Assembly: GCA_017307375.1 (NCBI GenBank)
Contig: JAFKFH010000008.1
Coordinates: forward strand, 310,001 to 374,000
DNA length: 64,000 nucleotides
Reading direction: 5' to 3'
Source of the DNA: Alphaproteobacteria bacterium
GTDB lineage: Bacteria; Pseudomonadota; Alphaproteobacteria; Ferrovibrionales; Ferrovibrionaceae
Shown: one piece after another, positions 1-64,000 of the stretch
How the letters are laid out: the number at the start of each line of letters is the position of its first letter
Position numbering within the stretch: the first letter of the stretch is position 1
Translations under genes and position numbers: made by a program
The notes under the pieces: generated by a model
Databases searched by the model: none
The model's input: the letters and a program-made list of their open reading frames with translations, nothing else
What the model was told of the DNA's origin: nothing

Positions 1-125
1 TAGACCGGCTGGCTCGGCAGGTTGTCGGGGCGCTTGTAGTCCGGGCCGACCTCGAACAGCGTGATGCAGCCGGAAAGCGCCAGGGCAGCGGTACCGAGGG
101 CGAGGGTGCGGGCGAGCGGCGCCAT
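1..125 (-). CDS. RND efflux outer-membrane lipoprotein (NodT family), 5' end only
   Basis: Only the first 41 codons lie in the window; the gene runs off the left edge. The start reads MAPLARTLALGTAALALSGC, a lipoprotein signal peptide with a lipobox ending in Cys20, followed by a GPDYKRP segment. That GPDY.RP motif just after the lipid-modified cysteine is typical of NodT/OprM outer-membrane factors, which form the outer-membrane channel of RND pumps. Its ATG overlaps the stop of the upstream pump gene by one base (TGATG), so it is translationally coupled and is the third gene of the operon. The family call rests on the short N-terminus plus context. Confidence 0.8.
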   Translation of the reverse strand, partial: MAPLARTLALGTAALALSGCITLFEVGPDYKRPDNLPSQPV

Positions 126-3100
126 CAGTCGTGCCCTCCCTGTGCCGCGACCGATCCGTCGGTCGCCCCGTGGTGGCGTGACCGGCGCCGGACGCGGAAC
201 AACTTCATGACCATCGTGAACGAGACCGGTACCAGGAACACGGCGATCAGCGTCGAGCCGAGCATGCCGCCGATGACGGCGGTGCCGAGGATCCGGCGCG
301 AGACCGAGCCCGCGCCCGAGGCGATCGCCAGCGGCACGGTGCCGAGGATGAAGGCGAATGCCGTCATCAGGATCGGGCGCAGGCGCAGCCGCGCGCCCTC
401 CAGCGCGGCATCGACCAGGTCGGCCCCCTCGTCGAATTTCATCTTGGCGAATTCGACGATCAGGATCGCGTTCTTGGCCGACAGGCCGATCAGCATGACC
501 AGGCCGATCTGCGCATAGACGTTGTTTTCCATGCTGCGCAGCATCAGCGCGGCGAAGGCGCCGAGCACCGCGACCGGCAGGGTCAGCAGGACCGCGAAGG
601 GCAAGGCCCAGCTTTCGTACTGCGCCGCCATGATCAGGAAGACGAACAACAGCGACAGCCCGAAGATCACCGAGGCGGGAATGCCCTTGCGCGCGACATC
701 CTGCTGATAGGCCATGCCGTACCAGCCATAGCCCATGTCCTTGGGCAGGACCTGCTTGGAGACTTCCTCCAGCGCGTCCATCACCTGGTCGGACGAATAG
801 CCCGCGGCCGCGCCGCCGGTCAGTTCGACCGAGCGATATTCGTTGAAGCGGGTGGTGAATTCCGGCCCGTAGACGCGCCGGGTCGACACCAGCGCCGACA
901 GCGGCACCGGCTCGCCCTTCATGTTCTTGACGTAGTAGCGGGTCAGCTGGCTTTCGTCGGTGCGGAAGGCGCCGTCGGCCTGGACATAGACCTGCCAGGT
1001 CCGGCCGAACCGGTTGAACAGGTTGACGTAGAGGCCGCCCATGAAGGCACGCATCGTCGTGTAGACTTCGGCCAGGTTGATGCCCTGCTTGGTCACCTTG
1101 TCGCGATCGACGTCGACATAGACCTGCGGCACCTTCGGGTTGAAGGTGGTGAAGATCTGGCCGACCTCGGGCCGCTTCTTCGCCTCCTCCATCACCTTCA
1201 TCGCGTTTTCGAACAGGTAGTCGACGGTGTTGCCGGCGCGGTCCTGGATCAGCAGCGAGAAGCCGCCGGCCTGGCCGACGCCGGGGATCGCCGGCGGTTC
1301 GAAGGCGACGACCTGGGCGTCGGGGAAATGGGCGAAGGCGACGTTGATCTGCTTGGCGATGGTCTGGGCCTCGAGCAGGATGCCCGGACGCTCCTCCCAC
1401 GGCTTCAGCACGACGGCGAGGAAGCCCGAATAGGTCGCGCGCGTCTGGGTCAGGATCGAATAGCCCATGACCGACGTCAGCATGTCGACGCCCGGCATCT
1501 TCTTGACCGTTTCCTCGACCTTGGAGAACACCTCCTGCGTCCGCTGCAGCGAGGCCGAGGTCGGCAGCTGCACGTTCATGAACAGATAGCCCTGGTCCTC
1601 GTCCGGCACGAAGCCGGTGGCGACGCGGCTGCCCAGCACCCCGGCCAGCGCCGAGACGCCGATCAGCAGGATGATCGAGACCAGCACCTTGCGGACCAGG
1701 AAGTGACTGACCCGGACATAGCCGTTGGTCGTGCGGTCGAAACCGCGGTTGAAGGCATCGAACCCGCGCCCGAGCAGCCCGCGGCTCTCCTTGCGCGGCT
1801 TCAGCAGGATCGAGCACAGCGCCGGCGACAGCGTCAGCGCGTTGAAGGCCGACAGCACGACCGAGATGGCGATGGCGCCGGCGAACTGCTGGTAGAGCCG
1901 GCCGGTGATACCCGGAATGAAGGCCGTCGGAATGAACACGGCGGCCAGGATCAGGGCGATGGCGACGACGGGTCCCGTCACCTCCTCCATCGCCTTCAGC
2001 GTCGCCTCGCGCGGCGACAGGCCCTGGGCGATGTGGTGCTCGACCGCCTCGACCACGACGATGGCGTCGTCGACCACGAGGCCGATGGCGAGCACGAGGC
2101 CGAACAGCGACAGCGTGTTGATCGAGAAACCCAGCGGGATGAAGAAGATGAACGTACCGATCAGCGCGACCGGCACGGTCAGCAGCGGGATCAGCGTGGC
2201 GCGCCAGGACTGCAGGAAGATGAAGACGACGATGACGACGAGGACGATGGCCTCGAACAGCGTCTTAACGATTTCGTCGATGCCGGCGGTGATCGCGAGC
2301 GTGGTGTCGAGCGAGACCTTGTAGGCGACGTCGTCGGGGAACCGCTCGGACAGCGCCTGCATCGCCTTCTCGATCTCGCGCGCCGCCTGGATCGCGTTGG
2401 TGCCGGGCAGCTGGGCGATGTTGAGAACAGCCGAGGGCTCGCCGTTGAAGCGGCCGGCGACGTTGTAGGCGGCCGACCCCAGCTCGACCCGGGCGACGTC
2501 GGAGACGCGCACGAACGAGCCGTCGTCGTTGGCCCGCACGACGATCTTGCCGAAATCCTCCTCGGTGACGAGGCGGCCCAGCGCGCGGACGGCGTAGGTG
2601 AATTCCTGGCCGGGCGGGGCGGGCTCGCCGCCGATCTGGCCGGACGGATTGGCGGTGTTCTGGTTCTGGATCGCGGTGGCGATCTCGTTGATGGTGATGC
2701 CGAGCTTGGCAAGCTGGTCGGGATTGACCCACAGCCGCATCGCATACTGGCCGTAGCCGAACACCGAGATCTGGCCGACGCCGTAGACGCGCGACAGCGG
2801 GTCGGCGAGATTGATGTAGGCGTAGTTGGCCAGGAACAGCTGGTCGTAGGTACGCTTGGGCGAATAGACCGCGATCAGCAGCAGCGGCGACGACGACGCC
2901 TTGCGGATGGTCAGCCCCTGCGCCTGCACCGACGACGGCAGCTGCGACATCGCGTTCTGCAGGCGGATATTGGCGTTGACCAGGTCGGTGTTCGGGTCGG
3001 TCGTCACGTCGAAATCGACGCGCAGCGTCATCGACCCGTCGCTCGAATTGTACGAGCGCATGTAGATCATGTTGTCGACGCCGGTGACCTGCTGCTCGAT

Positions 3101-3292
3101 CGGGGCGGCGACCGCCTCCTCGACCGTCAGCGCGTCGGCGCCGGTATAGGTGGCCGCGATCGAGATTTCCGGCGGGGCGATGTTCGGGAACAGCGCGATC
3201 GGCAGGCTGAGCATCGAGACGAAGCCGACCAGCACGATGACGATCGACAGCACCATCGCGACGATGGGACGGTTGACGAAGAACGGGGCCAT
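125..3292 (-). CDS. RND multidrug efflux permease, AcrB/MexB (HAE1) family
   Basis: Inner-membrane proton-driven drug antiporter of 1055 residues, the normal length for HAE1 permeases. It starts MAPFFVNRPIVAMV, the usual N-terminal amphipathic segment and first membrane helix. The proton-relay pair is visible in TM4 (GLVVDDAIVVVE, about residue 405) and the matching lysine in TM10 (GLSAKNAILIVEFAK, about 945). Two large periplasmic loops are present. It lies 14 bases downstream of the membrane-fusion gene and overlaps the outer-membrane factor start, forming a complete MFP-RND-OMF operon. No adjacent regulator is seen. Substrates cannot be told from sequence. Confidence 0.95.
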   Translation of the reverse strand: MAPFFVNRPIVAMVLSIVIVLVGFVSMLSLPIALFPNIAPPEISIAATYTGADALTVEEAVAAPIEQQVTGVDNMIYMRSYNSSDGSMTLRVDFDVTTDPNTDLVNANIRLQNAMSQLPSSVQAQGLTIRKASSSPLLLIAVYSPKRTYDQLFLANYAYINLADPLSRVYGVGQISVFGYGQYAMRLWVNPDQLAKLGITINEIATAIQNQNTANPSGQIGGEPAPPGQEFTYAVRALGRLVTEEDFGKIVVRANDDGSFVRVSDVARVELGSAAYNVAGRFNGEPSAVLNIAQLPGTNAIQAAREIEKAMQALSERFPDDVAYKVSLDTTLAITAGIDEIVKTLFEAIVLVVIVVFIFLQSWRATLIPLLTVPVALIGTFIFFIPLGFSINTLSLFGLVLAIGLVVDDAIVVVEAVEHHIAQGLSPREATLKAMEEVTGPVVAIALILAAVFIPTAFIPGITGRLYQQFAGAIAISVVLSAFNALTLSPALCSILLKPRKESRGLLGRGFDAFNRGFDRTTNGYVRVSHFLVRKVLVSIILLIGVSALAGVLGSRVATGFVPDEDQGYLFMNVQLPTSASLQRTQEVFSKVEETVKKMPGVDMLTSVMGYSILTQTRATYSGFLAVVLKPWEERPGILLEAQTIAKQINVAFAHFPDAQVVAFEPPAIPGVGQAGGFSLLIQDRAGNTVDYLFENAMKVMEEAKKRPEVGQIFTTFNPKVPQVYVDVDRDKVTKQGINLAEVYTTMRAFMGGLYVNLFNRFGRTWQVYVQADGAFRTDESQLTRYYVKNMKGEPVPLSALVSTRRVYGPEFTTRFNEYRSVELTGGAAAGYSSDQVMDALEEVSKQVLPKDMGYGWYGMAYQQDVARKGIPASVIFGLSLLFVFLIMAAQYESWALPFAVLLTLPVAVLGAFAALMLRSMENNVYAQIGLVMLIGLSAKNAILIVEFAKMKFDEGADLVDAALEGARLRLRPILMTAFAFILGTVPLAIASGAGSVSRRILGTAVIGGMLGSTLIAVFLVPVSFTMVMKLFRVRRRSRHHGATDGSVAAQGGHD

Positions 3293-3306
3293 GGCGTGCT
3301 ACCGGC

Positions 3307-4494
3307 TCAGGGCTTCGCTGCCGCCGTCGCCTCGACCGGGGCTGGTTTGACCACCATCCCCGTCTTGACCTTCTGCACCCCCTCGACGACCACCATGTCG
3401 CCGGCCTTGAGGCCGCTTTCGATCAGCCACATCGACCCGACCCGCTCGCCGGTCGTGACCTTGACCAGGTCGACCTTGTTCTCCTTGTTGACCGTCGCGA
3501 CGAAATAGGAACCCTGCGTCTCGATCACCGCGCGCTGCGGGATCAGGATGGCGTTCTTGCGCTCCATCACGTTGGCCCGCACCTTGGCGAACTGGCCCGG
3601 GCGCAGCACGTTGCCCTTGTTCGGGAACTGGGCCTTCAGCGTGATCGTGCCGGTGTTCACGTTGACCTGGCGGTCGGCGAAGCTGAACGTGCCTTCCTGG
3701 CTGTAGTGGCTTTCGTCGGCCAGATAGAGGTCGAGCTTCCGGGTCGCCGCCGTGTTGCCGGCGACGTTGGGGTCGAAGGCGTTCAGGACCTTGGCGGCCT
3801 TCAGGTATTCCTGCTCGCTGATCGGGAAGACGGCATAGATCGGGTCGACCTGGCTGATCGTGGTCAGCGTCGTGGTGCCCGATACCAGATCGCCGATATT
3901 GGCCTGGCGGATGCCGGCGATGCCGTCGATGGGCGAGATGATCTTGGTGTAGCTGAGGTTCAGCTCGGCATTGACGAGATTCGCCTTGGCCGCCTCGACC
4001 GCGGCGATGTTGGCGAGGTTGGTCTGGTTGGCGTTGTCGTATTCCTGCTGGCTGACGACGCCGTCCTTGACCAGCGGCCGGTAGCGGTCGGCGGTGATCT
4101 GGCTCTGCTTCTGCTGGGCCTGGGCCTGGGCGAGCTGCGCCTTGGCCTGGGCGGCGGCCGCCTGGAACGGCCGCGGATCGACCGTGAACAGCAGGTCGCC
4201 CTTCTTGACGAAGCTGCCTTCGCGGTAATTCTGGGTGAACAGATAGCCCTGGACGCGCGAGGTGATCTTGGCGTCGATGAAGCCGTCCAGCGTGCCGACC
4301 CACTCGGCATAGACCGGCACGTCCTTGACCGTGACGGCCTGGACCGGCACCTCCATCGGTGCGGCCATCATGGCCTGCATCTTGGCCTTGGCCGCTTTTT
4401 CTTCCTCAAAGCAGCCGCCGAGCAACGGCATCGCCGCGATCATCGCAACGAGCACGGCAACCCGCGCCCGTCCCAGTCGCCCAGCCCACGCCAT
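3307..4494 (-). CDS. RND efflux periplasmic adaptor (membrane fusion protein), lipoprotein
   Basis: AcrA/MexA-type adaptor linking the inner-membrane pump to the outer-membrane channel. The chosen ATG is preceded by a G-rich Shine-Dalgarno about 5 bases upstream and gives 395 residues; an in-frame ATG at 4515 would add 7. The N-terminus is a signal peptide ending in a lipobox (PLLGGC), so the protein is probably anchored to the inner membrane by lipid. The order is barrel-sandwich half, alpha-hairpin rich in Ala/Gln (about residues 100-150), lipoyl half (SPIDGIAGIR), then beta-barrel and membrane-proximal domains with LRPGQFAKVR. First gene of the efflux operon. Confidence 0.93.
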   Translation of the reverse strand: MAWAGRLGRARVAVLVAMIAAMPLLGGCFEEEKAAKAKMQAMMAAPMEVPVQAVTVKDVPVYAEWVGTLDGFIDAKITSRVQGYLFTQNYREGSFVKKGDLLFTVDPRPFQAAAAQAKAQLAQAQAQQKQSQITADRYRPLVKDGVVSQQEYDNANQTNLANIAAVEAAKANLVNAELNLSYTKIISPIDGIAGIRQANIGDLVSGTTTLTTISQVDPIYAVFPISEQEYLKAAKVLNAFDPNVAGNTAATRKLDLYLADESHYSQEGTFSFADRQVNVNTGTITLKAQFPNKGNVLRPGQFAKVRANVMERKNAILIPQRAVIETQGSYFVATVNKENKVDLVKVTTGERVGSMWLIESGLKAGDMVVVEGVQKVKTGMVVKPAPVEATAAAKP

Positions 4495-4688
4495 CGAAGC
4501 CCCCCAAACGTCCACCCGAACTATGCGCCTTCCGAATTATGGTAAGGCGCGTCAGGCGCACTATCCACGAAATCAAGTAGCGCCCCAAGCGCTTTATGAT
4601 CCATGTAGCCGGTTGGCTGCAAGCCTTGTGTAAGCGATGACGCCGCGCGGCGGGCCGGGCCGGCCGCGCGGCGACGATCAAATCGGCG

Positions 4689-5111
4689 TCAGACCACCTT
4701 GGTGGTCAGCCGCACGTTCAGGCTGCCCTTGGTCGCATGGCTGTACGGGCAGACGTGATGGGCCGCGGCGACCAACTGCTCGGCCGCGGCCTGGTCCAGC
4801 CCGCCGACCTCGGCGGTCAGCGCGATGTCGAGGGCGAAGCCGCCGTCATCGCGTGGGCCGATGCCGACATCCGCGGTGACCGACGCCGAGGTGATCGCGA
4901 TCTTCTTCTCGCGCGCCACGAAGCGCATCGCACTCTCGAAGCAGGCGGCATAGCCCGCGGCAAACAGCATTTCCGGGTTGGCGGCCGGCTTGCCCGGCCC
5001 GCCCAGTTCCTTGGGCATGCCGAGGTTCAGGTTGAGGAAGCCGTCCGACGACTTGACGTTGCCTTCACGGCCGCCGACGGCGGTCGCCTGGATCCGATAC
5101 AGAACGCTCAT
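4689..5111 (-). CDS. ohr: Organic hydroperoxide resistance protein Ohr
   Basis: Thiol peroxidase of the Ohr/OsmC fold that reduces organic and fatty-acid hydroperoxides in the cytoplasm. At 140 residues it has the usual family length. Both active-site cysteines are present: Cys57 in AACFES and Cys121 in HHVCPYSHAT, the context typical of Ohr rather than OsmC. It is the last gene of a three-gene minus-strand run, 15 bases after ohrR. Because ohrR precedes it, expression is expected to be derepressed by organic peroxides through OhrR. Confidence 0.95.
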   Translation of the reverse strand: MSVLYRIQATAVGGREGNVKSSDGFLNLNLGMPKELGGPGKPAANPEMLFAAGYAACFESAMRFVAREKKIAITSASVTADVGIGPRDDGGFALDIALTAEVGGLDQAAAEQLVAAAHHVCPYSHATKGSLNVRLTTKVV

Positions 5112-5126
5112 GGTATGTCTCCTCGA

Positions 5127-5576
5127 TCAATCTTGCGGGGCGTCGGTGTCGAGATTGGCGACGAGACGCCGGAGATCGTCGCGCAACCGGTTGACTTGTT
5201 CGTGGTCCAGGCACAGCCGGCCGGCCATCGCCTTGGGCACGGCCAGCGCCTTCTCGCGCAGCGCCTGCCCCGCGGCGGTCAGGTCGACCAGCACGACCCG
5301 CTCATCCGCGACCTGGCGGCGGCGACACACCAGCCCCGCCGCTTCCAGCCGCTTCAGCAACGGCGTCAGCGTGCCGGAATCGAGATGCAGGCTGGACCCG
5401 ATCTCCGAGACCGAGCGGCCGTCCCCCTCCCACAGCACCAGCATGACCAGGTACTGCGGGTAGGTCAGGCCGAGCGGCGCCAGGATCGGCCGGTAGGCCC
5501 GGATCGTGGCATTGGCGGCCGCGTAGAGCGGAAAGCAGAGCTGTGCCTCCAGCCGCAGCATGTCGTCGTCGGCCAT
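5127..5576 (-). CDS. ohrR: MarR-family organic peroxide sensor/repressor OhrR
   Basis: Winged-helix MarR regulator of about 149 residues. The reactive cysteine of OhrR is present in the N-terminal LCFPLYAA motif (residue 14 or 15 depending on start), and further cysteines occur at about 84 and 122 (GRLCLDHEQ), so two-Cys disulfide sensing is possible. The HTH is SVSEIGSSLHLDSGTLTPLLKRLE followed by a wing with DERVV. The preceding gene stops at 5580; a GTG at 5579 and an ATG at 5576 both follow immediately, so translation is coupled. It probably represses its own operon from the palindrome at 6533-6550. Confidence 0.93.
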   Translation of the reverse strand: MADDDMLRLEAQLCFPLYAAANATIRAYRPILAPLGLTYPQYLVMLVLWEGDGRSVSEIGSSLHLDSGTLTPLLKRLEAAGLVCRRRQVADERVVLVDLTAAGQALREKALAVPKAMAGRLCLDHEQVNRLRDDLRRLVANLDTDAPQD

Positions 5577-5579
5577 CAC

Positions 5580-6464
5580 TCACCCCCGCCGCAGCACATA
5601 GCCGAGCCGCGGGAAATGGACATGGACCAGCCCGATGCCATCGGCTTCGCGCGCCAGCGTGATCCGCTCCGGCCCCAACGCGACCAGCCGACCGGTCACC
5701 GCCTCCAGCCCGAAGCTCTCGGCCGTGACCGCGACCTCGTCGCCGAGCCCCGCACCTTCCGGCGCAACCGGCCGCGGCGCCGCGGTCCGCGCCATCGCAT
5801 GGGCATCGGCCGCTGCGATCGCGCGGCGCTGCCCTTGGCCGAAGGCGGCGATCCGGGCGGTCCAGGCTTGAAGGCGCGGCCAGGGCGCCAGATCGAGGCC
5901 CGAACGGGCGGCAAACCAGACGCAGTGATAGACGGCGAAGTCGGCATAGGACGGCCGGGCGCCGACCAGGAAATCGCCGCCTGCCAGCATCTCCTCGAGC
6001 CGGGCGAAGCCGACGCCGATCTGGCTCAGCATCTGCGGCACCTGTGCCGCCGCCCGCTCGCGGTTCGGCTTGGTGCCCCACATCGCCGCGCGGTCGGCGA
6101 GGAAGATATCGGGGATGCGGTCGATATTGCTGCCGACGAAATACGGGGCCACCTTCCAGAACAGGAAGACATCGGCCCAATGCGCCACCAGCCGGCCGGC
6201 GGCGGCGGCGGCGGCGAACAGCGGCGGCGTCGGCGCGACCTCCTCCAGGATCTCGGCGATCAGCGCGCTGTCGCAATAGATGTCGGCACCGATCTGGAGG
6301 ACCGGCGCCCGGCGATAGCCGCCGGTCAGCACGGTCAGGTCGGGCTTGGGCATGATCGCCGGCATCTCGACCGACGCCCAGTCGAGCCGCTTGAAGCCCA
6401 GGATCGCCCGCACCTTCTCGGAATACGGCGAGGCGTCATAGTGATGCAGCACCAGGGTCGTCAT
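5580..6464 (-). CDS. Glutathione S-transferase family protein with C-terminal extension
   Basis: About 294 residues. The N-terminal thioredoxin-like domain begins MTTLVLHHYDASPYSEKVR, with the SPYSEKVR loop expected to bind glutathione, and a CDSALIAEIL segment resembles the gamma-Glu-binding DS/ES motif. The helical C-terminal domain (about 90-215, FLVGARPSYADFAVYH) follows. About 65 extra residues at the end (from about 230) do not look like GST. Two adjacent ATGs (6467, 6464) follow GGAGG; the second has the better spacing. First gene of the gst-ohrR-ohr run, so probably peroxide-induced and possibly acting on lipid-peroxide products (inference). Confidence 0.85.
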   Translation of the reverse strand: MTTLVLHHYDASPYSEKVRAILGFKRLDWASVEMPAIMPKPDLTVLTGGYRRAPVLQIGADIYCDSALIAEILEEVAPTPPLFAAAAAAGRLVAHWADVFLFWKVAPYFVGSNIDRIPDIFLADRAAMWGTKPNRERAAAQVPQMLSQIGVGFARLEEMLAGGDFLVGARPSYADFAVYHCVWFAARSGLDLAPWPRLQAWTARIAAFGQGQRRAIAAADAHAMARTAAPRPVAPEGAGLGDEVAVTAESFGLEAVTGRLVALGPERITLAREADGIGLVHVHFPRLGYVLRRG

Positions 6465-6532
6465 CATCGCCTCCTTCGGGCCGGCGTCGGTCACGAGCCA
6501 GATACTACCCGTCATATAAAATTGCGTCAAAT

Positions 6533-6550
6533 TAAATTGTGCACAATTTA
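6533..6550. promoter_or_regulatory. Putative OhrR operator palindrome
   Basis: TAAATTGTGCACAATTTA is a perfect 18-bp palindrome in an AT-rich patch upstream of the gst-ohrR-ohr operon. Known OhrR sites are AT-rich dyads with AATTG/CAATT half-sites, which this contains. A weaker dyad-like segment (ATTGCGTCAAAT) lies just beside it. The site is about 70 bases upstream of the gst start. Binding is inferred from form and position only. Confidence 0.6.
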
Positions 6551-6589
6551 TATCACGGAAACGAGAGGGCACACCTGCCCTCCCGCGGC

Positions 6590-8158
6590 TCAGTAAGGCG
6601 TCACGGCCTTCAGCGTCGCCGCATCCAGGCGATGACGCATCGTCAGCGCCTGCGGATCGCGATCGGCGATGCCGTTGCGATGGGCGATCTCGACCGGATC
6701 GGTATAGCCGAGCCAGACGGCGCCGTTCTCTTCCCAGGCCAGCGCCCGCAGCGGCAGGTCGAGCGCGACGCTGCGCCGGCTCAGCATCAGCTGCGTCCCG
6801 GCGGCGGGGTTGCCGAAGATCAGCTGCTCGGTGGCCGGCAGATCGATCCCGGCACTCCGTGCGCCGGCAGCATGGTCGATGCGGGCCATGATGCCGACGC
6901 CGCCCTGCTGCAGCACGGCTTCGAGCCGACCGATGGTCTCGGCGACGCCGAACGGGCTTTGCCGCGCGCGCATGCCGGGCGCGCCCTGCGGCGGACCGAG
7001 GCGGGTGTCGTAGGCCCCGGCGATGCGGCGTGCCAGCTGGCTGAGATCGATGCCTTCGCGATTGACCAGCAAGGTGACGCAGACCAGTTCGTCCGGGTCG
7101 GTAAAGCGGCTGAGGAAGGCCGACTGACCGGCCGTCGATCCGACGACGTACATCAGGCCCTTGTGGCCGGGAAAGCGCCAGCCGCCCATCACTGGGACGG
7201 CCCGACCGTCGGCGAGCCTGGCCCCGCCGTAGAGCAGGGCGCGATTCGCCGGCTCCCTGACCAGGATCGCACCGGCCAGGCCGATGTCCCACAGGCTGAC
7301 ATCCTGGGCCGAGGCAAGCAGCCCGCCCGGCAGGAACGCCGCCGGCGGCACGCGGACCGGCACGGGATCGCGACCGCCCTCGCCGGCATAGCCGGTGGCC
7401 GGCTCGGTCGGGTTGACCAGCGCGGGATCGGCCAGGAAGCCGGCATGCCGGCCGCCGGAGGTCTCGACCGCCTCGCGCTTCACCTGCCCCAGATCCTGGG
7501 CGAACACCGTGTGCCTGAGCCCCAGCCGCTCGATCTGGTTGCGCTGGACGAAGTCGCGATAGCTCTGCCCGCTCGCCGCCTCGACGATCAGGCCGAGCAG
7601 CAGATAGTCGGTGGCGCTGGCCGCGACGTCAGTTCCCGGCGCGAAGGCCGGGGCCAGACCGGCAATGCCGGCGATCGCCGCGGCCGGCGCGGCGTCGGCC
7701 CCCGCCGTCTCGCGATAGTCGCGCAGGCCGGAGGCGTGCATCAGCAGATGCCGGACGGTGATGGCGGACCAGGCGCCCGGCAGGTCAGGCAGGTGGCGCG
7801 ATGCCGGATCGTCGAGGCCCAGCCTGCCCTGCTCGACCAGTTGCATGATGGCGACGCCGGTATAGGCCTCGATCATCTGGCCGAGATCGAACAGGGTGTT
7901 CGAGGATACCAGCAGCTTCTTGCCGACATCGGCTAGGCCATAGCCGGTGACGCGCGGGATATAGGGTGCCTGGACGATGGCCAGGGCCAGGCCGGGAATC
8001 GCGTGCTCGGCCATGAAGTCGGCGACCATCTCGTCGATCGACTGGCCGGCGAAGGCCATCTGCGGATTGCCGCGCTGGGCCAGCGCCGGTTCGCCGACGG
8101 TGATGCTGAGCGCGGCGGCCAGGGCCGGGCCGGCAATGCGGGTGCGCCATGACGTCAT
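6590..8158 (-). CDS. Degenerate serine beta-lactamase-like protein fused to DUF302
   Basis: 522 residues with a probable signal peptide (cleavage near residue 28, after PALA). Residues about 38-385 have the beta-lactamase/serine-hydrolase layout (IPGLALAIV, LVEQGRLGLDDPA, LLMHASGL, LLGLIVEAASGQSY). The catalytic motifs are lost: the SxxK site reads QMIE (94-97) and the YxN site reads ASA (180-182). Only an HxG (HKG, 332-334) remains. Residues about 396-490 match DUF302 (FAETIGRLE-like start, ARIDHAAGA, FGNPAAGTQLM, WLGYTDP). It is probably an exported non-enzymatic binding or sensing protein. Downstream of pcm but separated by 90 bases. Confidence 0.82.
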   Translation of the reverse strand: MTSWRTRIAGPALAAALSITVGEPALAQRGNPQMAFAGQSIDEMVADFMAEHAIPGLALAIVQAPYIPRVTGYGLADVGKKLLVSSNTLFDLGQMIEAYTGVAIMQLVEQGRLGLDDPASRHLPDLPGAWSAITVRHLLMHASGLRDYRETAGADAAPAAAIAGIAGLAPAFAPGTDVAASATDYLLLGLIVEAASGQSYRDFVQRNQIERLGLRHTVFAQDLGQVKREAVETSGGRHAGFLADPALVNPTEPATGYAGEGGRDPVPVRVPPAAFLPGGLLASAQDVSLWDIGLAGAILVREPANRALLYGGARLADGRAVPVMGGWRFPGHKGLMYVVGSTAGQSAFLSRFTDPDELVCVTLLVNREGIDLSQLARRIAGAYDTRLGPPQGAPGMRARQSPFGVAETIGRLEAVLQQGGVGIMARIDHAAGARSAGIDLPATEQLIFGNPAAGTQLMLSRRSVALDLPLRALAWEENGAVWLGYTDPVEIAHRNGIADRDPQALTMRHRLDAATLKAVTPY

Positions 8159-8248
8159 CGGATAATCCCCCCGTTCGATATTCGACTTACAATCGCCGTC
8201 ATCAAGCTTCTACAGGGGGCCGGCCGCACCTGGCCAGCGTCCAATAGG

Positions 8249-8914
8249 TCAGGCGGGAAGGCCCAGTCCGGGCAGCAGCGGGACGAAACGGACGGGCAGC
8301 AGCGATTCGGTCGTGTAGCTGTCGCCGTTGCGGGTGACGCGAACGAGATCCTGATCGTAATGCTGTGCGCCGAGCGGCAGCACCATGACGCCGCCATCGG
8401 GCGACAACTGCGCGATCAGCGTCTCGGGCATGGTCTCGGCGGCGGCGGTCACCATGATCCGCTCGAAGGGCGCCAGTTCCGGCCAGCCCTTCATGCCGTC
8501 GCCCAGCCGGGTGACGATGTTGGTCAGTCCGAGGGACTGGAACTTGCCCTCGGCCTCGATACGAAGATTCCGGTGCCGCTCGACGGTGCAGACCCGGCGG
8601 GCCAGCAGTGCCAGCACCGCGGCCTGATAGCCCGAGCCGGTGCCGATCTCCAGCACCTTCTGACGCGGCCCGATCTGCAGCGCCATGGTCATGAAGGCGA
8701 CGACGAAGGGCTGGCTGATCGTCTGGCCCGCGGCGATCGGCAAGGCGGTATTGGCCCAGGCCTGAGGCCGGAAAGTCTCGGGCACGAACATCTCGCGCGG
8801 CACCCGCTCGACCGCCGCCAGCACGCGGTCGTCGCGGATCCCCTGCTGCATCAGCTCGAGGATCAGCGCCGCCTTGTCTTCCGGCGACGGGGCGGAGGAT
8901 GCCTGGCCGGTCAC
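8249..8914 (-). CDS. pcm: Protein-L-isoaspartate O-methyltransferase
   Basis: SAM-dependent methyltransferase of 221 residues that repairs L-isoaspartyl residues in aged proteins. It shows the PCMT signature: VPREMFVPE, the AGQTISQPFVVAFM segment, and the SAM-binding motif LEIGTGSGYQAAVLA. The start overlaps closely with the end of surE (1-base gap), the common alphaproteobacterial order serS-surE-pcm. Last gene of the tatB-tatC-serS-surE-pcm run. In many relatives a murein-binding peptidase gene follows; here the next gene is the degenerate hydrolase instead. Confidence 0.95.
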   Translation of the reverse strand: MTGQASSAPSPEDKAALILELMQQGIRDDRVLAAVERVPREMFVPETFRPQAWANTALPIAAGQTISQPFVVAFMTMALQIGPRQKVLEIGTGSGYQAAVLALLARRVCTVERHRNLRIEAEGKFQSLGLTNIVTRLGDGMKGWPELAPFERIMVTAAAETMPETLIAQLSPDGGVMVLPLGAQHYDQDLVRVTRNGDSYTTESLLPVRFVPLLPGLGLPA

Positions 8915-8915
8915 G

Positions 8916-9671
8916 TCACCGGATCGCCTTCTTCAGAGCCGCCATCGTCGGCTCGTCGGTCAGGTTCAACTGCAAGGCGGTCAGCGAGACATAGCCCTTG
9001 GCAACCGCGGCAATGTCGGTCCCCGGCTCGGGCTCGCCGATCTCGCGGCGGAAACCGATCCAGTAGTAGGGGAAGCCGCGCGCATCGACCCGCTTGTCCA
9101 TCACCATGTCCGACAGGTCGCGCTGGCCCTGCGTCGTCACCTTCACGCCCTGCACCGCATCGTGCATCACGTCGGGGAAGTTGATGTTCAGCAGCACGTT
9201 CTTGGGCCAGCCGGCCTTGACCAGCTTGCGGATCAGCGGCGGGGCGTGGTTCTCGGCGGTGGCCCACTTGACCGGATGGCCGAACGACAGCACCTGCGAC
9301 ATCGCGATCGCCGGCACGCCCAACAGCGTGGCCTCCATGGCCGCGGCGACCGTGCCCGAATAGGTCACGTCCTCGGCCAGGTTGGCGCCACGGTTGACGC
9401 CCGACAGCACCAGATCGGGGCGCGTACCCTTGATGATCTCGGTCAGCGCCATCAGCGTGCAGTCGGTGGGCGTCCCGTCGACGGCGAATTTCTTCTTGGA
9501 GATCTTGCGAACCCGCAGCGGCCGGCTCAGCGTCAGCGAATGCGACGCCCCGGACTGCTCTGTCTCGGGGGCGACGATCCAGACATCCTTGCTCAGCGCC
9601 TTGGCGATGCTCTCGAGCACCTTGAGCCCCGGGGCGTGGATGCCGTCGTCGTTGGTGATCAGAATGCGCAT
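8916..9671 (-). CDS. surE: 5'/3'-nucleotidase SurE
   Basis: Metal-dependent nucleoside monophosphate phosphatase, 251 residues, full family length. The N-terminal ITNDDGIHAPGL carries the metal-binding Asp pair; SGASHSLTL and the SGVNRGANLAEDVTYSGTV block carry the Ser and Asn ligands and the active-site loop. It starts 4 bases after the serS stop and ends beside the pcm start, so it is co-transcribed. SurE and Pcm are commonly linked as stress-survival functions. Confidence 0.96.
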   Translation of the reverse strand: MRILITNDDGIHAPGLKVLESIAKALSKDVWIVAPETEQSGASHSLTLSRPLRVRKISKKKFAVDGTPTDCTLMALTEIIKGTRPDLVLSGVNRGANLAEDVTYSGTVAAAMEATLLGVPAIAMSQVLSFGHPVKWATAENHAPPLIRKLVKAGWPKNVLLNINFPDVMHDAVQGVKVTTQGQRDLSDMVMDKRVDARGFPYYWIGFRREIGEPEPGTDIAAVAKGYVSLTALQLNLTDEPTMAALKKAIR

Positions 9672-9675
9672 GCGG

Positions 9676-10956
9676 TCATGCCTTCGCGATTTTCTCGAGC
9701 CCGCCCATATACGGGCGCAGCACCTCGGGAATGCGGATCGAGCCGTCCGCCTCCTGGTAATTCTCCATCACCGCGATCAGCGCCCGGCCGACCGCGACCC
9801 CGGAACCGTTGAGGGTGTGGACGAAGCGGGTCGACTTCTCACCCTTCGGGCGGCAGCGCGCCTTCATCCGGCGGGCCTGGAAATCGCCGCAGACCGAGCA
9901 GGACGAGATTTCGCGATAGGCGCTCTGGCCGGGCAACCAGACCTCGATATCGTAGGTCTTGCGTGCGCCGAAACCCATGTCGCCGGTGCAGAGCACGATG
10001 GTACGGTAAGGCAGGCCAAGCCGTTCGAGCACGGTCTCGGCGGCGCGCGTCATCCGCTCATGCTCGGCCGCCGACTGTTCCGGCGTCGTCACCGACACCA
10101 TCTCGACCTTCGGGAACTGGTGCTGGCGGATCATGCCGCGGGTGTCGCGCCCGGCGGCGCCGGCTTCCTTGCGGTAGCACGAGGTCAGCGCGGTGAAGCG
10201 CAGCGGCAGTGCCTCGTCGTCCCAGATCGCCTCGCGGGCCAGGTTGGTCAGCGGCACCTCGGCCGTCGGAATCAGCCAGAAGCCGTCCTCGGTACGGAAC
10301 TGGTCGTCGGCGAATTTGGGCAACTGCCCGGTGCCGAACATCGCATCGTCGCGCACCAGCCCGGGCGGATTGACTTCCTCGTAGCCATGCTCGCCGGTGT
10401 GCAGGTCCAGCATGAACTGGCCCAGCGCCCGCTCGAGCCGGGCCAACGCCCCCTTGAGCACCACGAAGCGCGCCCCGGACAGCTTCGAGGCCGCGGCGAA
10501 ATCCATCATGCCGAGCCCTTCGCCGAGATCGAAATGCTCGCGCGGGGTGAAGTCGAAATTGCGTGGCGCGCCGTGACGCCGCAATTCGACATTGTCCTTC
10601 TCGTCGGCCCCTTCCGGAACGTCTTCGAGCGGCAGGTTCGGGATCGCCGCCAGCAGTGTGTCGATTTCCTCGCCCAAGCGGCGATCGTCGTTCTCGCCGG
10701 CCGCGATATCGTCCTTCAGCCCGGCGACCTCGGCCATCAGCCGCGCCGCCGCTTCCTCGTCCTTGCGGCTCTTCGCGGCACCGACTTCCTTCGAGGCGGC
10801 GTTGCGCCGTGCCAGCATTTCCTGCAGCCGGGTCTGGACCTGGCGCCGACGGGCATCGAGATCGAGGATGGTCGCCGACGACGGCGACAGGCCCCGCCGG
10901 GCGCAGGCAGCATCGAAACCGGCGGGATCGTCGCGAATGAGCTTTATGTCGTGCAT
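9676..10956 (-). CDS. serS: Seryl-tRNA synthetase
   Basis: Class II aminoacyl-tRNA synthetase of 426 residues that charges tRNA-Ser. The N-terminus ([20 protein letters not shown]) leads into the long antiparallel coiled-coil arm (about 25-105) that binds the tRNA variable arm. Motif 2 ([14 protein letters not shown]) and motif 3 ([18 protein letters not shown]) are intact. It sits between tatC (18 bases upstream) and surE (4 bases downstream) in a housekeeping operon. Confidence 0.97.
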
Positions 10957-10974
10957 GTCGGTAATCTCTTGATG

Positions 10975-11820
10975 TCAGCCGTTATCGGCATCGGCGCGGG
11001 CGATCGCGGCCTCGACTTCCGCGTCGCGCTTCTTCTGTTCCTCCAGCCGCTTCTTCTCGACCAGCCTGGCCGTCCAGATCGAAATCTCGTAGAGCAAGGC
11101 CATCGGAATGGCGAGCCCGAGCATCGAGATCGCGTCGGGCGGCGTGACGACCGCCGAGAAGATGGTCACGCCGAGGATGGCGTAGCGGCGCTTCTCGCGC
11201 AGGCCCTTCGAGGTGACGAGGCCGACCTTGGCCAGCAGCGTCAGCAGCACCGGCAGCTGGAAGGCCAGACCGAAGGCGAAGATCAGGGTCATCACGAGCG
11301 ACAGGTACTCGTTGACCTTGGCCTCCAGCACGATCGGCAGGCCGTCGTCGCCGCGCGGCACTTCGAAGCCGATGAAGAACTTCAGCGCCATCGGCATGAT
11401 CATGAAATAGACCAGCGCCCCGCCCAGGAAGAACAGGATCGGCGTGGCGACCAGGAACGGCAGGAAGGCGTGCCGCTCGTGCCGGTAGAGGCCCGGCGCG
11501 ACGAACCGGTAGAGCTGCGTTGCGATCACCGGGAAGGAAATGAAAACCGCCGACCAGAAAGCCACCTTCATATAGGTGAAGAAGGCTTCCTGTGGCGCGG
11601 TGAAGATCATCCGCCGCCCCTCGGTCGAGCCGTAGGCCACGATCAGCGGGTGCATAAGCACCTTGTAGAGGTGCGACGAGAAGTAGAAGCAGAAGACGAA
11701 GCAGATCAGGATCGCGCCGACGGACCACATCAATCGCGTGCGCAGCTCGATCAGATGATCCAGCAGCGGCATCTTCGATTGCTCGATCTCGGCCTCGTCC
11801 TCCGGGGTCGGTTGGGTCAT
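10975..11820 (-). CDS. tatC: Sec-independent protein translocase TatC
   Basis: 281 residues with six membrane helices. It has the TatC N-terminal signature [14 protein letters not shown], the conserved PLxxxxxG-like periplasmic loop ([14 protein letters not shown]), [14 protein letters not shown], and an AVVTPPD motif before the last helices. TatC binds twin-arginine signal peptides together with TatB, encoded just upstream. The last about 25 residues are charged ([16 protein letters not shown]). The third component, tatA, is not in this cluster. Confidence 0.97.
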
Positions 11821-11833
11821 CGACAGCTATACT

Positions 11834-12340
11834 CTAGGCTTGGCCCAAGGGCTTGTTGACGGGCGGTTCGGATGCCGGCGCGGCGGCCGGATCGGGCTTG
11901 GGCGCAACGACGGACGTCGTATCGACAGGCATCGTCTCGACGACCGGATAGCTCGGCTCGGGCAAAGCCGGCGGCGCGGCCTGGGCAACGTCGGACGTCA
12001 CCGTGTCGGCGGGCCGGAAGTCGCCCATCGGTTCGGGCCCCGAGTCGCGGGCGATATCGGAGACGTCGAGCGACTTGGCGAGCGACCCGCCCGGGTCGAT
12101 CGATTCCTTGACTTCGCGACCGATGGTGTTGCCGACATCCGAGACATCGGTGAGGCTCTTCTTCAGTTCGTCGAGCTCGGCTTGGCGGACCATGTCGTCC
12201 AGGCCGGACTGAAATTCGCGGGCCAGTTCGCGCGCCTTGCCGATGTAGATGCTGACCGCACGCAGGACCTTCGGCAGATCCTTCGGCCCGATGACCAGCA
12301 GCGCCAGCACGCCGATAATGAGAATCTCGGACCAGGAAAT
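11834..12340 (-). CDS. tatB: Sec-independent protein translocase TatB, probable AUU start
   Basis: The TatB core VIGPKDLPKVLRAV, amphipathic helix and a Pro/Ala-rich tail are clear. A start at the GTG at 12310 would leave only MLALLVIGPKD and remove most of the single membrane helix. Upstream codons in the same frame read ISWSEILIIG, matching the usual WSEILxxxVxALLVIGPKDLP of TatB, but no ATG, GTG or TTG occurs before the stop codon at 12392-12394. An ATT at 12338-12340 lies 7 bases after GAGGG and gives 168 residues with an intact helix. I propose AUU as the start; GTG 12310 is the alternative. First gene of the tatBC-serS-surE-pcm run. Confidence 0.85.
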   Translation of the reverse strand: MSWSEILIIGVLALLVIGPKDLPKVLRAVSIYIGKARELAREFQSGLDDMVRQAELDELKKSLTDVSDVGNTIGREVKESIDPGGSLAKSLDVSDIARDSGPEPMGDFRPADTVTSDVAQAAPPALPEPSYPVVETMPVDTTSVVAPKPDPAAAPASEPPVNKPLGQA

Positions 12341-12600
12341 GACACGACCCTCTGCACTTGCGGCCAGCGGGGCCGCGTTGAAGCGGGCGCATTATGGACA
12401 AAAGGGTTGGACGCCGCAATGCAGCGTGCCGAAGCGGCTGGAACAGGTGTTTGAGCCGCCGCGAGGATCGTTACGGCCCTGTCCCCGGACATCGGCTTTC
12501 GCTTGCTGACAGCGCGCGTCATCGTTGCGCATTGCACGGACACCCAAACCGCCGATAAGCTGCGTGATCAGCAACCTGCCGCGCGTGAGGCCTCGCACCC

Positions 12601-14184
12601 ATGTCCGCTCCGGTTTCCGGCCCGCTGGCCGGGCGCTCCCTCCGAACCAGCCTGCTGGTCGTCCTGGGCCTGCTTGCCGCCATGCTGGTGGCCAAGCTGA
12701 TCTGGACCGGCTATTCGTCGCTCGCCCGCTATCAGACGGTTTCCAAGCTCGCCGCCAACCCGGCCGCCGCAGCCCAGCTGACGCCGGAAAATCCGCTTTA
12801 TGCCCTCCAGCTGGGGCCGAGCTGGCGGGCGCCAGCCGGCCGCGAGACCCCGGCGCAACGGCTGGCCTCGTCGGCGCTGATTGACGTGGTCTTCGACGGC
12901 GCGGTCCTCGCCTTCAGCCTGCTGGTCGCGCTGGCCGGACTCGTCGTGGTGCAGGGACGGGTGATCGCGCCGCTGTCGCGGTTGAGCGGCGCAGTCGACC
13001 GACTCGCCGCCGGCGATCTGAGCGTGGCGATTCCCGGCCGCGAGCGCGGCGACGAAATCGGGACGGTCGCCCGCACCCTCGAACACCTGAAGGAACAGGC
13101 GCTGGCGAACCGCCGCCTGGAGGCCGAGGCGGAGGCCGCCCGGCAAGCCGCCGCGCGGGCCGAGCATGATCGCCTGCAGCGCGAGCAGGAAGCCGAGGCC
13201 GCACGGCTGCGTCATGAGGCCGAGGCCGCCGCCGCCGAAGCCCGGCGCCAGCGCGAGGCGGCCGAAGCCGAGCTGCGCAGCGCCGCCGAGCGCAATGCCG
13301 CCGAGGCCGCGGCGCGCGATGCCGCCGAACAGCGCCGCCGCGAGGCGATGACCAACCTGGCCTCGGAATTCGAACGCACGGTGGGCGGCGTCGTCGACCG
13401 CGTCGGGTCGTCGGCTGCGGCCATGCAGCAGACCGCGACCACGATGTCGGATATCGCCGTCGAGACGGCACGGCAAAGCCGCGCGGCCGCCGACGCGACC
13501 GAGGCGACGGCCGGCAACGTCCAGACCGTGGCCGCGGCAACCGAGGAATTGTCGGCGTCGATCAACGAGATTTCGGGCCAGGTCGCCTCGTCGGCGCGGG
13601 TGGCGCAGGAAGCGGTCGCCCAGGCCGAGGCGACCGACGGGATCGTCCGCGGCATGGCCGAGGCCGCCGACAAGATCGGCGCCGTGGTCAATCTGATCAC
13701 CAAGATCGCCGAGCAGACCAACCTGCTGGCCCTGAACGCGACGATCGAGGCGGCCCGAGCCGGTGATGCGGGCAAAGGCTTCGCCGTCGTCGCCGGCGAG
13801 GTCAAGACGCTCGCCACTCAGACCGCCAAGGCAACCGACGAGATCAGCCAGCTGGTCGCCGGCGTCCAGGCCACCTCGCGCGACGCGGTCGAAGCGATCC
13901 ACGCGATCGGGGGCATCATCGGCCGGATCGACGAGATCTCCGGCTCGATCGCCGCCGCGGTCGAGGAACAGGGGGCGGCCACCCGCGCGATCGCGCGCAA
14001 CGTCGAGGATGCCGCCAGGGGCGCGACCCAGGCGTCACACGGGGTCGACGCGGTCAACCGTTCGGCCGACCAGTCCGGCCAGGCGGCGGCCGACGTGCTG
14101 GGCGCAGCGCGCGACCAGGCCGCCCAGGCTGAGTTGCTGCGGAAGGAAGTGGCGAGGTTCGTGGCCGAGGTGCGGCGCGCCTGA
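12601..14184 (+). CDS. Methyl-accepting chemotaxis protein
   Basis: 527 residues. Two membrane helices (about 16-36 and 100-120) flank a very small periplasmic loop of about 60 residues with no recognisable ligand domain. A HAMP domain follows (RVIAPLSRLSGAVDRLAAGDL, about 118-170), then an unusually long Ala/Glu/Arg-rich coiled coil (about 165-255), then the MCP signalling domain with the conserved hairpin tip EQTNLLALNATIEAARAG and GFAVVAGEVKTLA. It signals to CheA/CheW. The stop is 8 bases from the convergent ctaA stop. The tiny periplasmic part suggests sensing of a membrane or cytoplasmic cue (inference). Confidence 0.93.
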   Translation: MSAPVSGPLAGRSLRTSLLVVLGLLAAMLVAKLIWTGYSSLARYQTVSKLAANPAAAAQLTPENPLYALQLGPSWRAPAGRETPAQRLASSALIDVVFDGAVLAFSLLVALAGLVVVQGRVIAPLSRLSGAVDRLAAGDLSVAIPGRERGDEIGTVARTLEHLKEQALANRRLEAEAEAARQAAARAEHDRLQREQEAEAARLRHEAEAAAAEARRQREAAEAELRSAAERNAAEAAARDAAEQRRREAMTNLASEFERTVGGVVDRVGSSAAAMQQTATTMSDIAVETARQSRAAADATEATAGNVQTVAAATEELSASINEISGQVASSARVAQEAVAQAEATDGIVRGMAEAADKIGAVVNLITKIAEQTNLLALNATIEAARAGDAGKGFAVVAGEVKTLATQTAKATDEISQLVAGVQATSRDAVEAIHAIGGIIGRIDEISGSIAAAVEEQGAATRAIARNVEDAARGATQASHGVDAVNRSADQSGQAAADVLGAARDQAAQAELLRKEVARFVAEVRRA

Positions 14185-14192
14185 GCCGCGGA

Positions 14193-15251
14193 TCAGTGGC
14201 TGCGCACCCGGTGCAGCAGCCACAACAGCGTCGTCAGCACGACCACGGCGCCTCCCTGGTGGGCGACGCCGAGCGAGACCGGCACGACCTCGATCAGCGT
14301 GATGATGCCGAGCATGAATTGCGCGACGACCGCCAGCGCCACCATGGCGGCCGGCCGCCGCAACCCGAGCGCGGCGGCGCGCCAGGCGGCAACCAGCGCG
14401 AGAATGACGACGACCCAGGCGAAGCTGCGATGCTGGAACTGCACCATCGTGATGTTCTCGAAGAAATTGAGCCACCACGGGGACTGCATGAACAGATGGC
14501 CCGGTATCAGGTCACCATCCATCAGCGGCCAGGTGTTGTAGGTCAGCCCGGCGCGCAGCCCGGCGACGAACGCGCCGAGCACGACCTGGATTCCGGCCGC
14601 GGCGAGGGCCGCCCAGATCCATTGGCCGGCGCGACGATGGGCCGGATCGCCGGGCGCCTCGTCGCGGGGATCGAACAGTCCCCAGGCCGTCCACAGCAGG
14701 GCCAGGTAGATCAGGATGGCCAGCGACAGATGTGCGGCCAGCCGATAGTGACTGACCGCCGGGCGGTCGACCAGGCCCGACGCGACCATGAACCAGCCGA
14801 GCGCACCCTGCATGCCGCCGAGAAAGAACAGCACGGCCAGCTTGGGGATCAACGCGCGCTCGACGCGCCCCAGCAACAGGAACGCGACGAACGGCAAGGC
14901 GAAGGCAAAGCCGATGAGGCGGCCGAGCAGCCGGTGGCCCCACTCCCACCAGTAGATTTCCTTGAACTCGTCAAGGCTCATGCCCTTGTTGACCTGCTGG
15001 TACTGGGGCGAAGTCCGATACTTGTCGAACTCGACCATCCAGTCCTGCTGGTCCATCGGCGGCAGTGCACCGGTGACCGGCCGCCAATCGACGATCGACA
15101 AGCCTGATTCAGTCAGCCGGGTCGCACCGCCGACCATGACCATGACGAAGATCAGCCCGGCGACGGCAAGCAGCCAGAAAGCGATCTGCCGGCGGTTGCG
15201 GGGGGACAGCGCGGCACGGGCGGCGGCGGCTGAACCGGGGACGAAGGCCAC
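14193..15251 (-). CDS. ctaA: Heme A synthase (CtaA/COX15)
   Basis: Inner-membrane monooxygenase-like enzyme of 352 residues that converts heme O to heme A for cytochrome aa3 oxidase. Eight membrane helices are apparent. The expected heme-ligand histidines are visible: EWGHRLLGR, SHYRLAAHLS, QFQHRSFAW and GVAHQGGAV. GGATRLTESGLSIVDWRP is the COX15 signature near the N-terminus. It lies 40 bases after the flagellar-rod-like gene on the same strand and probably shares its transcript. Confidence 0.95.
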   Translation of the reverse strand: MAFVPGSAAAARAALSPRNRRQIAFWLLAVAGLIFVMVMVGGATRLTESGLSIVDWRPVTGALPPMDQQDWMVEFDKYRTSPQYQQVNKGMSLDEFKEIYWWEWGHRLLGRLIGFAFALPFVAFLLLGRVERALIPKLAVLFFLGGMQGALGWFMVASGLVDRPAVSHYRLAAHLSLAILIYLALLWTAWGLFDPRDEAPGDPAHRRAGQWIWAALAAAGIQVVLGAFVAGLRAGLTYNTWPLMDGDLIPGHLFMQSPWWLNFFENITMVQFQHRSFAWVVVILALVAAWRAAALGLRRPAAMVALAVVAQFMLGIITLIEVVPVSLGVAHQGGAVVVLTTLLWLLHRVRSH

Positions 15252-15290
15252 TGCGAAGTCTCCGAAATAATCGGGCTGGAGGCGTTCAGG

Positions 15291-15710
15291 TCACGCCTTC
15301 TGGTCGATCAATTGCTTCAGCATGTCGTCGGCCGTACGAAAACTGGCCAGGTTGGCCTTGTAGGCGGAATCCGCCGAAATCAGGTTGGTGGCCTGTTCGG
15401 CCAGGTCGACGTTCGGGGTCTCGACCTCGCCGTTTTCGTTGGCGAACGAACTGGTGGGATCGTAACGCAGCAAGGTCGGCGGAGATACCAGGCGGGCTTG
15501 CGCCTGGACGCCCTGCCCGCCCGCACCGCTGACGTTCACCGCAGACTGCGCTTGGTAGGCGGCCCCCTCGCCGGTCGCACCGGCAGCGGCGGCGCCCGGG
15601 CGGCCGGTCGTCGTCAGGTTGGCAATGTTGTTGGCTGTCACCGCGGCGCCGTAGGCCGCGGCACCCAGGCCGGAAAGCGCGCTGTTCAGTGCCCCTATCA
15701 TGGGCGACAC
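15291..15710 (-). CDS. Orphan flagellar basal-body-rod-like (FlgC-type) protein
   Basis: 139 residues. The N-terminus (LNSALSGLGAAAYGAAVTANNIAN) matches the flagellar rod/hook N-terminal helix with its ANNIANxxT pattern, and the C-terminus (VETPNVDLAEQATNLISADSAYKANLASFRTADDMLKQLID) matches the rod C-terminal helix of FlgC. The middle is a short Ala/Gly-rich, low-complexity linker instead of the FlgC core. No other flagellar genes are nearby; it sits upstream of ctaA. It could be a divergent FlgC or a rod-like relic. Confidence 0.75.
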   Translation of the reverse strand: MSPMIGALNSALSGLGAAAYGAAVTANNIANLTTTGRPGAAAAGATGEGAAYQAQSAVNVSGAGGQGVQAQARLVSPPTLLRYDPTSSFANENGEVETPNVDLAEQATNLISADSAYKANLASFRTADDMLKQLIDQKA

Positions 15711-15770
15711 TATGCGCCCGAATCAGCCCAGTGTCCAACCGCCCTCGCCCCGCAAAACGGAGGATCAGCC

Positions 15771-16139
15771 ATGCTTCTGGTGCCGACCTATGTCGCTGCC
15801 AGCCCGATTCACGGCATCGGTTGTTATGCTGCCCGTGCCATTCCCGCCGGCACAGTGATCTGGCGCTTCCAGCCCGGCGTCGACCAGGTGATCCCGGAGG
15901 CGGTCGTCGATGCCCTGGCAGAACCTGCCCTCGGCTTCATCCATCGCTACGCGTATCGCACGCCGCAGATACCCGGCGGATGGGTCCTGCCGTTCGACCA
16001 CACCCGTTTCATCAACCACGACGACAACCCGAACACCGACAATACCGAGGCCGAGACCCGCACCCTTCGCGACATTGCCGAAGGCGAAGAGATCACCTGC
16101 AACTACAACGAATTCACCGACGATACCGAGTTCGTCTGA
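15771..16139 (+). CDS. Short SET-domain protein (putative protein lysine methyltransferase)
   Basis: The ATG follows GGAGG with 7-base spacing and gives 122 residues, essentially a bare SET domain. SET motifs are in order: GIGCYAARAIPAGTVIW near the N-terminus, the SAM-binding FINHDDNPN (about 82-90), and the catalytic-type GEEITCNYNEF near the C-terminus, in which the final Tyr of the usual [E]xxxxY motif is kept. No post-SET cysteine cluster is present. It is followed 2 bases later by the dehydrogenase gene. The substrate is unknown; small bacterial SET proteins are usually unstudied. Confidence 0.85.
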   Translation: MLLVPTYVAASPIHGIGCYAARAIPAGTVIWRFQPGVDQVIPEAVVDALAEPALGFIHRYAYRTPQIPGGWVLPFDHTRFINHDDNPNTDNTEAETRTLRDIAEGEEITCNYNEFTDDTEFV

Positions 16140-16141
16140 CG

Positions 16142-17113
16142 ATGAGCCGCAAGGTCCTCGTCTCGACCCGCTTCTTCGATCCAGGCACCGAAGCCTTGCT
16201 GCGCGAGCATGGCTGCGAGGTCGTGCGCACGGGACTACCCGACGACGTCCAGGACGATACCCTCGACGGCGCAACCCTGGCCCGCCTGCTCGACGGCGCC
16301 GCAGGCTGGATCGTCGGGCTGGTGCCCGTCACCCGCGACCTGCTGGTTGCCCATCCCGGTCTGAAGGTCGTCGCCCGGCGCGGCGTCGGTTTCAACAATA
16401 TCGACGTCGAAGCCGCCAGGGCGCTCGGCCGCGTGGTGACCATCGCGCCCGGCGGCAACGAGGCCTCGGTCGCCGACCATGCCGTCGGGATGATGCTGAA
16501 CCTCGCCAAGCGGCTGCGCGAGGGCCATCTTGCGATGCAGAACGGGCGATGGACGCCGCTGGTCTCGAGCGAACTCTACGAGAAGACCGTGGGATTGATC
16601 GGGTTCGGGCGCATCGCGCGGGCCGTAGCGCGCCGCCTTGCCGGATTCGATGTGCGGATCCTCGCCCATACGCCGGTGCCGGACAGTACCGCCGGGATCG
16701 AGTTCGTCGACCTGCCGACGCTTCTCGCCCACAGCGATGTCGTGACCCTGCATCTGCCGCTGACGGCAGCGACACGGCACCTGATCAATGCGGAAACCAT
16801 CGCCCGGATGAAGCCGGGTGCCGTCGTCATCAATACGTCCCGCGGCGGCCTGATCGACGAAGCCGCGCTGCTCGAGGCCCTGCGGTCGGGCCGGCTTGGC
16901 GGCGCCGGGCTCGATGTCTTCGAGAAGGAAGCGGATCCGGCGGGCCGCCCCGATATCCTGAAACTGCTGGCCCTGCCCACTGTGATCGGCACAGCCCATG
17001 GCGCCGGTTCGAGCAACGAAGGGCTTGTCCGCACCAATCGGATCGCCGCCCGGACGGTGATCGACGTGCTGGACGGACGGCGCCCCGCCGCCCCGTGTAT
17101 CGTTGTCGGGTAG
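16142..17113 (+). CDS. D-2-hydroxyacid dehydrogenase (phosphoglycerate dehydrogenase-like)
   Basis: 323 residues, NAD-dependent oxidoreductase acting on D-2-hydroxy acids. The Rossmann motif is GLIGFGRIARAVARRL (about 148-163). The catalytic Arg lies in INTSRGGLIDE together with the Glu nearby, and the catalytic His in GTAHGAGSSNE. No C-terminal ACT domain is present, unlike long SerA. It begins 2 bases after the SET-gene stop, so the two are co-transcribed. The natural substrate is not determined by sequence. Confidence 0.9.
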   Translation: MSRKVLVSTRFFDPGTEALLREHGCEVVRTGLPDDVQDDTLDGATLARLLDGAAGWIVGLVPVTRDLLVAHPGLKVVARRGVGFNNIDVEAARALGRVVTIAPGGNEASVADHAVGMMLNLAKRLREGHLAMQNGRWTPLVSSELYEKTVGLIGFGRIARAVARRLAGFDVRILAHTPVPDSTAGIEFVDLPTLLAHSDVVTLHLPLTAATRHLINAETIARMKPGAVVINTSRGGLIDEAALLEALRSGRLGGAGLDVFEKEADPAGRPDILKLLALPTVIGTAHGAGSSNEGLVRTNRIAARTVIDVLDGRRPAAPCIVVG

Positions 17114-17125
17114 CGGCGCGCCCGG

Positions 17126-17143
17126 AACGGTATGAATACCGTT
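17126..17143. promoter_or_regulatory. Putative S24-repressor operator O1
   Basis: AACGGTATGAATACCGTT is a perfect inverted repeat with 8-bp arms around a 2-base centre, 34 bases before the repressor ATG. It overlaps a possible -35 (TTCTAC 17143-17148), with a possible -10 CATAGT at 17166-17171. Its core GGTATnnATACC recurs at 17866-17883. Probable autoregulatory site. Confidence 0.7.
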
Positions 17144-17177
17144 TCTACAGCGGTGCCAAAAGCGCCATAGTTGGACG

Positions 17178-17867
17178 ATGTCCTTGCTGATCGAGCGGAT
17201 CCGGGCGCGGCTCGACGCCCTTGGCCTGAAACCCGCAACGGCGGCACGCGCCGCGGGGCTTCATCCCGACTATCTGCGCAACATCCTGGAAGGCAAGTCG
17301 CTGTCACCGCGGGCCGACAAGCTGGCGCAGCTCGCCCGCGCGCTACGGTGTGACTTGCCTTATCTGCTGGGACAGGACCCGGCGCCACACTATGCCGCAG
17401 TCGGATCAATCCCCCGGCCGTTGCGCGAGGAACCGGAGCCGTTCGGTCACGCGCCCATGCCAGGCGCGAGCGACGAGGAAATGCCGGTCTATGCCTCGCG
17501 CGAAGCCGCGCCTGGCGGATTCATCGTCGATTGGCAGCCGGTCGAGTACGTCCGCCGGCCGGCGCCATTGATACGTGTGCGGGATGCCTTCGGCCTCTAC
17601 ATGATCGGCACCGCGATGAGTCCGAGATACGAGCCCGGCGATCTGCTGTTGATTCATCCGGCGCGACCACCGGCAACGCGGGATCACGTCCTCGCCCTCT
17701 CGGGCACAGGGCCCGGCTCTGCCGCCGCCATCGTCGGCCGCTATCTGGGGCGCGACGAGGCCGGCAGGATCGAACTCGACCACTATGAACCCGGCCATCC
17801 GCCAACCCGTCTGCAACCGGAGTGGCATGCCCGGGTGATCGTCGGCGCCTACGAAGGTCGGCGGTAG
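17178..17867 (+). CDS. HTH/S24-type (LexA/CI-like) transcriptional regulator
   Basis: 229 residues. The N-terminal XRE-like HTH (about 5-62, KPATAARAAGLHPDYLRNILEGK) is followed by a linker and an S24 peptidase-like domain (about 115-229). The nucleophile Ser148 is present in GTAMSPRYEPGDLL. The expected catalytic Lys, normally in an alVKRl motif, is replaced: the sequence reads AIVGRYL with Gly187. Self-cleavage is therefore doubtful. Two matching palindromes flank the gene. It is probably an autoregulated repressor that also controls the downstream lipoprotein. The absence of phage genes nearby argues against a prophage repressor. Confidence 0.85.
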   Translation: MSLLIERIRARLDALGLKPATAARAAGLHPDYLRNILEGKSLSPRADKLAQLARALRCDLPYLLGQDPAPHYAAVGSIPRPLREEPEPFGHAPMPGASDEEMPVYASREAAPGGFIVDWQPVEYVRRPAPLIRVRDAFGLYMIGTAMSPRYEPGDLLLIHPARPPATRDHVLALSGTGPGSAAAIVGRYLGRDEAGRIELDHYEPGHPPTRLQPEWHARVIVGAYEGRR

Positions 17868-17883
17868 CGGTATATATACCGCT
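17866..17883. promoter_or_regulatory. Putative S24-repressor operator O2 with downstream promoter
   Basis: AGCGGTATATATACCGCT is a perfect 18-bp palindrome that starts inside the repressor stop codon and shares the GGTATnnATACC core and the following TTCT with O1. A possible promoter lies next to it: TTGATC (17890-17895), 17-base spacer, TATGCT (17913-17918). It would drive the lipoprotein gene at 17946. The operator call is inferred from the symmetry and the match to O1. Confidence 0.7.
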
Positions 17884-17945
17884 TCTTGCTTGATCGGCTG
17901 TCCATTCCGGATTATGCTCTCGCGATACTTGCCGGGAGCGGGGCG

Positions 17946-18389
17946 ATGCGGATCTCCATCAATGCGGTCTTGTCTGCCAGCAAGGTGTCTGCCAGCAAGG
18001 TGTTGACGGTCGCGGCCGCGGCACTGCTCGCCGGGGGCTGCGCCGAGCTTTACGAAGCGACGTTCGGCACCCCGGCTGAACGGGCTGCGGTCAATGCCTC
18101 GGCCTCCGATCTCACATTGTGCCGGAATCTGCGGAACCACCCCAACTTCCCGCTGGAAGTTCGCCAGGAATGGGCCCAGGAGCTGGCGCGCCGGGGCCAG
18201 AACTGCACCCCCTTCATCGGCATTCTCTCGGCCGAGGATGCACCGACACGCGGGCATCCGGCAGGTCAGGCCTATTTCCGGGCCGAACAGGTTTCGGGAC
18301 CGAACCGGATCTGCCGCTACGACCGGCTCGGCCATGCGGTCGTCATCACCATATCGGCCAGCAGCTTCTGCCCGCCGACCCTGCCCTAA
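17946..18389 (+). CDS. Small putative lipoprotein, unknown function
   Basis: 147 residues from the ATG preceded by GGGAGCGGGG. The N-terminus is a signal peptide ending in the lipobox LLAGGC (Cys about 37). The mature part has four further cysteines (LTLCRNLRNHP, GQNCTPF, NRICRYD, SSFCPP), which could form two disulfides in the periplasm. The LCRNL...RRGQNC spacing recalls small lipoproteins of unknown function common in Proteobacteria. The signal peptide contains a 15-bp tandem duplication. Probably controlled by the S24 regulator through O2. Confidence 0.75.
   Translation: MRISINAVLSASKVSASKVLTVAAAALLAGGCAELYEATFGTPAERAAVNASASDLTLCRNLRNHPNFPLEVRQEWAQELARRGQNCTPFIGILSAEDAPTRGHPAGQAYFRAEQVSGPNRICRYDRLGHAVVITISASSFCPPTLP
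17971..18000 (+). repeat. 15-bp tandem duplication in lipoprotein signal peptide
   Basis: TGTCTGCCAGCAAGG occurs twice in direct tandem (17971-17985 and 17986-18000), encoding the repeated SASKV just before the hydrophobic core. It is in frame and lengthens the n-region only. Confidence 0.85.
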
Positions 18390-18490
18390 CCGCCCGTTAC
18401 CACTTCTGACAAGCGCTCACGCACGGATAAGCGCCGAAGGCTTAGTGGTTGACCAACAGTTTTGGTGGCCCACGGCTTTCGGAGCGGAAA

Positions 18491-18733
18491 ATGGACGCAA
18501 GCGACCAGGACCAGTATCACGCCGGCTATCTGGCCGGGCTGGTTGCCGAAGCACGCCGTGATCGCCGCCGCCTGGATCCGAGCCGCGGCAAGCCCGAGGG
18601 GCGCTGGTGGCGGCACGGCTTCGACGACGGCTGGACCGGATCAGACGCCCTGCGGGACATGGTCGCACGATCGGCCGGCCATCAGCCGGCGGACCCGGCA
18701 GCCCTGCCGGCCGTTACCGAGGCGCGGCGATGA
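18491..18733 (+). CDS. Small basic protein, possibly ribosome-modulation-factor-like
   Basis: 80 residues; the ATG is preceded by GGAGCGGAAA. The pattern YHAGYLAGL, a basic stretch with R and P, then RWWRHGFDDGW resembles the layout of RMF proteins (GYxAG, basic middle, RxxWxxGW). The match is by eye and short, so the function is tentative. A TTG at 18449 would add 14 residues. Its stop overlaps the next ATG (ATGA), and the three following small genes are chained in the same way. Confidence 0.55.
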   Translation: MDASDQDQYHAGYLAGLVAEARRDRRRLDPSRGKPEGRWWRHGFDDGWTGSDALRDMVARSAGHQPADPAALPAVTEARR

Positions 18734-18954
18734 GCGGGGCGCTCACCTGGCAGAGCCGCGTGCTCGGCAGCCGGGCAGAACTGGCCGGGCTCACGGCAAC
18801 GGTGGCGCGGAACGGCTTTTCCTGGTCATGGCGCGTCGAGACCCCCGACCGGATCCTCTGCAACCAGATCGCAGATACCAAAAGCGGCGCGCAGGCGGCG
18901 GCCGAAGCCTATCTCGCCAACCTCGTCGACCTGACCGCGGAGAACCGCCGATGA
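18730..18954 (+). CDS. Small protein of unknown function (second of overlapping trio)
   Basis: 74 residues; ATG overlaps the previous stop as ATGA, and its own stop overlaps the next ATG. The sequence has a WSWRVETP segment followed by an Ala-rich helix ending AEAYLANLVDL. The following small protein has the same plan (WIWYIALETRQ then AxxxxERALINL), so the two may be diverged duplicates. No family is recognised. Confidence 0.55.
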   Translation: MSGALTWQSRVLGSRAELAGLTATVARNGFSWSWRVETPDRILCNQIADTKSGAQAAAEAYLANLVDLTAENRR

Positions 18955-19202
18955 CCGCCATGGCCCTGACCACCCGCCGCCACCTGTTCTGGATCACCGA
19001 CGGGGCGGAAATCCGCGCCTGCTACGGCGAATTCTCGGCGGTGATCAGGCAGGATCCGGATTGGATCTGGTACATCGCCCTGGAAACCAGGCAAGTCACC
19101 GGCGGGGTCACCAAATCGCTGGCGCGGGCCAAGCGTTCGGTCGAGCGTGCGCTGATCAATCTGGAACGCATCGCCCGCGCCCATCGGCGCGTGCTGCACT
19201 GA
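18951..19202 (+). CDS. Small basic protein of unknown function (third of overlapping trio)
   Basis: 83 residues starting within the previous stop codon. It has a W-rich beta-like centre (DPDWIWYIALETRQ) and a basic C-terminal helix (LARAKRSVERALINLERIARAHRR), which could bind nucleic acid. Translation would be coupled to the two genes before it. No family is recognised. Confidence 0.55.
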   Translation: MTAMALTTRRHLFWITDGAEIRACYGEFSAVIRQDPDWIWYIALETRQVTGGVTKSLARAKRSVERALINLERIARAHRRVLH

Positions 19203-19228
19203 CGGCGCCAAACCGATCGCGCGCCGGA

Positions 19229-19474
19229 TCAGCGCTGGGCGGCGATGACCGAGACGATCTGGTCGGCGGGAAAATCGTTCTGGGTCCGGCGGAACCGGGC
19301 CCCCGGGTCATGGCCCTTGCCCGACCATTTCAGATAGGCGGTCTCCATGCCCTCGGCCTTGTTCGAGGCATGAATGTCGATGATCTCGAACTGATAGCCT
19401 TCCATCAGGATGACCATGCCCTTTTTCAGGCTTCTGGCCGGCAACTTGTTGACGACAGTTCCCGTGGTCGACAT
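19229..19474 (-). CDS. Small conserved-looking protein of unknown function
   Basis: 81 residues from the ATG at 19474; a GTG at 19525 would add 17. The sequence MSTTGTVVNKLPARSLKKGMVILMEGYQFEII is beta-rich, with a KKGM...EGxxFEIxDI pattern reminiscent of small SH3/KOW-like barrels such as the EF-P N-domain, but this is only a shape resemblance. It is convergent with the small-gene trio and lies 155 bases downstream of pspF on the same strand. Confidence 0.5.
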   Translation of the reverse strand: MSTTGTVVNKLPARSLKKGMVILMEGYQFEIIDIHASNKAEGMETAYLKWSGKGHDPGARFRRTQNDFPADQIVSVIAAQR

Positions 19475-19633
19475 CGCAGACTGGAATCCTTTGCCTTGCG
19501 CCTCTGAAGCAGCGTCTTGCCGCACTATCGGCGACGCTCCGCCGTGGCGTCAATAGCGGGCAGCAGCCGAAGCCGATCTGCCTGAACACGAGGCCGGCAT
19601 TACCGCGAACCGGGGTCGCTGGCGCAGGCGCGG

Positions 19634-20644
19634 TCAGCGCCGCGGATTGAGCCCGTGCTTGCGCATCAGATGGCGGATCTGGTCATAGGACAGCCCGAGC
19701 GCCCCGGCAGCCCGCCGCTGGTTTCGCCCTGCTGCCGCCAGCGCCTCCTCCAGCAGTCGCCGTTCAAATGCCGCCACCCGAGCACCAAATCCCTCGCCAG
19801 CCGCGTCCTCCCGTGACGGCGCGGCCGCGACCGGCACCGCCTGCGGCGTGGCGCTTCGTGGCGCCGGGCGGTGCGGGGAAACAAAGGGGTCGAGGATCAG
19901 GCGGTCGAGCGGCTGGCCGGGGTCAGCCGCCCTGACCAGGCTCCGCTCGATCGCATTGCGGAGTTCGCGGACATTGCCGGGCCAATCATGACCGGTCAGC
20001 GTGGCCAGCGCCTGGCCCGAAAAACCGGCAAACAGCGCCAGCCCGAGTTCGGCGGCCATCGCGCGCCCGAAATGCTCGGCCAGCGGCGGGATGTCTTCGG
20101 GGCGCGCACGTAATGGCGGCAAGGTGACGACCTCGAAGGCCAGCCGGTCGAGCAGGTCGGCGCGGAACCGTCCGTCGGCGCAGGCAGCCGGCAGATCGAT
20201 GTTGGTCGCCGCGATCACCCGAACGTCGACATCGACCCGGCCGCCGCCGACGCGCTCGAAACTGCCGTATTCGATGACGCGCAGCAGCTTTTCCTGAACC
20301 GCCGCCGTGGCCGTTGCGATCTCGTCGAGGAAAAGCGTGCCGCCGTCCGCGGCTTCGAACCGGCCGGCGCGGCGGCGCTGGGCGCCGGTAAAGGCCCCGG
20401 CCTCGTGACCGAAGAGTTCGCTGTCGAGCAGGCTGTCGGCCAGCGCCGCGCAATTGACGGTGACGAAGGGCTTGTCCCATCGCGGCGACAGGTAGTGGAG
20501 GCGGTTGGCGATCAACTCCTTGCCGGTTCCGCGCTCGCCGATCACCAGCACCGGTCGCGTCACCGGGGCCAGGCGCGAGACCTGGTCTAGTACCGCCGCG
20601 AACGCGGGCGACTGACCGATCATTGGCGGCAGGGCAGATGACAT
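19634..20644 (-). CDS. pspF: Phage shock protein operon activator PspF (sigma-54 EBP)
   Basis: 336 residues from the ATG at 20644. It has no N-terminal receiver, as expected for PspF. The AAA+ domain is complete: Walker A GERGTGKE (36-43), the sigma-54-contacting GAFTGA loop (83-88), Walker B GGTLFLDE (101-108), and the arginine-finger region FRADLLDRLAFEV. The C-terminal Fis-like HTH is RRAAGALGLSYDQIRHLMRKHGL. It is divergent from pspABC, sharing a 167-base intergenic region. Its activity is normally held back by PspA binding. Confidence 0.95.
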   Translation of the reverse strand: MSSALPPMIGQSPAFAAVLDQVSRLAPVTRPVLVIGERGTGKELIANRLHYLSPRWDKPFVTVNCAALADSLLDSELFGHEAGAFTGAQRRRAGRFEAADGGTLFLDEIATATAAVQEKLLRVIEYGSFERVGGGRVDVDVRVIAATNIDLPAACADGRFRADLLDRLAFEVVTLPPLRARPEDIPPLAEHFGRAMAAELGLALFAGFSGQALATLTGHDWPGNVRELRNAIERSLVRAADPGQPLDRLILDPFVSPHRPAPRSATPQAVPVAAAPSREDAAGEGFGARVAAFERRLLEEALAAAGRNQRRAAGALGLSYDQIRHLMRKHGLNPRR

Positions 20645-20662
20645 GCGGCAAATTTTACGACA

Positions 20663-20703
20663 CTTGGGGAAAATTGCCAAATCCTGTGGTGAATTTCCCC
20701 AAG
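20663..20703. promoter_or_regulatory. Putative PspF upstream activator site (inverted repeat)
   Basis: CTTGGGGAAA (20663-20672) is repeated as its reverse complement TTTCCCCAAG (20694-20703). The dyad centre is about 73 bases before the -24 element of the pspA promoter, the normal position for an enhancer-binding protein. It also sits just upstream of pspF, so the same binding could autorepress pspF. Binding is inferred. Confidence 0.65.
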
Positions 20704-20754
20704 AGATCGCGCTTGAGCGGAAGAAAAGTCATATAAATCAATATTTTAGCAATT

Positions 20755-20769
20755 TGGCACGGGAGTTGC
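20755..20769 (+). promoter_or_regulatory. Sigma-54 promoter of pspABC
   Basis: TGGCACGGGAGTTGC matches the -24/-12 consensus TGGCACNNNNNTTGC exactly, with the GG and GC pairs 12 bases apart (20756 and 20768). Transcription should start about 20780, 30 bases before the pspA ATG. Activated by PspF from the dyad at 20663-20703. Confidence 0.9.
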
Positions 20770-20811
20770 CTAGAGAAGCGCGGCCGAACACACGCCCCCA
20801 AGGAGCAGACA

Positions 20812-21498
20812 ATGGGAATCTTCTCGCGACTGTCGGACATCATCAATTCCAACCTCAATGCCCTGCTAGACCGGGCGGAGGATCCGGAAAAGCTGGTTCG
20901 GCTGATCATCCAGGAGATGGAGGACACGCTGGTCGAGGTGCGCTCGACGGCGGTCAAGACCATTGCCGAACGCAAGGAGATCCTGCGCCGCATCGAGAGC
21001 TTCGTGGCCGATCGCGACGATTGGCAGCGCAAGGCGGAACTCGCCATCGAGAAAGGCCGTGAAGACCTGGCCAAGGGCGCGCTGCATGCCCGGGCACGCG
21101 CCGCCGAGATGGTCGCCGACCTCGAGCGCCAGCTCGGTCTGGTCGATGGTGCGGTGGCCAAGACCGGCGAGGACATCGCCCGGTTGCAGGCCAAGCTCGA
21201 CGAGGCCAAGAACCGCGAGAAGGCGCTGCGCGCCCGCCACGACGCGGCGGCGAGCCGGCTGAAGGTGCGCACGCAGTTGCACGACAGCCGGATCGACGAC
21301 GCCTTCGAACGCTTCTCGGCGGTCGAGCGCAAGCTGGACGAGCTGGAAGGCAAGGTCGAGGTCCATGACCTCGGTCGCGGCAAGTCGCTCGCCGAAGAGT
21401 TCGCCGAGCTCGAGGCCGATGACGCGGTCGAGCGCGAGTTGGCCGAACTGAAGGCCCGCGTCGCCGCGCGGCAAGGCGGCACGACGCCGGCACGCTGA
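20812..21498 (+). CDS. pspA: Phage shock protein A
   Basis: 228 residues of PspA/IM30 family, an ESCRT-III-like membrane-stabilising coiled-coil protein that also inhibits PspF. The N-terminus MGIFSRLSDIINSNLNALLDRAEDPEKL is the conserved amphipathic helix and following signature. The remainder is almost wholly helical. The ATG follows AAGGAGCAGACA. First gene of pspABC, 2 bases before pspB. Confidence 0.97.
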   Translation: MGIFSRLSDIINSNLNALLDRAEDPEKLVRLIIQEMEDTLVEVRSTAVKTIAERKEILRRIESFVADRDDWQRKAELAIEKGREDLAKGALHARARAAEMVADLERQLGLVDGAVAKTGEDIARLQAKLDEAKNREKALRARHDAAASRLKVRTQLHDSRIDDAFERFSAVERKLDELEGKVEVHDLGRGKSLAEEFAELEADDAVERELAELKARVAARQGGTTPAR

Positions 21499-21500
21499 CG

Positions 21501-21728
21501 ATGAGCCCCTTCATCTTCGTCCTCGGCTGCATCTTCCTCGGCCTCGTGGCGCCGCTGTGGATCATCTTCCACTTCATCACCCGCTGGCGGCAGCAGCGCA
21601 CCCTGTCGAACGCCGACGAACAGACGCTGGCCGAACTGTTCGAGGTTGCCAGCCGCCTGGAAGGCCGCATCGTCGCGCTCGAGCGTGTGCTGCACGAGGG
21701 CGACGCCAAAGATCGGAGCCCGTCATGA
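21501..21728 (+). CDS. pspB: Phage shock protein B
   Basis: 75 residues. One N-terminal membrane helix (FIFVLGCIFLGLVAPLWIIFHF) followed by a short cytoplasmic coiled coil with the typical RTLSNADEQTLAELFEVASRLEGRIVALE segment. PspB works with PspC to sense inner-membrane stress and release PspF from PspA. The stop overlaps the pspC ATG (ATGA). Confidence 0.93.
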   Translation: MSPFIFVLGCIFLGLVAPLWIIFHFITRWRQQRTLSNADEQTLAELFEVASRLEGRIVALERVLHEGDAKDRSPS

Positions 21729-22117
21729 CCGACCGCTATCCCGGCAACCCGCATCGCCTCCATCGCAACCCGGAAGCCGGGTGGATCATGGGGGTCTGCG
21801 CCGGCCTGGCCGACTATTTCGGCGTCAATCGCGGACTCGTCCGCATTCTTGCGATCGTGGCGCTGGTGCTGTTCAACTGGTTGACCCTGGTCGCCTATTT
21901 TGTCCTCGCCTTCTCGATCGGCAGGAAGCCGGTCCAGCGGCGCCACCTCGCGCCCGAGGAAGACCAGTTCTGGCGCGAAGTCTCGACCCGCCCGACCGAT
22001 ACGCTGACCCGCCTGCGCCAGCGCTTCCGCGAGATCGAACGGCGTGTCGTTTCCCTCGAAGGCCGCGTGACCTCACCCGACTTCGAATTGCGCCGTCAGT
22101 TCCGCGACCTGCGCTGA
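21725..22117 (+). CDS. pspC: Phage shock protein C
   Basis: 130 residues. The N-terminal PspC domain reads LHRNPEAGWIMGVCAGLADYFGVNRGLVRI, followed by a membrane helix (LAIVALVLFNWLTLVAYFVLAF) and a cytoplasmic helical tail. It is coupled to pspB by overlapping start and stop. No pspD, pspE or pspG follows; a strong terminator is just downstream. Confidence 0.93.
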   Translation: MTDRYPGNPHRLHRNPEAGWIMGVCAGLADYFGVNRGLVRILAIVALVLFNWLTLVAYFVLAFSIGRKPVQRRHLAPEEDQFWREVSTRPTDTLTRLRQRFREIERRVVSLEGRVTSPDFELRRQFRDLR

Positions 22118-22123
22118 CGGCCT

Positions 22124-22155
22124 GGGCTTGCCGGCCTCCCCCGACCGGCAAGCCC
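22124..22155 (+). terminator. Rho-independent terminator after pspC
   Basis: GGGCTTGCCGG (22124-22134) pairs perfectly with CCGGCAAGCCC (22145-22155) around a 10-base loop and is followed by TTCCCTTTCC. It sits 6 bases after the pspC stop. Confidence 0.75.
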
Positions 22156-22182
22156 TTCCCTTTCCTGCCCCGGAGACTTCCC

Positions 22183-23169
22183 ATGACGACATTGCGCGCC
22201 ACCGCGATGGCACTGGCCCTTGCCTGCGCCCTCGCCGCCCCTGCCCACGCCGGTGCCGGCTTCACCGACCTGGTCCTGACCGATCCGGTCGATGGCGGCA
22301 AGATGCCGGTCATCGTCTTCTATCCGGCCGGGACCGACGGTCAGGCCGAGATCGGCAGTTATCATCTCGCAGCCGCCCGCGATGCCGCACCCCGCCCCGC
22401 CCGCTATCCGCTGGTCATCATGTCGCACGGCAGCGGCGGCACCCGCCTTGGCCATCACGACAGTCTGGCGGCACTGGCCGAGGCCGGCTTCATCGCAGCA
22501 GCCGTCGAACACCCCCGCGACAACTACCGCGACCAGAGCGGCCAGGGTACCGACCGCCAGCTCTACGGCCGCGCGACCGACGTCACGGCGACCATCGACG
22601 GCCTGCTGGCCGATCCGGAATTCGGCCCGCTGATCGACCCCGCCCATATCGGGATCGCCGGCTTTTCGGCAGGCGGCTATACGGCATTGCTGGCGGTTGG
22701 CGCCCGGCCCGACCCGAAAGGCTTCGCCACCTACTGCCGCGACCAGATGGCAGACGCCGTATTCTGCCGCGGCAGGCCCGGCCACCCGCCGTTCGGTCCG
22801 CCGCCATCGTCGCTCCAGGACGCGCGGCTACGCGCCGCCTTTGTCATGGCCCCGGGCTTCGGGTTCCTGTTCGACCGGACAGGGCTGGCCAGTGTCGACG
22901 TGCCCATCCGCCTCTACCGCGCCGAAAATGACGACGTGTTGCGCCACCCTTGGCATGCCCAGCGCATCGCCGACAATCTGCCGGTGTGGCCGGAATACGA
23001 GGTGATCGCGGGTGCCGGGCATTACGTCTTCCTGGTGCCCTGCGGGGCCGAGGCAGCCGCCCGCCTTCCGATGCTATGCACCGACCCGCCCGGGGTCGAC
23101 CGGGCGGCAGTCCATCGGAAGCTGAACGGCGAGATGGTCGATTTCTTCACCCGGACCCTGAAGTCCTAG
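22183..23169 (+). CDS. Secreted alpha/beta hydrolase (dienelactone-hydrolase/PAF-acetylhydrolase-like)
   Basis: 328 residues with a signal peptide (cleavage after APAHA, about residue 23). The nucleophile elbow GFSAGG (Ser about 164) and an oxyanion-region SHGSGGTR are present. The catalytic Asp is probably in AENDDVLRHPWH and the His in GAGHYVFL. Several cysteines in the last third could form disulfides, consistent with export. The substrate is unknown. It follows the psp terminator and so is likely transcribed alone. Confidence 0.85.
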   Translation: MTTLRATAMALALACALAAPAHAGAGFTDLVLTDPVDGGKMPVIVFYPAGTDGQAEIGSYHLAAARDAAPRPARYPLVIMSHGSGGTRLGHHDSLAALAEAGFIAAAVEHPRDNYRDQSGQGTDRQLYGRATDVTATIDGLLADPEFGPLIDPAHIGIAGFSAGGYTALLAVGARPDPKGFATYCRDQMADAVFCRGRPGHPPFGPPPSSLQDARLRAAFVMAPGFGFLFDRTGLASVDVPIRLYRAENDDVLRHPWHAQRIADNLPVWPEYEVIAGAGHYVFLVPCGAEAAARLPMLCTDPPGVDRAAVHRKLNGEMVDFFTRTLKS

Positions 23170-23177
23170 TCGCGTGC

Positions 23178-24137
23178 TCAGGCCGCGTCGCCGCCCAGCG
23201 GCGACGTCGGCAAGCCGTTGCCGGCCACGAAACCTTCCAGACTGCGCAGCGCGTTGCTCGACACCGGGTCCTGGCCGCGCAGCATCATGGCCAGCGTCAG
23301 GGTCGAAACGCCAAGGCTGCGCGCCAGCACCTCCGTCGAGATCCGATGGATGCGGCACGCCTCGGTGACCACTTCCTGCGCGCCTGCCGCCAGAAAGCTC
23401 TTGCCCCAGCGGGTCACCACCGGCAATTGCACATTGCCCGGCATCGCGGCCCGGCCCGGCCCCAGCGGCGTGGCGGCAGGGGCCGAGTCCGGTGGCGGCA
23501 ACGGCACTGCCGGCCGCATCGCACCACTCGAGGTGACGCCACGGGACATGCCGGAGGCGTGCATCGCCGCGGCGAGGCGGCGTTCCTCGATTTCGCGGCG
23601 GCGCGCCCGGGCCGATTCGCGTTCGGCCCTTCGGGCTTCGGCTGGATCGAACTCCTCGAAATCGACGGTCTCGCGCGAGAGATACTGCAGCTTGTCGCGG
23701 CAGTGTGCGAGCTTGGCGACATCGTAGGCGCCGAGCTGATGGGCGGCGGCGAAGCGGCGATGGTAGCTTTCCATCGCGTCGAGATCCTTCAGCTCCTCCT
23801 CGTAGAAGTTCTTTACCCCGAGGACGAGGGGGCGCCCCTCCTCGGTGAGCGAATCGACATAACGCTCGATGATGTTCAGCTTGTTGACATAGGTCTGCCA
23901 GCGCAGCGACGAACAATAGAGTTGCAGTTCACGGCGGCGCACCACCTTGTGTTCCTGCAGCCGCTCGTCGACGATGTTGATGAACATCAGGAAGCTCTCG
24001 ACGTCTTCGACGAACTGTCGATAGCTGGCGACGTTGTCGCGCCGGATGGCCGGATCGGCGCACTGGGCCATCAGCGCCTGCCCGCGCTGCTCCATGACCC
24101 CGAGCATCGCCTTGATTTCGCGTTCGGCTGCCGTCAT
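23178..24137 (-). CDS. Unknown protein with helical N-terminus and C-terminal HTH-like segment
   Basis: About 319 residues from the ATG at 24137 (a GTG at 24146 adds 3). The first half is helical and charged, with conserved-looking aromatic residues (SYRQFVEDVESFLMFINIVDE, LYCSSLRWQTYVNKL). A Pro/Ala-rich linker (about 200-240) follows. The end (TEVLARSLGVSTLTLAMMLRGQDPVSSNALRSLE) has the look of a small helix-turn-helix. It starts 18 bases after the next upstream gene and is probably co-transcribed with it. No family is recognised. Confidence 0.7.
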   Translation of the reverse strand: MTAAEREIKAMLGVMEQRGQALMAQCADPAIRRDNVASYRQFVEDVESFLMFINIVDERLQEHKVVRRRELQLYCSSLRWQTYVNKLNIIERYVDSLTEEGRPLVLGVKNFYEEELKDLDAMESYHRRFAAAHQLGAYDVAKLAHCRDKLQYLSRETVDFEEFDPAEARRAERESARARRREIEERRLAAAMHASGMSRGVTSSGAMRPAVPLPPPDSAPAATPLGPGRAAMPGNVQLPVVTRWGKSFLAAGAQEVVTEACRIHRISTEVLARSLGVSTLTLAMMLRGQDPVSSNALRSLEGFVAGNGLPTSPLGGDAA

Positions 24138-24155
24138 TGCTGTCACCAGGCGCCG

Positions 24156-24557
24156 TCAGGCGTTGGCGTTCGCCGGTTCGCGACGTTCGAGCTGGCCGGC
24201 GAACTGGTCGAACATGTCCGCCAGGCACTTCGCCACCACGCGCTGGTGGCCTTCGGGCAGATCCTCGGCCGCGCGCAGGCACAGGGTGGCGACGCGACGG
24301 GCCGAAACCGCGACGTCGCGATAGGCATCGCGCCGGATCTCGTCGAACACATTGGTGATGAAGTTGCGGGTCTGGTGGTCATTGATGTCCCGGAACGACA
24401 CGTCGCCGGTCAGCCCCTCGCGAATCCGCTGGGCGATCTGGAACGTATCCATCGACACCGACGCGAGAATCTTCTCGACCCGCTCGGTATCCTTGGCTTC
24501 GTGCATGTCGGGGTCGATCAACGGATTGTCCGTCGCGACCTTGTTCCTCGTCCACAT
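24156..24557 (-). CDS. Unknown helical protein
   Basis: 133 residues; ATG preceded by GAGGG with 7-base spacing. Helical and charged throughout, with EKILASVSMDTFQIAQRIREGL and RRDAYRDVAVSARRVATLCLRAAEDLPEGHQRVV. No membrane segment and no signal peptide. It is paired with the downstream unknown gene. I cannot assign a function. Confidence 0.7.
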   Translation of the reverse strand: MWTRNKVATDNPLIDPDMHEAKDTERVEKILASVSMDTFQIAQRIREGLTGDVSFRDINDHQTRNFITNVFDEIRRDAYRDVAVSARRVATLCLRAAEDLPEGHQRVVAKCLADMFDQFAGQLERREPANANA

Positions 24558-24713
24558 GCCAAGCCCTCGCTTCCCTCGGATTCTACCCGCTTTTTCCGTT
24601 TATACCACGAGACGGGTGCGGCAATCACGAACCACGCCGTTGCCCCGGTGCCGGGATTCCGGCTCGCCCGGCGCGTGATTTCAAAAAAAAGTCGATCGGG
24701 GACAAAAAGGGGT

Positions 24714-24741
24714 TTGCAGTCCGGGGCGGATGCGCTACATA
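24714..24741 (+). promoter_or_regulatory. Sigma-70 promoter of tRNA-Asn
   Basis: TTGCAG (24714-24719), 16-base spacer, TACATA (24736-24741). The predicted start is a few bases before the tRNA 5' end at 24756. Confidence 0.65.
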
Positions 24742-24755
24742 ACCGCCCGCACCGA

Positions 24756-24830
24756 TCCTCGGTAGCTCAGCGGTAGAGCAAGCGGCTGTTAACCGCTAGG
24801 TCGCTGGTTCGAATCCGGCCCGGGGAGCCA
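24756..24830 (+). tRNA. tRNA-Asn (GTT)
   Basis: 75 bases including an encoded CCA. The acceptor stem pairs TCCTCGG with CCGGGGA, and the D arm has AGCTCAGCGGTAGAGC. The anticodon stem AGCGG/CCGCT encloses the loop CTGTTAA with anticodon GTT at 24788-24790, and the T arm is GGTTCGAATCC. It is a single tRNA gene with its own promoter and terminator. Confidence 0.98.
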
Positions 24831-24835
24831 ATACG

Positions 24836-24868
24836 ACGGGGCTGACTCTCGATCAGAGTCAGCCCCGT
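24836..24868 (+). terminator. Rho-independent terminator after tRNA-Asn
   Basis: ACGGGGCTGACTCT (24836-24849) pairs perfectly over 14 bp with AGAGTCAGCCCCGT (24855-24868) around a 5-base loop, followed by TTCGTTTTG. Very strong. Confidence 0.93.
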
Positions 24869-25092
24869 TTCGTTTTGCGGTCGTCGTTTATTTCCAGTCC
24901 TTTAGCTTTTCTTTATCGCCTTGGTCGCGTTTCGCCTCGCGAACCGACGAATGCGGATGGCGAGATCGCCCGTCTCTTTCCGGATGTCGAATTTCGGTTG
25001 TCATTCCGTTGCATGAAATTACCGGAGTCACAACAAATCGACTTGGCATCCGCGCCGATTCGGCAGAGGCTTACATCATCAGGTTGTCGGTG
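24869..25092. other. Intergenic stretch without a convincing gene
   Basis: Between the tRNA terminator and the XRE regulator the sequence is less G+C-rich than its neighbours. A plus-strand frame is open here (24875-25174) but has no ribosome-binding site, no coding bias and no recognisable protein. Nothing further is seen up to the dyad at 25093-25133. Confidence 0.6.
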
Positions 25093-25133
25093 CCCTGAAC
25101 AGTCATTGCTGAGCAATCGATCATTGTTCAGGG
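25093..25133. promoter_or_regulatory. Nested inverted repeats upstream of XRE regulator
   Basis: Outer arms CCCTGAACA (25093-25101) and TGTTCAGGG (25125-25133) enclose an inner perfect hairpin ATTGCT-G-AGCAAT (25105-25117). The two dyads are nearly concentric. The position, 55 bases before the XRE start, suits an operator, but a leader hairpin is also possible. Confidence 0.5.
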
Positions 25134-25187
25134 TAGCGACGGCCAGCGGTCTTCAGCCATCGGTCTTCAACTGACGTGAGGTAGAGC

Positions 25188-25610
25188 ATGTCCAGGCGGT
25201 TACATCCCTTGAACCAGAAGGTAGGCGCAAAGGTGCGTGAGCGGCGCATCCTTCTTGGCATGAGCCAGCGGCAGCTGGCCGATGCCATCGGCCTGACCTT
25301 CCAGCAGGTCCAGAAGTACGAGAACGGCACCAATCGAATCGATGCAGCCCGCCTCGCCGCGCTCAGCCAGGCGCTGAATGTGCCGCCGCAGTGGTTCTTC
25401 CATGATCTCGGCGACACCGAGACCGTCAAGGCCCCGACCCTGCCTGTCGATATCGACGAGACCGACGAACTGGCGCGTCGCGAGACGCTGACCCTGATTC
25501 GCGCCTTCAACCGGATCAAGGATCCGGAAAAGCGCGAGCGCCTGATCGAACTGGTCCAGGCGGTCGGCGACGCCGAAGCCGAAGAGGACGCAGCGGTCGC
25601 CGCTGCCTGA
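25188..25610 (+). CDS. XRE-family transcriptional regulator
   Basis: 140 residues; ATG preceded by GAGG with suitable spacing. The Cro/CI-type HTH (about 8-72) reads VRERRILLGMSQRQLADAIGLTFQQVQKYENGTNRI, the form widespread in Alphaproteobacteria. An acidic C-terminal region (about 85-140) contains a KDPEKRERLIELVQ helix. It is likely to be soluble, dimeric and autoregulatory through the upstream dyad. The regulon is unknown. Confidence 0.92.
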   Translation: MSRRLHPLNQKVGAKVRERRILLGMSQRQLADAIGLTFQQVQKYENGTNRIDAARLAALSQALNVPPQWFFHDLGDTETVKAPTLPVDIDETDELARRETLTLIRAFNRIKDPEKRERLIELVQAVGDAEAEEDAAVAAA

Positions 25611-25644
25611 GGTACCGTTCCGGGTTGCCGCGAGGTATCGAACA

Positions 25645-25671
25645 GGGCGCCATGTTGGCTTCATGGCGCCC
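25645..25671 (+). terminator. Stem-loop after XRE gene, possible terminator
   Basis: GGGCGCCATG (25645-25654) pairs with CATGGCGCCC (25662-25671) around a 7-base loop, 34 bases after the XRE stop. No T-run follows, so termination is uncertain. Confidence 0.45.
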
Positions 25672-25721
25672 CGTTGCCCCAGCTTTCGGGCAATGCAAGG
25701 CTTTCGGCGTCAGTGCCGGAA

Positions 25722-25739
25722 TCGCAAAGCCATTTGCGA
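25722..25739. promoter_or_regulatory. Dyad upstream of sigma-54 promoter, candidate activator site
   Basis: TCGCAAA (25722-25728) and TTTGCGA (25733-25739) form a 7-bp inverted repeat with a 4-base spacer. It lies about 125 bases before the -24 element at 25857, the usual distance for a sigma-54 enhancer site. A further 8-bp repeat AGGCGTAG/CTACGCCT is at 25758-25765 and 25793-25800. Confidence 0.4.
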
Positions 25740-25855
25740 AATGCAATGCAATACGAAAGGCGTAGCGCGAATGCGCCTCGTCACGTTCGCCCCTACGCCT
25801 AACGCATGAGGCGGAAAATCGGCGATCCGGGTCGTCGATCAGGCTCTTCGGTCAT

Positions 25856-25870
25856 TGGCACGGCGATTGC
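25856..25870 (+). promoter_or_regulatory. Sigma-54 promoter of LuxR-type regulator
   Basis: TGGCACGGCGATTGC fits the -24/-12 consensus with GG at 25857 and GC at 25869, spaced 12 as in the psp promoter, followed by TTAT. Transcription should start about 25881, 45 bases before the ATG at 25927. Confidence 0.8.
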
Positions 25871-25926
25871 TTATACCACCTCCAAGAGGCTGCGGTTTTC
25901 GTGGCATTCCCTGTTTGGAGGTTGAG

Positions 25927-26391
25927 ATGAAGATTTTGCTGGCCGATGGTTCCGACCGCGGTATCGATTCGCTGAAGGCCGCCTTTGCCGCCCTTAACCC
26001 CCAGGTCGAATTTGCCGCCGCCGATGATTTCGATCGGGCCATCGCCATGGCCCGCCATGATCGCTTTTCGCTGGTCATCCTGGGCCGCGACCTGCCGGGT
26101 CTGGGCGGCGATCGTGTTGCCGAGATGACGGCCGCGACCGATGCGCCCGTGCTGTTCGCCAATGCGGCCGACCCCGCGGCAGCCAACGATCCGTTCCATG
26201 TACTGACGCGGCGCGAGCGCGAGGTGCTCGAGCGCGTCGCCGACGGGCTGTCGAACAAGGATATCGCCCGCCAGCTCGACCTGCAGGAAGTGACCATCAA
26301 GGCCCATCTGCGCCAGGTCTTCCGCAAGCTTGCCGTCCGCAACCGCACCCAGGCGGCGTCACTGATGCTGCAGACCCGCAAGCTCGTCTGA
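25927..26391 (+). CDS. Orphan LuxR/NarL-type regulator with degenerate receiver
   Basis: 154 residues; ATG preceded by GGAGG. Residues 1-80 resemble a response-regulator receiver (ILLADGSDRG, FSLVILGRDLPGLGGD), but the phosphoacceptor position is Gly53 and the N-terminal acidic pair is reduced to Asp-Gly. The last strand and helix of the receiver are missing before the HTH begins. The LuxR HTH (92-150, LTRREREVLERVADGLSNKDIARQL and VTIKAHLRQVFRKL) is intact. It has no partner kinase nearby, a sigma-54 promoter in front and a strong terminator behind. Probably phosphorylation-independent. Confidence 0.85.
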   Translation: MKILLADGSDRGIDSLKAAFAALNPQVEFAAADDFDRAIAMARHDRFSLVILGRDLPGLGGDRVAEMTAATDAPVLFANAADPAAANDPFHVLTRREREVLERVADGLSNKDIARQLDLQEVTIKAHLRQVFRKLAVRNRTQAASLMLQTRKLV

Positions 26392-26440
26392 AGGCGGATG
26401 CCGGCCCTGGTCCGGGGCCGGTTCGGATGCGTAGGAATCA

Positions 26441-26466
26441 GGCCGGCCCCGATCCCGGGGCCGGCC
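26441..26466 (+). terminator. Rho-independent terminator after LuxR-type regulator
   Basis: GGCCGGCCCCG (26441-26451) pairs perfectly with CGGGGCCGGCC (26456-26466) around a 4-base loop and is followed by CTTCCTTTTC. It separates the regulator from the photolyase gene. Confidence 0.85.
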
Positions 26467-26492
26467 CTTCCTTTTCGCACCGATGACAGGCC

Positions 26493-27884
26493 ATGCCCGC
26501 CCCCGCCATCTTCTGGTTTCGCCGCGATCTGCGGCTCCATGACAACCCCGCGCTGATCGCCGCGGCCGATGGCCGCCCGATCGTTCCGCTGTTCGTCCTC
26601 GACGACGAGGCACCCGGCATGCGTCCGCTGGGGGGCGCCAGCCGCTGGTGGCTCCATCACAGCCTCGCCGAACTGGCCGCCGGGCTGGAGCGGCGCGGGC
26701 TCGAGCTGGTCTTGCGGCGCGGTCCGGCCGCGCGGATCCTGGCGGAAATCGCGGCAGAGACGGGCGCCGACAGTATTTTCGCCGGCAGCCGGCCCGAACC
26801 CGATGCCATCGCCCGCGACCGTGCGTTGATTCCGGCGCTGCGGCAGCATGGGGTTACGCTGACCCTGGTGGCCGACAGCCTGCTGTTCAGCCCCAGGCGG
26901 CTGATGACCGGCGCAGGCGAGCCGTTCAAGGTTTTCACCCCGTTCTGGCGCGCTGCCCTGGCACTGGGCGATCCGCCGGCATCTTCCGGCGTTCCCGGTC
27001 TCATGCCGGGTCCCGCCTGTCGCGGCGACGATCTCGATGACTGGCGCCTGCTGCCGTCGACGCCGGATTGGGCCGGCGGCCTGCGCGCGGCCTGGCAGCC
27101 GGGCGAGACCGCGGCCCGCGACCGGCTGGCCCGATTCGTCGATCGCGGCCTCGGCGACTACGGACGGCTGCGCGACCTGCCGGCGGTGGACGGGACCTCT
27201 CGCTTGTCGCCGCATCTGGCATGGGGCGAGATCAGCCCGCGCCAGGTCTGGCACGCCGTGCGGGGGCGTGAAGACGGCACCGGCGCCGCCAAGTTCCTGT
27301 CCGAGGTCGGCTGGCGCGAATTCTCCTACCACCTGCTCCTGGCCAGTCCCGGTCTGGCCGAGGCCAACTGGCGCGCCGATTTCGACCGGTTCCCGTGGGT
27401 GGAGGACAAGGCCACCTTCCGGGCATGGCGCCGCGGCGAGACCGGCTATCCGATGGTCGACGCCGGCATGCGCGAATTGCGGTCCACCGGATACATGCAC
27501 AACCGCGTGCGCATGATCGCCGGCTCGTTCCTGGTCAAGCATCTGCTGACCGACTGGCGCCGCGGCGAGGCCTGGTTCTGGGACAACCTGGTCGACGCCG
27601 ACCATGCCAACAATGCCGCGAGCTGGCAGTGGGTCGCCGGGTCCGGCGCCGACGCGGCCCCCTATTTCCGCATCTTCAATCCGGTCCTGCAGGGCGAGCG
27701 CTACGACCCGGACGGCACCTATGTCCGGCGCTGGCTGCCCGAACTGGGTGGCTTGCCGGCAACGGCGATCCACAAACCATGGACGCTGGCCAAGCCGCCC
27801 CGTGACTATCCGGCCCCGATCGTGGATCATCGGCTGGCGCGGGATCGCGCGCTGGCGGCGTTCCAGTCCCTGAAAACGAAATGA
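26493..27884 (+). CDS. phr: Deoxyribodipyrimidine photolyase (class I CPD type)
   Basis: 463 residues. Light-driven flavoenzyme that splits cyclobutane pyrimidine dimers. The N-terminal antenna-binding Rossmann domain starts IFWFRRDLRLHDNPAL. The FAD domain carries TSRLSPHLAWGEISPRQVW, FLSEVGWREFSYHLL and the signature region TGYMHNRVRMIAGSFLVKHL, with WFWDNLVDADHANNAASWQWVAG-type residues beyond. It opens a plus-strand run with the HAD, cyclotransferase and GNAT genes. Confidence 0.96.
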   Translation: MPAPAIFWFRRDLRLHDNPALIAAADGRPIVPLFVLDDEAPGMRPLGGASRWWLHHSLAELAAGLERRGLELVLRRGPAARILAEIAAETGADSIFAGSRPEPDAIARDRALIPALRQHGVTLTLVADSLLFSPRRLMTGAGEPFKVFTPFWRAALALGDPPASSGVPGLMPGPACRGDDLDDWRLLPSTPDWAGGLRAAWQPGETAARDRLARFVDRGLGDYGRLRDLPAVDGTSRLSPHLAWGEISPRQVWHAVRGREDGTGAAKFLSEVGWREFSYHLLLASPGLAEANWRADFDRFPWVEDKATFRAWRRGETGYPMVDAGMRELRSTGYMHNRVRMIAGSFLVKHLLTDWRRGEAWFWDNLVDADHANNAASWQWVAGSGADAAPYFRIFNPVLQGERYDPDGTYVRRWLPELGGLPATAIHKPWTLAKPPRDYPAPIVDHRLARDRALAAFQSLKTK

Positions 27885-27893
27885 GGACCAGGT

Positions 27894-28589
27894 TTGATCG
27901 AAGCGGTGTTGTTCGATGTCGGCGGGGTGATCGATACGGAGGAGGCCTTCGAGCAGTTGGTCGATCATGAGATAACCGCCCTGTTCGCCGAGGCGAACGT
28001 GCGGGTCTCGCCCGAGCGCTACCAGGAAGCCAACGACGCGGCCGTCGCCGCCTACGCGCCGAATGCCTACCAGGCGATCGTCTGGAACCTGGCCCGCGGG
28101 GACCGGATCCTGGCCGAGCGCATCTGGTTCGCGCTGGGGCAGCGCGCCCATTCCGGCGATACCTTCCAGTTGCGGGACGGCGTCACCGAACTGCTCGCCG
28201 AACTCTACGCCCAGGACGTCAAGCTCGGCATCGTCGCCAACCAGCCGGCCGCGACCCTGACGATCCTGGATGCCTATGGCCTGGGGGGGTTCTTCGGCTT
28301 TCGCCAGGTGTCGTCGACCCTTGGCCTGCGCAAGCCCGATACGCGTCTGTTCCTCGCCGCCTGCGAGGGGCTGGGCGTGGCACCCGAGCGTTGCGTGATG
28401 GTTGGCGATCGCATCGACAACGACATCGCCCCGGCCAAGGCCCTGGGCATGACCGCGATCCGGTTCCGCGGCGGCCGGCATGTCGCCCAGGCACCGCGCA
28501 GCTGGACCGAGTTGCCGGATGCCGAGGTCACGTCGATCGACGAATTGCGCCAGGCCCTGGCGCGCTGGATCACGCTAGACCCCGCCTGA
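27894..28589 (+). CDS. HAD-superfamily hydrolase (subfamily IA)
   Basis: 231 residues from a TTG start that follows GAGG 9 bases after the photolyase stop. Motif I is FDVGGVIDTEEAF (nucleophile Asp8, with Gly at the usual second Asp position, a known variant). Motif II/III appear as IVANQPAAT and LRKPDTRLF, and motif IV as MVGDRIDNDIAPAKALGM. Probably a phosphatase on a small metabolite; the substrate is unknown. The start codon choice is supported because no ATG precedes the nucleophile motif in frame. Confidence 0.88.
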   Translation: MIEAVLFDVGGVIDTEEAFEQLVDHEITALFAEANVRVSPERYQEANDAAVAAYAPNAYQAIVWNLARGDRILAERIWFALGQRAHSGDTFQLRDGVTELLAELYAQDVKLGIVANQPAATLTILDAYGLGGFFGFRQVSSTLGLRKPDTRLFLAACEGLGVAPERCVMVGDRIDNDIAPAKALGMTAIRFRGGRHVAQAPRSWTELPDAEVTSIDELRQALARWITLDPA

Positions 28590-28591
28590 TC

Positions 28592-28993
28592 ATGGCGACG
28601 GACCGCCTGTTCGCCTATGGCACGCTGCGCGATCCCGAGGTGCTGACCGCGGTTCTCGGCCGCCTTCCGGAAATGGGCCCCCCCGGTCGCCTGCCCGGCC
28701 ATGTCGCGCTCACCGTGGTCGGCCAATGCTATCCGGTCCTGGTGCCGCGCGCCGGCACGGCGACGCCGGGTACGCTGATCTCCGGGCTTTCCTCTGCCGA
28801 CTGGCAGCTGCTCGATGGCTACGAAGGGCCGGGATATCGCCGGCAATCGGTGCGGGTGGCGGCCGACGGCGGCACCGTCACCGCCCAGGCCTATTTCCCG
28901 TTGCGCGGGCTGAAGGCGGGACCGATCCCCTGGGATCTCGACGACTGGACCCGGCGGCACAAGCAGGCCTTTCTGAGACAGTTCGGGCGATGA
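28592..28993 (+). CDS. Gamma-glutamylcyclotransferase-like (AIG2/GGCT) protein
   Basis: 133 residues. The family signature FAYGTLRDPEVL forms the substrate loop, and the probable catalytic Glu is in LLDGYEGPGYRR. Enzymes of this fold release pyroglutamate (5-oxoproline) from gamma-glutamyl compounds, but many members have other substrates. It begins 2 bases after the HAD stop and overlaps the next gene by ATGA. Confidence 0.88.
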   Translation: MATDRLFAYGTLRDPEVLTAVLGRLPEMGPPGRLPGHVALTVVGQCYPVLVPRAGTATPGTLISGLSSADWQLLDGYEGPGYRRQSVRVAADGGTVTAQAYFPLRGLKAGPIPWDLDDWTRRHKQAFLRQFGR

Positions 28994-29841
28994 CGTCGAT
29001 CCGCGAACTCGAACCGGGCGATGAAGCGGCGCTGCTGCAGTTCCTCGACTGCCATGCCGATGCGTCGATGTTCCTGCGCTCGAACCTTGCTGCCGCGGGG
29101 CTCGTCGACGGCGCGGATGCCTATCAGGGCCGTTGGGTCGCCGCCTTTCTCGGCGACGCGATCGTCGGTGTGCTCGCCCATTTTTGGAACGGCATGCTGG
29201 CCGTCCAGGCGCCGATGGCGACCGAGGCGCTGGCCCGAACGGCCGACGCCCTGTCGCCGCCACGCCCGGTGGTCGGCATGACCGGGCCGCTCGATCAGGT
29301 CATGCGGGTGCGCGAAGCCCTGGGCCTGACCTTGCAACCGCCCCGCTTTTTCGGGCGAGAGGAACTGTTCGGCTGTGATCTGGCCGCGATGACACCGCCG
29401 CCGCCGGGTGGCCTGAGGGTTCGGGCACCGCGCCTCGACGAACTGGCGCTGCTGACCGACTGGCGGGTGGCCTATCACGTCGAAGCCTACAATGCCGAGC
29501 CGTCGGATGCCCTGACCGCAGCGTCGGCCGAGGAAATAACCCTGCGCCATGGCGAAGGTCACGATTTTGTGCTGGTCGGCGACGATGATCGTCCGCTTGC
29601 CTATTGCGCCTACAATGCCGTGCTGGCCGAACGGGTCCAGATCGGCGGGGTTTACACCCCGCCGGATCGGCGCGGCCAGGGCCATGCCCGACGTGTCGTC
29701 GCCGGTGCGATGGCCGAAGCCGCCGCCCGCGGAGCGGCGCGGGCGGTGTTGTTCACCGGAACCGGCAACCAGCCGGCACGCCGCGCCTATTTCAGTCTCG
29801 GTTTCCGGATCCTGGGCGATTGGGGCGTGATCCTGGTGTAG
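28990..29841 (+). CDS. GNAT N-acetyltransferase, two-domain
   Basis: 283 residues. The C-terminal half (about 145-283) is a GNAT domain with the acetyl-CoA-binding motif VYTPPDRRGQGHARRVV and a C-terminal NQPARRAYFSLGFRI. The N-terminal half (about 1-140) looks like a degenerate second GNAT-type domain without the pyrophosphate loop. The ATG overlaps the previous stop. The acceptor is unknown. Confidence 0.87.
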   Translation: MTSIRELEPGDEAALLQFLDCHADASMFLRSNLAAAGLVDGADAYQGRWVAAFLGDAIVGVLAHFWNGMLAVQAPMATEALARTADALSPPRPVVGMTGPLDQVMRVREALGLTLQPPRFFGREELFGCDLAAMTPPPPGGLRVRAPRLDELALLTDWRVAYHVEAYNAEPSDALTAASAEEITLRHGEGHDFVLVGDDDRPLAYCAYNAVLAERVQIGGVYTPPDRRGQGHARRVVAGAMAEAAARGAARAVLFTGTGNQPARRAYFSLGFRILGDWGVILV

Positions 29842-29899
29842 AATCCAGGGTCATCCACACTGCTTGACCAGGGCGGGGGGACCCCGTTAGATCAGGTTC

Positions 29900-30901
29900 A
29901 TGGACTATCGAAACGGTTTCCTCGACGCCATCGGCAACACGCCGCTGATCAAGCTCCGCCGCGCCTCCGAAGAGACCGGCTGCACCATCCTTGGCAAGGC
30001 CGAATTCCTCAATCCCGGCGGATCGGTGAAGGATCGGGCCGCGCTCGGCATCGTGCGCGACGCGATCGACCGCGGCCAGCTGCGGCCCGGCGGCGTGATC
30101 GTCGAGGGCACGGCGGGCAACACCGGGATCGGCCTCGCTCTGGTTGGCAACGCCCTCGGTTTCCGCACCGTCATCGTCATGCCGGAAACCCAGAGCCAGG
30201 AGAAGAAGGACATGCTGCGCCTGTGCGGCGCGGATCTCCGACTGGTGCCGGCGGTGCCCTACAAGGACCCCAACAACTACGTCCGCTATTCCGGCCGGCT
30301 GGCCGAGGAAATCGCGGCGAGCGAACCGAACGGCGCGATCTGGGCCAACCAGTTCGACAACACCGCCAACCGCAAGGCGCACTACGAGACGACGGGTCCC
30401 GAGATCTGGACCCAGACCGGGGAGCGGGTCGACGGTTTCGTGTGCGCAGTCGGCTCGGGCGGAACACTCGCCGGCATCCACATGGCGCTCAAGGAGCGCA
30501 ACCCCGGCATCAGGACGGCCATTGCCGACCCGCTGGGCGCCGCGCTCTACAACTACTACAAGCACGGCGAACTGAAGGCCGAGGGCTCATCGATCACCGA
30601 GGGCATCGGCCAGGGACGCATCACCGCCAATCTCGAAGGCATCACCCCGGACTTCGCCTACCAGATCAGGGACGAGGATGCCTTGCCGATCATCTTCCGG
30701 CTGATCCAGGAAGAAGGTCTGGTGCTCGGCTCGTCCAGTGCGATCAACATCGCCGGCGCGATCCGGCTGGCCCGCGAACTCGGCCCCGGCCACACCATCG
30801 TCACGATCCTCTGCGATGGCGGCCAGCGCTATCAGTCGAAGCTGTTCAACCCGGAATTCCTGCGCTCGAAGAACCTGCCGGTGCCGGAGTGGCTGGCATG
30901 A
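29900..30901 (+). CDS. cysK: Cysteine synthase A (O-acetylserine sulfhydrylase)
   Basis: 333 residues. PLP enzyme making cysteine from O-acetylserine and sulfide. The PLP lysine is Lys44 in LNPGGSVKDR, the substrate loop is EGTAGNTGIGLA, and the phosphate-binding GSGGTLAG is present. The start region FLDAIGNTPLIKL is typical. The C-terminus is somewhat longer than in short CysK forms. It heads the cysK-alaX-sseA-GNAT run; its stop overlaps the alaX ATG. Confidence 0.93.
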   Translation: MDYRNGFLDAIGNTPLIKLRRASEETGCTILGKAEFLNPGGSVKDRAALGIVRDAIDRGQLRPGGVIVEGTAGNTGIGLALVGNALGFRTVIVMPETQSQEKKDMLRLCGADLRLVPAVPYKDPNNYVRYSGRLAEEIAASEPNGAIWANQFDNTANRKAHYETTGPEIWTQTGERVDGFVCAVGSGGTLAGIHMALKERNPGIRTAIADPLGAALYNYYKHGELKAEGSSITEGIGQGRITANLEGITPDFAYQIRDEDALPIIFRLIQEEGLVLGSSSAINIAGAIRLARELGPGHTIVTILCDGGQRYQSKLFNPEFLRSKNLPVPEWLA

Positions 30902-31623
30902 GCGTGGTCGAACTGTTCCGCGAAGATTCCTATCTTGCAACCTGCGAGGCGGTGGTCACCGCGATCGGCGAGAAGGGCATCGAATTCGACCGGACCATCT
31001 TTTATCCGACCGGCGGCGGCCAGCCCGGCGATCGCGGCACCCTGACGCTCGCGGATGGCCGGGAGATCGCCGTGATCGACACGGTCAAGGGCGGCGCCCC
31101 GGGCCTGATCGCCCATGTCCTGGCGCCCGCTGCCGAAGTGCCGGCGGTGGGAACCCGGGTCACGATGAAGCTCGACTGGGGGCGGCGCCACAGGCTGATG
31201 CGGATGCATACCTGCCTGCATCTGCTGTCGGCCGTGATGCCCTTCCCCGTCACCGGCGGACAGGTCGCCGAGGACAAGGGGCGGCTCGATTTCGACATCG
31301 CCGGCGAGGTGCCGGACAAGGACGGCGTCACCGCCCGTCTCAACGAGCTTATCCGCGGCGACCACGCGGTCGCGCATCGCTGGGTCACCGACGACGAACT
31401 CGACACCAATCCCGAGCTGGTCAAGACCATGTCGGTCCGGCCGCCGACCGGGCAGGGGCGCCTGCGCCTTATCGAAGTAGGGCCGACCGGCGCCCATCTG
31501 GACCTGCAGGCCTGCGGCGGCACGCATGTCGCCCGCACCGGCGAGATCGGGCCGGTCGTCGTCCGCAAGATCGAAAACAAGGGCAAGCAGAACCGGCGCG
31601 TCATCATCGAGTTCGATGCCTGA
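30898..31623 (+). CDS. alaX: Alanyl-tRNA editing protein (AlaX, medium type)
   Basis: 241 residues. Free-standing editing domain related to AlaRS that hydrolyses mischarged Ser-tRNA(Ala). The zinc site is complete: His104 and His108 in RMHTCLHLL, Cys206 and His210 in ACGGTHVAR. The N-terminal beta-barrel segment has FYPTGGGQPGDRG. Overlap with cysK links it to serine/cysteine metabolism, where serine mischarging may matter (inference). Confidence 0.93.
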   Translation: MSVVELFREDSYLATCEAVVTAIGEKGIEFDRTIFYPTGGGQPGDRGTLTLADGREIAVIDTVKGGAPGLIAHVLAPAAEVPAVGTRVTMKLDWGRRHRLMRMHTCLHLLSAVMPFPVTGGQVAEDKGRLDFDIAGEVPDKDGVTARLNELIRGDHAVAHRWVTDDELDTNPELVKTMSVRPPTGQGRLRLIEVGPTGAHLDLQACGGTHVARTGEIGPVVVRKIENKGKQNRRVIIEFDA

Positions 31624-31669
31624 CCGCCGCAGATAAGCCCACGCGCCAGGAAGAGTGAACGAGGAAAAC

Positions 31670-32527
31670 ATGCCTTACGCCAATGCGGACGCGCTGGTCT
31701 CGACCAGCTGGCTGGCCGAACGCCTGGATGCGCCCGATGTGCGCGTCGTCGACGCCTCCTGGTACCTGCCCCAGCTGAAACGTGACCCGAAGGCGGAATA
31801 TGCCGCCCGCCATATTCCCGGCGCGGTCTTCTTCGACATCGACGAGATCGCCGACACGTCGAGCCCCCTGCCCCACATGCTGCCGAGCCCGGAAAAGTTC
31901 TCGAGCCGCATGCGCAAGCTGGGCCTGGGCGACGGCAGCCGCATCGTCGTCTACGACGGCTCCGACCAGTTGCTGTCGGCCACGCGGGTCTGGTGGATGT
32001 TCCGCGTCTTCGGTCACAACGATGTCGCGATCCTCGACGGTGGAATGCGCAAATGGCTGGCCGAGGGGCGCCCGGTCGAGGATTATCCGCCCCATCCCCG
32101 CGAACGTCATTTCACCGCCCGGATGAATTCGCTGCTGGTGCGCGACGTCGAGCAGATCAAGGCCAATCTGTCGTCGGGGCGCGAGCAGGTGCTCGACGCC
32201 CGCAGCGCCGGCCGGTTCAGCGGGGCCGAGCCGGAGTTTCGTCCCGGCTTGCGTTCGGGGCACATTCCCGGCTCGAAGAACCTGCCTTCTGTCGCACTGA
32301 GCAATCCCGAGGACGGGACCGTGGTCGACGCCGACACGTTGCGCCGGCGCTTTGCCGACGCGGGCGTCGATCTCGCCAAGCCCGTGATTGCCACCTGCGG
32401 TTCGGGCATCTCGGCCTGCGTGCTGGCCTTCGGCCTGCATCTGCTGGGCCATCGTTCGGTCGCGGTCTATGACGGTTCCTGGACCGAGTGGGGCGGCCGC
32501 CCCGAATTGCCGGTCGCCGTCGACTGA
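31670..32527 (+). CDS. sseA: 3-mercaptopyruvate sulfurtransferase
   Basis: 285 residues from the ATG after GAGGA (a GTG at 31655 is possible). Two rhodanese domains: an inactive first half and a catalytic second half with Cys243 in ATCGSGISACV. The CGSG[IV][ST]A loop distinguishes mercaptopyruvate sulfurtransferase from thiosulfate rhodanese. It transfers sulfur from 3-mercaptopyruvate, a cysteine catabolite, which fits its place after cysK and alaX. Stop and next start overlap (TGATG). Confidence 0.93.
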   Translation: MPYANADALVSTSWLAERLDAPDVRVVDASWYLPQLKRDPKAEYAARHIPGAVFFDIDEIADTSSPLPHMLPSPEKFSSRMRKLGLGDGSRIVVYDGSDQLLSATRVWWMFRVFGHNDVAILDGGMRKWLAEGRPVEDYPPHPRERHFTARMNSLLVRDVEQIKANLSSGREQVLDARSAGRFSGAEPEFRPGLRSGHIPGSKNLPSVALSNPEDGTVVDADTLRRRFADAGVDLAKPVIATCGSGISACVLAFGLHLLGHRSVAVYDGSWTEWGGRPELPVAVD

Positions 32528-33114
32528 TGCCGCATCCGCTCGCCCTTGGTCTGTTTCCGATTCCGTTCGAGCCCGACGGGCGCATCCGGACACGCATCAC
32601 CTATCTGGAGATGACCGCGCCGCCGGCGCCGCGTCACTACCCGACGCCGGGCAGCCTGAAGCTCGCACTCCTGCGCGCGGAACGCTGCCCGGTCGGCTAT
32701 TACCGCTATCTCTACGACGCCGTCGGCCAGCCCTGGTTGTGGACCGACCGCAAGCGCATGCCCGACGACGATATCGCGGCCATCATCCAGGACGAGCGGG
32801 TCAGGATCCTGATCCCCTATGTCGGCGGCGTGCCGGCAGGTTTCGCCGAACTCGACGGCCGCGGCGGCACCGAGGTCAACCTGTCCTACTTCGGCCTCGC
32901 ACCGGAGTTCCTGGGCCTGCGGCTCGGCGGCTTCTTTCTGCGCCGCGTGGTGGCCGAGGCCTGGACCGGCAATACCACCCGGCTGACCGTCAATACCTGC
33001 ACGCTGGACCATCCGCGTGCGCTGGCGGTCTATCAGAGCGTCGGGTTCAATCCGGTCGCCACCCGCGATGTCCTTTTCGACCCGGGCCCCTACGCGGTGC
33101 CGCCGGCCGCCTGA
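32527..33114 (+). CDS. GNAT N-acetyltransferase
   Basis: 195 residues. Single GNAT domain with an N-terminal extension; the acetyl-CoA fold is seen in LIPYVGGVPAGFAELD, LSYFGLAPEFLGLRLGGFFL and the C-terminal HPRALAVYQSVGF. The pyrophosphate loop (LGLRLGGF) is a variant of the usual Q/RxxGxG/A. ATG overlaps the sseA stop, so it ends the cysK operon. The acceptor is unknown. Confidence 0.88.
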   Translation: MPHPLALGLFPIPFEPDGRIRTRITYLEMTAPPAPRHYPTPGSLKLALLRAERCPVGYYRYLYDAVGQPWLWTDRKRMPDDDIAAIIQDERVRILIPYVGGVPAGFAELDGRGGTEVNLSYFGLAPEFLGLRLGGFFLRRVVAEAWTGNTTRLTVNTCTLDHPRALAVYQSVGFNPVATRDVLFDPGPYAVPPAA

Positions 33115-33173
33115 CGGACTGCCGGCGGGGATCGCCGATCCGCGCCCCCCGTTCCGGCCTTGGAGGACAGGGC

Positions 33174-33926
33174 ATGACCGAAACCAGCCGTACCGTCGCC
33201 ATTCGCATCGCGCGCCCGATGGCCCAGGTCTACGATATTGTCGCGGCCCCGGCGCGGATGACGGAATGGGCATCGGGCCTTGCCACCCGGCTCGACGAAA
33301 TCGATGGCAGGTGGGTCGGCCAGACGCCGGAGGGCCGCGCCGTCATCCGCTTCACCCCGCGCAACGACTTCGGCATCGCCGACCACTGGGTCAGCCTGGA
33401 CGGCCGGCCGGACATATACGTGCCGCTGCGCGTGATCGCCTGCGACGACGGGGCGGAAGTCCTGGTCACCGTGTTTCGCCGGGACCAGATGGACGACGCA
33501 GCCTTTGCCCGCGATATCGACTGGGTCGGGCGCGACCTTGCCCGGCTCAAGCAACTGGCCGAGCGCGAGCCGGCGCGCGACATGCCGTCGATTCGCGACG
33601 GCCGCGTCGACTACGTCGAGTTCCGCGCCCCCGACCTGGACCAGGTCGAGAGGTTCTACCGGGACCTGTTCGACTGGCGGTTCACCGCCTACGGCCCGCA
33701 ATACCGGGCTTTCACCGACGGTCGCATGGACGGCGGCTTCGCGCCCGCCGCGGCCGCGATGCCGCTGGTGGTCCTCTATACCGACGACCTCGAGGCGACG
33801 GCGGCAAGGGTTGCGGCCGCGGGCGTCAGGATCATCAAGCCGATCTTCGCCTTTCCCGGCGGCCGCCGTTTCCATTTCGCCGACCCCGCCGGCAACGAAC
33901 TGGCGGTGTGGTCGGACGGTCAGTAG
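33174..33926 (+). CDS. SRPBCC-VOC fusion protein
   Basis: 250 residues; ATG follows TGGAGGACAGGGC. Residues about 5-130 are a START/SRPBCC-like domain (ARPMAQVYDIVAAPARMTEWASG, YVPLRVIACDDGAEVLVTVFRR). Residues about 140-250 are a VOC (glyoxalase-like) domain (VDYVEFRAPDLDQVERFYRDLFDWRF, FHFADPAGNELAVWS). Both halves bind small ligands. The fusion is not one I recognise as characterised. It is convergent with the amidase gene and overlaps it by 7 bases. Confidence 0.87.
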   Translation: MTETSRTVAIRIARPMAQVYDIVAAPARMTEWASGLATRLDEIDGRWVGQTPEGRAVIRFTPRNDFGIADHWVSLDGRPDIYVPLRVIACDDGAEVLVTVFRRDQMDDAAFARDIDWVGRDLARLKQLAEREPARDMPSIRDGRVDYVEFRAPDLDQVERFYRDLFDWRFTAYGPQYRAFTDGRMDGGFAPAAAAMPLVVLYTDDLEATAARVAAAGVRIIKPIFAFPGGRRFHFADPAGNELAVWSDGQ

Positions 33927-35347
33927 CCGGGCGGCGGCGCGAAGCCGCCGATCGCCTCGGCCAGCAGCCGGACGAAGGCGATCGTCGTCCGGTCCTCCAG
34001 ATGCGGCCCGATCGCCTGCAGGCCGATCGGCAGTCCATCGGCATCAAGGCCGGCGGGCAACGCGGTGGCCGGCAATCCGGCCATGTTGGCGATGCCGCAC
34101 CAGATCGACTGGCTGTTATAGGGGATCTCTCGCCCGTCGACCGCGAGAGTGCGGACGGTCTGGTCGCGATGGTCATGCGGAAAGGCGGTCGTCGGCGTGA
34201 CCGGGCACAGGACGATGTCCCAGTCGCCGAAGACCTGACGCCAGAGATGGCGGATCCAGCTGCGCTGGCGGTCGGCCACGATCCAGTCGCGGTGCGACAG
34301 CGTCAGGGCCGTCTGCGGATCATCGTCGGTGCCGCTGGCCCGGGCGCGCATCTCGTCATAAGCCTGCTGCGGCATGTCGGCGCCGGCGAACGACAGCAGC
34401 AGGCGGCCGAACACCCGCGCGACCATCCGCAGATCCGGCAGGCCCGGCGCCTCGCGGCCGACGGTGCAGCCGGCCCGGATCAGATCGTCGGCGACCGCGT
34501 TCAGCCGGGTCCGGATCGCCGCCTGCAGCGGGACCAGCGGGTGGTGGTCCAGCACTAGCACGCGATGGTCCCTCAACGTCCGATGCCGGGCCGGCGGCAA
34601 GGCGAGCCGGTAGGCCGCCGCATCGAGATCGGGCCCGGCCAGGACATCGAGGGCGAGGTCGAGATCGGCGGCGCTGCGCGCCATCGGACCCGCGACCGCC
34701 ATGTCGATCGCCGGCATCGTCGACAGCCGCGGCGCGCCGGGGGGCGACGCGCCGCGCAACGGCACCAGCCCGTAGGACGGCTTGTGGCCGTAGACGCCAC
34801 AGAAGGCTGCGGGCACGCGGATCGAACCGGCGAGATCGCTGCCGACCTCCAGCGCGACGAATCCGGCCGCCAGGGCCGCGGCGCTGCCGCCCGACGATCC
34901 ACCGGAGGTACGGGCGGCATTCCAGGGATTGGAGGTGACCCCGTAGATCGGATTGGCCGCCTGCCAGTCCGTCAGCATCACCGGCACGTTGGTCTTGCCC
35001 AGCACGACCGCGCCCGCGGCCTTCAGCCGCTGCACGACCACCGCGTCTTCGGGAGCCAGCGACTTTTCGCTGCCCGCCACGCCCCAGGTGGTGGGCAGGC
35101 CGGCGACGTCGAAACATTCCTTCACCGTCACCGGCAGGCCGAGGAGCGCGCCTGCACCGCCACGCCTGCGGGTTTCGTCGGCCTGGCGAGCCGCTGCCAG
35201 CGCCCGCTCGAAATCGCGGACCACGACGGCGTTGATCGTACCGTCGCAGGCCTCGATCCGGGTGATGGCCCGCTCGGCCAGTTCGACCGAGGAAACTTGC
35301 CGGCGATCGAGAGCTTCGATCAGGTCGGTAGCGCCTTGCCAGATCAT
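33920..35347 (-). CDS. Amidase (amidase signature family)
   Basis: 475 residues from the ATG at 35347, preceded by AGGA. The Ser-cisSer-Lys triad is visible: Lys in VTVKECFD, cis-Ser in TSGGSSGGSAA, and nucleophile Ser in GSDLAGSIRVPA. The order and spacing match the amidase signature family. Longer in-frame starts upstream (to 35842) run through non-coding sequence and lack a ribosome site. The substrate is unknown; GatA function is unlikely without gatB/gatC beside it. Confidence 0.9.
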   Translation of the reverse strand: MIWQGATDLIEALDRRQVSSVELAERAITRIEACDGTINAVVVRDFERALAAARQADETRRRGGAGALLGLPVTVKECFDVAGLPTTWGVAGSEKSLAPEDAVVVQRLKAAGAVVLGKTNVPVMLTDWQAANPIYGVTSNPWNAARTSGGSSGGSAAALAAGFVALEVGSDLAGSIRVPAAFCGVYGHKPSYGLVPLRGASPPGAPRLSTMPAIDMAVAGPMARSAADLDLALDVLAGPDLDAAAYRLALPPARHRTLRDHRVLVLDHHPLVPLQAAIRTRLNAVADDLIRAGCTVGREAPGLPDLRMVARVFGRLLLSFAGADMPQQAYDEMRARASGTDDDPQTALTLSHRDWIVADRQRSWIRHLWRQVFGDWDIVLCPVTPTTAFPHDHRDQTVRTLAVDGREIPYNSQSIWCGIANMAGLPATALPAGLDADGLPIGLQAIGPHLEDRTTIAFVRLLAEAIGGFAPPPGY

Positions 35348-35640
35348 CAGTTGTCGTCCTCGCTCAGTGGATGACGAGAGGATAGCAACCCGACCGGGCG
35401 ACGCTTGATCGGGATTGCGCATCGACGCCTGCAGCCCCCAAGCGGCCCTTGGCCGTAACCTCGTCCCGCGAAAGGTTTGACGGATCGACCCACAGGACCG
35501 CGTGCCCGGTGGTGCGGAAAGCGGTAGTGGATCACGGATGGGGCGACGTGCTATGCGCGAGCTTACCGGCCCAACAGGCCGGCCCGTCGCAAAGGCGAAT
35601 ACTTTCGTCTCAACTTTCAGGCAATGCGCAGGGGAAACGC

Positions 35641-36480
35641 ATGTCGCTGACGGCAAAGGCCTTATGGGTGATCGAGCGGCACCTGTTCCAGGCCGCAACC
35701 CTGGCCGACATCGCCTCTGCCTGCGGCGTTTCGCGCCATCATCTGGCCCATGCCTTCGCGCGGACAACGGGTATGTCGGTGCTGGCCTATCTGCGCGGCC
35801 GCCGCCTGACCGAGGCGGCGCGGGCGCTGGCTGCCGGCGCATCCGACATCCTCGATGTCGCGATCGGCGCCGGCTACGGCTCGCACGAAGCCTTTACCCG
35901 CGCCTTCCGGGCGCAATTCGGCACCACGCCGGCCGCCGTGCGGCGCGGCGGCAGTGTCGAAGGTATCCCCCTCGTGACCGCAATGGGCGATACCGACCGG
36001 ACTCCGCTGTCGCTGGATCCCCCGCGTTTCGAGATGACCGGCGTCATCCACCTGATCGGCCTGTTCCGGCGCCACCGGTTCGACCACACCCGGCCGATCG
36101 CCCAGCAGTGGCAGGAATTCATTCCGGAACACGCCGGCATCGGCCCCAAGATCCAGCCGGTGCCGGTCGGCGTCGTCCGTGCCTTGGACGACATGGGCAA
36201 TTTCGACTACGGCTGCGCCAGCGAGGTGACGGCCCGGGCGGAGGCGCCAGCAGGCCTGAAGCGACTGCGGCTGGCACCACAGCTCTATGCCGTCTTCACC
36301 CATCGCAGCCATGTCTCGGCGCTGGACGGCAGCTACGGGGCGGTTTGGGACGTCTGGATGCCGAACTCGGGCGATTGCGCGCCGGTGACTGCGCCATCGC
36401 TGGAACGCCATTTGCCGGCATTCGATCCGCGAACCGGCGATGGCGGGGTCGAGATCTGGGTGCCGGTGATCAGGCGCTGA
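35641..36480 (+). CDS. AraC-family regulator with GyrI-like effector domain
   Basis: 279 residues. The two AraC HTHs are at the N-terminus (about 5-103: HHLAHAFARTTGMSVLAYLRGRRL, VAIGAGYGSHEAFTRAFRAQFG). The C-terminal about 150 residues form a GyrI/effector-binding domain (FEMTGVIHLIGL, QLYAVFTHRSHVSALDGSYGAVWDVWMP, VEIWVPV), the MarA/Rob-like layout. It likely binds a small molecule directly. It is convergent with aapP. Confidence 0.92.
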   Translation: MSLTAKALWVIERHLFQAATLADIASACGVSRHHLAHAFARTTGMSVLAYLRGRRLTEAARALAAGASDILDVAIGAGYGSHEAFTRAFRAQFGTTPAAVRRGGSVEGIPLVTAMGDTDRTPLSLDPPRFEMTGVIHLIGLFRRHRFDHTRPIAQQWQEFIPEHAGIGPKIQPVPVGVVRALDDMGNFDYGCASEVTARAEAPAGLKRLRLAPQLYAVFTHRSHVSALDGSYGAVWDVWMPNSGDCAPVTAPSLERHLPAFDPRTGDGGVEIWVPVIRR

Positions 36481-36485
36481 TCGGT

Positions 36486-36510
36486 GGGGCGAGGCCCGAA
36501 GGCCCCGCCC
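36486..36510. terminator. Stem-loop between AraC gene and aapP, possible terminator
   Basis: GGGGCG and CGCCC flank GGCC-CGAA-GGCC with one-base bulges. It lies between convergent genes. There is no T-run on the plus side, so the call is weak. Confidence 0.4.
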
Positions 36511-36519
36511 TGCCCGTCT

Positions 36520-37263
36520 TCAGTGCGCCAGGATCTGGCTCAGGAACAGCTTGGTCCGCTCGTTCTGCGGGCTGTGGAAGAAGGTCTCCGGGTCGTTCTG
36601 CTCGATGATCTGGCCGCGGTCCATGAAGATCACGCGGTGGGCGACCGAGCGGGCGAAGCCCATCTCGTGGGTCACGCACAGCATGGTCATGCCGCTGTCC
36701 TCGGCCAGCCCGATCATGACGTCCAGCACTTCCTTGACCATTTCCGGATCCAGCGCCGAGGTCGGTTCGTCGAACAGCATGATCTTCGGGTTCATGCACA
36801 GCGAGCGGGCGATCGCCACGCGCTGTTGCTGACCACCCGAGAGCTGGCCCGGATACTTGTTCGCCTGCTCGGGGATGCGCACCCGCTTGAGGTACTTCAT
36901 CGCGATTTCCTCGGCCTCGGCGCGCGGCATCTTGCGCACCCAGATCGGACCAAGGCAGCAATTCTCCAGCACGGTCAGATGCGGGAACAGGTTGAAGTGC
37001 TGGAACACCATGCCGACTTCGCGGCGAATCTGCTCGATGTTCTTGACGTCGTCGGTCAGTTCGATGCCGTCGACCTTGATCGAGCCGGCCTGATGCTCCT
37101 CAAGCCGGTTGATGCAGCGGATCAGCGTCGACTTGCCCGAGCCCGAAGGGCCGCAGACCACGATCCGCTCGCCCTTCGAGACCGCGAGTTCGATATCGCG
37201 CAACACGTGGAACTCGCCGTACCACTTGTTGACCTTGTTCATCGTGATGATCGGTTGGGACAT
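36520..37263 (-). CDS. aapP: General L-amino acid ABC transporter, ATP-binding protein
   Basis: 247 residues. Walker [13 protein letters not shown] signature [13 protein letters not shown] and Walker [15 protein letters not shown] are intact. N-terminus [22 protein letters not shown] is typical of polar amino-acid ATPases (GlnQ/AapP). Last gene of aapJQMP; 10 bases after aapM. Confidence 0.94.
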
Positions 37264-37273
37264 GGTTCAAGCC

Positions 37274-38380
37274 TCAACGACGTTTGTGGCCGACATCCAG
37301 CACCCGTTCGATCTTGATGCTGATGCGCGAGATGGAGAAGCAGAAGACGAAGAAGATCAGGCCGGCGACGACGAAACCGTCGAAGAAGAACGATCGCCAC
37401 TGCGGCTCGTTGAACGCGATCTTCGACGTGTTCAGCAGATCGTAGAGCGCGATGATGGTGACGAGCGACGTGTCCTTCAGCGTCGAGATGAAGTTGTTGA
37501 CGATCGACGGGATCGAGATCTTCAGGGCCTGGGGCAGCACGATCAGCGACATCTTGCGCCAGTAGCCGAGGCCGAGCGCGTCGGCCGCCTCGTACTGGCC
37601 CTTCGGCACCGCCTGCAGGCCGCCACGGATCGCCTCGGCCGTGTAGGCCGCGGTGAACAGGATGATGCCGACCTGGGCGCGCAGCACCTTGTCGATCGTG
37701 ATGTTCTCCGGCAGGAACAGCGGAAACATCACCGAGGCCATGAACAGCACCGAGATCAGCGGCACGCCGCGGATCAGTTCGATATAGGCGACGCACAGTG
37801 CCTTGATCGCCGGCATGTGCGAGCGCCGGCCCAGCGCCAGCACGATGCCGAGCGGGAAGGCGAAGATGATGCCGGCGAAGGCGAGCAGCAGGGTCAGCGG
37901 CAGGCCGCCCCACTTCGACGTCTCGACGACCTTCAGGCCGAGCCCGCCATACATCAGCCACAGCACGACCGCGAGTGCCGCGACCCAGCCGTAGATCAGC
38001 TTCTTGCCCCAGAAGCGCCGGATGGCCGAGAGGCCGACCATTGCGACGAACAGGAAGATGACCAGGGCGCCGCGCCACTGCTGGTCGTAGTCGAAGGGGC
38101 CGAACAGGATGAAGCGATAGCGATCCTGGATGGCGAGCCAGCAGGCCCCTTTGCCCAGCATGTCCTGGCAGGTCTGCGGCGTGCCGGTCCAGACCGCGTT
38201 GAACACGGTATAGGACAGCGCGCCCCAGATCACCTTGTAGGCGACGAAGGCGGCAACGATCGTGATGATCGTGTTGAGCCAGCCGGAGAACAGGTTGTGC
38301 CGGGCCCAGCCCAGCGCCCCGGTCTCCGAGGCGGGCGGCCGGCGTGCCGGAATCAGATCGGCGTCTGCAGCAGCGGTCAT
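37274..38380 (-). CDS. aapM: General L-amino acid ABC transporter permease
   Basis: 368 residues, longer than typical polar amino-acid permeases but normal for AapM/BztC. The HisMQ-type permease motif lies near the end (FTAAYTAEAIRGGLQAVPKGQYEAADALGL), preceded by extra N-terminal membrane helices and a periplasmic segment with two cysteines. It forms a heterodimer with AapQ. It begins 1 base from the aapQ stop. Confidence 0.93.
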   Translation of the reverse strand: MTAAADADLIPARRPPASETGALGWARHNLFSGWLNTIITIVAAFVAYKVIWGALSYTVFNAVWTGTPQTCQDMLGKGACWLAIQDRYRFILFGPFDYDQQWRGALVIFLFVAMVGLSAIRRFWGKKLIYGWVAALAVVLWLMYGGLGLKVVETSKWGGLPLTLLLAFAGIIFAFPLGIVLALGRRSHMPAIKALCVAYIELIRGVPLISVLFMASVMFPLFLPENITIDKVLRAQVGIILFTAAYTAEAIRGGLQAVPKGQYEAADALGLGYWRKMSLIVLPQALKISIPSIVNNFISTLKDTSLVTIIALYDLLNTSKIAFNEPQWRSFFFDGFVVAGLIFFVFCFSISRISIKIERVLDVGHKRR

Positions 38381-38381
38381 C

Positions 38382-39572
38382 TCAGCGCTCCACCAACGCG
38401 ATATGCTTGTTGTACCAGTTCATGAACAGCGAGATCGCCAGCGAGATGGCGAGGTAGACGCCCATGATGATGGCAATGCATTCGACGGCCTGGCCGGTCT
38501 GGTTCAGCGCGGTATTGCCGGTCGAGACCAGGTCCGGATAGCCGATCGCCACCGCCAGCGACGAATTCTTCGTCAGGTTCAGATACTGGCTGGTCAGCGG
38601 CGGAACGATGACACGCAGCGACTGCGGAAACACGACGAGGCGGGTGACCAGCATCGGCCTCAGCCCCAGCGCGCGGGCCGCCTCGGTCTGGCCATGCGAG
38701 ACCGCCTGGATGCCCGAGCGCACGACTTCGGCGATGAACGCGCCGGTATAGGTCGAAAGGCCTACGACCATCGCGGCGAATTCGGGCGACAGCACGCTGC
38801 CGCCGGCGAAATTGAACCCCTTCAGCTCGGGAATGCCGAGCGTCAGCGGCGCGCCGGCAACGAGCCAGGCGACCAGCGGCAGGCCGACGATGAAGCCGAG
38901 CGCCGGCAGCAACAGCGGCGCCGCATTGCCGGTCTCGTCCTGGCGACGCTTGGCCCAGCGGGCATAACCCCAGGTGAGCGCGATGCCGACCAGGAACAGC
39001 ACGGCCATCCAGGTGTGGACCGGTTCGGCCTCGATCGACGGGTAGTAGACGCCGCGACCGGTCAGGAATACCCCAGGTATCATCTGCACCGCCTGGCGCG
39101 GGCCGGGCATCGCGATGATCAGGCCGTACCAGATGATCAGCTGCAGCAGCAGCGGAACGTTGCGCAGGCTTTCGACATAGACCGTCGCCATCCGCGCGAC
39201 CAGCCAGTTCGGCGACAGCCGCGCCAAGCCGACGATGACGCCGATGATCGTCGCGAGGACGATGCCGATCACCGCCACCTTGATGGTGTTGAGGAAGCCG
39301 ACGAGGATCGCCCGGCCATAGGAATCGGCCGGCGAATACTCGATGACATGCTCGGAAATGCCGAACCCGGCCTCGCGGCCGAGGAAACTCCAGCCGGTGG
39401 CGATGTTGCGCGTCGCCATGTTGTGCATGGTGTTCGACACGAGATACCAGCCCAGCAGGATCACCGCACTGAGGGCGAGAATCTGAAACGCAATGGCGCG
39501 GGCGTTGCGGTCGCGATACCACGGCACGGTCGGCTTGACCGTGATGGTCGCGCTGTCGTGGCTTGTAGCCAT
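38382..39572 (-). CDS. aapQ: General L-amino acid ABC transporter permease
   Basis: 396 residues, the AapQ/BztB length. The permease EAA-like motif is YTGAFIAEVVRSGIQAVSHGQTEAARALGL. It has extra membrane helices at the N-terminus and a large periplasmic region. Second gene of the operon; a stem-loop terminator and about 310 bases separate it from aapJ. Confidence 0.93.
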   Translation of the reverse strand: MATSHDSATITVKPTVPWYRDRNARAIAFQILALSAVILLGWYLVSNTMHNMATRNIATGWSFLGREAGFGISEHVIEYSPADSYGRAILVGFLNTIKVAVIGIVLATIIGVIVGLARLSPNWLVARMATVYVESLRNVPLLLQLIIWYGLIIAMPGPRQAVQMIPGVFLTGRGVYYPSIEAEPVHTWMAVLFLVGIALTWGYARWAKRRQDETGNAAPLLLPALGFIVGLPLVAWLVAGAPLTLGIPELKGFNFAGGSVLSPEFAAMVVGLSTYTGAFIAEVVRSGIQAVSHGQTEAARALGLRPMLVTRLVVFPQSLRVIVPPLTSQYLNLTKNSSLAVAIGYPDLVSTGNTALNQTGQAVECIAIIMGVYLAISLAISLFMNWYNKHIALVER

Positions 39573-39827
39573 GCCCTTGCCTCCCTGTTCTTGTTGAAAC
39601 GAGGTCGTAAAGACAGCGCCTGGGGGCCTGCCCGTTCCCAGCCGGGCTTCAACCCCCGCTCTATGCTAGCGGAACGGCATGACGGTCATCGGGCCCCCAT
39701 CGTCGACATCCCCGGCTGGCTGCCTATTCCCCAGGCTGCCAACATTATGGTCACAATATTCGCGGGCGCTTGTGCGTCAAGACTTCTCGCCCCGCGCGCC
39801 GCCCCCGGCTTCCTGCACAAAGCAAAC

Positions 39828-39853
39828 GGCGTGCCAGGTAGCCCTGGCACGCC
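39828..39853 (-). terminator. Stem-loop terminator/attenuator between aapJ and aapQ
   Basis: GGCGTGCCAGG (39828-39838) pairs perfectly with CCTGGCACGCC (39843-39853) around a 4-base loop; on the minus strand GTTTGCTTTG follows. It lies 33 bases after the aapJ stop. Partial termination or mRNA protection here would give more binding protein than membrane components. The rest of the aapJ-aapQ spacer (39573-39827) shows no gene. Confidence 0.75.
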
Positions 39854-39886
39854 GCTCGTCACGAGAATTGCTCGCTCAGCCGCCGA

Positions 39887-40909
39887 TCAACGGAACGGCA
39901 TCGCGTACATCAGGCCGCCGTCGGTCCACAGTGCGTTCAGGCCGCGGTCGAGCTTAAGCGGGGTCTTGGCGCCGACGTTGCGCTCGAAGATCTCGCCGTA
40001 GTTGCCGACCGACTTGATCGCCTTCGCCAGCCAGTCTTCCGGCAGGCCGAGGTTCTTGCCCATGCCCGGGGTCGAGCCCAGCATGCGCTTGATCTCGGGG
40101 TCGGCCGAGTTCTTCATCTGCTCGACATTCGCCTGGGTGATGCCCTTTTCCTCGGCCGCGATCAGGCCATAGGTGGTCCACTTGACGATGTTGAACCATT
40201 CCCAGTCGCCCTGGCGGACGGACGGGCCGAGCGGCTCCTTGGAGATGATTTCCGGCAGGATGACGTAATCGGCGGCATTGCCGGCACGCGCGGCGCGGGT
40301 CGAGGCGAGGCCCGAGGCGTCGGTCGTGTAGGCGTCGCAGCGGCCTTCGAAGAAGGCCTTCTCGATGTCGGTCAGTTCCTGGATCACGACCGGCTTGAAG
40401 TCGATCTTCTGCGACCGGAAGTAGTCGGCGAGGTTCAGCTCGGTCGTGGTGCCGGGCTGCACGCAGACGGTGGCGCCGTTCAGCTCGCGGGCGCTCTTGA
40501 CGCCGAGCTTCTTGGCGACCATGAAGCCCTGGCCGTCATAATAGGTGACGCCGGCGAAGGCGAGGCCCAGCGCGGTGTCGCGGGTCTGCGTCCAGGTCGT
40601 GTTGCGCGACAGGATGTCGATCTCGCCCGATTGCAGGGCCGAGAAGCGCTGCTGGGCATTGGTCGGAACGAACTTGACCTTTTCGCCATCGCCGAGGACG
40701 GCGGCGGCAACCGCCTTGCAGACGTCGACGTCGAGGCCGGCGAACTTGCCCTGCGCGTCGGGCTGGGCAAAGCCGACGAGGCCGGTGTTGACGCCGCAGT
40801 TGACGACGCCGCGGCTCTTGATCGCATCGAGCGTCGCGCCGGCATGCGCCGAACCGGCGGCGGCGATCAGGGCCGTCGCGGCCGCAGCCGCCAGAAGACG
40901 AAGTTTCAT
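39887..40909 (-). CDS. aapJ: General L-amino acid ABC transporter, substrate-binding protein
   Basis: 340 residues from the ATG at 40909. Signal peptide MKLRLLAAAAATALIAAAGSAHAG. Family motifs: TLDAIKSRGVVNCGVNTGLVGFA, the LDVDVCKAVAAAVLGD strand-helix, and RNTTWTQTRDTALGL. This is the periplasmic receptor of the Aap/Bzt system, which takes up a broad range of amino acids. A further upstream start (41119) would run through non-coding sequence and is rejected. Confidence 0.95.
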   Translation of the reverse strand: MKLRLLAAAAATALIAAAGSAHAGATLDAIKSRGVVNCGVNTGLVGFAQPDAQGKFAGLDVDVCKAVAAAVLGDGEKVKFVPTNAQQRFSALQSGEIDILSRNTTWTQTRDTALGLAFAGVTYYDGQGFMVAKKLGVKSARELNGATVCVQPGTTTELNLADYFRSQKIDFKPVVIQELTDIEKAFFEGRCDAYTTDASGLASTRAARAGNAADYVILPEIISKEPLGPSVRQGDWEWFNIVKWTTYGLIAAEEKGITQANVEQMKNSADPEIKRMLGSTPGMGKNLGLPEDWLAKAIKSVGNYGEIFERNVGAKTPLKLDRGLNALWTDGGLMYAMPFR

Positions 40910-41175
40910 TTCTAGGTACCTTCCCTGTCCAGACGAGGGCCGGGAAAGACATGCGGCGAAGTTGCTTTCAGCAAGCCCCCCCGCCGGGTCGCACCCCCTG
41001 CCCCCAACGTGCGTGACCGTAACATAATTCGCGGCCACGGCAAGATTGATCGGGAGGCTGGCAGGACGGACGACCAAATGCGCCCAGTCCTTGTGCCGGC
41101 GGTGGCTCGAGGCTTGCAAGGCAAAGGCATTTCTGCCTCACTCGGCCCCCTTCCACAGCTCCATCGGGGAACAAG

Positions 41176-42351
41176 ATGCACGACGATACCCGCGTGATCC
41201 ATCTCGGCCGCGACCCCGCGGCCCAGGCCGGCGCGGTCAACCCGCCGGTCTATCATGCGTCGACCATCCTGTTCCCGACCGTCGCCGACCTGCAGGAAGC
41301 GCCCCGCCGCATCGCCCGCGACGAGCAGGCGCCGTATTACGGCCGGCGCGGCACGCCCTCGACCTTCGCCTTCGAGAATGCGGTGGCAGAGCTCGAAGGC
41401 GGCTATCGCGCCCTCACCTATCCGTCGGGCCTGGCAGCCGTCGCCGCCGCGCTGCTGGCGGTGACGCGCGCCGGTGACCACGTGCTGATGACCGACAGCG
41501 CCTATTCGCCGTCGCGCCATGTCTGCGACGCGATCCTCGCCCGCAACGGCGTCGAGACCACTTATTGCGACCCGCTGATCGGCGGCGGAATCGCCGCCCT
41601 GTTCCGTCCCAACACCCGGGTGGTCTATCTCGAGGCGCCGGGCTCGCTGACCTTCGAGATGCAGGACGTGCCGGCGATCGCGGCCGTGGCCCGCGCCCGC
41701 GGCATCCGCGTGCTGATGGACAACACCTGGGCCACGCCGCTGTACTTCAAGCCGTTCGAGCACGGCGTCGACCTGTCGATCCATGCCGCCACCAAGTACA
41801 TCGTCGGCCATTCCGATGCGATGCTGGGCGTGGTCGTCGCCAACCGGGAAGCCTGGCCCGAGTTGCGCGACATGACCCGCTCGCTCGGCCAGTGCGCCGG
41901 CCCCGACGACGTCTATCTTGCCCAGCGCGGCCTGCGCACCATGGCGACGCGCCTGCGCCAGCACCACCGGACCGGCCTCGACCTCGCCGAGTGGCTGAAG
42001 GGCCAGCCGGCAGTGGCCCGCGTGCTGCACCCCGCCCTGCCCGACGATCCCGGCCATGCCGTCTGGAAGCGGGATTTCCTCGGAGCTTCGGGCCTGTTCT
42101 CGATCGTGCTGAAGCCCTGCAGCGCCGCCCAGCTCGCCGCGATGGCCGACCATCTCGAACTCTTCGGCATGGGATATTCCTGGGGCGGCTATGAAAGCCT
42201 GTTCCTGCCGTCCTGGCCGGCACGCGACCGTACCGCGGTGCCCTGGGTCGCAGAAGGCCAGCTCGTGCGCATCCACGCCGGGCTCGAAGCGATCGACGAC
42301 CTGAAGGCCGATCTTGCCGCCGGCTTCGCCCGGCTGGCCGCGGCGGCCTGA
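41176..42351 (+). CDS. metC: Cystathionine beta-lyase
   Basis: 391 residues, PLP enzyme of the Cys/Met metabolism family. The N-terminus (DTRVIHLGRDP, VNPPVYHASTILFPT) and the YGRRGTPSTFAFENAVAELEGG block are typical of MetC. The PLP lysine is in HAATKYIVGHSD. It cleaves cystathionine to homocysteine in methionine synthesis. It is divergent from aapJ and ends 5 bases before the CLC gene. Confidence 0.92.
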   Translation: MHDDTRVIHLGRDPAAQAGAVNPPVYHASTILFPTVADLQEAPRRIARDEQAPYYGRRGTPSTFAFENAVAELEGGYRALTYPSGLAAVAAALLAVTRAGDHVLMTDSAYSPSRHVCDAILARNGVETTYCDPLIGGGIAALFRPNTRVVYLEAPGSLTFEMQDVPAIAAVARARGIRVLMDNTWATPLYFKPFEHGVDLSIHAATKYIVGHSDAMLGVVVANREAWPELRDMTRSLGQCAGPDDVYLAQRGLRTMATRLRQHHRTGLDLAEWLKGQPAVARVLHPALPDDPGHAVWKRDFLGASGLFSIVLKPCSAAQLAAMADHLELFGMGYSWGGYESLFLPSWPARDRTAVPWVAEGQLVRIHAGLEAIDDLKADLAAGFARLAAAA

Positions 42352-42356
42352 CCGGC

Positions 42357-43646
42357 ATGCGCATCGAGCGACAGCTGCGCCTGGCCTATCACCGCTGGCG
42401 CCGGCATCTGATGTTCCTGGCCTGCGCGGTGATCATCGGCCTGGTGTCGGCGCTTTTCGCCGTCGTCGCCGACCGGGCCGGCGCGTGGTTCGAAGCCACG
42501 GCGCGGTCCTGGCCCTGGGCGCCGCTGCTTCTTACGCCGGCCGGTTTCTTCATCCTGTCCTGGGTCGGTCGAACCGTCTTCGCCGGCACCCAGGGTTCGG
42601 GCATTCCGCAGGCGATGGCGGCGCGCATGCTGACCCGGCCGGAGGAGCGGCGGCGCATGCTGTCGCTGCGGCACGCCGTCGGCAAGTTCGTGCTGACGGT
42701 CATCGGCGTCGGCTGCGGCGCGGCGATCGGGCGCGAAGGCCCTACGGTCCAGATCGGCGCCTCGATCGTGCTGCAGGCCAGCCGGATCTTCGAGCTGGAG
42801 CGCCAGCGCGGCCTGATCCTGGCCGGTTCGGCGGCCGGAATCGCGGCGGCGTTCAACGCGCCGCTCGCCGGCGTCGTCTTCGCCATCGAGGAGATGGGGC
42901 GCAACTACGAGCAGAAGATCAATGGCCTGCTGCTCGGCGCCGTGCTGGTCGCCGGCATCGTGGCCGAGGCCGTGCTCGGTTCGGAATCCTATTTCGGCCA
43001 TACCAACGAGACCGTCGCCTGGGGCGACTGGCCGGCAGTCGCGATCCTCGGGATCTTCGGCGGGCTGATGGGCGGGCTGTTCTCCCGCATCCTGCTCGAC
43101 CTGCCGCCGCTCGTCGGCCGGCTGCGCGGCGGGCTGTTCGCGCGGCGGCCCGAACTGTTCGCGGCGGCCTGCGGCCTGGCCTTGGCGATCCTCGGCGTGT
43201 TCGTCGCCGACGGCGCCTTCGGCACCGGCTACGAGGTCACCCGCGGCCTGCTGCAGGGCATGCCGGCCCCGGACAACTACGGCATCGTCAAGATGGCGGC
43301 CTCGCTGCTGTCGAGCCTGGCCGGCATCGCCGGCGGCATCTTCGCCCCGTCGCTGGCGGTCGGCGCCGGTTTCGGTGCCGCGCTGGCCGACTTCATGCCG
43401 TCGACCTCGCTGGCCGTGCTGGCCCTGCTCGGCATGGTCGGTTACTTCACCGGCGTGGTGCAGGCGCCGCTGACCGCCTCGATCATCGTGCTGGAGATGA
43501 CCGGCGGACACGCGATGATCATGCCGATCATAGCCACGGCGATGATCGCGCGCGCCGCCTCGGCGCTGATCTGCCCCAAGCCGCTCTACCACACCCTGGC
43601 CGAGCGCCTGGCCGAAAGCGTCCGGCAGAAGCCTAGCGGCCCGTGA
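42357..43646 (+). CDS. CLC-family chloride channel/antiporter
   Basis: 429 residues with about 10-12 membrane helices. The chloride-binding motifs are present: GSGIP, GREGPTVQIGAS (gating Glu) and GIFAPSLAVGAGFG, with a FAIEEM segment where the internal proton-transfer Glu is expected. No C-terminal CBS domains. Convergent with the crotonase gene and overlapping it by 14 bases. Confidence 0.92.
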   Translation: MRIERQLRLAYHRWRRHLMFLACAVIIGLVSALFAVVADRAGAWFEATARSWPWAPLLLTPAGFFILSWVGRTVFAGTQGSGIPQAMAARMLTRPEERRRMLSLRHAVGKFVLTVIGVGCGAAIGREGPTVQIGASIVLQASRIFELERQRGLILAGSAAGIAAAFNAPLAGVVFAIEEMGRNYEQKINGLLLGAVLVAGIVAEAVLGSESYFGHTNETVAWGDWPAVAILGIFGGLMGGLFSRILLDLPPLVGRLRGGLFARRPELFAAACGLALAILGVFVADGAFGTGYEVTRGLLQGMPAPDNYGIVKMAASLLSSLAGIAGGIFAPSLAVGAGFGAALADFMPSTSLAVLALLGMVGYFTGVVQAPLTASIIVLEMTGGHAMIMPIIATAMIARAASALICPKPLYHTLAERLAESVRQKPSGP

Positions 43647-44433
43647 ACACCGGCTTGCGCTTGGCCACGAAGGCTTCGGCAGCCGCGCGGAAATCCTCGG
43701 TGCGACCGCAGGCGGCGATCTGCTGGCGCTCGTGCTCCATCTGGGTTTCGAGCGTCGCTTCGAGGCTGGTGGCCAGGAGGCGCTTGGCCGCGCCCAGGGC
43801 GACCGTCGGGCCGGCGGCGAGCCGGACGGCGTAGTCGCGGGCGGCCGCGGCGAAATCGGCGGCGGGAAAGACCTGGTTGACCAGCCCGGCGTCGCAGGCC
43901 TCCGCCGCGGTCAGCGGGCGGTTCAGCGCGATCAGCTCGTAGGCGCGCTTCGGACCGACCAGCCGCGGCAGGTAGTAGGAGGACGAGCCGTCGGGCGACA
44001 ACGCGATGGCGGAATAGGCCACCGTGAACTTGGCGCTGTCCGCCGCGATGGTCAGGTCGCCGGCGATCGCCAGGCTGAACCCCGCCCCGGCCGCGGCACC
44101 GTTGACGGCCGAGACGACCGGCTTGGGCATCCGCGCCATCGTCGCGATCGCGGCATGCAGCCGCGCGGTCAGCAGTTTCAGGAAGGCCGAGGGGTGGCCT
44201 GCCGGCGCGCTGTGCTCGCGCATCTGGCGGATGTCGCCACCGGCGCAGAACGCCGCCCCGGCCCCGGTGATCATGACCGCACGCACCGACGGATCCTCGT
44301 CGCAGGCGATCAGCGCATCGAACAGCCCGTCGGCCAGGGCGAGGTCGAGGGCGTTGTAGGCCGCCGGCCGGTTCAGGGTGACGATGCCGACGCCGTCGGC
44401 GCGGTCGAGGGTGACGACCTGATCCTGGGCCAT
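43633..44433 (-). CDS. Enoyl-CoA hydratase/isomerase (PaaG-like)
   Basis: 266 residues from the ATG at 44433, preceded by GGAGG. Crotonase fold with oxyanion-hole segments FCAGGDIRQM and GAAAGAGFSLAIAGD. The region SAIALSPDGSSSYYLPRLVG resembles PaaG-type isomerases, where an Asp replaces one of the usual catalytic Glu residues. The exact reaction is not determined. No other beta-oxidation gene is adjacent. Confidence 0.88.
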   Translation of the reverse strand: MAQDQVVTLDRADGVGIVTLNRPAAYNALDLALADGLFDALIACDEDPSVRAVMITGAGAAFCAGGDIRQMREHSAPAGHPSAFLKLLTARLHAAIATMARMPKPVVSAVNGAAAGAGFSLAIAGDLTIAADSAKFTVAYSAIALSPDGSSSYYLPRLVGPKRAYELIALNRPLTAAEACDAGLVNQVFPAADFAAAARDYAVRLAAGPTVALGAAKRLLATSLEATLETQMEHERQQIAACGRTEDFRAAAEAFVAKRKPVFTGR

Positions 44434-44522
44434 GGTTTCCTCCACTGATGGCTTTGACCGGAGTCTATCCGGCCGGCCAGGCAGCGGAAGTTGATAGTTG
44501 TAATGGCTGCGATGCAGGCGGT

Positions 44523-45029
44523 CTATGCGGCCTGGGCGGCACAATCGCGGCAGCGGCCGACCATCTCGATGGTGCGCCGGGTGATGGCGAAGCCGGCCGC
44601 GGCGGCGGCACGCGACAAGGCATTGTCGGCGGCGCTGTCGTGCAGTTCGGCGGCCCGGCCGCATTCCTCGCAGATCATGATGCCAGGGGCGAAGGCGTGG
44701 CCGGGATCGGGGCAGCCGATATAGGCGTTCAGCGACGCGATTCGATGCACCAGCCCGTTTTCCTGCAGGAAATCGAGCGCGCGATAGACCGTCGGCGGCC
44801 CGGCCGGCCGGTCGGGCCCGCCCAGCTGGGCGAGGATGTCATAGGCGCCGATCGGCCGATGGCTGGTCCAGACCAGTTCCAGCACCCGGCGGCGAAGCTC
44901 GGTCAGGCGGACGCCGCGGGCGGCGCAGATCGCCGCGGCGCGGTCCATGGCCGAGGTGGCGCAATGGCCGTGGTCATGCTCCTGCGCCGGAAACGGTGCC
45001 GCCGCCTTCGTTCCTGCCTTCGCGCCCAT
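44523..45029 (-). CDS. zur: Zinc uptake regulator, Fur family (Zur)
   Basis: 168 residues from the ATG at 45029, preceded by GGAGG with 8-base spacing. Fur-type winged helix (about 28-95, GVRLTELRRRVLELV, TVYRALDFLQENGLVHRI). Structural zinc cysteines are Cys120/Cys123 and Cys160/Cys163; His95, Cys106 and His111 fit the regulatory zinc site of Zur. The N-terminus has HDHGHC, possibly extra metal binding. Divergent from a hisI-ZIP run, which supports zinc sensing. Confidence 0.88.
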   Translation of the reverse strand: MGAKAGTKAAAPFPAQEHDHGHCATSAMDRAAAICAARGVRLTELRRRVLELVWTSHRPIGAYDILAQLGGPDRPAGPPTVYRALDFLQENGLVHRIASLNAYIGCPDPGHAFAPGIMICEECGRAAELHDSAADNALSRAAAAAGFAITRRTIEMVGRCRDCAAQAA

Positions 45030-45073
45030 TTGACACACCTCCACGCCGCCCGCCATGGTGGCGGAAACCGGTA

Positions 45074-45088
45074 TGATACAGTATTACA
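45074..45088. promoter_or_regulatory. Putative Zur box in the zur-hisI intergenic region
   Basis: TGATACAGTATTACA resembles the Zur consensus TGTTATAnTATAACA at 11 of 15 positions by eye and contains the perfect ATAC-A-GTAT dyad. It lies between the divergent zur and plus-strand gene starts. Confidence 0.5.
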
Positions 45089-45126
45089 GGTCTGAATTGC
45101 CACTGGCGGTGTGACGGAGCCGGCCC

Positions 45127-45270
45127 ATGTCCTTGTCCAACCTGCAGGCGGCCATCCTGGCCATCATCGTCATCGTCCTCCTCGTCACCATGGGCTGGAC
45201 GATCCGGGAAAAGAGCAAGACCGGCGAAAGCATGCTGCCCGAGTTCATTCAAAGGGCCATCACCAAATGA
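45127..45270 (+). CDS. 47-residue single-pass membrane protein
   Basis: [22 protein letters not shown] begins one hydrophobic helix followed by a basic cytoplasmic tail (REKSKTGE) and a short helical end. No family is recognised. Its stop overlaps the hisI ATG (ATGA), so translation is coupled. It is too short for many gene callers. Confidence 0.6.
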
Positions 45271-45650
45271 CCACCCTGCCGACGATCCAGTACGATGCCC
45301 AGGGGCTGGTGCCCGCCATCGCCCAGCAGCACGACACCGGCGAAGTGCTGATGGTCGCCTGGATGAATGCCGACGCCGTCGCCGAGACGCTGGCGACCGG
45401 CCGGGTCTGCTACTGGTCGCGCTCGCGCCAGGCGCTGTGGCGCAAGGGCGAGACCTCCGGCCAGACCCAGAAGCTGATCGATTTCCGCATCGATTGCGAC
45501 GGCGATACCCTGCTGCTGCTGGTCGACCAGGAAGGGGTGGCCTGCCATACCGGCCGGCGCAGCTGCTTCTACACCGCGCTGCGCGACGGCGTGGCGGTCG
45601 AGATCGCCAGGCCGCTGAAATCCGAGGACGAGCTTTACGGCCGTGGCTAG
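45267..45650 (+). CDS. hisI: Phosphoribosyl-AMP cyclohydrolase
   Basis: 127 residues, single-domain HisI (no HisE fusion). It opens the adenine ring of PR-AMP in histidine synthesis. The zinc ligands are intact: Cys77 in IDCDGD, Cys93 and Cys100 in [26 protein letters not shown] and [17 protein letters not shown] are family signatures. It is outside any his operon here and next to zur and a ZIP-type transporter. It overlaps the next gene by 8 bases. Confidence 0.94.
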
Positions 45651-46368
45651 CCTCGCGGCTGCCTGGCCTGTCCTGCTTCCGGCCGCGGCGATGCTGGCCG
45701 GCGGCGGCATTGCCCTGCGCTGGAACCCTGGCGGCGCGGCACGGTCGGCGATCCAGCATTTCACCGCCGGCGTGGTGATCGCCGCGGTCGCCGCCGAACT
45801 GGTGCCGAGCCTGCATCTCGGCCAATCGACGCTCGCCATGGCGGTCGGCTTCCTGTTCGGCGTCGCCGCGATGCTCGCGGTCAAGAAATTCGCCGGCGAG
45901 GAAGGCGAGGCCGAGGGCACGACGTCGGGCCCGGTCGGGCCGTTCGTCGTCACCATCGGCATCGACCTCGCGGTCGACGGGCTGCTGTGCGGCGTCACCC
46001 TCGCCGCCTCGTCCGGCGGGGGCGAGGTGGTGGTGGGCGCGCTGGCGCTGGAAGTGCTGTTCCTCGGGGTCGCGACCGTGGTGTCGCTGCGCAACCGGGG
46101 CATGGCGCCGGGCAGGCTGGCCGGTATCCTGGCCGGGCTGGCCGTGCTGATTCCGGTGGGCGGCTTTGCCGGCTACGGCCTGTTCGGCGCCGCGCCGGGC
46201 TGGCTGCAGATTGCGGTACTGGCCTTCGCCACCGCCGCCCTGCTCTACCTCGTCTTCGAGGAACTGCTGGCCGAGGCCCATGAGGGCGAGGCCGACACGG
46301 CGGTGACCACGGCGATGCTGTTCCTGGGCTTCCTGATCGTCCTGGTGATCAAGGCGACCCTCGACTGA
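45643..46368 (+). CDS. ZIP-family metal transporter-like membrane protein
   Basis: 241 residues from a GTG start overlapping the hisI end. Six to eight membrane helices. ZIP-like features are [17 protein letters not shown] and [14 protein letters not shown], with conserved-position His/Glu/Asp metal ligands, and a [13 protein letters not shown] segment before the last helix. The family call is by pattern; a role in zinc uptake is suggested by adjacent zur but not shown. Convergent with livM. Confidence 0.75.
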
Positions 46369-46370
46369 CC

Positions 46371-47429
46371 TTATGCCTTTCGCCGCAGCCGGCCGACGAT
46401 GCCGGTGGGGAAGAAATAGACCGACAGCACGAACAGCACGCCGAGCCATAGCAGCCAGCGATCGGGATGCAGCAGTTGCGGCAGCAGCGGGATGCCCTTG
46501 GTCGCGGCCGAGGCGGCCCCCATCAGCTTCTGCAGGTAGTTCTGCGCCAGGATGAACAACGTCGCGCCGATCACGGCGCCGTAGAGCGTACCCATCCCGC
46601 CGATCACCACCATCAGCAGGATATCGAGCATGATTTCGAGCGACAGCGTCACCGCCGGCCCGGTATAGCGCAGCCACAGCGCATTCAGGCAGCCGGCCAG
46701 CACCGCGACAGCGGCAGCCAGGCAGTTGGCCGCGGTGCGGTAATAGACCGTGCGATAGCCCAGCGCCTCGGCGCGGAAGTCGTTCTCGCGGATCGCCTGC
46801 AGCACCCGGCCGAACGGCGAATTGACCACGCGCAGCATCATCAGGAACAACGCCAGGGCGGCGAGGAACACCAGGTAGTAGGTGACCACCCGGCCGGAAA
46901 TATCGAGGCCGAGGACCGGTTCCGCGAACAGGCGGAAGCCCGGGCGCAGGATTTCCGGCACGCGGAAGCTGCGGCCATCCTCGCCGCCGGTAATTTCCGA
47001 CAATTGCGACGCCAGGATCGCGAAGGCCGAGGCGACGGCCAGGGTGATCATCGCATAGAAGATCGCACGGACACGCAACGAGAACAGGCCGATGGCGAAG
47101 GCGAGCGCGACGCCGACCACCAGCGCGACCAGCAGCCCGAGGCCGATCGCCCCCCAGCCGCCGCCGAGCGCGAACAGCGACAGCCCGACCCCGTAGGCGC
47201 CGATACCGTAGAACATCGTATGGGCGAACGAGACGATGCCGGTATAGCCGAGCAGCAGATCGTAGGAGGCGACCAGCACGATGAACACGCAGATCCGGGC
47301 CGCCGTGTTGATCGCCTGGGCGCCGGGAAAGGCGAAGGGGGCGACGGCGAGGCCGACGAAGACGACGAGCAGCAGGACCGACAGCACCCGGCTTTTCGGC
47401 AGGTCGTCGGACAGAAGGGTTCTCAGCAT
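46371..47429 (-). CDS. livM: HAAT/LIV-type ABC transporter permease (LivM-like)
   Basis: 352 residues with about ten membrane helices. FSLRVRAIFYAMITLAVASAFAIL and the cytoplasmic EAA-type AIRENDFRAEALGYRT are typical of LivM. It pairs with the LivH-like permease encoded 10 bases upstream. It is the last gene of the five-gene transporter run, convergent with the ZIP gene. Substrate may not be branched-chain amino acids, given the CoA-ligase neighbours. Confidence 0.9.
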   Translation of the reverse strand: MLRTLLSDDLPKSRVLSVLLLVVFVGLAVAPFAFPGAQAINTAARICVFIVLVASYDLLLGYTGIVSFAHTMFYGIGAYGVGLSLFALGGGWGAIGLGLLVALVVGVALAFAIGLFSLRVRAIFYAMITLAVASAFAILASQLSEITGGEDGRSFRVPEILRPGFRLFAEPVLGLDISGRVVTYYLVFLAALALFLMMLRVVNSPFGRVLQAIRENDFRAEALGYRTVYYRTAANCLAAAVAVLAGCLNALWLRYTGPAVTLSLEIMLDILLMVVIGGMGTLYGAVIGATLFILAQNYLQKLMGAASAATKGIPLLPQLLHPDRWLLWLGVLFVLSVYFFPTGIVGRLRRKA

Positions 47430-47439
47430 CGTCCGGCCC

Positions 47440-48450
47440 TCAGCGCTTGGCCACGGGATAGAGGCCCATCGGCCGCCACATCAGCACCAGCACCATCAGC
47501 AGGATGTTTGAGCCGAGCGCGACCTTGGGCGCGAGGAAGGCGGTGTAGTTGGCGGTGAGGGCGACCAGCAGCGCGCCGAGGAAGCAACCCCCGACCGAGC
47601 CGAGGCCGCCGATGATGATGACGATGAACACCATGATCATCACCTCGCCACCGATATTGGCGGTGAGCGTCTCGCGATAGAACGCCCACATCACGCCGCC
47701 CAGCCCGGCGAGGGCGGAGCCGGCGACGAACACGCCGACGAACAGCCGGCGGATACGATAGCCCAACGCCTCGACCATCTCGCCGTTCTCGACGCCGGCC
47801 CGGATCAGCAGGCCGATCTTGGTCCGGTTCAGCACCAGGAACATCGCGCCGAAGACGACGAGGCCGATGCAGACGGCAATCAGCCGGTATTTCTCGACCG
47901 CGATGTCGCCGAAGGTGATCGCGCCGCGGAAGGCAGTAGGCAGCGGCATCGCCACCTGCTGGGCACCCCAGACGACATGGATCATCTGTTCGGCGACGAT
48001 CAGCCCGCCCATGGTGATCAGGATCTGCTTCAGGTGCTGGCCATAGACCGGCATGATCAGCACGCGCTCGAAGGCATAGCCCAGCGCGCCCGAGCCGGCC
48101 ATCGCGACCAGGATCGCCAGCAGCAGCCCGGCAAGATTGAGCGGCAGCGAGTCCGCCGCAAACCAGGGCGCCAGCGGCACCACGACGATCAGCGCCAGAT
48201 AGGCGCCGATCGAGATGAAGGCGCCATGGCCGAAGTTCAGCACGTCCATCAGGCCGAAGACCAGCGTCAGGCCCGAGGCGATGATGAAGATCATCATCCC
48301 CATCGCCAGGCCCGCGACCGTCAGCGTCGCCCAGGTCGAGCCGGAGCCGATCAGCGGCGCGGCCACGATCATCAGCCCGGGCACCAGCAGGGCCGGCAGG
48401 TAGTCGAGCTTGACCCGCGGCAGGCCCGTATCGTCAGCGGCCGATGTCAT
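47440..48450 (-). CDS. livH: HAAT/LIV-type ABC transporter permease (LivH-like)
   Basis: 336 residues; ATG follows a strong GGGGAGGGG. LivH features include MMIFIIASGLTLVFGLMDVLNFGHGAFISIGAYLA (in two parts: FGLMDVLNFGHGAF) and the EAA-type GVENGEMVEALGYRIRRLF. It forms the membrane pore with LivM. It lies 18 bases after livF. Confidence 0.9.
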   Translation of the reverse strand: MTSAADDTGLPRVKLDYLPALLVPGLMIVAAPLIGSGSTWATLTVAGLAMGMMIFIIASGLTLVFGLMDVLNFGHGAFISIGAYLALIVVVPLAPWFAADSLPLNLAGLLLAILVAMAGSGALGYAFERVLIMPVYGQHLKQILITMGGLIVAEQMIHVVWGAQQVAMPLPTAFRGAITFGDIAVEKYRLIAVCIGLVVFGAMFLVLNRTKIGLLIRAGVENGEMVEALGYRIRRLFVGVFVAGSALAGLGGVMWAFYRETLTANIGGEVMIMVFIVIIIGGLGSVGGCFLGALLVALTANYTAFLAPKVALGSNILLMVLVLMWRPMGLYPVAKR

Positions 48451-48468
48451 CGCGTTCCCCTCCCCGCC

Positions 48469-49194
48469 TCATTGATGCGCATCGAGCGACAGGCCCAGCA
48501 GCCGGGTCTGCGCCGCCGGGTCGCCGGCCAGTGCCGCCATGCGGTCGCGATGCACGATGCGCCCGTCGTCCATCACCACCACGCCGTCGCCCAGCATGCT
48601 GGCGAAGCGGAAATTCTGCTCGACCAGCAGGATCGTGGTGTCGGACCGCTTCAGGTCCTGGAAGGCGCGGATCATGTTCTCGATGATGGCCGGGGCGATG
48701 CCCTTGGTCGGCTCGTCGATCAGGATCAGCCGGCGCGGCTCGACCACGGCGCGGGCGATCGACAGCATCTGCTTCTGCCCGCCCGACAGATGGCCTGCCG
48801 CCAGCGACCAGAATTTTTTCAGCGCCGGAAAGAACGAGAAGATCCAGTCGAGGCGCGCCTGGTCGGGCGCTCCGTCGCGCGCGGCCAGGATCATGTTCTC
48901 GCGGACCGTGAGATCGGCGAAGATGCCCATGGCCTCGGGCACGTAGGCAATGCCGCCTTGGGCGATGTCGGGCGTGTCCCGCCCGCCGATGTCCTGGCCG
49001 TCGAACACCACCCGTCCGCGCGACGGCTTCCACAGGCCCATGATGGTGCGCAGGGTCGTGGTCTTGCCGGCACCGTTGCGGCCGAGCAGCACGGTGAGCT
49101 CGCCGCGCGGCACCTCGAAATCGACCCCCTGGAGAATGTGGTACTGGCCGATATGGGTGTGCACGCCCTCGAGGCGCAGGATCGGGTCAGCCAT
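48469..49194 (-). CDS. livF: HAAT/LIV-type ABC transporter ATP-binding protein (LivF-like)
   Basis: 241 residues from the ATG at 49194. Walker A LGRNGAGKTTT, signature HLSGGQKQML and Walker B LILIDEPTKGIAP are all intact. The YVPEAMGIFADLTVRENM region is typical of LivF. The start overlaps the end of livG by 8 bases. Confidence 0.92.
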   Translation of the reverse strand: MADPILRLEGVHTHIGQYHILQGVDFEVPRGELTVLLGRNGAGKTTTLRTIMGLWKPSRGRVVFDGQDIGGRDTPDIAQGGIAYVPEAMGIFADLTVRENMILAARDGAPDQARLDWIFSFFPALKKFWSLAAGHLSGGQKQMLSIARAVVEPRRLILIDEPTKGIAPAIIENMIRAFQDLKRSDTTILLVEQNFRFASMLGDGVVVMDDGRIVHRDRMAALAGDPAAQTRLLGLSLDAHQ

Positions 49195-49975
49195 TGGCGG
49201 GCACCCCGAGATAGGCTTCCTGGACGATCGGCGAGGCAATGACCTCGGCCGGGTCGCCGTCGGCGACCAGCGTGCCGTTGTGCAGCACGATGATGCGGTC
49301 GGCCAGGCTGCGCACCACGTCCATCTTGTGCTCGACCAGCAGGATGGTCTTGTCGCCGCGGGCCTTCAGCCGCTGGACCAGATCGAGGATGACCGGAACT
49401 TCGTCGACGCTCATCCCCGCGGTCGGCTCGTCGAACATGAATACCTCGGGTTCCAGCGCCATCATGATGCCGACCTCGAGCTTGCGCTTGTCGCCGTGGC
49501 TGAGCGAAGCGGCGACGGCATCGCGGCGGTCGTGCAGCGCCACCTCGGCCAGATAGTGGTCGGCCTTCTCGATCAGGTCGCGATGACGGCTCCACAGCGA
49601 CCACAGGTCGGCCCCGACGCGGGCGCGGCTCTGCACCGCCAGCCGCACGTTCTCGTGCACGGTGAGGTTCGGGAACAGGTTGGTCAGCTGAAAGGCGCGG
49701 CCCATGCCGCGCTTGGTGCGCTCGGCCGCAGGCTTCGCCGTCACGTCGTCGCCATAGAGGAAGACCTGCCCCGCGCTGGCCTTCAGCTGACCCGAGATCA
49801 GGTTGAAATACGTGGTCTTGCCCGCCCCGTTGGGCCCGACGATCGCGGTCAGCGTGCCGGCGGCGAAGGCGCAGCTCACGGCATTGACCGCGACATGGCC
49901 GCCGAACCGGATGGTCAGATCGCGGGTCGCCAGCACCGGATGCTGGTCGGCCTGCGGCACGTCGCCTGCGCCCAA
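49187..49975 (-). CDS. livG: HAAT/LIV-type ABC transporter ATP-binding protein (LivG-like)
   Basis: 262 residues. The TTG at 49975 is preceded by GGGAGG; a GTG at 49960 is the alternative. Walker A GPNGAGKTTYFNLISG, LivG-type insert TNLFPNLTVHENV, signature SLSHGDKRKLEVG and Walker B VFMFDEPTAGMS are visible. It couples ATP hydrolysis to transport together with LivF. Confidence 0.92.
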   Translation of the reverse strand: MGAGDVPQADQHPVLATRDLTIRFGGHVAVNAVSCAFAAGTLTAIVGPNGAGKTTYFNLISGQLKASAGQVFLYGDDVTAKPAAERTKRGMGRAFQLTNLFPNLTVHENVRLAVQSRARVGADLWSLWSRHRDLIEKADHYLAEVALHDRRDAVAASLSHGDKRKLEVGIMMALEPEVFMFDEPTAGMSVDEVPVILDLVQRLKARGDKTILLVEHKMDVVRSLADRIIVLHNGTLVADGDPAEVIASPIVQEAYLGVPANG

Positions 49976-50090
49976 TCGGGCCTCCCTGGAAGTGTTGCCG
50001 GGGTTTCGAGGTCGATCGCGGCCCGGCCGGCCACCGGGCCGCGACCCGCCGGCGCGCCTGTCGGCGCGCCGGCGATCTGCTGGCGGACGA

Positions 50091-51284
50091 TCAGCGCTTG
50101 TTGCGGATCGGCAGCGGCAGGCTGGATGCCGGGATCTCGGCGACGAGTTCGAGGAAATCGGTCTCGGTCGTCTCCTTCTTGATCCGCCAGTGGTACATCG
50201 ACTGCAGCGCCTGATGGTCTTCCTTGCGGAAGGTCATCTTGCCCTTCGGCGTGTCGAAATCCATGCCCTCCATCGCGACGATCAACTTCTCCGCGTCGGT
50301 CGACTTGGCCTTTTCCAGCGCTGATGTCAGCGCCATCGCCGCCGAGAAGCCGCCGGCCACGAAGAAATCGGGCGGCGCCGAGAACCTCTTCTGGTACTCG
50401 GCCTTGAGCCAGTCGTTCACCGGGTTCTTGGGGAAGTTGTAATAGTAGTAGATGCCGCCTTCGACGCCGGCGAACTGCCGCCACGCCGCCATCACCGGCA
50501 GGATGTTGCCGCCCGGGGCCAGTTCGATGCCGAAGCGCTCGGGCTTCAGGTCGACGAACTTCGGCAGCGGATGCGGGCCGGCCCAGATGAAGGCGATGAC
50601 CTTGCGGCCCGGCTTGTCCTTCAGCGCGTTGAACAGCCGCTCGGCCTGGGGCGCGAAGTCGGTGGTGTTGTTGGCCGCATATTCCTCATGGACGATCTTG
50701 GCCTTCGGGTTGACCGCCGCGACCGCTTCCTTGAAGGCGGCGACTCCGTCGCGGCCGAAGGCCGTATCCAACGCCAGCATGCCGACCGAGAAATCGCCGT
50801 TGAGCGCGGCGGCGGCGGCATAGGCGTCCTGGGTCGAGTTGCGGGCGGTGCGGAAGACGTACTTGTTCCACTTGTCGCCGGTGATCGAATCGGCCACCGC
50901 CGGCTCGACGATCATGATCTTCTTGTATTCCTCGGCCACCGGCAGCATGGCGATGGTGTTGGGCGAGCCGGTCGCGCCGATGACGATATCGGCCTTGTCG
51001 TCGCCATAGCATTCCTCGGCCTTGGCCTTGGTCTGCTCGGGCTTGAACTGGTCGTCCTTGACCAGGATCTTCAGCGTGTCGTCGCCGACCTTGTTGGTGC
51101 CCTTGGTCGCGTATTCGAGGCCGAGGTTGAACCCCGCCTCGGTCTGCTTGGCATAGGCCTCGAGCGGGCCGGTCTTGGAAACGATCAGGCAGACCTTGAT
51201 TTCCTTGGCGGCGGCCTGGCCGGCGATCAGCGCGGCCGCCAGCGCGGTCGTGGCCAGGGCCACGCCACGGGCAATGCGATTCAT
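50091..51284 (-). CDS. HAAT/LIV-type ABC transporter substrate-binding protein
   Basis: 397 residues; ATG follows GGGAGGAGAAAACC. Signal peptide MNRIARGVALATTALAAALI ending AAAK at about residue 26. The mature part is a periplasmic type-I binding protein (KEIKVCLIVSKTGPLEAYAKQTEAGFN-like start, VIGATGSPNTIAMLPVAEEYKKI). First gene of the transporter run, divergent from tetR, with a putative TetR site in its promoter. The ligand is likely an organic acid activated by the divergent CoA ligase (inference). Confidence 0.9.
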   Translation of the reverse strand: MNRIARGVALATTALAAALIAGQAAAKEIKVCLIVSKTGPLEAYAKQTEAGFNLGLEYATKGTNKVGDDTLKILVKDDQFKPEQTKAKAEECYGDDKADIVIGATGSPNTIAMLPVAEEYKKIMIVEPAVADSITGDKWNKYVFRTARNSTQDAYAAAAALNGDFSVGMLALDTAFGRDGVAAFKEAVAAVNPKAKIVHEEYAANNTTDFAPQAERLFNALKDKPGRKVIAFIWAGPHPLPKFVDLKPERFGIELAPGGNILPVMAAWRQFAGVEGGIYYYYNFPKNPVNDWLKAEYQKRFSAPPDFFVAGGFSAAMALTSALEKAKSTDAEKLIVAMEGMDFDTPKGKMTFRKEDHQALQSMYHWRIKKETTETDFLELVAEIPASSLPLPIRNKR

Positions 51285-51320
51285 GGTTTTCTCCTCCCGA
51301 TTTATCCCGAGCGACACTGT

Positions 51321-51345
51321 TTCAATCTGACGACTGATTCATGTT
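51321..51345. promoter_or_regulatory. Putative TetR operator copy A (transporter side)
   Basis: TTCAATCTGACGACTGATTC plus ATGTT matches copy B at 51452-51476 in 20 of 25 positions, in the same orientation. It lies 37 bases upstream of the binding-protein start. Confidence 0.65.
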
Positions 51346-51451
51346 GCAGGTGACATTACCCATCCCCGGCTTGTGGGTCAAGCACGCTGCAATGCAGCAT
51401 AAATCCTTGGTTTAACCGGCGTGATTGACGCTCGGGCCGGTTTCGGCCATG

Positions 51452-51476
51452 TTCAATATGACAGATGATTCAGGTT
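51452..51476. promoter_or_regulatory. Putative TetR operator copy B (tetR side)
   Basis: TTCAATATGACAGATGATTC plus AGGTT, 20 of 25 identical to copy A, ends 4 bases before the tetR ATG. A repeated 25-bp sequence on both sides of a divergent promoter is the expected arrangement for an autoregulating TetR protein. Confidence 0.65.
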
Positions 51477-51480
51477 TGAC

Positions 51481-52092
51481 ATGTCCAAGAATAACGCCCT
51501 GCGACCGAAGACCAGCCGCGGCGAGCTGACCCGCCAGAAGATCCTCGACGCTGCCAAGCGCGAGATCGGCGGCCGCGGCTTCGCCGAAGCATCGATCTCG
51601 ACCATCACCGCCGAGGCCGGCGTCGGGCAGGGCACGTTCTATCTCTACTTCCGCACCAAGGAAGACGTGCTGCGCGAACTGGTGCTGCACATGGGTCGCA
51701 AGCTGCGCCGGCATCTGACGATGGCGGTGGGCGATTCGCCCAGCCGCATCGAGGCCGAGCGCCGCGGCCTGCTCGCCTTCCTCGAATTCGTCCGCGACAA
51801 CCCGGACCTCTACCGCGTGGTCGAGGAGGCGCAGTTCGTCGACGAGACGATCTACCGGCAATATTACGACGACTTTGCCGAATCCTACCGCTCGGCGCTG
51901 CTGGCGGCCGAGGCCCGCGGCGAAATCCGGCCGGGTCAGGCCGAGGTGCGCGCCTGGGCGCTGATGGGCATCGCCGTCATGCTGGGCCACCGCTTCGCGA
52001 TCTGGGAAAAGGACGCCTCGCTGCCCAGGATCGCCGAGGCCGCCTTCGACATGGTCTCGCACGGCCTGATCCCCGATGACCGCCGCGGCTGA
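51481..52092 (+). CDS. TetR-family transcriptional regulator
   Basis: 203 residues. N-terminal HTH (about 14-60): TRQKILDAAKREIGGRGFAEASISTITAEAGVGQGTFYLYFRTKEDVL, here referred to in parts; the GTFYLYFxxKEDVL end is diagnostic. The helical ligand domain follows. It is divergent from the transporter and overlaps the crotonase gene by 17 bases, so it probably regulates both. The inducer is likely an acyl-CoA or the free acid (inference). Confidence 0.93.
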   Translation: MSKNNALRPKTSRGELTRQKILDAAKREIGGRGFAEASISTITAEAGVGQGTFYLYFRTKEDVLRELVLHMGRKLRRHLTMAVGDSPSRIEAERRGLLAFLEFVRDNPDLYRVVEEAQFVDETIYRQYYDDFAESYRSALLAAEARGEIRPGQAEVRAWALMGIAVMLGHRFAIWEKDASLPRIAEAAFDMVSHGLIPDDRRG

Positions 52093-52849
52093 ACCGATCG
52101 TCACCTGCGCGATCGCCGACGGCATCGCGCGCCTCACCCTGAACCGGCCGCGGCGCCACAATGCGCTGGTGCCTGACTTGTTGTCGGCGTTGCTCGACGC
52201 CGTCGCCGACCTGTCGGGCCGCGACGACCTCATCGCCGTGGTGCTGGGCGGCACGGGACGCAGCTTCTCGACCGGGGGCGATGTCGGCGGCTTCCACGAC
52301 GTGCCCCGCGCCCACCGGCGCGACTACGCCGCAGGCCTCGTCGGCGATCTCAACCGTGCCATCCTCGCGCTGATGTCGCTGCCCTGTCCGCTGATCGGCC
52401 GGCTGCACGGGCCGGTCACCGGCGGGTCGGTCGGGCTGATGCTCGCCTGCGACCTGGTGGCGATGGCGCCGGGCTGCTTCGTCGCGCCCTACTATACCGA
52501 GGTCGGATTCAGCCCGGATGGCGGCTGGACCGCGCTGCTGCCGCTACGGATCGGCGAGCGGCGCGCGCGGGAAATTCAGTTGCTGAACCGGCATGTCCAG
52601 GCCGACGAGGCGCTGCGGCTGGGCCTCGCCGACAGCGTATCGGGCGATCTCGACGCGGTGATCGACGGCTGGCTGGCCGGGTTGCGGGCGAAATCGCAGG
52701 CCGCGATCCGCTCGACCCGCGTGCTGCTGCGGGGCCCAGCCGATTTCCAGGCGATCGCCGACGGGCTGGAGCGTGAGCGCCAGGCCTTCCTGGCGCTGAT
52801 CGACAGCGAAGAGACCGAGGCGGGCATGGCCCGGTTCCTCGGCCGATAA
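52076..52849 (+). CDS. Enoyl-CoA hydratase/isomerase family protein
   Basis: 257 residues. Crotonase fold with oxyanion segments RSFSTGGDVGGF and GPVTGGSVGLMLACD; the YTEVGFSPDGGWTALLP region is closer to PaaG-like isomerases than to classical hydratases. The start lies inside the tetR end. First enzyme of the CoA-ester pathway genes. Confidence 0.88.
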   Translation: MTAAAEPIVTCAIADGIARLTLNRPRRHNALVPDLLSALLDAVADLSGRDDLIAVVLGGTGRSFSTGGDVGGFHDVPRAHRRDYAAGLVGDLNRAILALMSLPCPLIGRLHGPVTGGSVGLMLACDLVAMAPGCFVAPYYTEVGFSPDGGWTALLPLRIGERRAREIQLLNRHVQADEALRLGLADSVSGDLDAVIDGWLAGLRAKSQAAIRSTRVLLRGPADFQAIADGLERERQAFLALIDSEETEAGMARFLGR

Positions 52850-52869
52850 GAACAGTCAGGGGGAAACGC

Positions 52870-54357
52870 ATGCGCCAGATCTTCGACATTTCGGCCAAGC
52901 GCGCCGAACTCACCCCCGATCGGATCGCCTTTCACGAGATCGAGGGCGGCCGGCGCCTGACTTATGCCGAGGTCGACGACCGCGCGAACCGTTTCGCCGA
53001 GGTCTTGGCGCAGCGCGGCATCCTCCGGGGCGACCGCATCGCGATCCTCTGCCACAACAGCGCGACGTTCTTCGAAATCCTGTTCGGCTGCGGCAAGGCG
53101 GGCGTCATTCTGGTGCCGCTCAACTGGCGGCAGACGCCGTCCGAGTTGAACCCGATCATTGCCGACTGCACGCCGCGCCTGCTGATCCACGATGCGGCGA
53201 ACGCCGAACTGGCAGCCCAGCTCGATCTGCCGACGATGTCCTTTACCGCCTACGCGGATGCGCTGAGGGACTCGGCCGGTGTGCCGCCGGCCGAGTTCTC
53301 GTGGCCGACCGACGGGATCTGGTACCTGCTCTACACCTCCGGCACGACCGGCAAGCCCAAGGCGGTGATCCAGACCTTCGGCATGGCCATCGCCAACCAC
53401 GTCAACGTCGCCCAGGCAATCGACCTGACGGGCGCGGATGCGACGGTCAACTTCCTGCCGCTGTTCCACACGGCCGGCATCAATCTCTACACCCTGCCCG
53501 TCTTCCTGGCCGGCGGGACCAGCCATATCCTGGCAAAGTTCGACCCCGATCCGGTCATGGCGCTGCTGGAAAGCGGCAGGCTGTCGGTGTTCTTCGGCGT
53601 GCCGGCGATCTATCAGGCGCTCAGCCTGCATCCCGCCTTCGAACGGGCCGATCTCGGCCGCGTGCGATCCTGGGGGTGTGGCGGCGCCCCGCTGCCCGAG
53701 GCGCTGATCCGCGCCTTCCTCGCCCGCGGCGTGCGGGTCTGCAACGGCATGGGCATGACCGAGACCGGCCCCACCGTATTCCTGATGGATCCCGATCACG
53801 CCGTCGCCAAGCTCGGTTCGGTCGGCAAGCCGCAACTGCTGTCGCAGGTCCGGCTGGTCGATCACGAAGGCCGCGACGTGCCGCGCGGCGAGCGGGGCGA
53901 ACTGCTGTTCCGCGGCCCTGCGGTGACGCCCGGCTACTGGGGCAACCCGGAGGCGACGCGCAATGCGATCGACGGGCAGGGCTGGCTGCATTCCGGCGAT
54001 GTCGGCCGCCAGGACGAGGACGGCTACTACTACGTCGTCGACCGCATCAAGGACATGTACATCTCGGGCGGCGAAAACGTCTATCCGGCCGAGGTCGAGG
54101 ACGTGCTGACCAACCATCCCGACGTGCTGGAGGCGGCCGTGATCGGTGTCGCCGATGCCCGCTGGGGCGAGGTCGGCCACGCCTTCGTCCGTGCCCGCCC
54201 CGGCCGCAGCGTCGACGGCGAGGCCCTGCGCCGCCATGCGCGCGAGCATCTGGCGGCCTACAAGGTGCCAAGGCACGTCACCGTGATCGACGACTTCCCG
54301 CGCACCGCCGCCGGCAAGGTGCGCAAGCACATCCTGAAGGCCGAGAACGTCACATGA
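52870..54357 (+). CDS. Acyl-CoA synthetase (AMP-forming ligase)
   Basis: 495 residues, ANL superfamily. Activates a carboxylic acid to its CoA thioester via an acyl-AMP. The AMP/P-loop YTSGTTGKPKAV, GMGMTETGP (A5), hinge region DGYYYVVDRIKDMYISGGENVYPAEVE and C-terminal Lys in TAAGKVRKHILK are intact. Medium size suggests an aromatic, medium-chain or branched acid. The next gene overlaps its stop (ATGA). Confidence 0.92.
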   Translation: MRQIFDISAKRAELTPDRIAFHEIEGGRRLTYAEVDDRANRFAEVLAQRGILRGDRIAILCHNSATFFEILFGCGKAGVILVPLNWRQTPSELNPIIADCTPRLLIHDAANAELAAQLDLPTMSFTAYADALRDSAGVPPAEFSWPTDGIWYLLYTSGTTGKPKAVIQTFGMAIANHVNVAQAIDLTGADATVNFLPLFHTAGINLYTLPVFLAGGTSHILAKFDPDPVMALLESGRLSVFFGVPAIYQALSLHPAFERADLGRVRSWGCGGAPLPEALIRAFLARGVRVCNGMGMTETGPTVFLMDPDHAVAKLGSVGKPQLLSQVRLVDHEGRDVPRGERGELLFRGPAVTPGYWGNPEATRNAIDGQGWLHSGDVGRQDEDGYYYVVDRIKDMYISGGENVYPAEVEDVLTNHPDVLEAAVIGVADARWGEVGHAFVRARPGRSVDGEALRRHAREHLAAYKVPRHVTVIDDFPRTAAGKVRKHILKAENVT

Positions 54358-54749
54358 CCCTGCCCGCCCCCGGTACCGTGCTGTCGCTCGACCGCACGCT
54401 GACCCAGGCCGATTTCGATCGTTTCGCCACGATCAGCGGCGACGACAACCCGATCCATGTCGACCCCGACTTCTCGGGCCGCACCCGTTTTGGCCGGACG
54501 GTGTCGCACGGCATGCTGCTCTACACCGTGTTCTGGGGGCTGGTCCGCCGGGCACTGCCCGGCTTCCGGCAGGCCGGCCAGACGCTGATGTTTCCGGCCC
54601 CGGCCTATGCCCACGAGCCGCTGACCTTCGCCGCGACGATAGAACGGGTGACCGACGATGATGTCGCCTTGGCCATCCGCGTCACCCGGATCGCCTGCGG
54701 CACCGCAGTCTGCGAGGGGCGGGCCGAGATGATCAGGGAGGGCCGGTGA
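54354..54749 (+). CDS. MaoC-like dehydratase (hot-dog fold), first copy
   Basis: 131 residues. Hydratase-2 signature FATISGDDNPIHVDPDFS with the catalytic Asp/His pair, and FGRTVSHGMLL. R-specific enoyl-CoA hydratase activity is plausible. Overlapped by the ligase stop and by the second MaoC-like gene start (TGATG). Confidence 0.9.
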   Translation: MTLPAPGTVLSLDRTLTQADFDRFATISGDDNPIHVDPDFSGRTRFGRTVSHGMLLYTVFWGLVRRALPGFRQAGQTLMFPAPAYAHEPLTFAATIERVTDDDVALAIRVTRIACGTAVCEGRAEMIREGR

Positions 54750-55108
54750 TGCAGGTTGGCGACAAGGCATCGGCGACGCGGGTCTTCACCGCGGCGATGA
54801 TTGCCGATTTTCTCGAACTCGCCGCAAGCGAGGGCCCGGCGCAGGCAGTGCCCGAACCGCTGATCGGCGGCCTTTTTTCCTATCTTCTCGGCGTCGATCT
54901 TCCAGGTTTCGGAACCAACTATCTGAAGCAGGAAATGGAATTTCTGCGGCCCGCGCCGGTCGGCGTCGCCCTCACCGCGACGGTCGAGATCACGCGGCTG
55001 CGGCCGGAAAAGCATCTCTGCGACCTTGCCACCACCTGCACCGACGCCGCGGGCACGGTCTATTGCCGGGGTCGGGCGCTGGTGCTGGTGGCCGACGTCG
55101 GCAAGTGA
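54749..55108 (+). CDS. MaoC-like/hot-dog protein, second copy, catalytic motif absent
   Basis: 119 residues. Hot-dog pattern (RVFTAAMIADFLELAASEGPAQAVPEPLIGGLFSYLLG, in parts) aligned with the preceding gene, but the Asp-x-x-Pro-x-His motif is lost. It probably forms a heterodimer with the first copy, as known for split MaoC/hydratase pairs. A GTG at 54746 is an alternative start. Stop overlaps the next GTG. Confidence 0.82.
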   Translation: MQVGDKASATRVFTAAMIADFLELAASEGPAQAVPEPLIGGLFSYLLGVDLPGFGTNYLKQEMEFLRPAPVGVALTATVEITRLRPEKHLCDLATTCTDAAGTVYCRGRALVLVADVGK

Positions 55109-55890
55109 CGGGCCACTGCCTCGATATCGGCTGCGGCCGACCGCTGGTGCTGCTGCACGGCTGGGCGGCGCATGCCGGATTCTTTGCCCCGCAGGCGGCC
55201 CTGGCCTGGTCGGGCCTGCGCGTGATCGCCCCCGACCTGCCCGGCCATGGCAGCAATCGAGATCATCCCGCGGCGACGCTGGGCGATCTCGCGGCGGCGG
55301 TGCACCTGCTGATCGAGACCCGCGAGCTCGACGACGTCGTGCTGGTCGGCTGGTCGCTCGGCGCCGCGGTCGCGTTCGACTACATCGGCCGCCACGGTTG
55401 CCGCCGCCTCGGCGGTCTCGTCGTGCTCGACATGGCGCCGCGCATCCTGAACGACGGCGACTGGAATCTCGGCATCGCCGGCGCCTTCGACGCGCGGATC
55501 AATGCTGCCGCGCTTGCGGCGATGGCGGCGGACTGGCCGGCCTACGCCGCCCGGTTTCTGCCGCGGCTGTTCGCCCGCGACCGCGAGCCGGATGCGGCGC
55601 TGGCCGCCTGGGCACGTTCCCAGCTCGCCGCCAATGACGGGGCGGTGATGACCAGCCTGTGGCGGTCGCTCAGCGCGGCCGACCATCGCCCGCTGCTGCC
55701 GCATATCACCGTGCCGACCCTGGTGGTCAATGGCGGGCTGAGCCGCATCTACCAGCCGGCCACCAGCGACTGGCTCGCCGCGCGGATTCCCGGCGCCCGG
55801 CGCCTGACCATCGCCAGCGCCGGCCATTCGCCCCAATTGGAACAGCCGTTCGCGGTCAACCAGGCGCTGGCGGCGTTCGCCGGGGCGTGA
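55105..55890 (+). CDS. Alpha/beta hydrolase
   Basis: 261 residues from GTG at 55105, overlapping the previous stop. The oxyanion region LLHGWAAHAG, nucleophile GWSLGAAV (Ser about 97) and the C-terminal His in SAGHSPQLEQPF are present. BioH/esterase-like layout. It could hydrolyse a CoA thioester or an ester precursor in the same pathway (inference). Confidence 0.9.
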   Translation: MTGHCLDIGCGRPLVLLHGWAAHAGFFAPQAALAWSGLRVIAPDLPGHGSNRDHPAATLGDLAAAVHLLIETRELDDVVLVGWSLGAAVAFDYIGRHGCRRLGGLVVLDMAPRILNDGDWNLGIAGAFDARINAAALAAMAADWPAYAARFLPRLFARDREPDAALAAWARSQLAANDGAVMTSLWRSLSAADHRPLLPHITVPTLVVNGGLSRIYQPATSDWLAARIPGARRLTIASAGHSPQLEQPFAVNQALAAFAGA

Positions 55891-55942
55891 CAATCGTCGT
55901 CGGTCGTGGCTTGATCGCGCCCGTCTCGCAAGCTGGGAGGAA

Positions 55943-56368
55943 ATGCTCGTGACCGAAGTCAAAGTCAGCGAATCCGTCGCCGCGCCGGCGGCAAAGGTCT
56001 GGGGCCTGATCGGCGATTTCTATCGCCTGAACGACTGGGCGCCGGGCATGGACGGCCTGACCACCGAAGGGCGAGGCGTCGGCGGCCTGCGCCATCTCGC
56101 CGTGCCGAACGGCACCATTACCGAAAAGCTCGTCGCCGAGGACAAGCCGGGGATGTCCTACAGCTATTCGATCGTGTCCGGCCCGATGCCGGTGGTCGAC
56201 TACGTCTCGACGCTGAAGGTCGTGGCCGAGGGCGATGCGGCCAGCCGCATCGAATGGGGCGCGACCTTCCGCCCGGCCGACGGTTTCCCCGAGGAAAAGG
56301 CCGAGCGTATCGTCGGCAACATGTATCGGGGCGGCATCGCGGCGATCAAGGCCAAGCTCGGCCTCTGA
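55943..56368 (+). CDS. SRPBCC-family protein
   Basis: 141 residues, polyketide-cyclase/START-like fold (TEVKVSESVAAPAAKVWGLIGDFYRLNDWAPG, in parts) with a hydrophobic ligand pocket expected. Known members include cyclases and lipid or aromatic-compound binders. It is 52 bases after the hydrolase and is the last gene before a strong terminator. The exact role is unknown. Confidence 0.85.
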   Translation: MLVTEVKVSESVAAPAAKVWGLIGDFYRLNDWAPGMDGLTTEGRGVGGLRHLAVPNGTITEKLVAEDKPGMSYSYSIVSGPMPVVDYVSTLKVVAEGDAASRIEWGATFRPADGFPEEKAERIVGNMYRGGIAAIKAKLGL

Positions 56369-56376
56369 GCCGGGCG

Positions 56377-56399
56377 GGGGCAGGGTCGCACCCTGCCCC
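56377..56399. terminator. Terminator between SRPBCC gene and crp-type gene
   Basis: GGGGCAGGGT (56377-56386) pairs perfectly with ACCCTGCCCC (56390-56399) around CGC, followed on the plus strand by GTCGATTTTTC. Serves the plus-strand gene; symmetry may let it act on the convergent gene as well. Confidence 0.85.
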
Positions 56400-56408
56400 G
56401 TCGATTTT

Positions 56409-57140
56409 TCAGCGGGCGTTCTCGGCGCCCTTGTCCGACATCTTCTCGATCAGCTTCTTCAGCGCAGCCCGGTCGTTCAGATAGACCGTCTTTTCCTTGC
56501 GGGTGATCAGCCCGTCGGAAACCAGATGGCCCAGCACCCGCGCCACCGTCTCGCGCGTGGTCGAGGCGCGGCTGGCGATTTCATGCTGGCGGGGCAGCGG
56601 ATAGATCAGCCACGAGCCGGGGGTCACCGGATCGGGCTTGGCCATGCGCAGCAGTTCCTGATAGACGCGCTGGACGGCACCCAGCGTCGACAGGTCCATG
56701 ATGCGGTCGTCGCAGATGCGGATGATGCGGGCGAGCCGGGTCAGCACGCGGACCGAGACCTGGCCGTGCTTCTGCAGCAATTCGCGGAACCGCTCGGGCG
56801 GCAGCGAGGCCAGCAGGCAATTCTTGTCGGCGACGACATTGGCCGAGCGCGGCTCGCCGTCGATCGCCGAAAGTTCGCCGAAGAACCCGCCGGCCGGCAC
56901 GGTCGCGTAGGCGACTTCCCGGCCCGACGGCGAGAAATTGACCACTTCGACCTGCCCCTCGACGACGAAGAACACGTCGCGGCTGTCGCTGTCGCGGTCG
57001 AGGATCTGTTCGCCGGAGGCGTAGCGCCGCCAGGCCGAGGTCTGTTCGACTTCCCGCAGATCCGCCTCGGTCAGGCCACGCAGGACCTCGATGCCGGACA
57101 GGCGCATGGCCTTTGATTCGACGGTGGTTGCAGGCGGCAT
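56409..57140 (-). CDS. Crp/Fnr-family transcriptional regulator
   Basis: 243 residues from the ATG at 57140, preceded by GGGGGGA; TTG at 57146 is possible. N-terminal cyclic-nucleotide-binding-like barrel (about 20-135, [37 protein letters not shown]) and C-terminal HTH ([23 protein letters not shown]). The [13 protein letters not shown] motif fits cyclic-nucleotide binding. No N-terminal cysteine cluster, so it is not an FNR-type oxygen sensor. Effector unknown. Confidence 0.92.
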
Positions 57141-57384
57141 CTTCAAATCCCCCCGGAGTCGACCTCGATTGACGCGAGCGGCGCGACTTTACAAGCAGGC
57201 AAGCGCGCTTGCACCGGATTTTATCCATTATTTATCGGCGGATGGCGCAAATTCATGCAACTGGAGGGCCTTGCCCGGCAGGGACGATAGCCATTGCCGT
57301 GACCCCGCCGGGGCTTTATGGTTGGACGACAGCGCGACGGGCGAGGCGGCCTTCGCCCCGGTCGCCTATTATCAAGGAGCCGTC

Positions 57385-57636
57385 ATGGGTAGCTTCAGCA
57401 TCTGGCATTTGCTTATCGTCCTGGTCGTCGTGGTCGTGATCTTCGGTGCCGGCCGCCTGCCGTCCGCCATGAACGATCTGGCGAAGGGCATCAAGGCCTT
57501 CCGTTCGGGCATGAAGGACGAGCCGCAGGAAGCCCAGCGCAGCGCGACGCCGGCCCCGGGCTCGCCCCAGGTCACCGCCGATGCGGCCAAGCCGGCTGCC
57601 GGTTCGACCCAGGCGACCCACAGCCATCAGAGCTGA
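57385..57636 (+). CDS. tatA: Sec-independent protein translocase TatA
   Basis: 83 residues; ATG follows AAGGAGCCGTC. The TatA signature is clear: one membrane helix ([21 protein letters not shown]) then [23 protein letters not shown] with the conserved FGxxRLP. It lies alone, about 45 kb from tatBC, whereas alphaproteobacteria usually have tatA beside tatB. A strong terminator follows. Confidence 0.95.
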
Positions 57637-57674
57637 AGTTTCGCACCCGCCGCCGGCGGGATGCACAGGCTGAG

Positions 57675-57705
57675 CGAGTGCGTTGCCTGAGCGGCAGCGC
57701 ACTCG
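57675..57705 (+). terminator. Terminator after tatA
   Basis: CGAGTGCG (57675-57682) pairs with CGCACTCG (57698-57705), extended by TGCC/GGCA around a 5-base TGAGC loop, followed by TTTCTG. Confidence 0.85.
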
Positions 57706-57744
57706 TTTCTGCGTTCAGGCACACGACGACAAGGAACGCTCGAC

Positions 57745-57951
57745 GTGACGCGCTCGATCATTACCGCCCTGCTCGCTTCCGTCCTGGTTTTCGGCCTTGC
57801 CGCCTGCGGCGGCGGTGGCGCGTCTTCGGCCACGTCGGTCACGACGGCAACGACCGGCCAGCAGCTGCTCGACCTCAAGAACGCCCTCGACAGCGGTGCG
57901 ATCACCCAAGGCGAATACGAGCGCCAGCGCCGCAAGATCCTCAATCAGTAA
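57745..57951 (+). CDS. Small SHOCT-domain lipoprotein
   Basis: 68 residues from GTG, preceded by AAGGA. Signal peptide ends in the lipobox GLAAC. The C-terminus LLDLKNALDSGAITQGEYERQRRKIL is a SHOCT oligomerisation motif. Function unknown. It is followed 6 bases later by the LysE-type exporter gene. Confidence 0.78.
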   Translation: MTRSIITALLASVLVFGLAACGGGGASSATSVTTATTGQQLLDLKNALDSGAITQGEYERQRRKILNQ

Positions 57952-57957
57952 TACCCG

Positions 57958-58587
57958 GTGGAAGCCGCCAACCTCGTCCTGTTCCTGGTCGCGGCGCTGG
58001 CGCTGAACCTGACGCCCGGCCCTGACATGCTGTACGTGCTCGCCAACGGCCTCGCCGGCGGTGGCCGGGGCGGGGCACTGGCGGCCCTGGGCATCAGCGC
58101 CGGTTGTGTCGTTCATGCCGTGGCCGCGGTCGCCGGGCTGACGGCGCTGGCGGCGACGATGCCGGCGGCACTGATGGCGATCAAGCTGGCTGGCGCGGCC
58201 TATCTGATCTGGCTCGGGATCGATGCCTGGCGTCATCCGCCGGCGCTGACCGGCCGTGCCACCGTTGCGCCGGGTGCCGGGTTACGGATCTTCCGCCAGG
58301 GCTTCGTCACCAACGCGTTGAACCCGAAGGTCGCGCTGTTCTTCCTGGCCTTCCTGCCGCAGTTCGTTTCGGCCGGCGGCTGGCCGACACCGCTGCAGAT
58401 CCTGACGCTCGGCGCGCTGTTCATCGTTCAGGGAACGATCGTCCTGCTGGCGGTGGCTCTGGCCGCCGGCGCGCTGCGGCGGCAACTGGTGCGGCAGCCG
58501 CGCCTCGCCGGCTGGATCGGCCGCATTTCGGGCTCGCTGATGATCGGGCTGGGCCTGCGCCTGGCGTTGGGCGAGCTTCGCCGCTAA
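57958..58587 (+). CDS. LysE-family amino-acid exporter (RhtB type)
   Basis: 209 residues from GTG. Five or six membrane helices. The family motif LNLTPGPDMLYVLANGLAGG near the N-terminus and a FVTNALNPKVALFFLAFLPQFV block are diagnostic. Exports amino acids or related small compounds; the substrate is not determined. It overlaps the convergent small gene by 4 bases. Confidence 0.9.
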   Translation: MEAANLVLFLVAALALNLTPGPDMLYVLANGLAGGGRGGALAALGISAGCVVHAVAAVAGLTALAATMPAALMAIKLAGAAYLIWLGIDAWRHPPALTGRATVAPGAGLRIFRQGFVTNALNPKVALFFLAFLPQFVSAGGWPTPLQILTLGALFIVQGTIVLLAVALAAGALRRQLVRQPRLAGWIGRISGSLMIGLGLRLALGELRR

Positions 58588-58829
58588 CCAGGACGTTTCC
58601 GTATGCCCTTCAGCTGCTTGACCAGTTGCTGCAGCAGGGCCGCGTTCTTGCGCTTTTCCTGTAGGTAAAGCTCGACCGCCTGCTTGGCGTTCGCCTGCTC
58701 CTGGCGCTCGCCCTGCAACTGCGACAGATAGGCCTGACGCACCTGTTCGAGCAGCCGGGGATCGATCTGCCCCCGCAGCGCCGTGATCTGGGCCCGCAGC
58801 TTGATGCGAGGATCTTCGGAATCCGACAT
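58584..58829 (-). CDS. Small coiled-coil protein of unknown function
   Basis: 81 residues from the ATG at 58829, Gln/Leu-rich and helical (QIDPRLLEQVRQAYLSQLQG, LQEKRKNAALLQQLVKQLKG). No family is recognised. The ribosome site is weak (GGGGATC). It is 56 bases after the subtilase stop on the same strand. Confidence 0.5.
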   Translation of the reverse strand: MSDSEDPRIKLRAQITALRGQIDPRLLEQVRQAYLSQLQGERQEQANAKQAVELYLQEKRKNAALLQQLVKQLKGIRKRPG

Positions 58830-58885
58830 CGGTCCAAACTGATCCCCGCAACGCGGCCGGTCAAGGGGCTGGGCGGGCGCAGGCG

Positions 58886-61657
58886 TCAGAAGGCATAGCG
58901 CGACAGCGTCTGCCGACGTCCGTCGGGCAGCACGATAAGCCCGTTGCGCCGATCGCTGAACACCAGCGTGACCTGGCCGTGCCCGGTCGTCTCGGTCGGC
59001 ACCCGGATCGCACCGTCGAGCGACGAACCACCGACATAGCGCCGCATGGCGAACTGGATCTGGCCGGCAAACCCGACCTGGCCCTGCCCGACCTCCCATT
59101 CCGCGGAACCATCCGGCCGATAATGATAGCTGGCCATGAATACCTGGTTGCCCTGGGTTTCCATGAAATAGCCGCGGCCCCCGGCACCCGGGGTCCACCA
59201 CCAGCCGGTTTCCGGGGCGATCCGCGCAGCCGCATCCAGGGCGACGGCCGTGTCACGGGTGTTGATCCGGTAAAAGCCCAGACCAGCGCTGTCGCGGGTG
59301 CCGGTGGCCAGCAGCTTGTCGCGAATCGCCTCGACGCTGGCATAGGGAAGCAGTCCCCGCAAGGTGACGAAGGCACCGCTGACATGCGGCGCGGCCATCG
59401 ACGTTCCGTCCATCGTCGCGAAGTCCCCGCCCGGAATCGAGGACAGGATATCGCTGCCCGGCGCCATCAGGATGCGGTTGCGCCAGATATTCGAGAACGA
59501 CGAGATACTGCCCGACTTGGTGGTCGAGCCCACGGCGATCGCGGTCGAAATGCATGCCGGTACCGTCACGTAGCGCGATTGCCCGTCATTGCCGGCGGCG
59601 ACGACGACGGCGATCCCCTTGGCGCGCAGGGCGTCGATCAGCGGCTTGTAGGAGAGATAGTCGCAGTAGTCGCTGTAGAGTTCGCTGCCGCCAAGGCTCA
59701 TGTTCACCGCCGCGATGCCGAGCCGGGCAGCATTCTGGTTGATCCAGTCGAGGGCGCGCAGGACGTCGCTGCCGACGATGCCGGTGCAGTTCTGGGGCGG
59801 GCATCCCGGCACCTGCACCATTGTCGCCACCTTGACGGAAACGATACCGGCGCCAGGTGCGACGCCGAAGATGTCGGAGCCCGCTCCCGCCGCGATACCC
59901 GCGACGTGAGTGCCGTGTTCACAGTTCGCTGACCCGCATGGCCCTGCGGCCCCAGGGCTGATCTGCGTGGCCTGGCCGTTGGGGCAGGTGGAAATAAGCC
60001 GATTGTTCGCATTCTGATAGTAGTTCGTCGAGAAGCAGGCTTCGGCGATGACGCGGTCGCCGAGGAACGGATGCGACGCATCGACGCCGCTGTCGACGAT
60101 GGCCACCGCGCGACCGCTGCCGATGGCTCCCGCCCATCGCATCTGGTCGGCCTGGACCAGCGGCCCGGACTGACGCAGGGTGAAGAACATCGGCTGGTCG
60201 CGCTCGACGGAGACGACATCGGGATCGCGGCGTAGCGCTTCGAGTGCCTCGGGGGGTGCATCGACGATCAGCTGCGGCACCGTGGCCAGGCTTTCCACCC
60301 TGGAGACGCCCATGCCCGCCATCCGGCCCTGCAGCGCGCCGGCGCGCGCCCTGGCATCCCCATCCGGCTGCAGCGTGACGATGATCCGCGATTGCGCCAT
60401 CCTGGCGATCAGTGCGCCGGTTGCCGGATCCGGCACGGTCATCCGGGCCGAACCGGTGCCCTCGGCCCGGGCGGCGGCGATATCGGGCGCCTGATCGGCG
60501 AACTGATAGCGCACGAGGCTGAAGGGCGTGGCGAGGCCGGGCCAGGAGATCGATGCCGTCGTCGGGCTCGAGAAGACGACCGTCAGATTGCCGCCTGCGA
60601 CCATGCCGGGCGCCCCGCCGCCATCGGACCCGAACGATGGGCCGCCATAATAGTGTTCGACCCTGCCGGAGAATGTGCGGACAGCGTAGCTGCCGGTCGC
60701 ATTGAACCAGACCGGGGTGCCATCGCCGGGATCGCGATAGAGATACCCGGCCAGCATCATGCGCGACCCGTTTCGCTCGATGCCGAAGCCGATCGCCGGA
60801 CGCGAGGGATCGTACCAGAAACCGGTCTGCGGCTCGACCGGCCCCGGTTCGAACCGTGCCGTGCAGGTAACGGCGCGTAAGACCACGATGCTCGTGGTCG
60901 CGGCAGTCGTGCCGCAGGCAGGTTCGACCCATCCGGCAAACATGGAGTCCGAGCCGGGCGTGGCGGTCAGCACCACTTCCGCGGTTTCGTCGAATTGCGC
61001 GCTACACCAGGAGCCCCCGGCACTGCCGCAATTGATCTGGCCATCACTGCTCGTTATTCGGCCTGTTCCGGTACCGGCCAGAACGGCGGAGACGGCAAAT
61101 TGCGCCGGACTGCGCAGATAGGCCGGAACGGTGGTCAGCAGGGTCCGCGCATAGCCGATCTCGAAGGCTTTCTGCCCATCGAACGTCTGCGACAATATGA
61201 CGTCGACGACATAGACCTTCGACTGTCCGACCGCGAAGCTGTTGCAGAGCGTGCTGTAGGGGTCTTCGGACACGAAACTTATGTAGAACGGCATCCCGCC
61301 CTGCGACAGGGCGAAGTCCGAACTGCACACGAACGGATTCGATGCGTAGCCGCTGCCGTAGACTTCCTGGCTGGCACCGGTGACCTTGATCAGCGTCACC
61401 GACCGCTGGGCATTGTTGGCGCATGGCACCCGCCATAAGGCCAGGTCGAAGGTGGCCTTGCTGGTCGTGCTCTTGATGCCGCGACGGATCCGGACGCTGG
61501 GGCCGGTCGGCTCGGTCGGGAACGGTGCCCGGATGCAGCCGCTGGGAATGTCGGCCTGTTCTGTCGGGCTCTCGCCTGGTGCGGATGCCACCGCCAGACC
61601 AGATGTGGCCAGGCCGGCAATCAGAACCAGAATCGACGCAATTCTTGCGAACGACAT
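58886..61657 (-). CDS. Secreted subtilisin-like protease (S8) with flanking beta modules
   Basis: 923 residues from the ATG at 61657, preceded by GGGAGG; a longer in-frame start is unsupported. Signal peptide about 1-26. An unknown Cys-containing region follows (27-180), then an InlB-like beta repeat (about 190-270), a beta module (278-340, TGFWYDPSRPAIGFGIE), and a short I9-type propeptide (about 424-490). The S8 catalytic domain (about 515-790) has Asp522 (IVDSGVD), His581 (EHGTHVAG), Asn690 and Ser753 (GTSMAAPHVSG). A second copy of the beta module (818-880, TGWWWTPGAGGRGYFME) ends it. Confidence 0.93.
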   Translation of the reverse strand: MSFARIASILVLIAGLATSGLAVASAPGESPTEQADIPSGCIRAPFPTEPTGPSVRIRRGIKSTTSKATFDLALWRVPCANNAQRSVTLIKVTGASQEVYGSGYASNPFVCSSDFALSQGGMPFYISFVSEDPYSTLCNSFAVGQSKVYVVDVILSQTFDGQKAFEIGYARTLLTTVPAYLRSPAQFAVSAVLAGTGTGRITSSDGQINCGSAGGSWCSAQFDETAEVVLTATPGSDSMFAGWVEPACGTTAATTSIVVLRAVTCTARFEPGPVEPQTGFWYDPSRPAIGFGIERNGSRMMLAGYLYRDPGDGTPVWFNATGSYAVRTFSGRVEHYYGGPSFGSDGGGAPGMVAGGNLTVVFSSPTTASISWPGLATPFSLVRYQFADQAPDIAAARAEGTGSARMTVPDPATGALIARMAQSRIIVTLQPDGDARARAGALQGRMAGMGVSRVESLATVPQLIVDAPPEALEALRRDPDVVSVERDQPMFFTLRQSGPLVQADQMRWAGAIGSGRAVAIVDSGVDASHPFLGDRVIAEACFSTNYYQNANNRLISTCPNGQATQISPGAAGPCGSANCEHGTHVAGIAAGAGSDIFGVAPGAGIVSVKVATMVQVPGCPPQNCTGIVGSDVLRALDWINQNAARLGIAAVNMSLGGSELYSDYCDYLSYKPLIDALRAKGIAVVVAAGNDGQSRYVTVPACISTAIAVGSTTKSGSISSFSNIWRNRILMAPGSDILSSIPGGDFATMDGTSMAAPHVSGAFVTLRGLLPYASVEAIRDKLLATGTRDSAGLGFYRINTRDTAVALDAAARIAPETGWWWTPGAGGRGYFMETQGNQVFMASYHYRPDGSAEWEVGQGQVGFAGQIQFAMRRYVGGSSLDGAIRVPTETTGHGQVTLVFSDRRNGLIVLPDGRRQTLSRYAF

Positions 61658-61945
61658 AGTGCGCGCCCTCCCGGCGCCCCATATCCCGGGGCAGGTCAAT
61701 ACATGACACCGCCCGTCGGACGAAACGATGACCCAAATGAGTGCATGAATGAACCGGATTGCGACCAGATTGGGACCGACATGGTCCACCTGCGTCTGCG
61801 TCATGAAAGGACGAAGCGCAGCGGTCGCGAGAGCGGCGGACAGCCAAATCAGGTGTGACAGTCAAGCACCGCTCCAGGGCCGGATCAGGCCAGAACGCTA
61901 ACGCCACCCGTATTTGACGTCAATGCGACAAAAATTTACCCGCCC

Positions 61946-63100
61946 CTAGATGCCGCCGATCCGTCTGGGTATCTCGATGTCGCGGTGCACGTAAACCGAG
62001 AGCAGCAGGCCAAATCCCATCATCAGCGTCATCATCGCCGTGCCGCCATAGGACAACAGCGGCAATGGAATGCCGACGACCGGCAGAAGCCCCGAAACCA
62101 TCGCGATGTTGACGTAGAAATAAACGAACAGCATCACGGTGACGCCGAGACCGACGAGGCGGCCGTACTGGCTGCGCGACCGGAAGGCGATCGCATAGCC
62201 GTAGATTAGCAGCAGGACATAAAGCGAAATCAGCACCAGCCCGCCGACCATACCGAATTCCTCGGCCAGGGTCGTGAAGATGAAGTCGGTATGATGCTCG
62301 GGCAGGAAACTCAGGTGGCTCTGCGTACCCTGGAGGTACCCCTTGCCGAACATGCCGCCCGACCCCAGCGCGATCTTGGACTGCAGGATGTGATAGCCCG
62401 CCCCGAGCGGGTCTTGCTCGGGGTCGAGAAAGATCTCGATCCGGCGTCGCTGGTAATCATGCAGCTTGGCATAGGCGATCGGCAGCATGACCAGGCCCAA
62501 GGCGATCACGGTCGCAAACTTCCAGATCCGGACTCCGACCAGGAACAGCAGTGCGCCGCCGATCGACAGCAGCATCAGCGCCGTGCCGAGATCGGGCTGC
62601 TTCATCACCAGTACGGCCGGGGCAAGACACATCACGACCGGCACGATCAGCCAGCGCAGCCGACCGACATCCTCGATCGACAACCCGTGGAAATACCGGC
62701 CAAGCGCCAAGATCAGCGAAATCTTCATCAGTTCCGACGGCTGGATCTGGATGACCCCGAGATGCAGCCAGCGTTGCGCCCCCATGCCGACCTTGCCGAC
62801 CAGTTCGACGGCCACCAGCAGCACCAGCGAGATCGCGTAGAAGACATATGCGAACCGCAGCGAGACCCGGATGTCGATCACCGCCACCGTCAGCATCAGC
62901 AGCACGCCGACGCCGAAACGGGTGATCTGGCGGCTGGCCCAGGGGTCGAGATCGCCGCCGGCCGCCGAATAGAGCACCGCGAACCCGACCGAGGCCAGCA
63001 GCACCACGAGCAGCACGAAACCCCAGTTGATTTCCCACAGCTTGCGGCCAAGCGACAAGCGGTCGCCCTGGTCGTCGAAACCGAGCCACATCGCCAGCAT
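61946..63100 (-). CDS. rodA: Rod shape-determining protein RodA (peptidoglycan glycosyltransferase)
   Basis: 384 residues, SEDS family with about ten membrane helices. Polymerises lipid II during cell elongation. PEHHTDFIFTTLAEEFGMVGG, the SEDS signature, and PLPLLSYGGTAMM near the end are present. The first ATG overlaps the mrdA stop (TGATG). Together with PBP2 it forms the elongasome core. Confidence 0.95.
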   Translation of the reverse strand: MLAMWLGFDDQGDRLSLGRKLWEINWGFVLLVVLLASVGFAVLYSAAGGDLDPWASRQITRFGVGVLLMLTVAVIDIRVSLRFAYVFYAISLVLLVAVELVGKVGMGAQRWLHLGVIQIQPSELMKISLILALGRYFHGLSIEDVGRLRWLIVPVVMCLAPAVLVMKQPDLGTALMLLSIGGALLFLVGVRIWKFATVIALGLVMLPIAYAKLHDYQRRRIEIFLDPEQDPLGAGYHILQSKIALGSGGMFGKGYLQGTQSHLSFLPEHHTDFIFTTLAEEFGMVGGLVLISLYVLLLIYGYAIAFRSRSQYGRLVGLGVTVMLFVYFYVNIAMVSGLLPVVGIPLPLLSYGGTAMMTLMMGFGLLLSVYVHRDIEIPRRIGGI

Positions 63101-64000
63101 CAGCCGTGGTCCTTCTTCTGCGGGCTGACGCTTTCGGCGGCGAACCGCGCCCGGCCGGGCCGGTTGGCGGGATCGAGCCTCAGGGTCTCGACCAGCACGT
63201 CGCGCGCCACGGCCGCTGCCGCGCCCGAGGCGCCGCCATGCTCGACCAGGACCGAGACGGCGTAGCGCGGATCCTCGACCGGCACATAGGCGACAAACCA
63301 GCCGTGGTGGCGTTCCTCCCACGGCAGGTCTTCTTCCTTGCGGCGCTTGTTCTCGCGCTCCTTCATGGTGATGCGGCGTACCTGGGCCGTGCCGGTCTTG
63401 CCGGCCATGTTGGGCAGCGGCGGGGGCAGCCGGTACTTGAAGGCGGTGCCGCGTGGCCCGCCGGTGACGGCCTTCATCCCGTCCTGCACGATCTTGATGA
63501 AGGCCGGGTTGACCAGTTGCCCGCCGGCCTTGGCCGAGACCGCCTGCACGCCGTCCGCCGGCACATCGTCGGGGACCACCAGACGCGGCTTGATTTGCTT
63601 GTTGGTTGCAAGCCGCGAAGTCATCACGGCGAGTTGCAGCGGCGTCACCAGCACGTAACCCTGGCCGATGCCGACATTGATCGTCTCGCCCTCGTACCAG
63701 GGCTTCTTGAGGGCCTGCTTCTTCCAGGCCCGGGTCGGAGCGACGCCGGGTTTTTCGTTCGCGAGATCGATGCCGGTCTGCTCGCCCAGACCGAAGCGCT
63801 TGGCCATGTCGGCGATCCGGTCCGGGCCGATGCGGCGGGCGACTTCGTAGAAGAACACGTCGCAGCTTTCCTCGATGGCCGTATGAACGGTCATCGAACC
63901 GTGCCCGCCCGGGCGCCAGCAATGAAACCGGTTGTCGCCGAAGTCGTAATGGCCGGGACAGGAAATCCGGGTATCGGCGGTGATCGCGCCGGCCTCGAGG
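63100..64000 (-). CDS. mrdA: Penicillin-binding protein 2 (transpeptidase), 3' part
   Basis: The gene continues past the right edge; the last about 300 residues are here. PBP2 motifs: CPGHYDFGDNRFHCW, SCDVFFYEVARRIG (the SxN-like SCD), and KTG in NMAGKTGTAQVRRI. The SxxK serine lies outside the window. The C-terminus ends in a short tail after LRLDPANRP. Upstream of rodA and coupled to it. Confidence 0.95.
   Translation of the reverse strand, partial: LEAGAITADTRISCPGHYDFGDNRFHCWRPGGHGSMTVHTAIEESCDVFFYEVARRIGPDRIADMAKRFGLGEQTGIDLANEKPGVAPTRAWKKQALKKPWYEGETINVGIGQGYVLVTPLQLAVMTSRLATNKQIKPRLVVPDDVPADGVQAVSAKAGGQLVNPAFIKIVQDGMKAVTGGPRGTAFKYRLPPPLPNMAGKTGTAQVRRITMKERENKRRKEEDLPWEERHHGWFVAYVPVEDPRYAVSVLVEHGGASGAAAAVARDVLVETLRLDPANRPGRARFAAESVSPQKKDHG

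Follow-up and report, generated by a model that had tools for sequence, protein, structure and literature searches.

A LuxR-type regulator with a crippled receiver behind a sigma-54 promoter and a LuxO-type box: candidate control by synthesis in an alphaproteobacterium

How is the activity of a response regulator set once its receiver can no longer accept a phosphoryl group? In full-length proteins of the NarL/FixJ type, the unphosphorylated receiver restrains the helix-turn-helix (HTH), and the LuxR-type proteins CsgD, VpsT and BglJ, which carry degenerate receivers, are not phosphorylated in the usual way. Regulators with aspartate-less or pseudo-receivers include HP1043, ChxR and Rem (PMC12632262) as well as BldM and WhiI (PMC4125116). 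In some models, such proteins are active as made and controlled by their availability (PMC12632262, PMC4395418), and a 2025 review treats the on/off control of regulators with dead receivers as a mystery (PMC12632262). A gene of this kind is found on the plus strand of the window, i.e., the whole 64-kb stretch of DNA that was analysed, with its ATG at 25927 and its stop codon ending at 26391. Its surroundings suggest an answer in which synthesis of the regulator is governed by a particular class of activator, namely LuxO/SypG-type enhancer-binding proteins (EBPs) acting with sigma-54.

The output domain and the remnant receiver

Judged by sequence comparison and a structural model, the 154-residue product of this gene is a regulator of NarL/FixJ type with an intact HTH and a crippled receiver. 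Both the intact LuxR-type HTH and the truncated receiver fold had been proposed from the translation alone and were recovered by profile searches and modelling. The LuxR/GerE HTH (residues 92-146; 26200-26364, plus strand) matches Pfam family PF00196 with 75.3 bits against a cut-off of 23.5 (E 2.9e-21) and, by eye, possesses the consensus residue at each of the 11 columns that are nearly invariant in alignment A1. This alignment, which consists of the window protein and 40 of the 95 relatives remaining after filtering, served as 41-row input for an AlphaFold2 model (mean pLDDT 90.7, pTM 0.54) that was used instead of a poor single-sequence run (pLDDT 57.2). In the model, the HTH fits the NarL, LiaR and VraR DNA-binding domains at 0.6-1.8 Å rmsd (Foldseek); whole-model matches show high rmsd owing to a different placement of the domains, close superposition being limited to the HTH. 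The receiver profile Response_reg (PF00072) covers residues 3-77 and ends at position 75 of 111 (profile 1-75) with 18.1 bits (E 0.003), i.e., below the cut-off of 30.2 for a complete receiver. In agreement, the modelled remnant (residues 2-78; 25930-26160, plus strand) runs beta1-alpha1-beta2-alpha2-beta3-alpha3-beta4, followed by a short linker and the HTH. Hence, alpha4, beta5 and alpha5 are absent, and four strands plus three helices take the place of the (beta-alpha)5 topology of pseudo-receivers.

The residues for phosphotransfer, whose lack characterizes pseudo-receivers, are largely gone as well. Four of the five residues defining a working receiver are altered or missing: the phosphoacceptor is Gly53 (codon 26083-26085, plus strand), the second acidic residue is Gly8, the Thr/Ser position is Asn79 and the segment with the lysine is deleted, which leaves Asp7 (DD1) as the sole retained residue. 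Gly53 is therefore no isolated point mutation, as three other active-site residues are lost as well and the receiver lacks its end. Its assignment to the aspartate site, already made in the sequence-only reading, holds up once 109 relatives are aligned (29 loci from related genomes and 80 from a species-wide scan, with a few duplicates such as L003/L035): this column contains Asp 101 times, Ala three times, Gly and Glu twice each and one gap. Some of the exceptions are poorly aligned proteins, but by eye the Gly of L074 and the Ala of L021/L023 seem reliable.

That same reading had held that relatives with a normal aspartate would mark the substitution as a recent mutation. Such relatives are in fact the rule, but they are distant full-length regulators and not orthologs. 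The species-wide scan covered one genome each of 84,980 species, from which records nearest to the window genome may be excluded, and the best 80 of 254 confirmed stretches were used; those among them that match along the full query comprise about 200 residues and show 30-35% identity in the best segment, higher identities of up to 77% being confined to the HTH. Among 385 genomes of the class (up to nine first-look candidates scored per genome), only the window genome gave a match to the 154-residue protein at E<=1e-17, and in 61 related genomes the next best matches were the HTH alone or full-length regulators. Because these three sets, very near records possibly being excluded, yielded no ortholog with the truncation, conservation of the truncation or of the promoter cannot be demonstrated. 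The proposed search of relatives for the same glycine and promoter likewise yielded little: besides the two glycines, sigma-54 sites within 300 bp upstream of the relatives barely exceed the reversed control (11 of 109 versus seven at up to two mismatches; two versus one at up to one mismatch). L021 and L023, from two species of one sister genus, are LuxR-type regulators with Ala at the phosphoacceptor position; 194 bp ahead of their start lies a sigma-54 site with one mismatch, and the LuxO-type box described below is absent from their upstream regions at up to two mismatches. The Gly-bearing regulator L074:4899-5522 from an Octadecabacter MAG combines a Glu-Glu acidic pair with a full-length receiver.

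Might the gene simply be decaying, with an eroded receiver, an inert product and a promoter left from a working ancestor? The normal receiver of most relatives and the missing ortholog with the same truncation would fit such a history. It nevertheless appears improbable, as the frame is open with a GC3 of 0.81, identical to that of the neighbouring XRE gene, the HTH has kept its consensus residues, Pro at D+4 and Gly at D+8 are retained in the remnant receiver, and the gene is equipped with a good Shine-Dalgarno sequence, a perfect promoter and a stem behind it.

As in known pseudo-receiver regulators, the receiver is thus recognizable by homology and lacks phosphotransfer residues; in contrast to them, the end of the fold is missing too, and a control route is visible in the form of a sigma-54 promoter and an enhancer box. 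With CsgD, VpsT and BglJ the protein shares a LuxR HTH behind a non-canonical receiver. To our knowledge, the receivers of these three are not shortened in this way, and we know of no sigma-54-driven case among them. Because the receiver cannot take a phosphoryl group, the activity of the regulator would be set by its synthesis, and a DNA-binding domain without a switchable receiver would act in proportion to its amount. As the unphosphorylated receiver is what restrains the HTH in NarL/FixJ proteins, loss of alpha4-beta5-alpha5 should free it, and the protein is probably active as made. It would accordingly represent a descendant of a NarL/FixJ-type response regulator that functions as a phosphorylation-independent DNA-binding protein and binds its own targets through the LuxR-type HTH.

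A different role for the remnant, as a sensor or docking part through which a ligand or partner controls the protein after synthesis, as in VpsT and c-di-GMP, is conceivable though on the doubtful side, and is compatible with control of synthesis by a LuxO-like relay. Retention of beta1 to beta4, which AlphaFold2 predicts well, speaks for it, as does the presence of VpsT among the Foldseek matches, at low TM-score; control of pseudo-receivers is, moreover, described as largely mysterious (PMC12632262). The surfaces of alpha4, beta5 and alpha5 are missing, though.

The sigma-54 promoter and the borders of the gene

The consensus sigma-54 promoter postulated earlier is indeed an exact match: TGGCACGGCGATTGCT (TGGCACG-N4-TTGCT) at 25856-25871 on the plus strand conforms perfectly to TGGCAC-N5-TTGCW and ends 55 bp before the start codon, and the genome contains rpoN in one copy. 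From the promoter geometry, transcription is predicted to start at 25882 (plus or minus 2), 12 bp past the GC of the -12 element. In the 7.54 Mb genome, eight exact matches to TGGCACGNNNNTTGCW compare with six for the reversed control, and with these numbers the motif count alone proves little. Judging from sequence context, the motif is enriched by position and hardly by number: six of the eight sites have a plausible start codon no more than 60 bp downstream, while five of the six reversed-control sites fall inside long ORFs of high GC3. The six well-placed sites precede, by eye, genes for an ABC ATPase, an arsenite-oxidase small subunit, flgF, dctA, an unassigned protein and the 154-residue regulator, all gene names being our interpretation of the translations. 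Two of these genes have an EBP gene just ahead of them, with the arsenite-oxidase small subunit about 0.1 kb and dctA about 0.5 kb behind it. The seventh site is located about 230 bp before a nitrite-reductase-like gene and is also overlapped by a short ORF of high GC3. The eighth, at 39821-39836 on the minus strand of the window, overlaps an inverted repeat GGCGTGCCAGG...CCTGGCACGCC (39821-39853) situated between two genes read as those of an amino-acid transporter, and its motif is probably accidental.

This accidental look of the only other exact match in the window, together with the small excess over the reversed control, would suit an account in which the motif upstream of the regulator is likewise a chance match and expression stems mainly from another promoter or from read-through. 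We consider this account quite unlikely, given the short distance to the start codon and a simple scan of E. coli type that yielded no sigma-70-like match on the plus strand between 24500 and 28000. Longer transcripts could, in addition, have their Shine-Dalgarno sequence masked by a hairpin. Sigma-54 would be the main route of expression. The complement in question, ACCTCCAA (25878-25885, plus strand), pairs perfectly with the Shine-Dalgarno arm TTGGAGGT (25915-25922, plus strand, with GGAGG at 25917-25921), and an 8-bp complement of this kind has a chance of about 0.002. A transcript from the predicted start carries half of it and longer transcripts carry all of it; the half-lost complement might favour translation of the sigma-54 transcript. 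A strong Shine-Dalgarno hairpin was rejected, as the folding z-scores of four versions of the leader are unremarkable (-1.70 to -0.25), and the complement is retained as an observation.

The gene appears to stand by itself. Upstream, a 140-residue XRE/Cro-type HTH protein (25188-25610, plus strand; Pfam HTH_3, 63.2 bits) forms a separate unit and is followed by an inverted repeat at 25641-25675. Downstream, the terminator noted before corresponds to a stem of 11 pairs of G+C at 26441-26466 (plus strand) with a weak T tail, past which a gene read as a DNA photolyase (26493-27884) apparently constitutes a separate unit. Elsewhere in the window, the phage-shock pair pspF (minus strand) and pspA is found at 19634-21495, and the gap separating the two genes contains a near-consensus sigma-54 site, TGGCACGGGAGTTGCC (20755-20770).

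The LuxO-type box and its candidate activator

Further upstream, the sequence-only reading had drawn a dyad, TCGCAAA-N4-TTTGCGA (25722-25739), and placed it 125 bases before the promoter. The dyad is exact and centred about 125 bp ahead of the -24 element. The genome contains it once; when up to two mismatches are allowed, 17 places were counted against 13 for the reversed control, for which reason a function as genome-wide operator was rejected, and no further copy is found in the 64-kb window at this tolerance, the pspF-pspA gap included. As drawn, the dyad is probably not an operator. A LuxO-type box, TTGCGAAATGCAA (25734-25746), has the right arm of the dyad as its left half and is one mismatch away from TTGCAWWWTGCAA, which serves LuxO as upstream activating sequence (PMC10162802). 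The left arm may belong to a second, degenerate box (25715-25727, plus strand), of which the right half alone, AATCGCAA, fits the pattern, so that the dyad may be read as the inner halves of two tandem boxes.

The better box ends 109 bp upstream of the -24 element of the regulator's promoter, and the chance of a box with at most one mismatch in 246 bp amounts to about 0.003 with the composition of the region and 0.0005 with that of the window. A relaxed pattern, TTGCRWWWYGCAA, which was chosen with the window site already seen, has three exact matches in the 7.54 Mb and 13 at up to one mismatch, against seven for the control. Among the three exact boxes, only that of the window is accompanied by a sigma-54 site of at most one mismatch within 320 bp; the second lies inside an ORF read as RecQ, and the third about 110 bp before a transporter-like gene, the only sigma-54 site there having two mismatches and being located inside that gene. 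Among the ten one-mismatch boxes, that of L159 is followed by a one-mismatch sigma-54 site, 193 bp on.

Two points count against assigning the box to a LuxO-like activator: its position 5 is G in place of the A of TTGCAWWWTGCAA, and one good box is present, whereas LuxO sites, located about 100 bp upstream, usually come in two (PMC11407668). Activation by LuxO and by SypG was reduced in V. fischeri when an A was replaced by C (PMC10162802), and by our own mapping this substitution would fall on the base that corresponds to position 5 of the window box. The sites found for V. cholerae LuxO by ChIP-seq read ttgcaaaatgcaa, ttgcaatttgcaa and ttgcattttgcaa, along with ttgcaaatcgcga, which gave a small signal (PMC10328515). 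The mirror-image base is changed in this weak site and in one of 12 other alphaproteobacterial sites (L198).

Which protein could use the box? The genome encodes ten full EBPs, two additional weak matches being Clp-type ATPases by eye. Nine of the ten are NtrC, NtrX, FlbD, PspF, a DctD-like, an AioR-like and an AcoR-like protein (the latter three named by our own assignment), a PAS-domain EBP and an unassigned one. The tenth, C38:653648-655084, is by sequence an EBP of LuxO/SypG-like type with receiver, AAA+ and Fis-type HTH domains (Pfam). Its best NCBIfam match is the LuxO model over its full length; as the 621.8 bits stay below the curated equivalog cut-off of 800, it is called LuxO-like only. 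Its best solved relative is LuxO 5ep0 with 463 bits, compared with 326 for the next different protein, so that LuxO is the protein it resembles most. In its HTH, GNIPRAAALLEVSPSTLYRKI, four of the six critical helix-3 residues of LuxO (Ser423, Ile425, Tyr426, Arg427, Lys428 and Leu429; PMC11407668) are apparently identical and two conservatively changed, according to an alignment by eye. LuxO homologs outside Vibrio have been noted before, one of them in Bradyrhizobium by reciprocal best hit (PMC524169). Directly behind the LuxO-like gene, an ORF of 828 residues (L176:6947-9433) encodes receiver and HPt domains, and a HisKA/HATPase kinase core was not found in it at E<=0.01; it is possibly a kinase-dead relay.

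With ten EBPs at hand, PspF encoded only 5 kb away in the same window and the box mismatched at a sensitive base, sigma-54 control might be real and yet be exerted by another EBP, the LuxO-type box being coincidental or used by a different protein. This is an unlikely alternative on the present evidence. In a consensus search, neither a full NtrC pattern at up to four mismatches nor a NifA-type site is present in 25610-25856, where a shortened NtrC pattern gives two matches with three mismatches each; a NorR pattern, GT-N7-AC, is uninformative, its sole match being located within the promoter. The dyad, as mentioned above, is not repeated in the window, and sites combining box and sigma-54 promoter accompany LuxO-like genes across the class.

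We therefore regard it as somewhat more likely than not that a LuxO-like relay controls the amount of a phosphorylation-independent regulator via the box at 25734-25746 and the sigma-54 promoter. In this scheme, a phosphorelay would set the state of the LuxO/SypG-like EBP, encoded elsewhere just before the receiver-HPt protein; the EBP would bind the box and activate the promoter at 25856-25871, and its action through this box is proposed from sequence. The earlier proposal of sigma-54 and EBP control with phosphorylation-independent activity fits the placement of the promoter, the single rpoN, the ten EBPs and the loss of four of five receiver residues, while the dyad it drew probably has to be read differently. 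If the scheme is true, the phosphorylation input sits at the EBP and the output domain of a response regulator has become a dose-controlled second tier; the sensing step thus seems to have moved one level up, from the regulator to its synthesis.

Two known arrangements come close. Nac is a LysR-type protein answering NtrC, whereas the protein described here carries a GerE HTH of unrelated fold, and only an analogy of function is proposed: an EBP turns on the gene of a regulator, which relays the signal to other promoters. Nac of enteric bacteria, activated by NtrC, acts on sigma-70 genes (PMC6299236). Closer in its elements is the control of Qrr small RNAs and syp genes by LuxO and SypG in Vibrio, where the box is the same but for one base, the distance falls in the same class of about 100 bp and a sigma-54 promoter is used (PMC10162802, PMC10328515). 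The LuxO-like EBP of the window genome additionally adjoins a receiver-HPt relay protein. Unlike in Vibrio, the host belongs to the Alphaproteobacteria, a DNA-binding protein takes the place of a small RNA or polysaccharide locus as the target, and the EBP scores below the curated LuxO cut-off.

Box and sigma-54 sites in other Alphaproteobacteria

If LuxO-like proteins use the box in Alphaproteobacteria, box and sigma-54 site should recur alongside such proteins. Among 385 alphaproteobacterial genomes, six combined sites with a gap of 90-120 bp were detected in five genomes and seven with a gap of 60-89 bp in seven genomes, i.e., 13 sites in 11 genomes including the window genome, and the reversed pattern gave none. 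A LuxO-like EBP (E<=1e-130) is encoded in 10 of these 11 genomes compared with 76 of all 385, the latter number being the 101 at E<=1e-110 minus 25 weaker ones with four candidates scored per genome, and the threshold having been fixed with the scores already seen. The association has a Fisher p of 5e-7, or 2e-6 without the window genome, shared ancestry being ignored. G049, the sole exception, is an assembly of 84% completeness. Additionally, a LuxO-like gene is found no more than 14 kb away from five of the remaining 12 sites (57 bp in G261, 5 kb in G123, 9 and 13 kb in G233 and 10 kb in G240), for which a rough model gives a chance near 8e-7.

The site in G261, which starts 57 bp behind the matched end of the LuxO-like gene, is followed by a protein of 169 residues (L193:938-1444) with an OmpR-type output domain in which no receiver was found. 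By its sequence this protein parallels the window regulator and would be a second, independent case. On this basis, it is tentatively suggested, as a notion still short of probable, that LuxO/SypG-type sigma-54 circuits of Alphaproteobacteria hand their signal to DNA-binding proteins with shed or crippled receivers. Among the literature matches listed, which cover few subscription papers, neither a LuxR-type regulator that has a dead receiver and is driven by sigma-54 nor LuxO-type boxes in Alphaproteobacteria were found.

More generally, the finding draws attention to combinations of LuxO/SypG-type box and sigma-54 promoter in this class, ahead of polysaccharide-type genes, short proteins and possible small RNAs. 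In L195 and L197, box and sigma-54 site are followed by no convincing ORF, and strong hairpins occur soon past the predicted start; these two are possible Qrr-like small RNAs by their layout, although a terminator scan of L197 found no terminator and an Rfam search of L170, L193, L195 and L197 returned no Qrr, with one tRNA in L170 and three other matches far below gathering scores. Short proteins follow in L171, L172 and L174, without a Pfam match, and in L175, with a doubtful one, while a receiver protein is encoded in L196 and a protein without assignment in L198. Genes of polysaccharide type are located downstream in L173 (O-antigen ligase, below cut-off), L194 (HlyD, and PilZ below cut-off) and L199 (epimerase), and by analogy with these promoters one might guess that the targets of the window regulator concern surface polysaccharide or biofilm.
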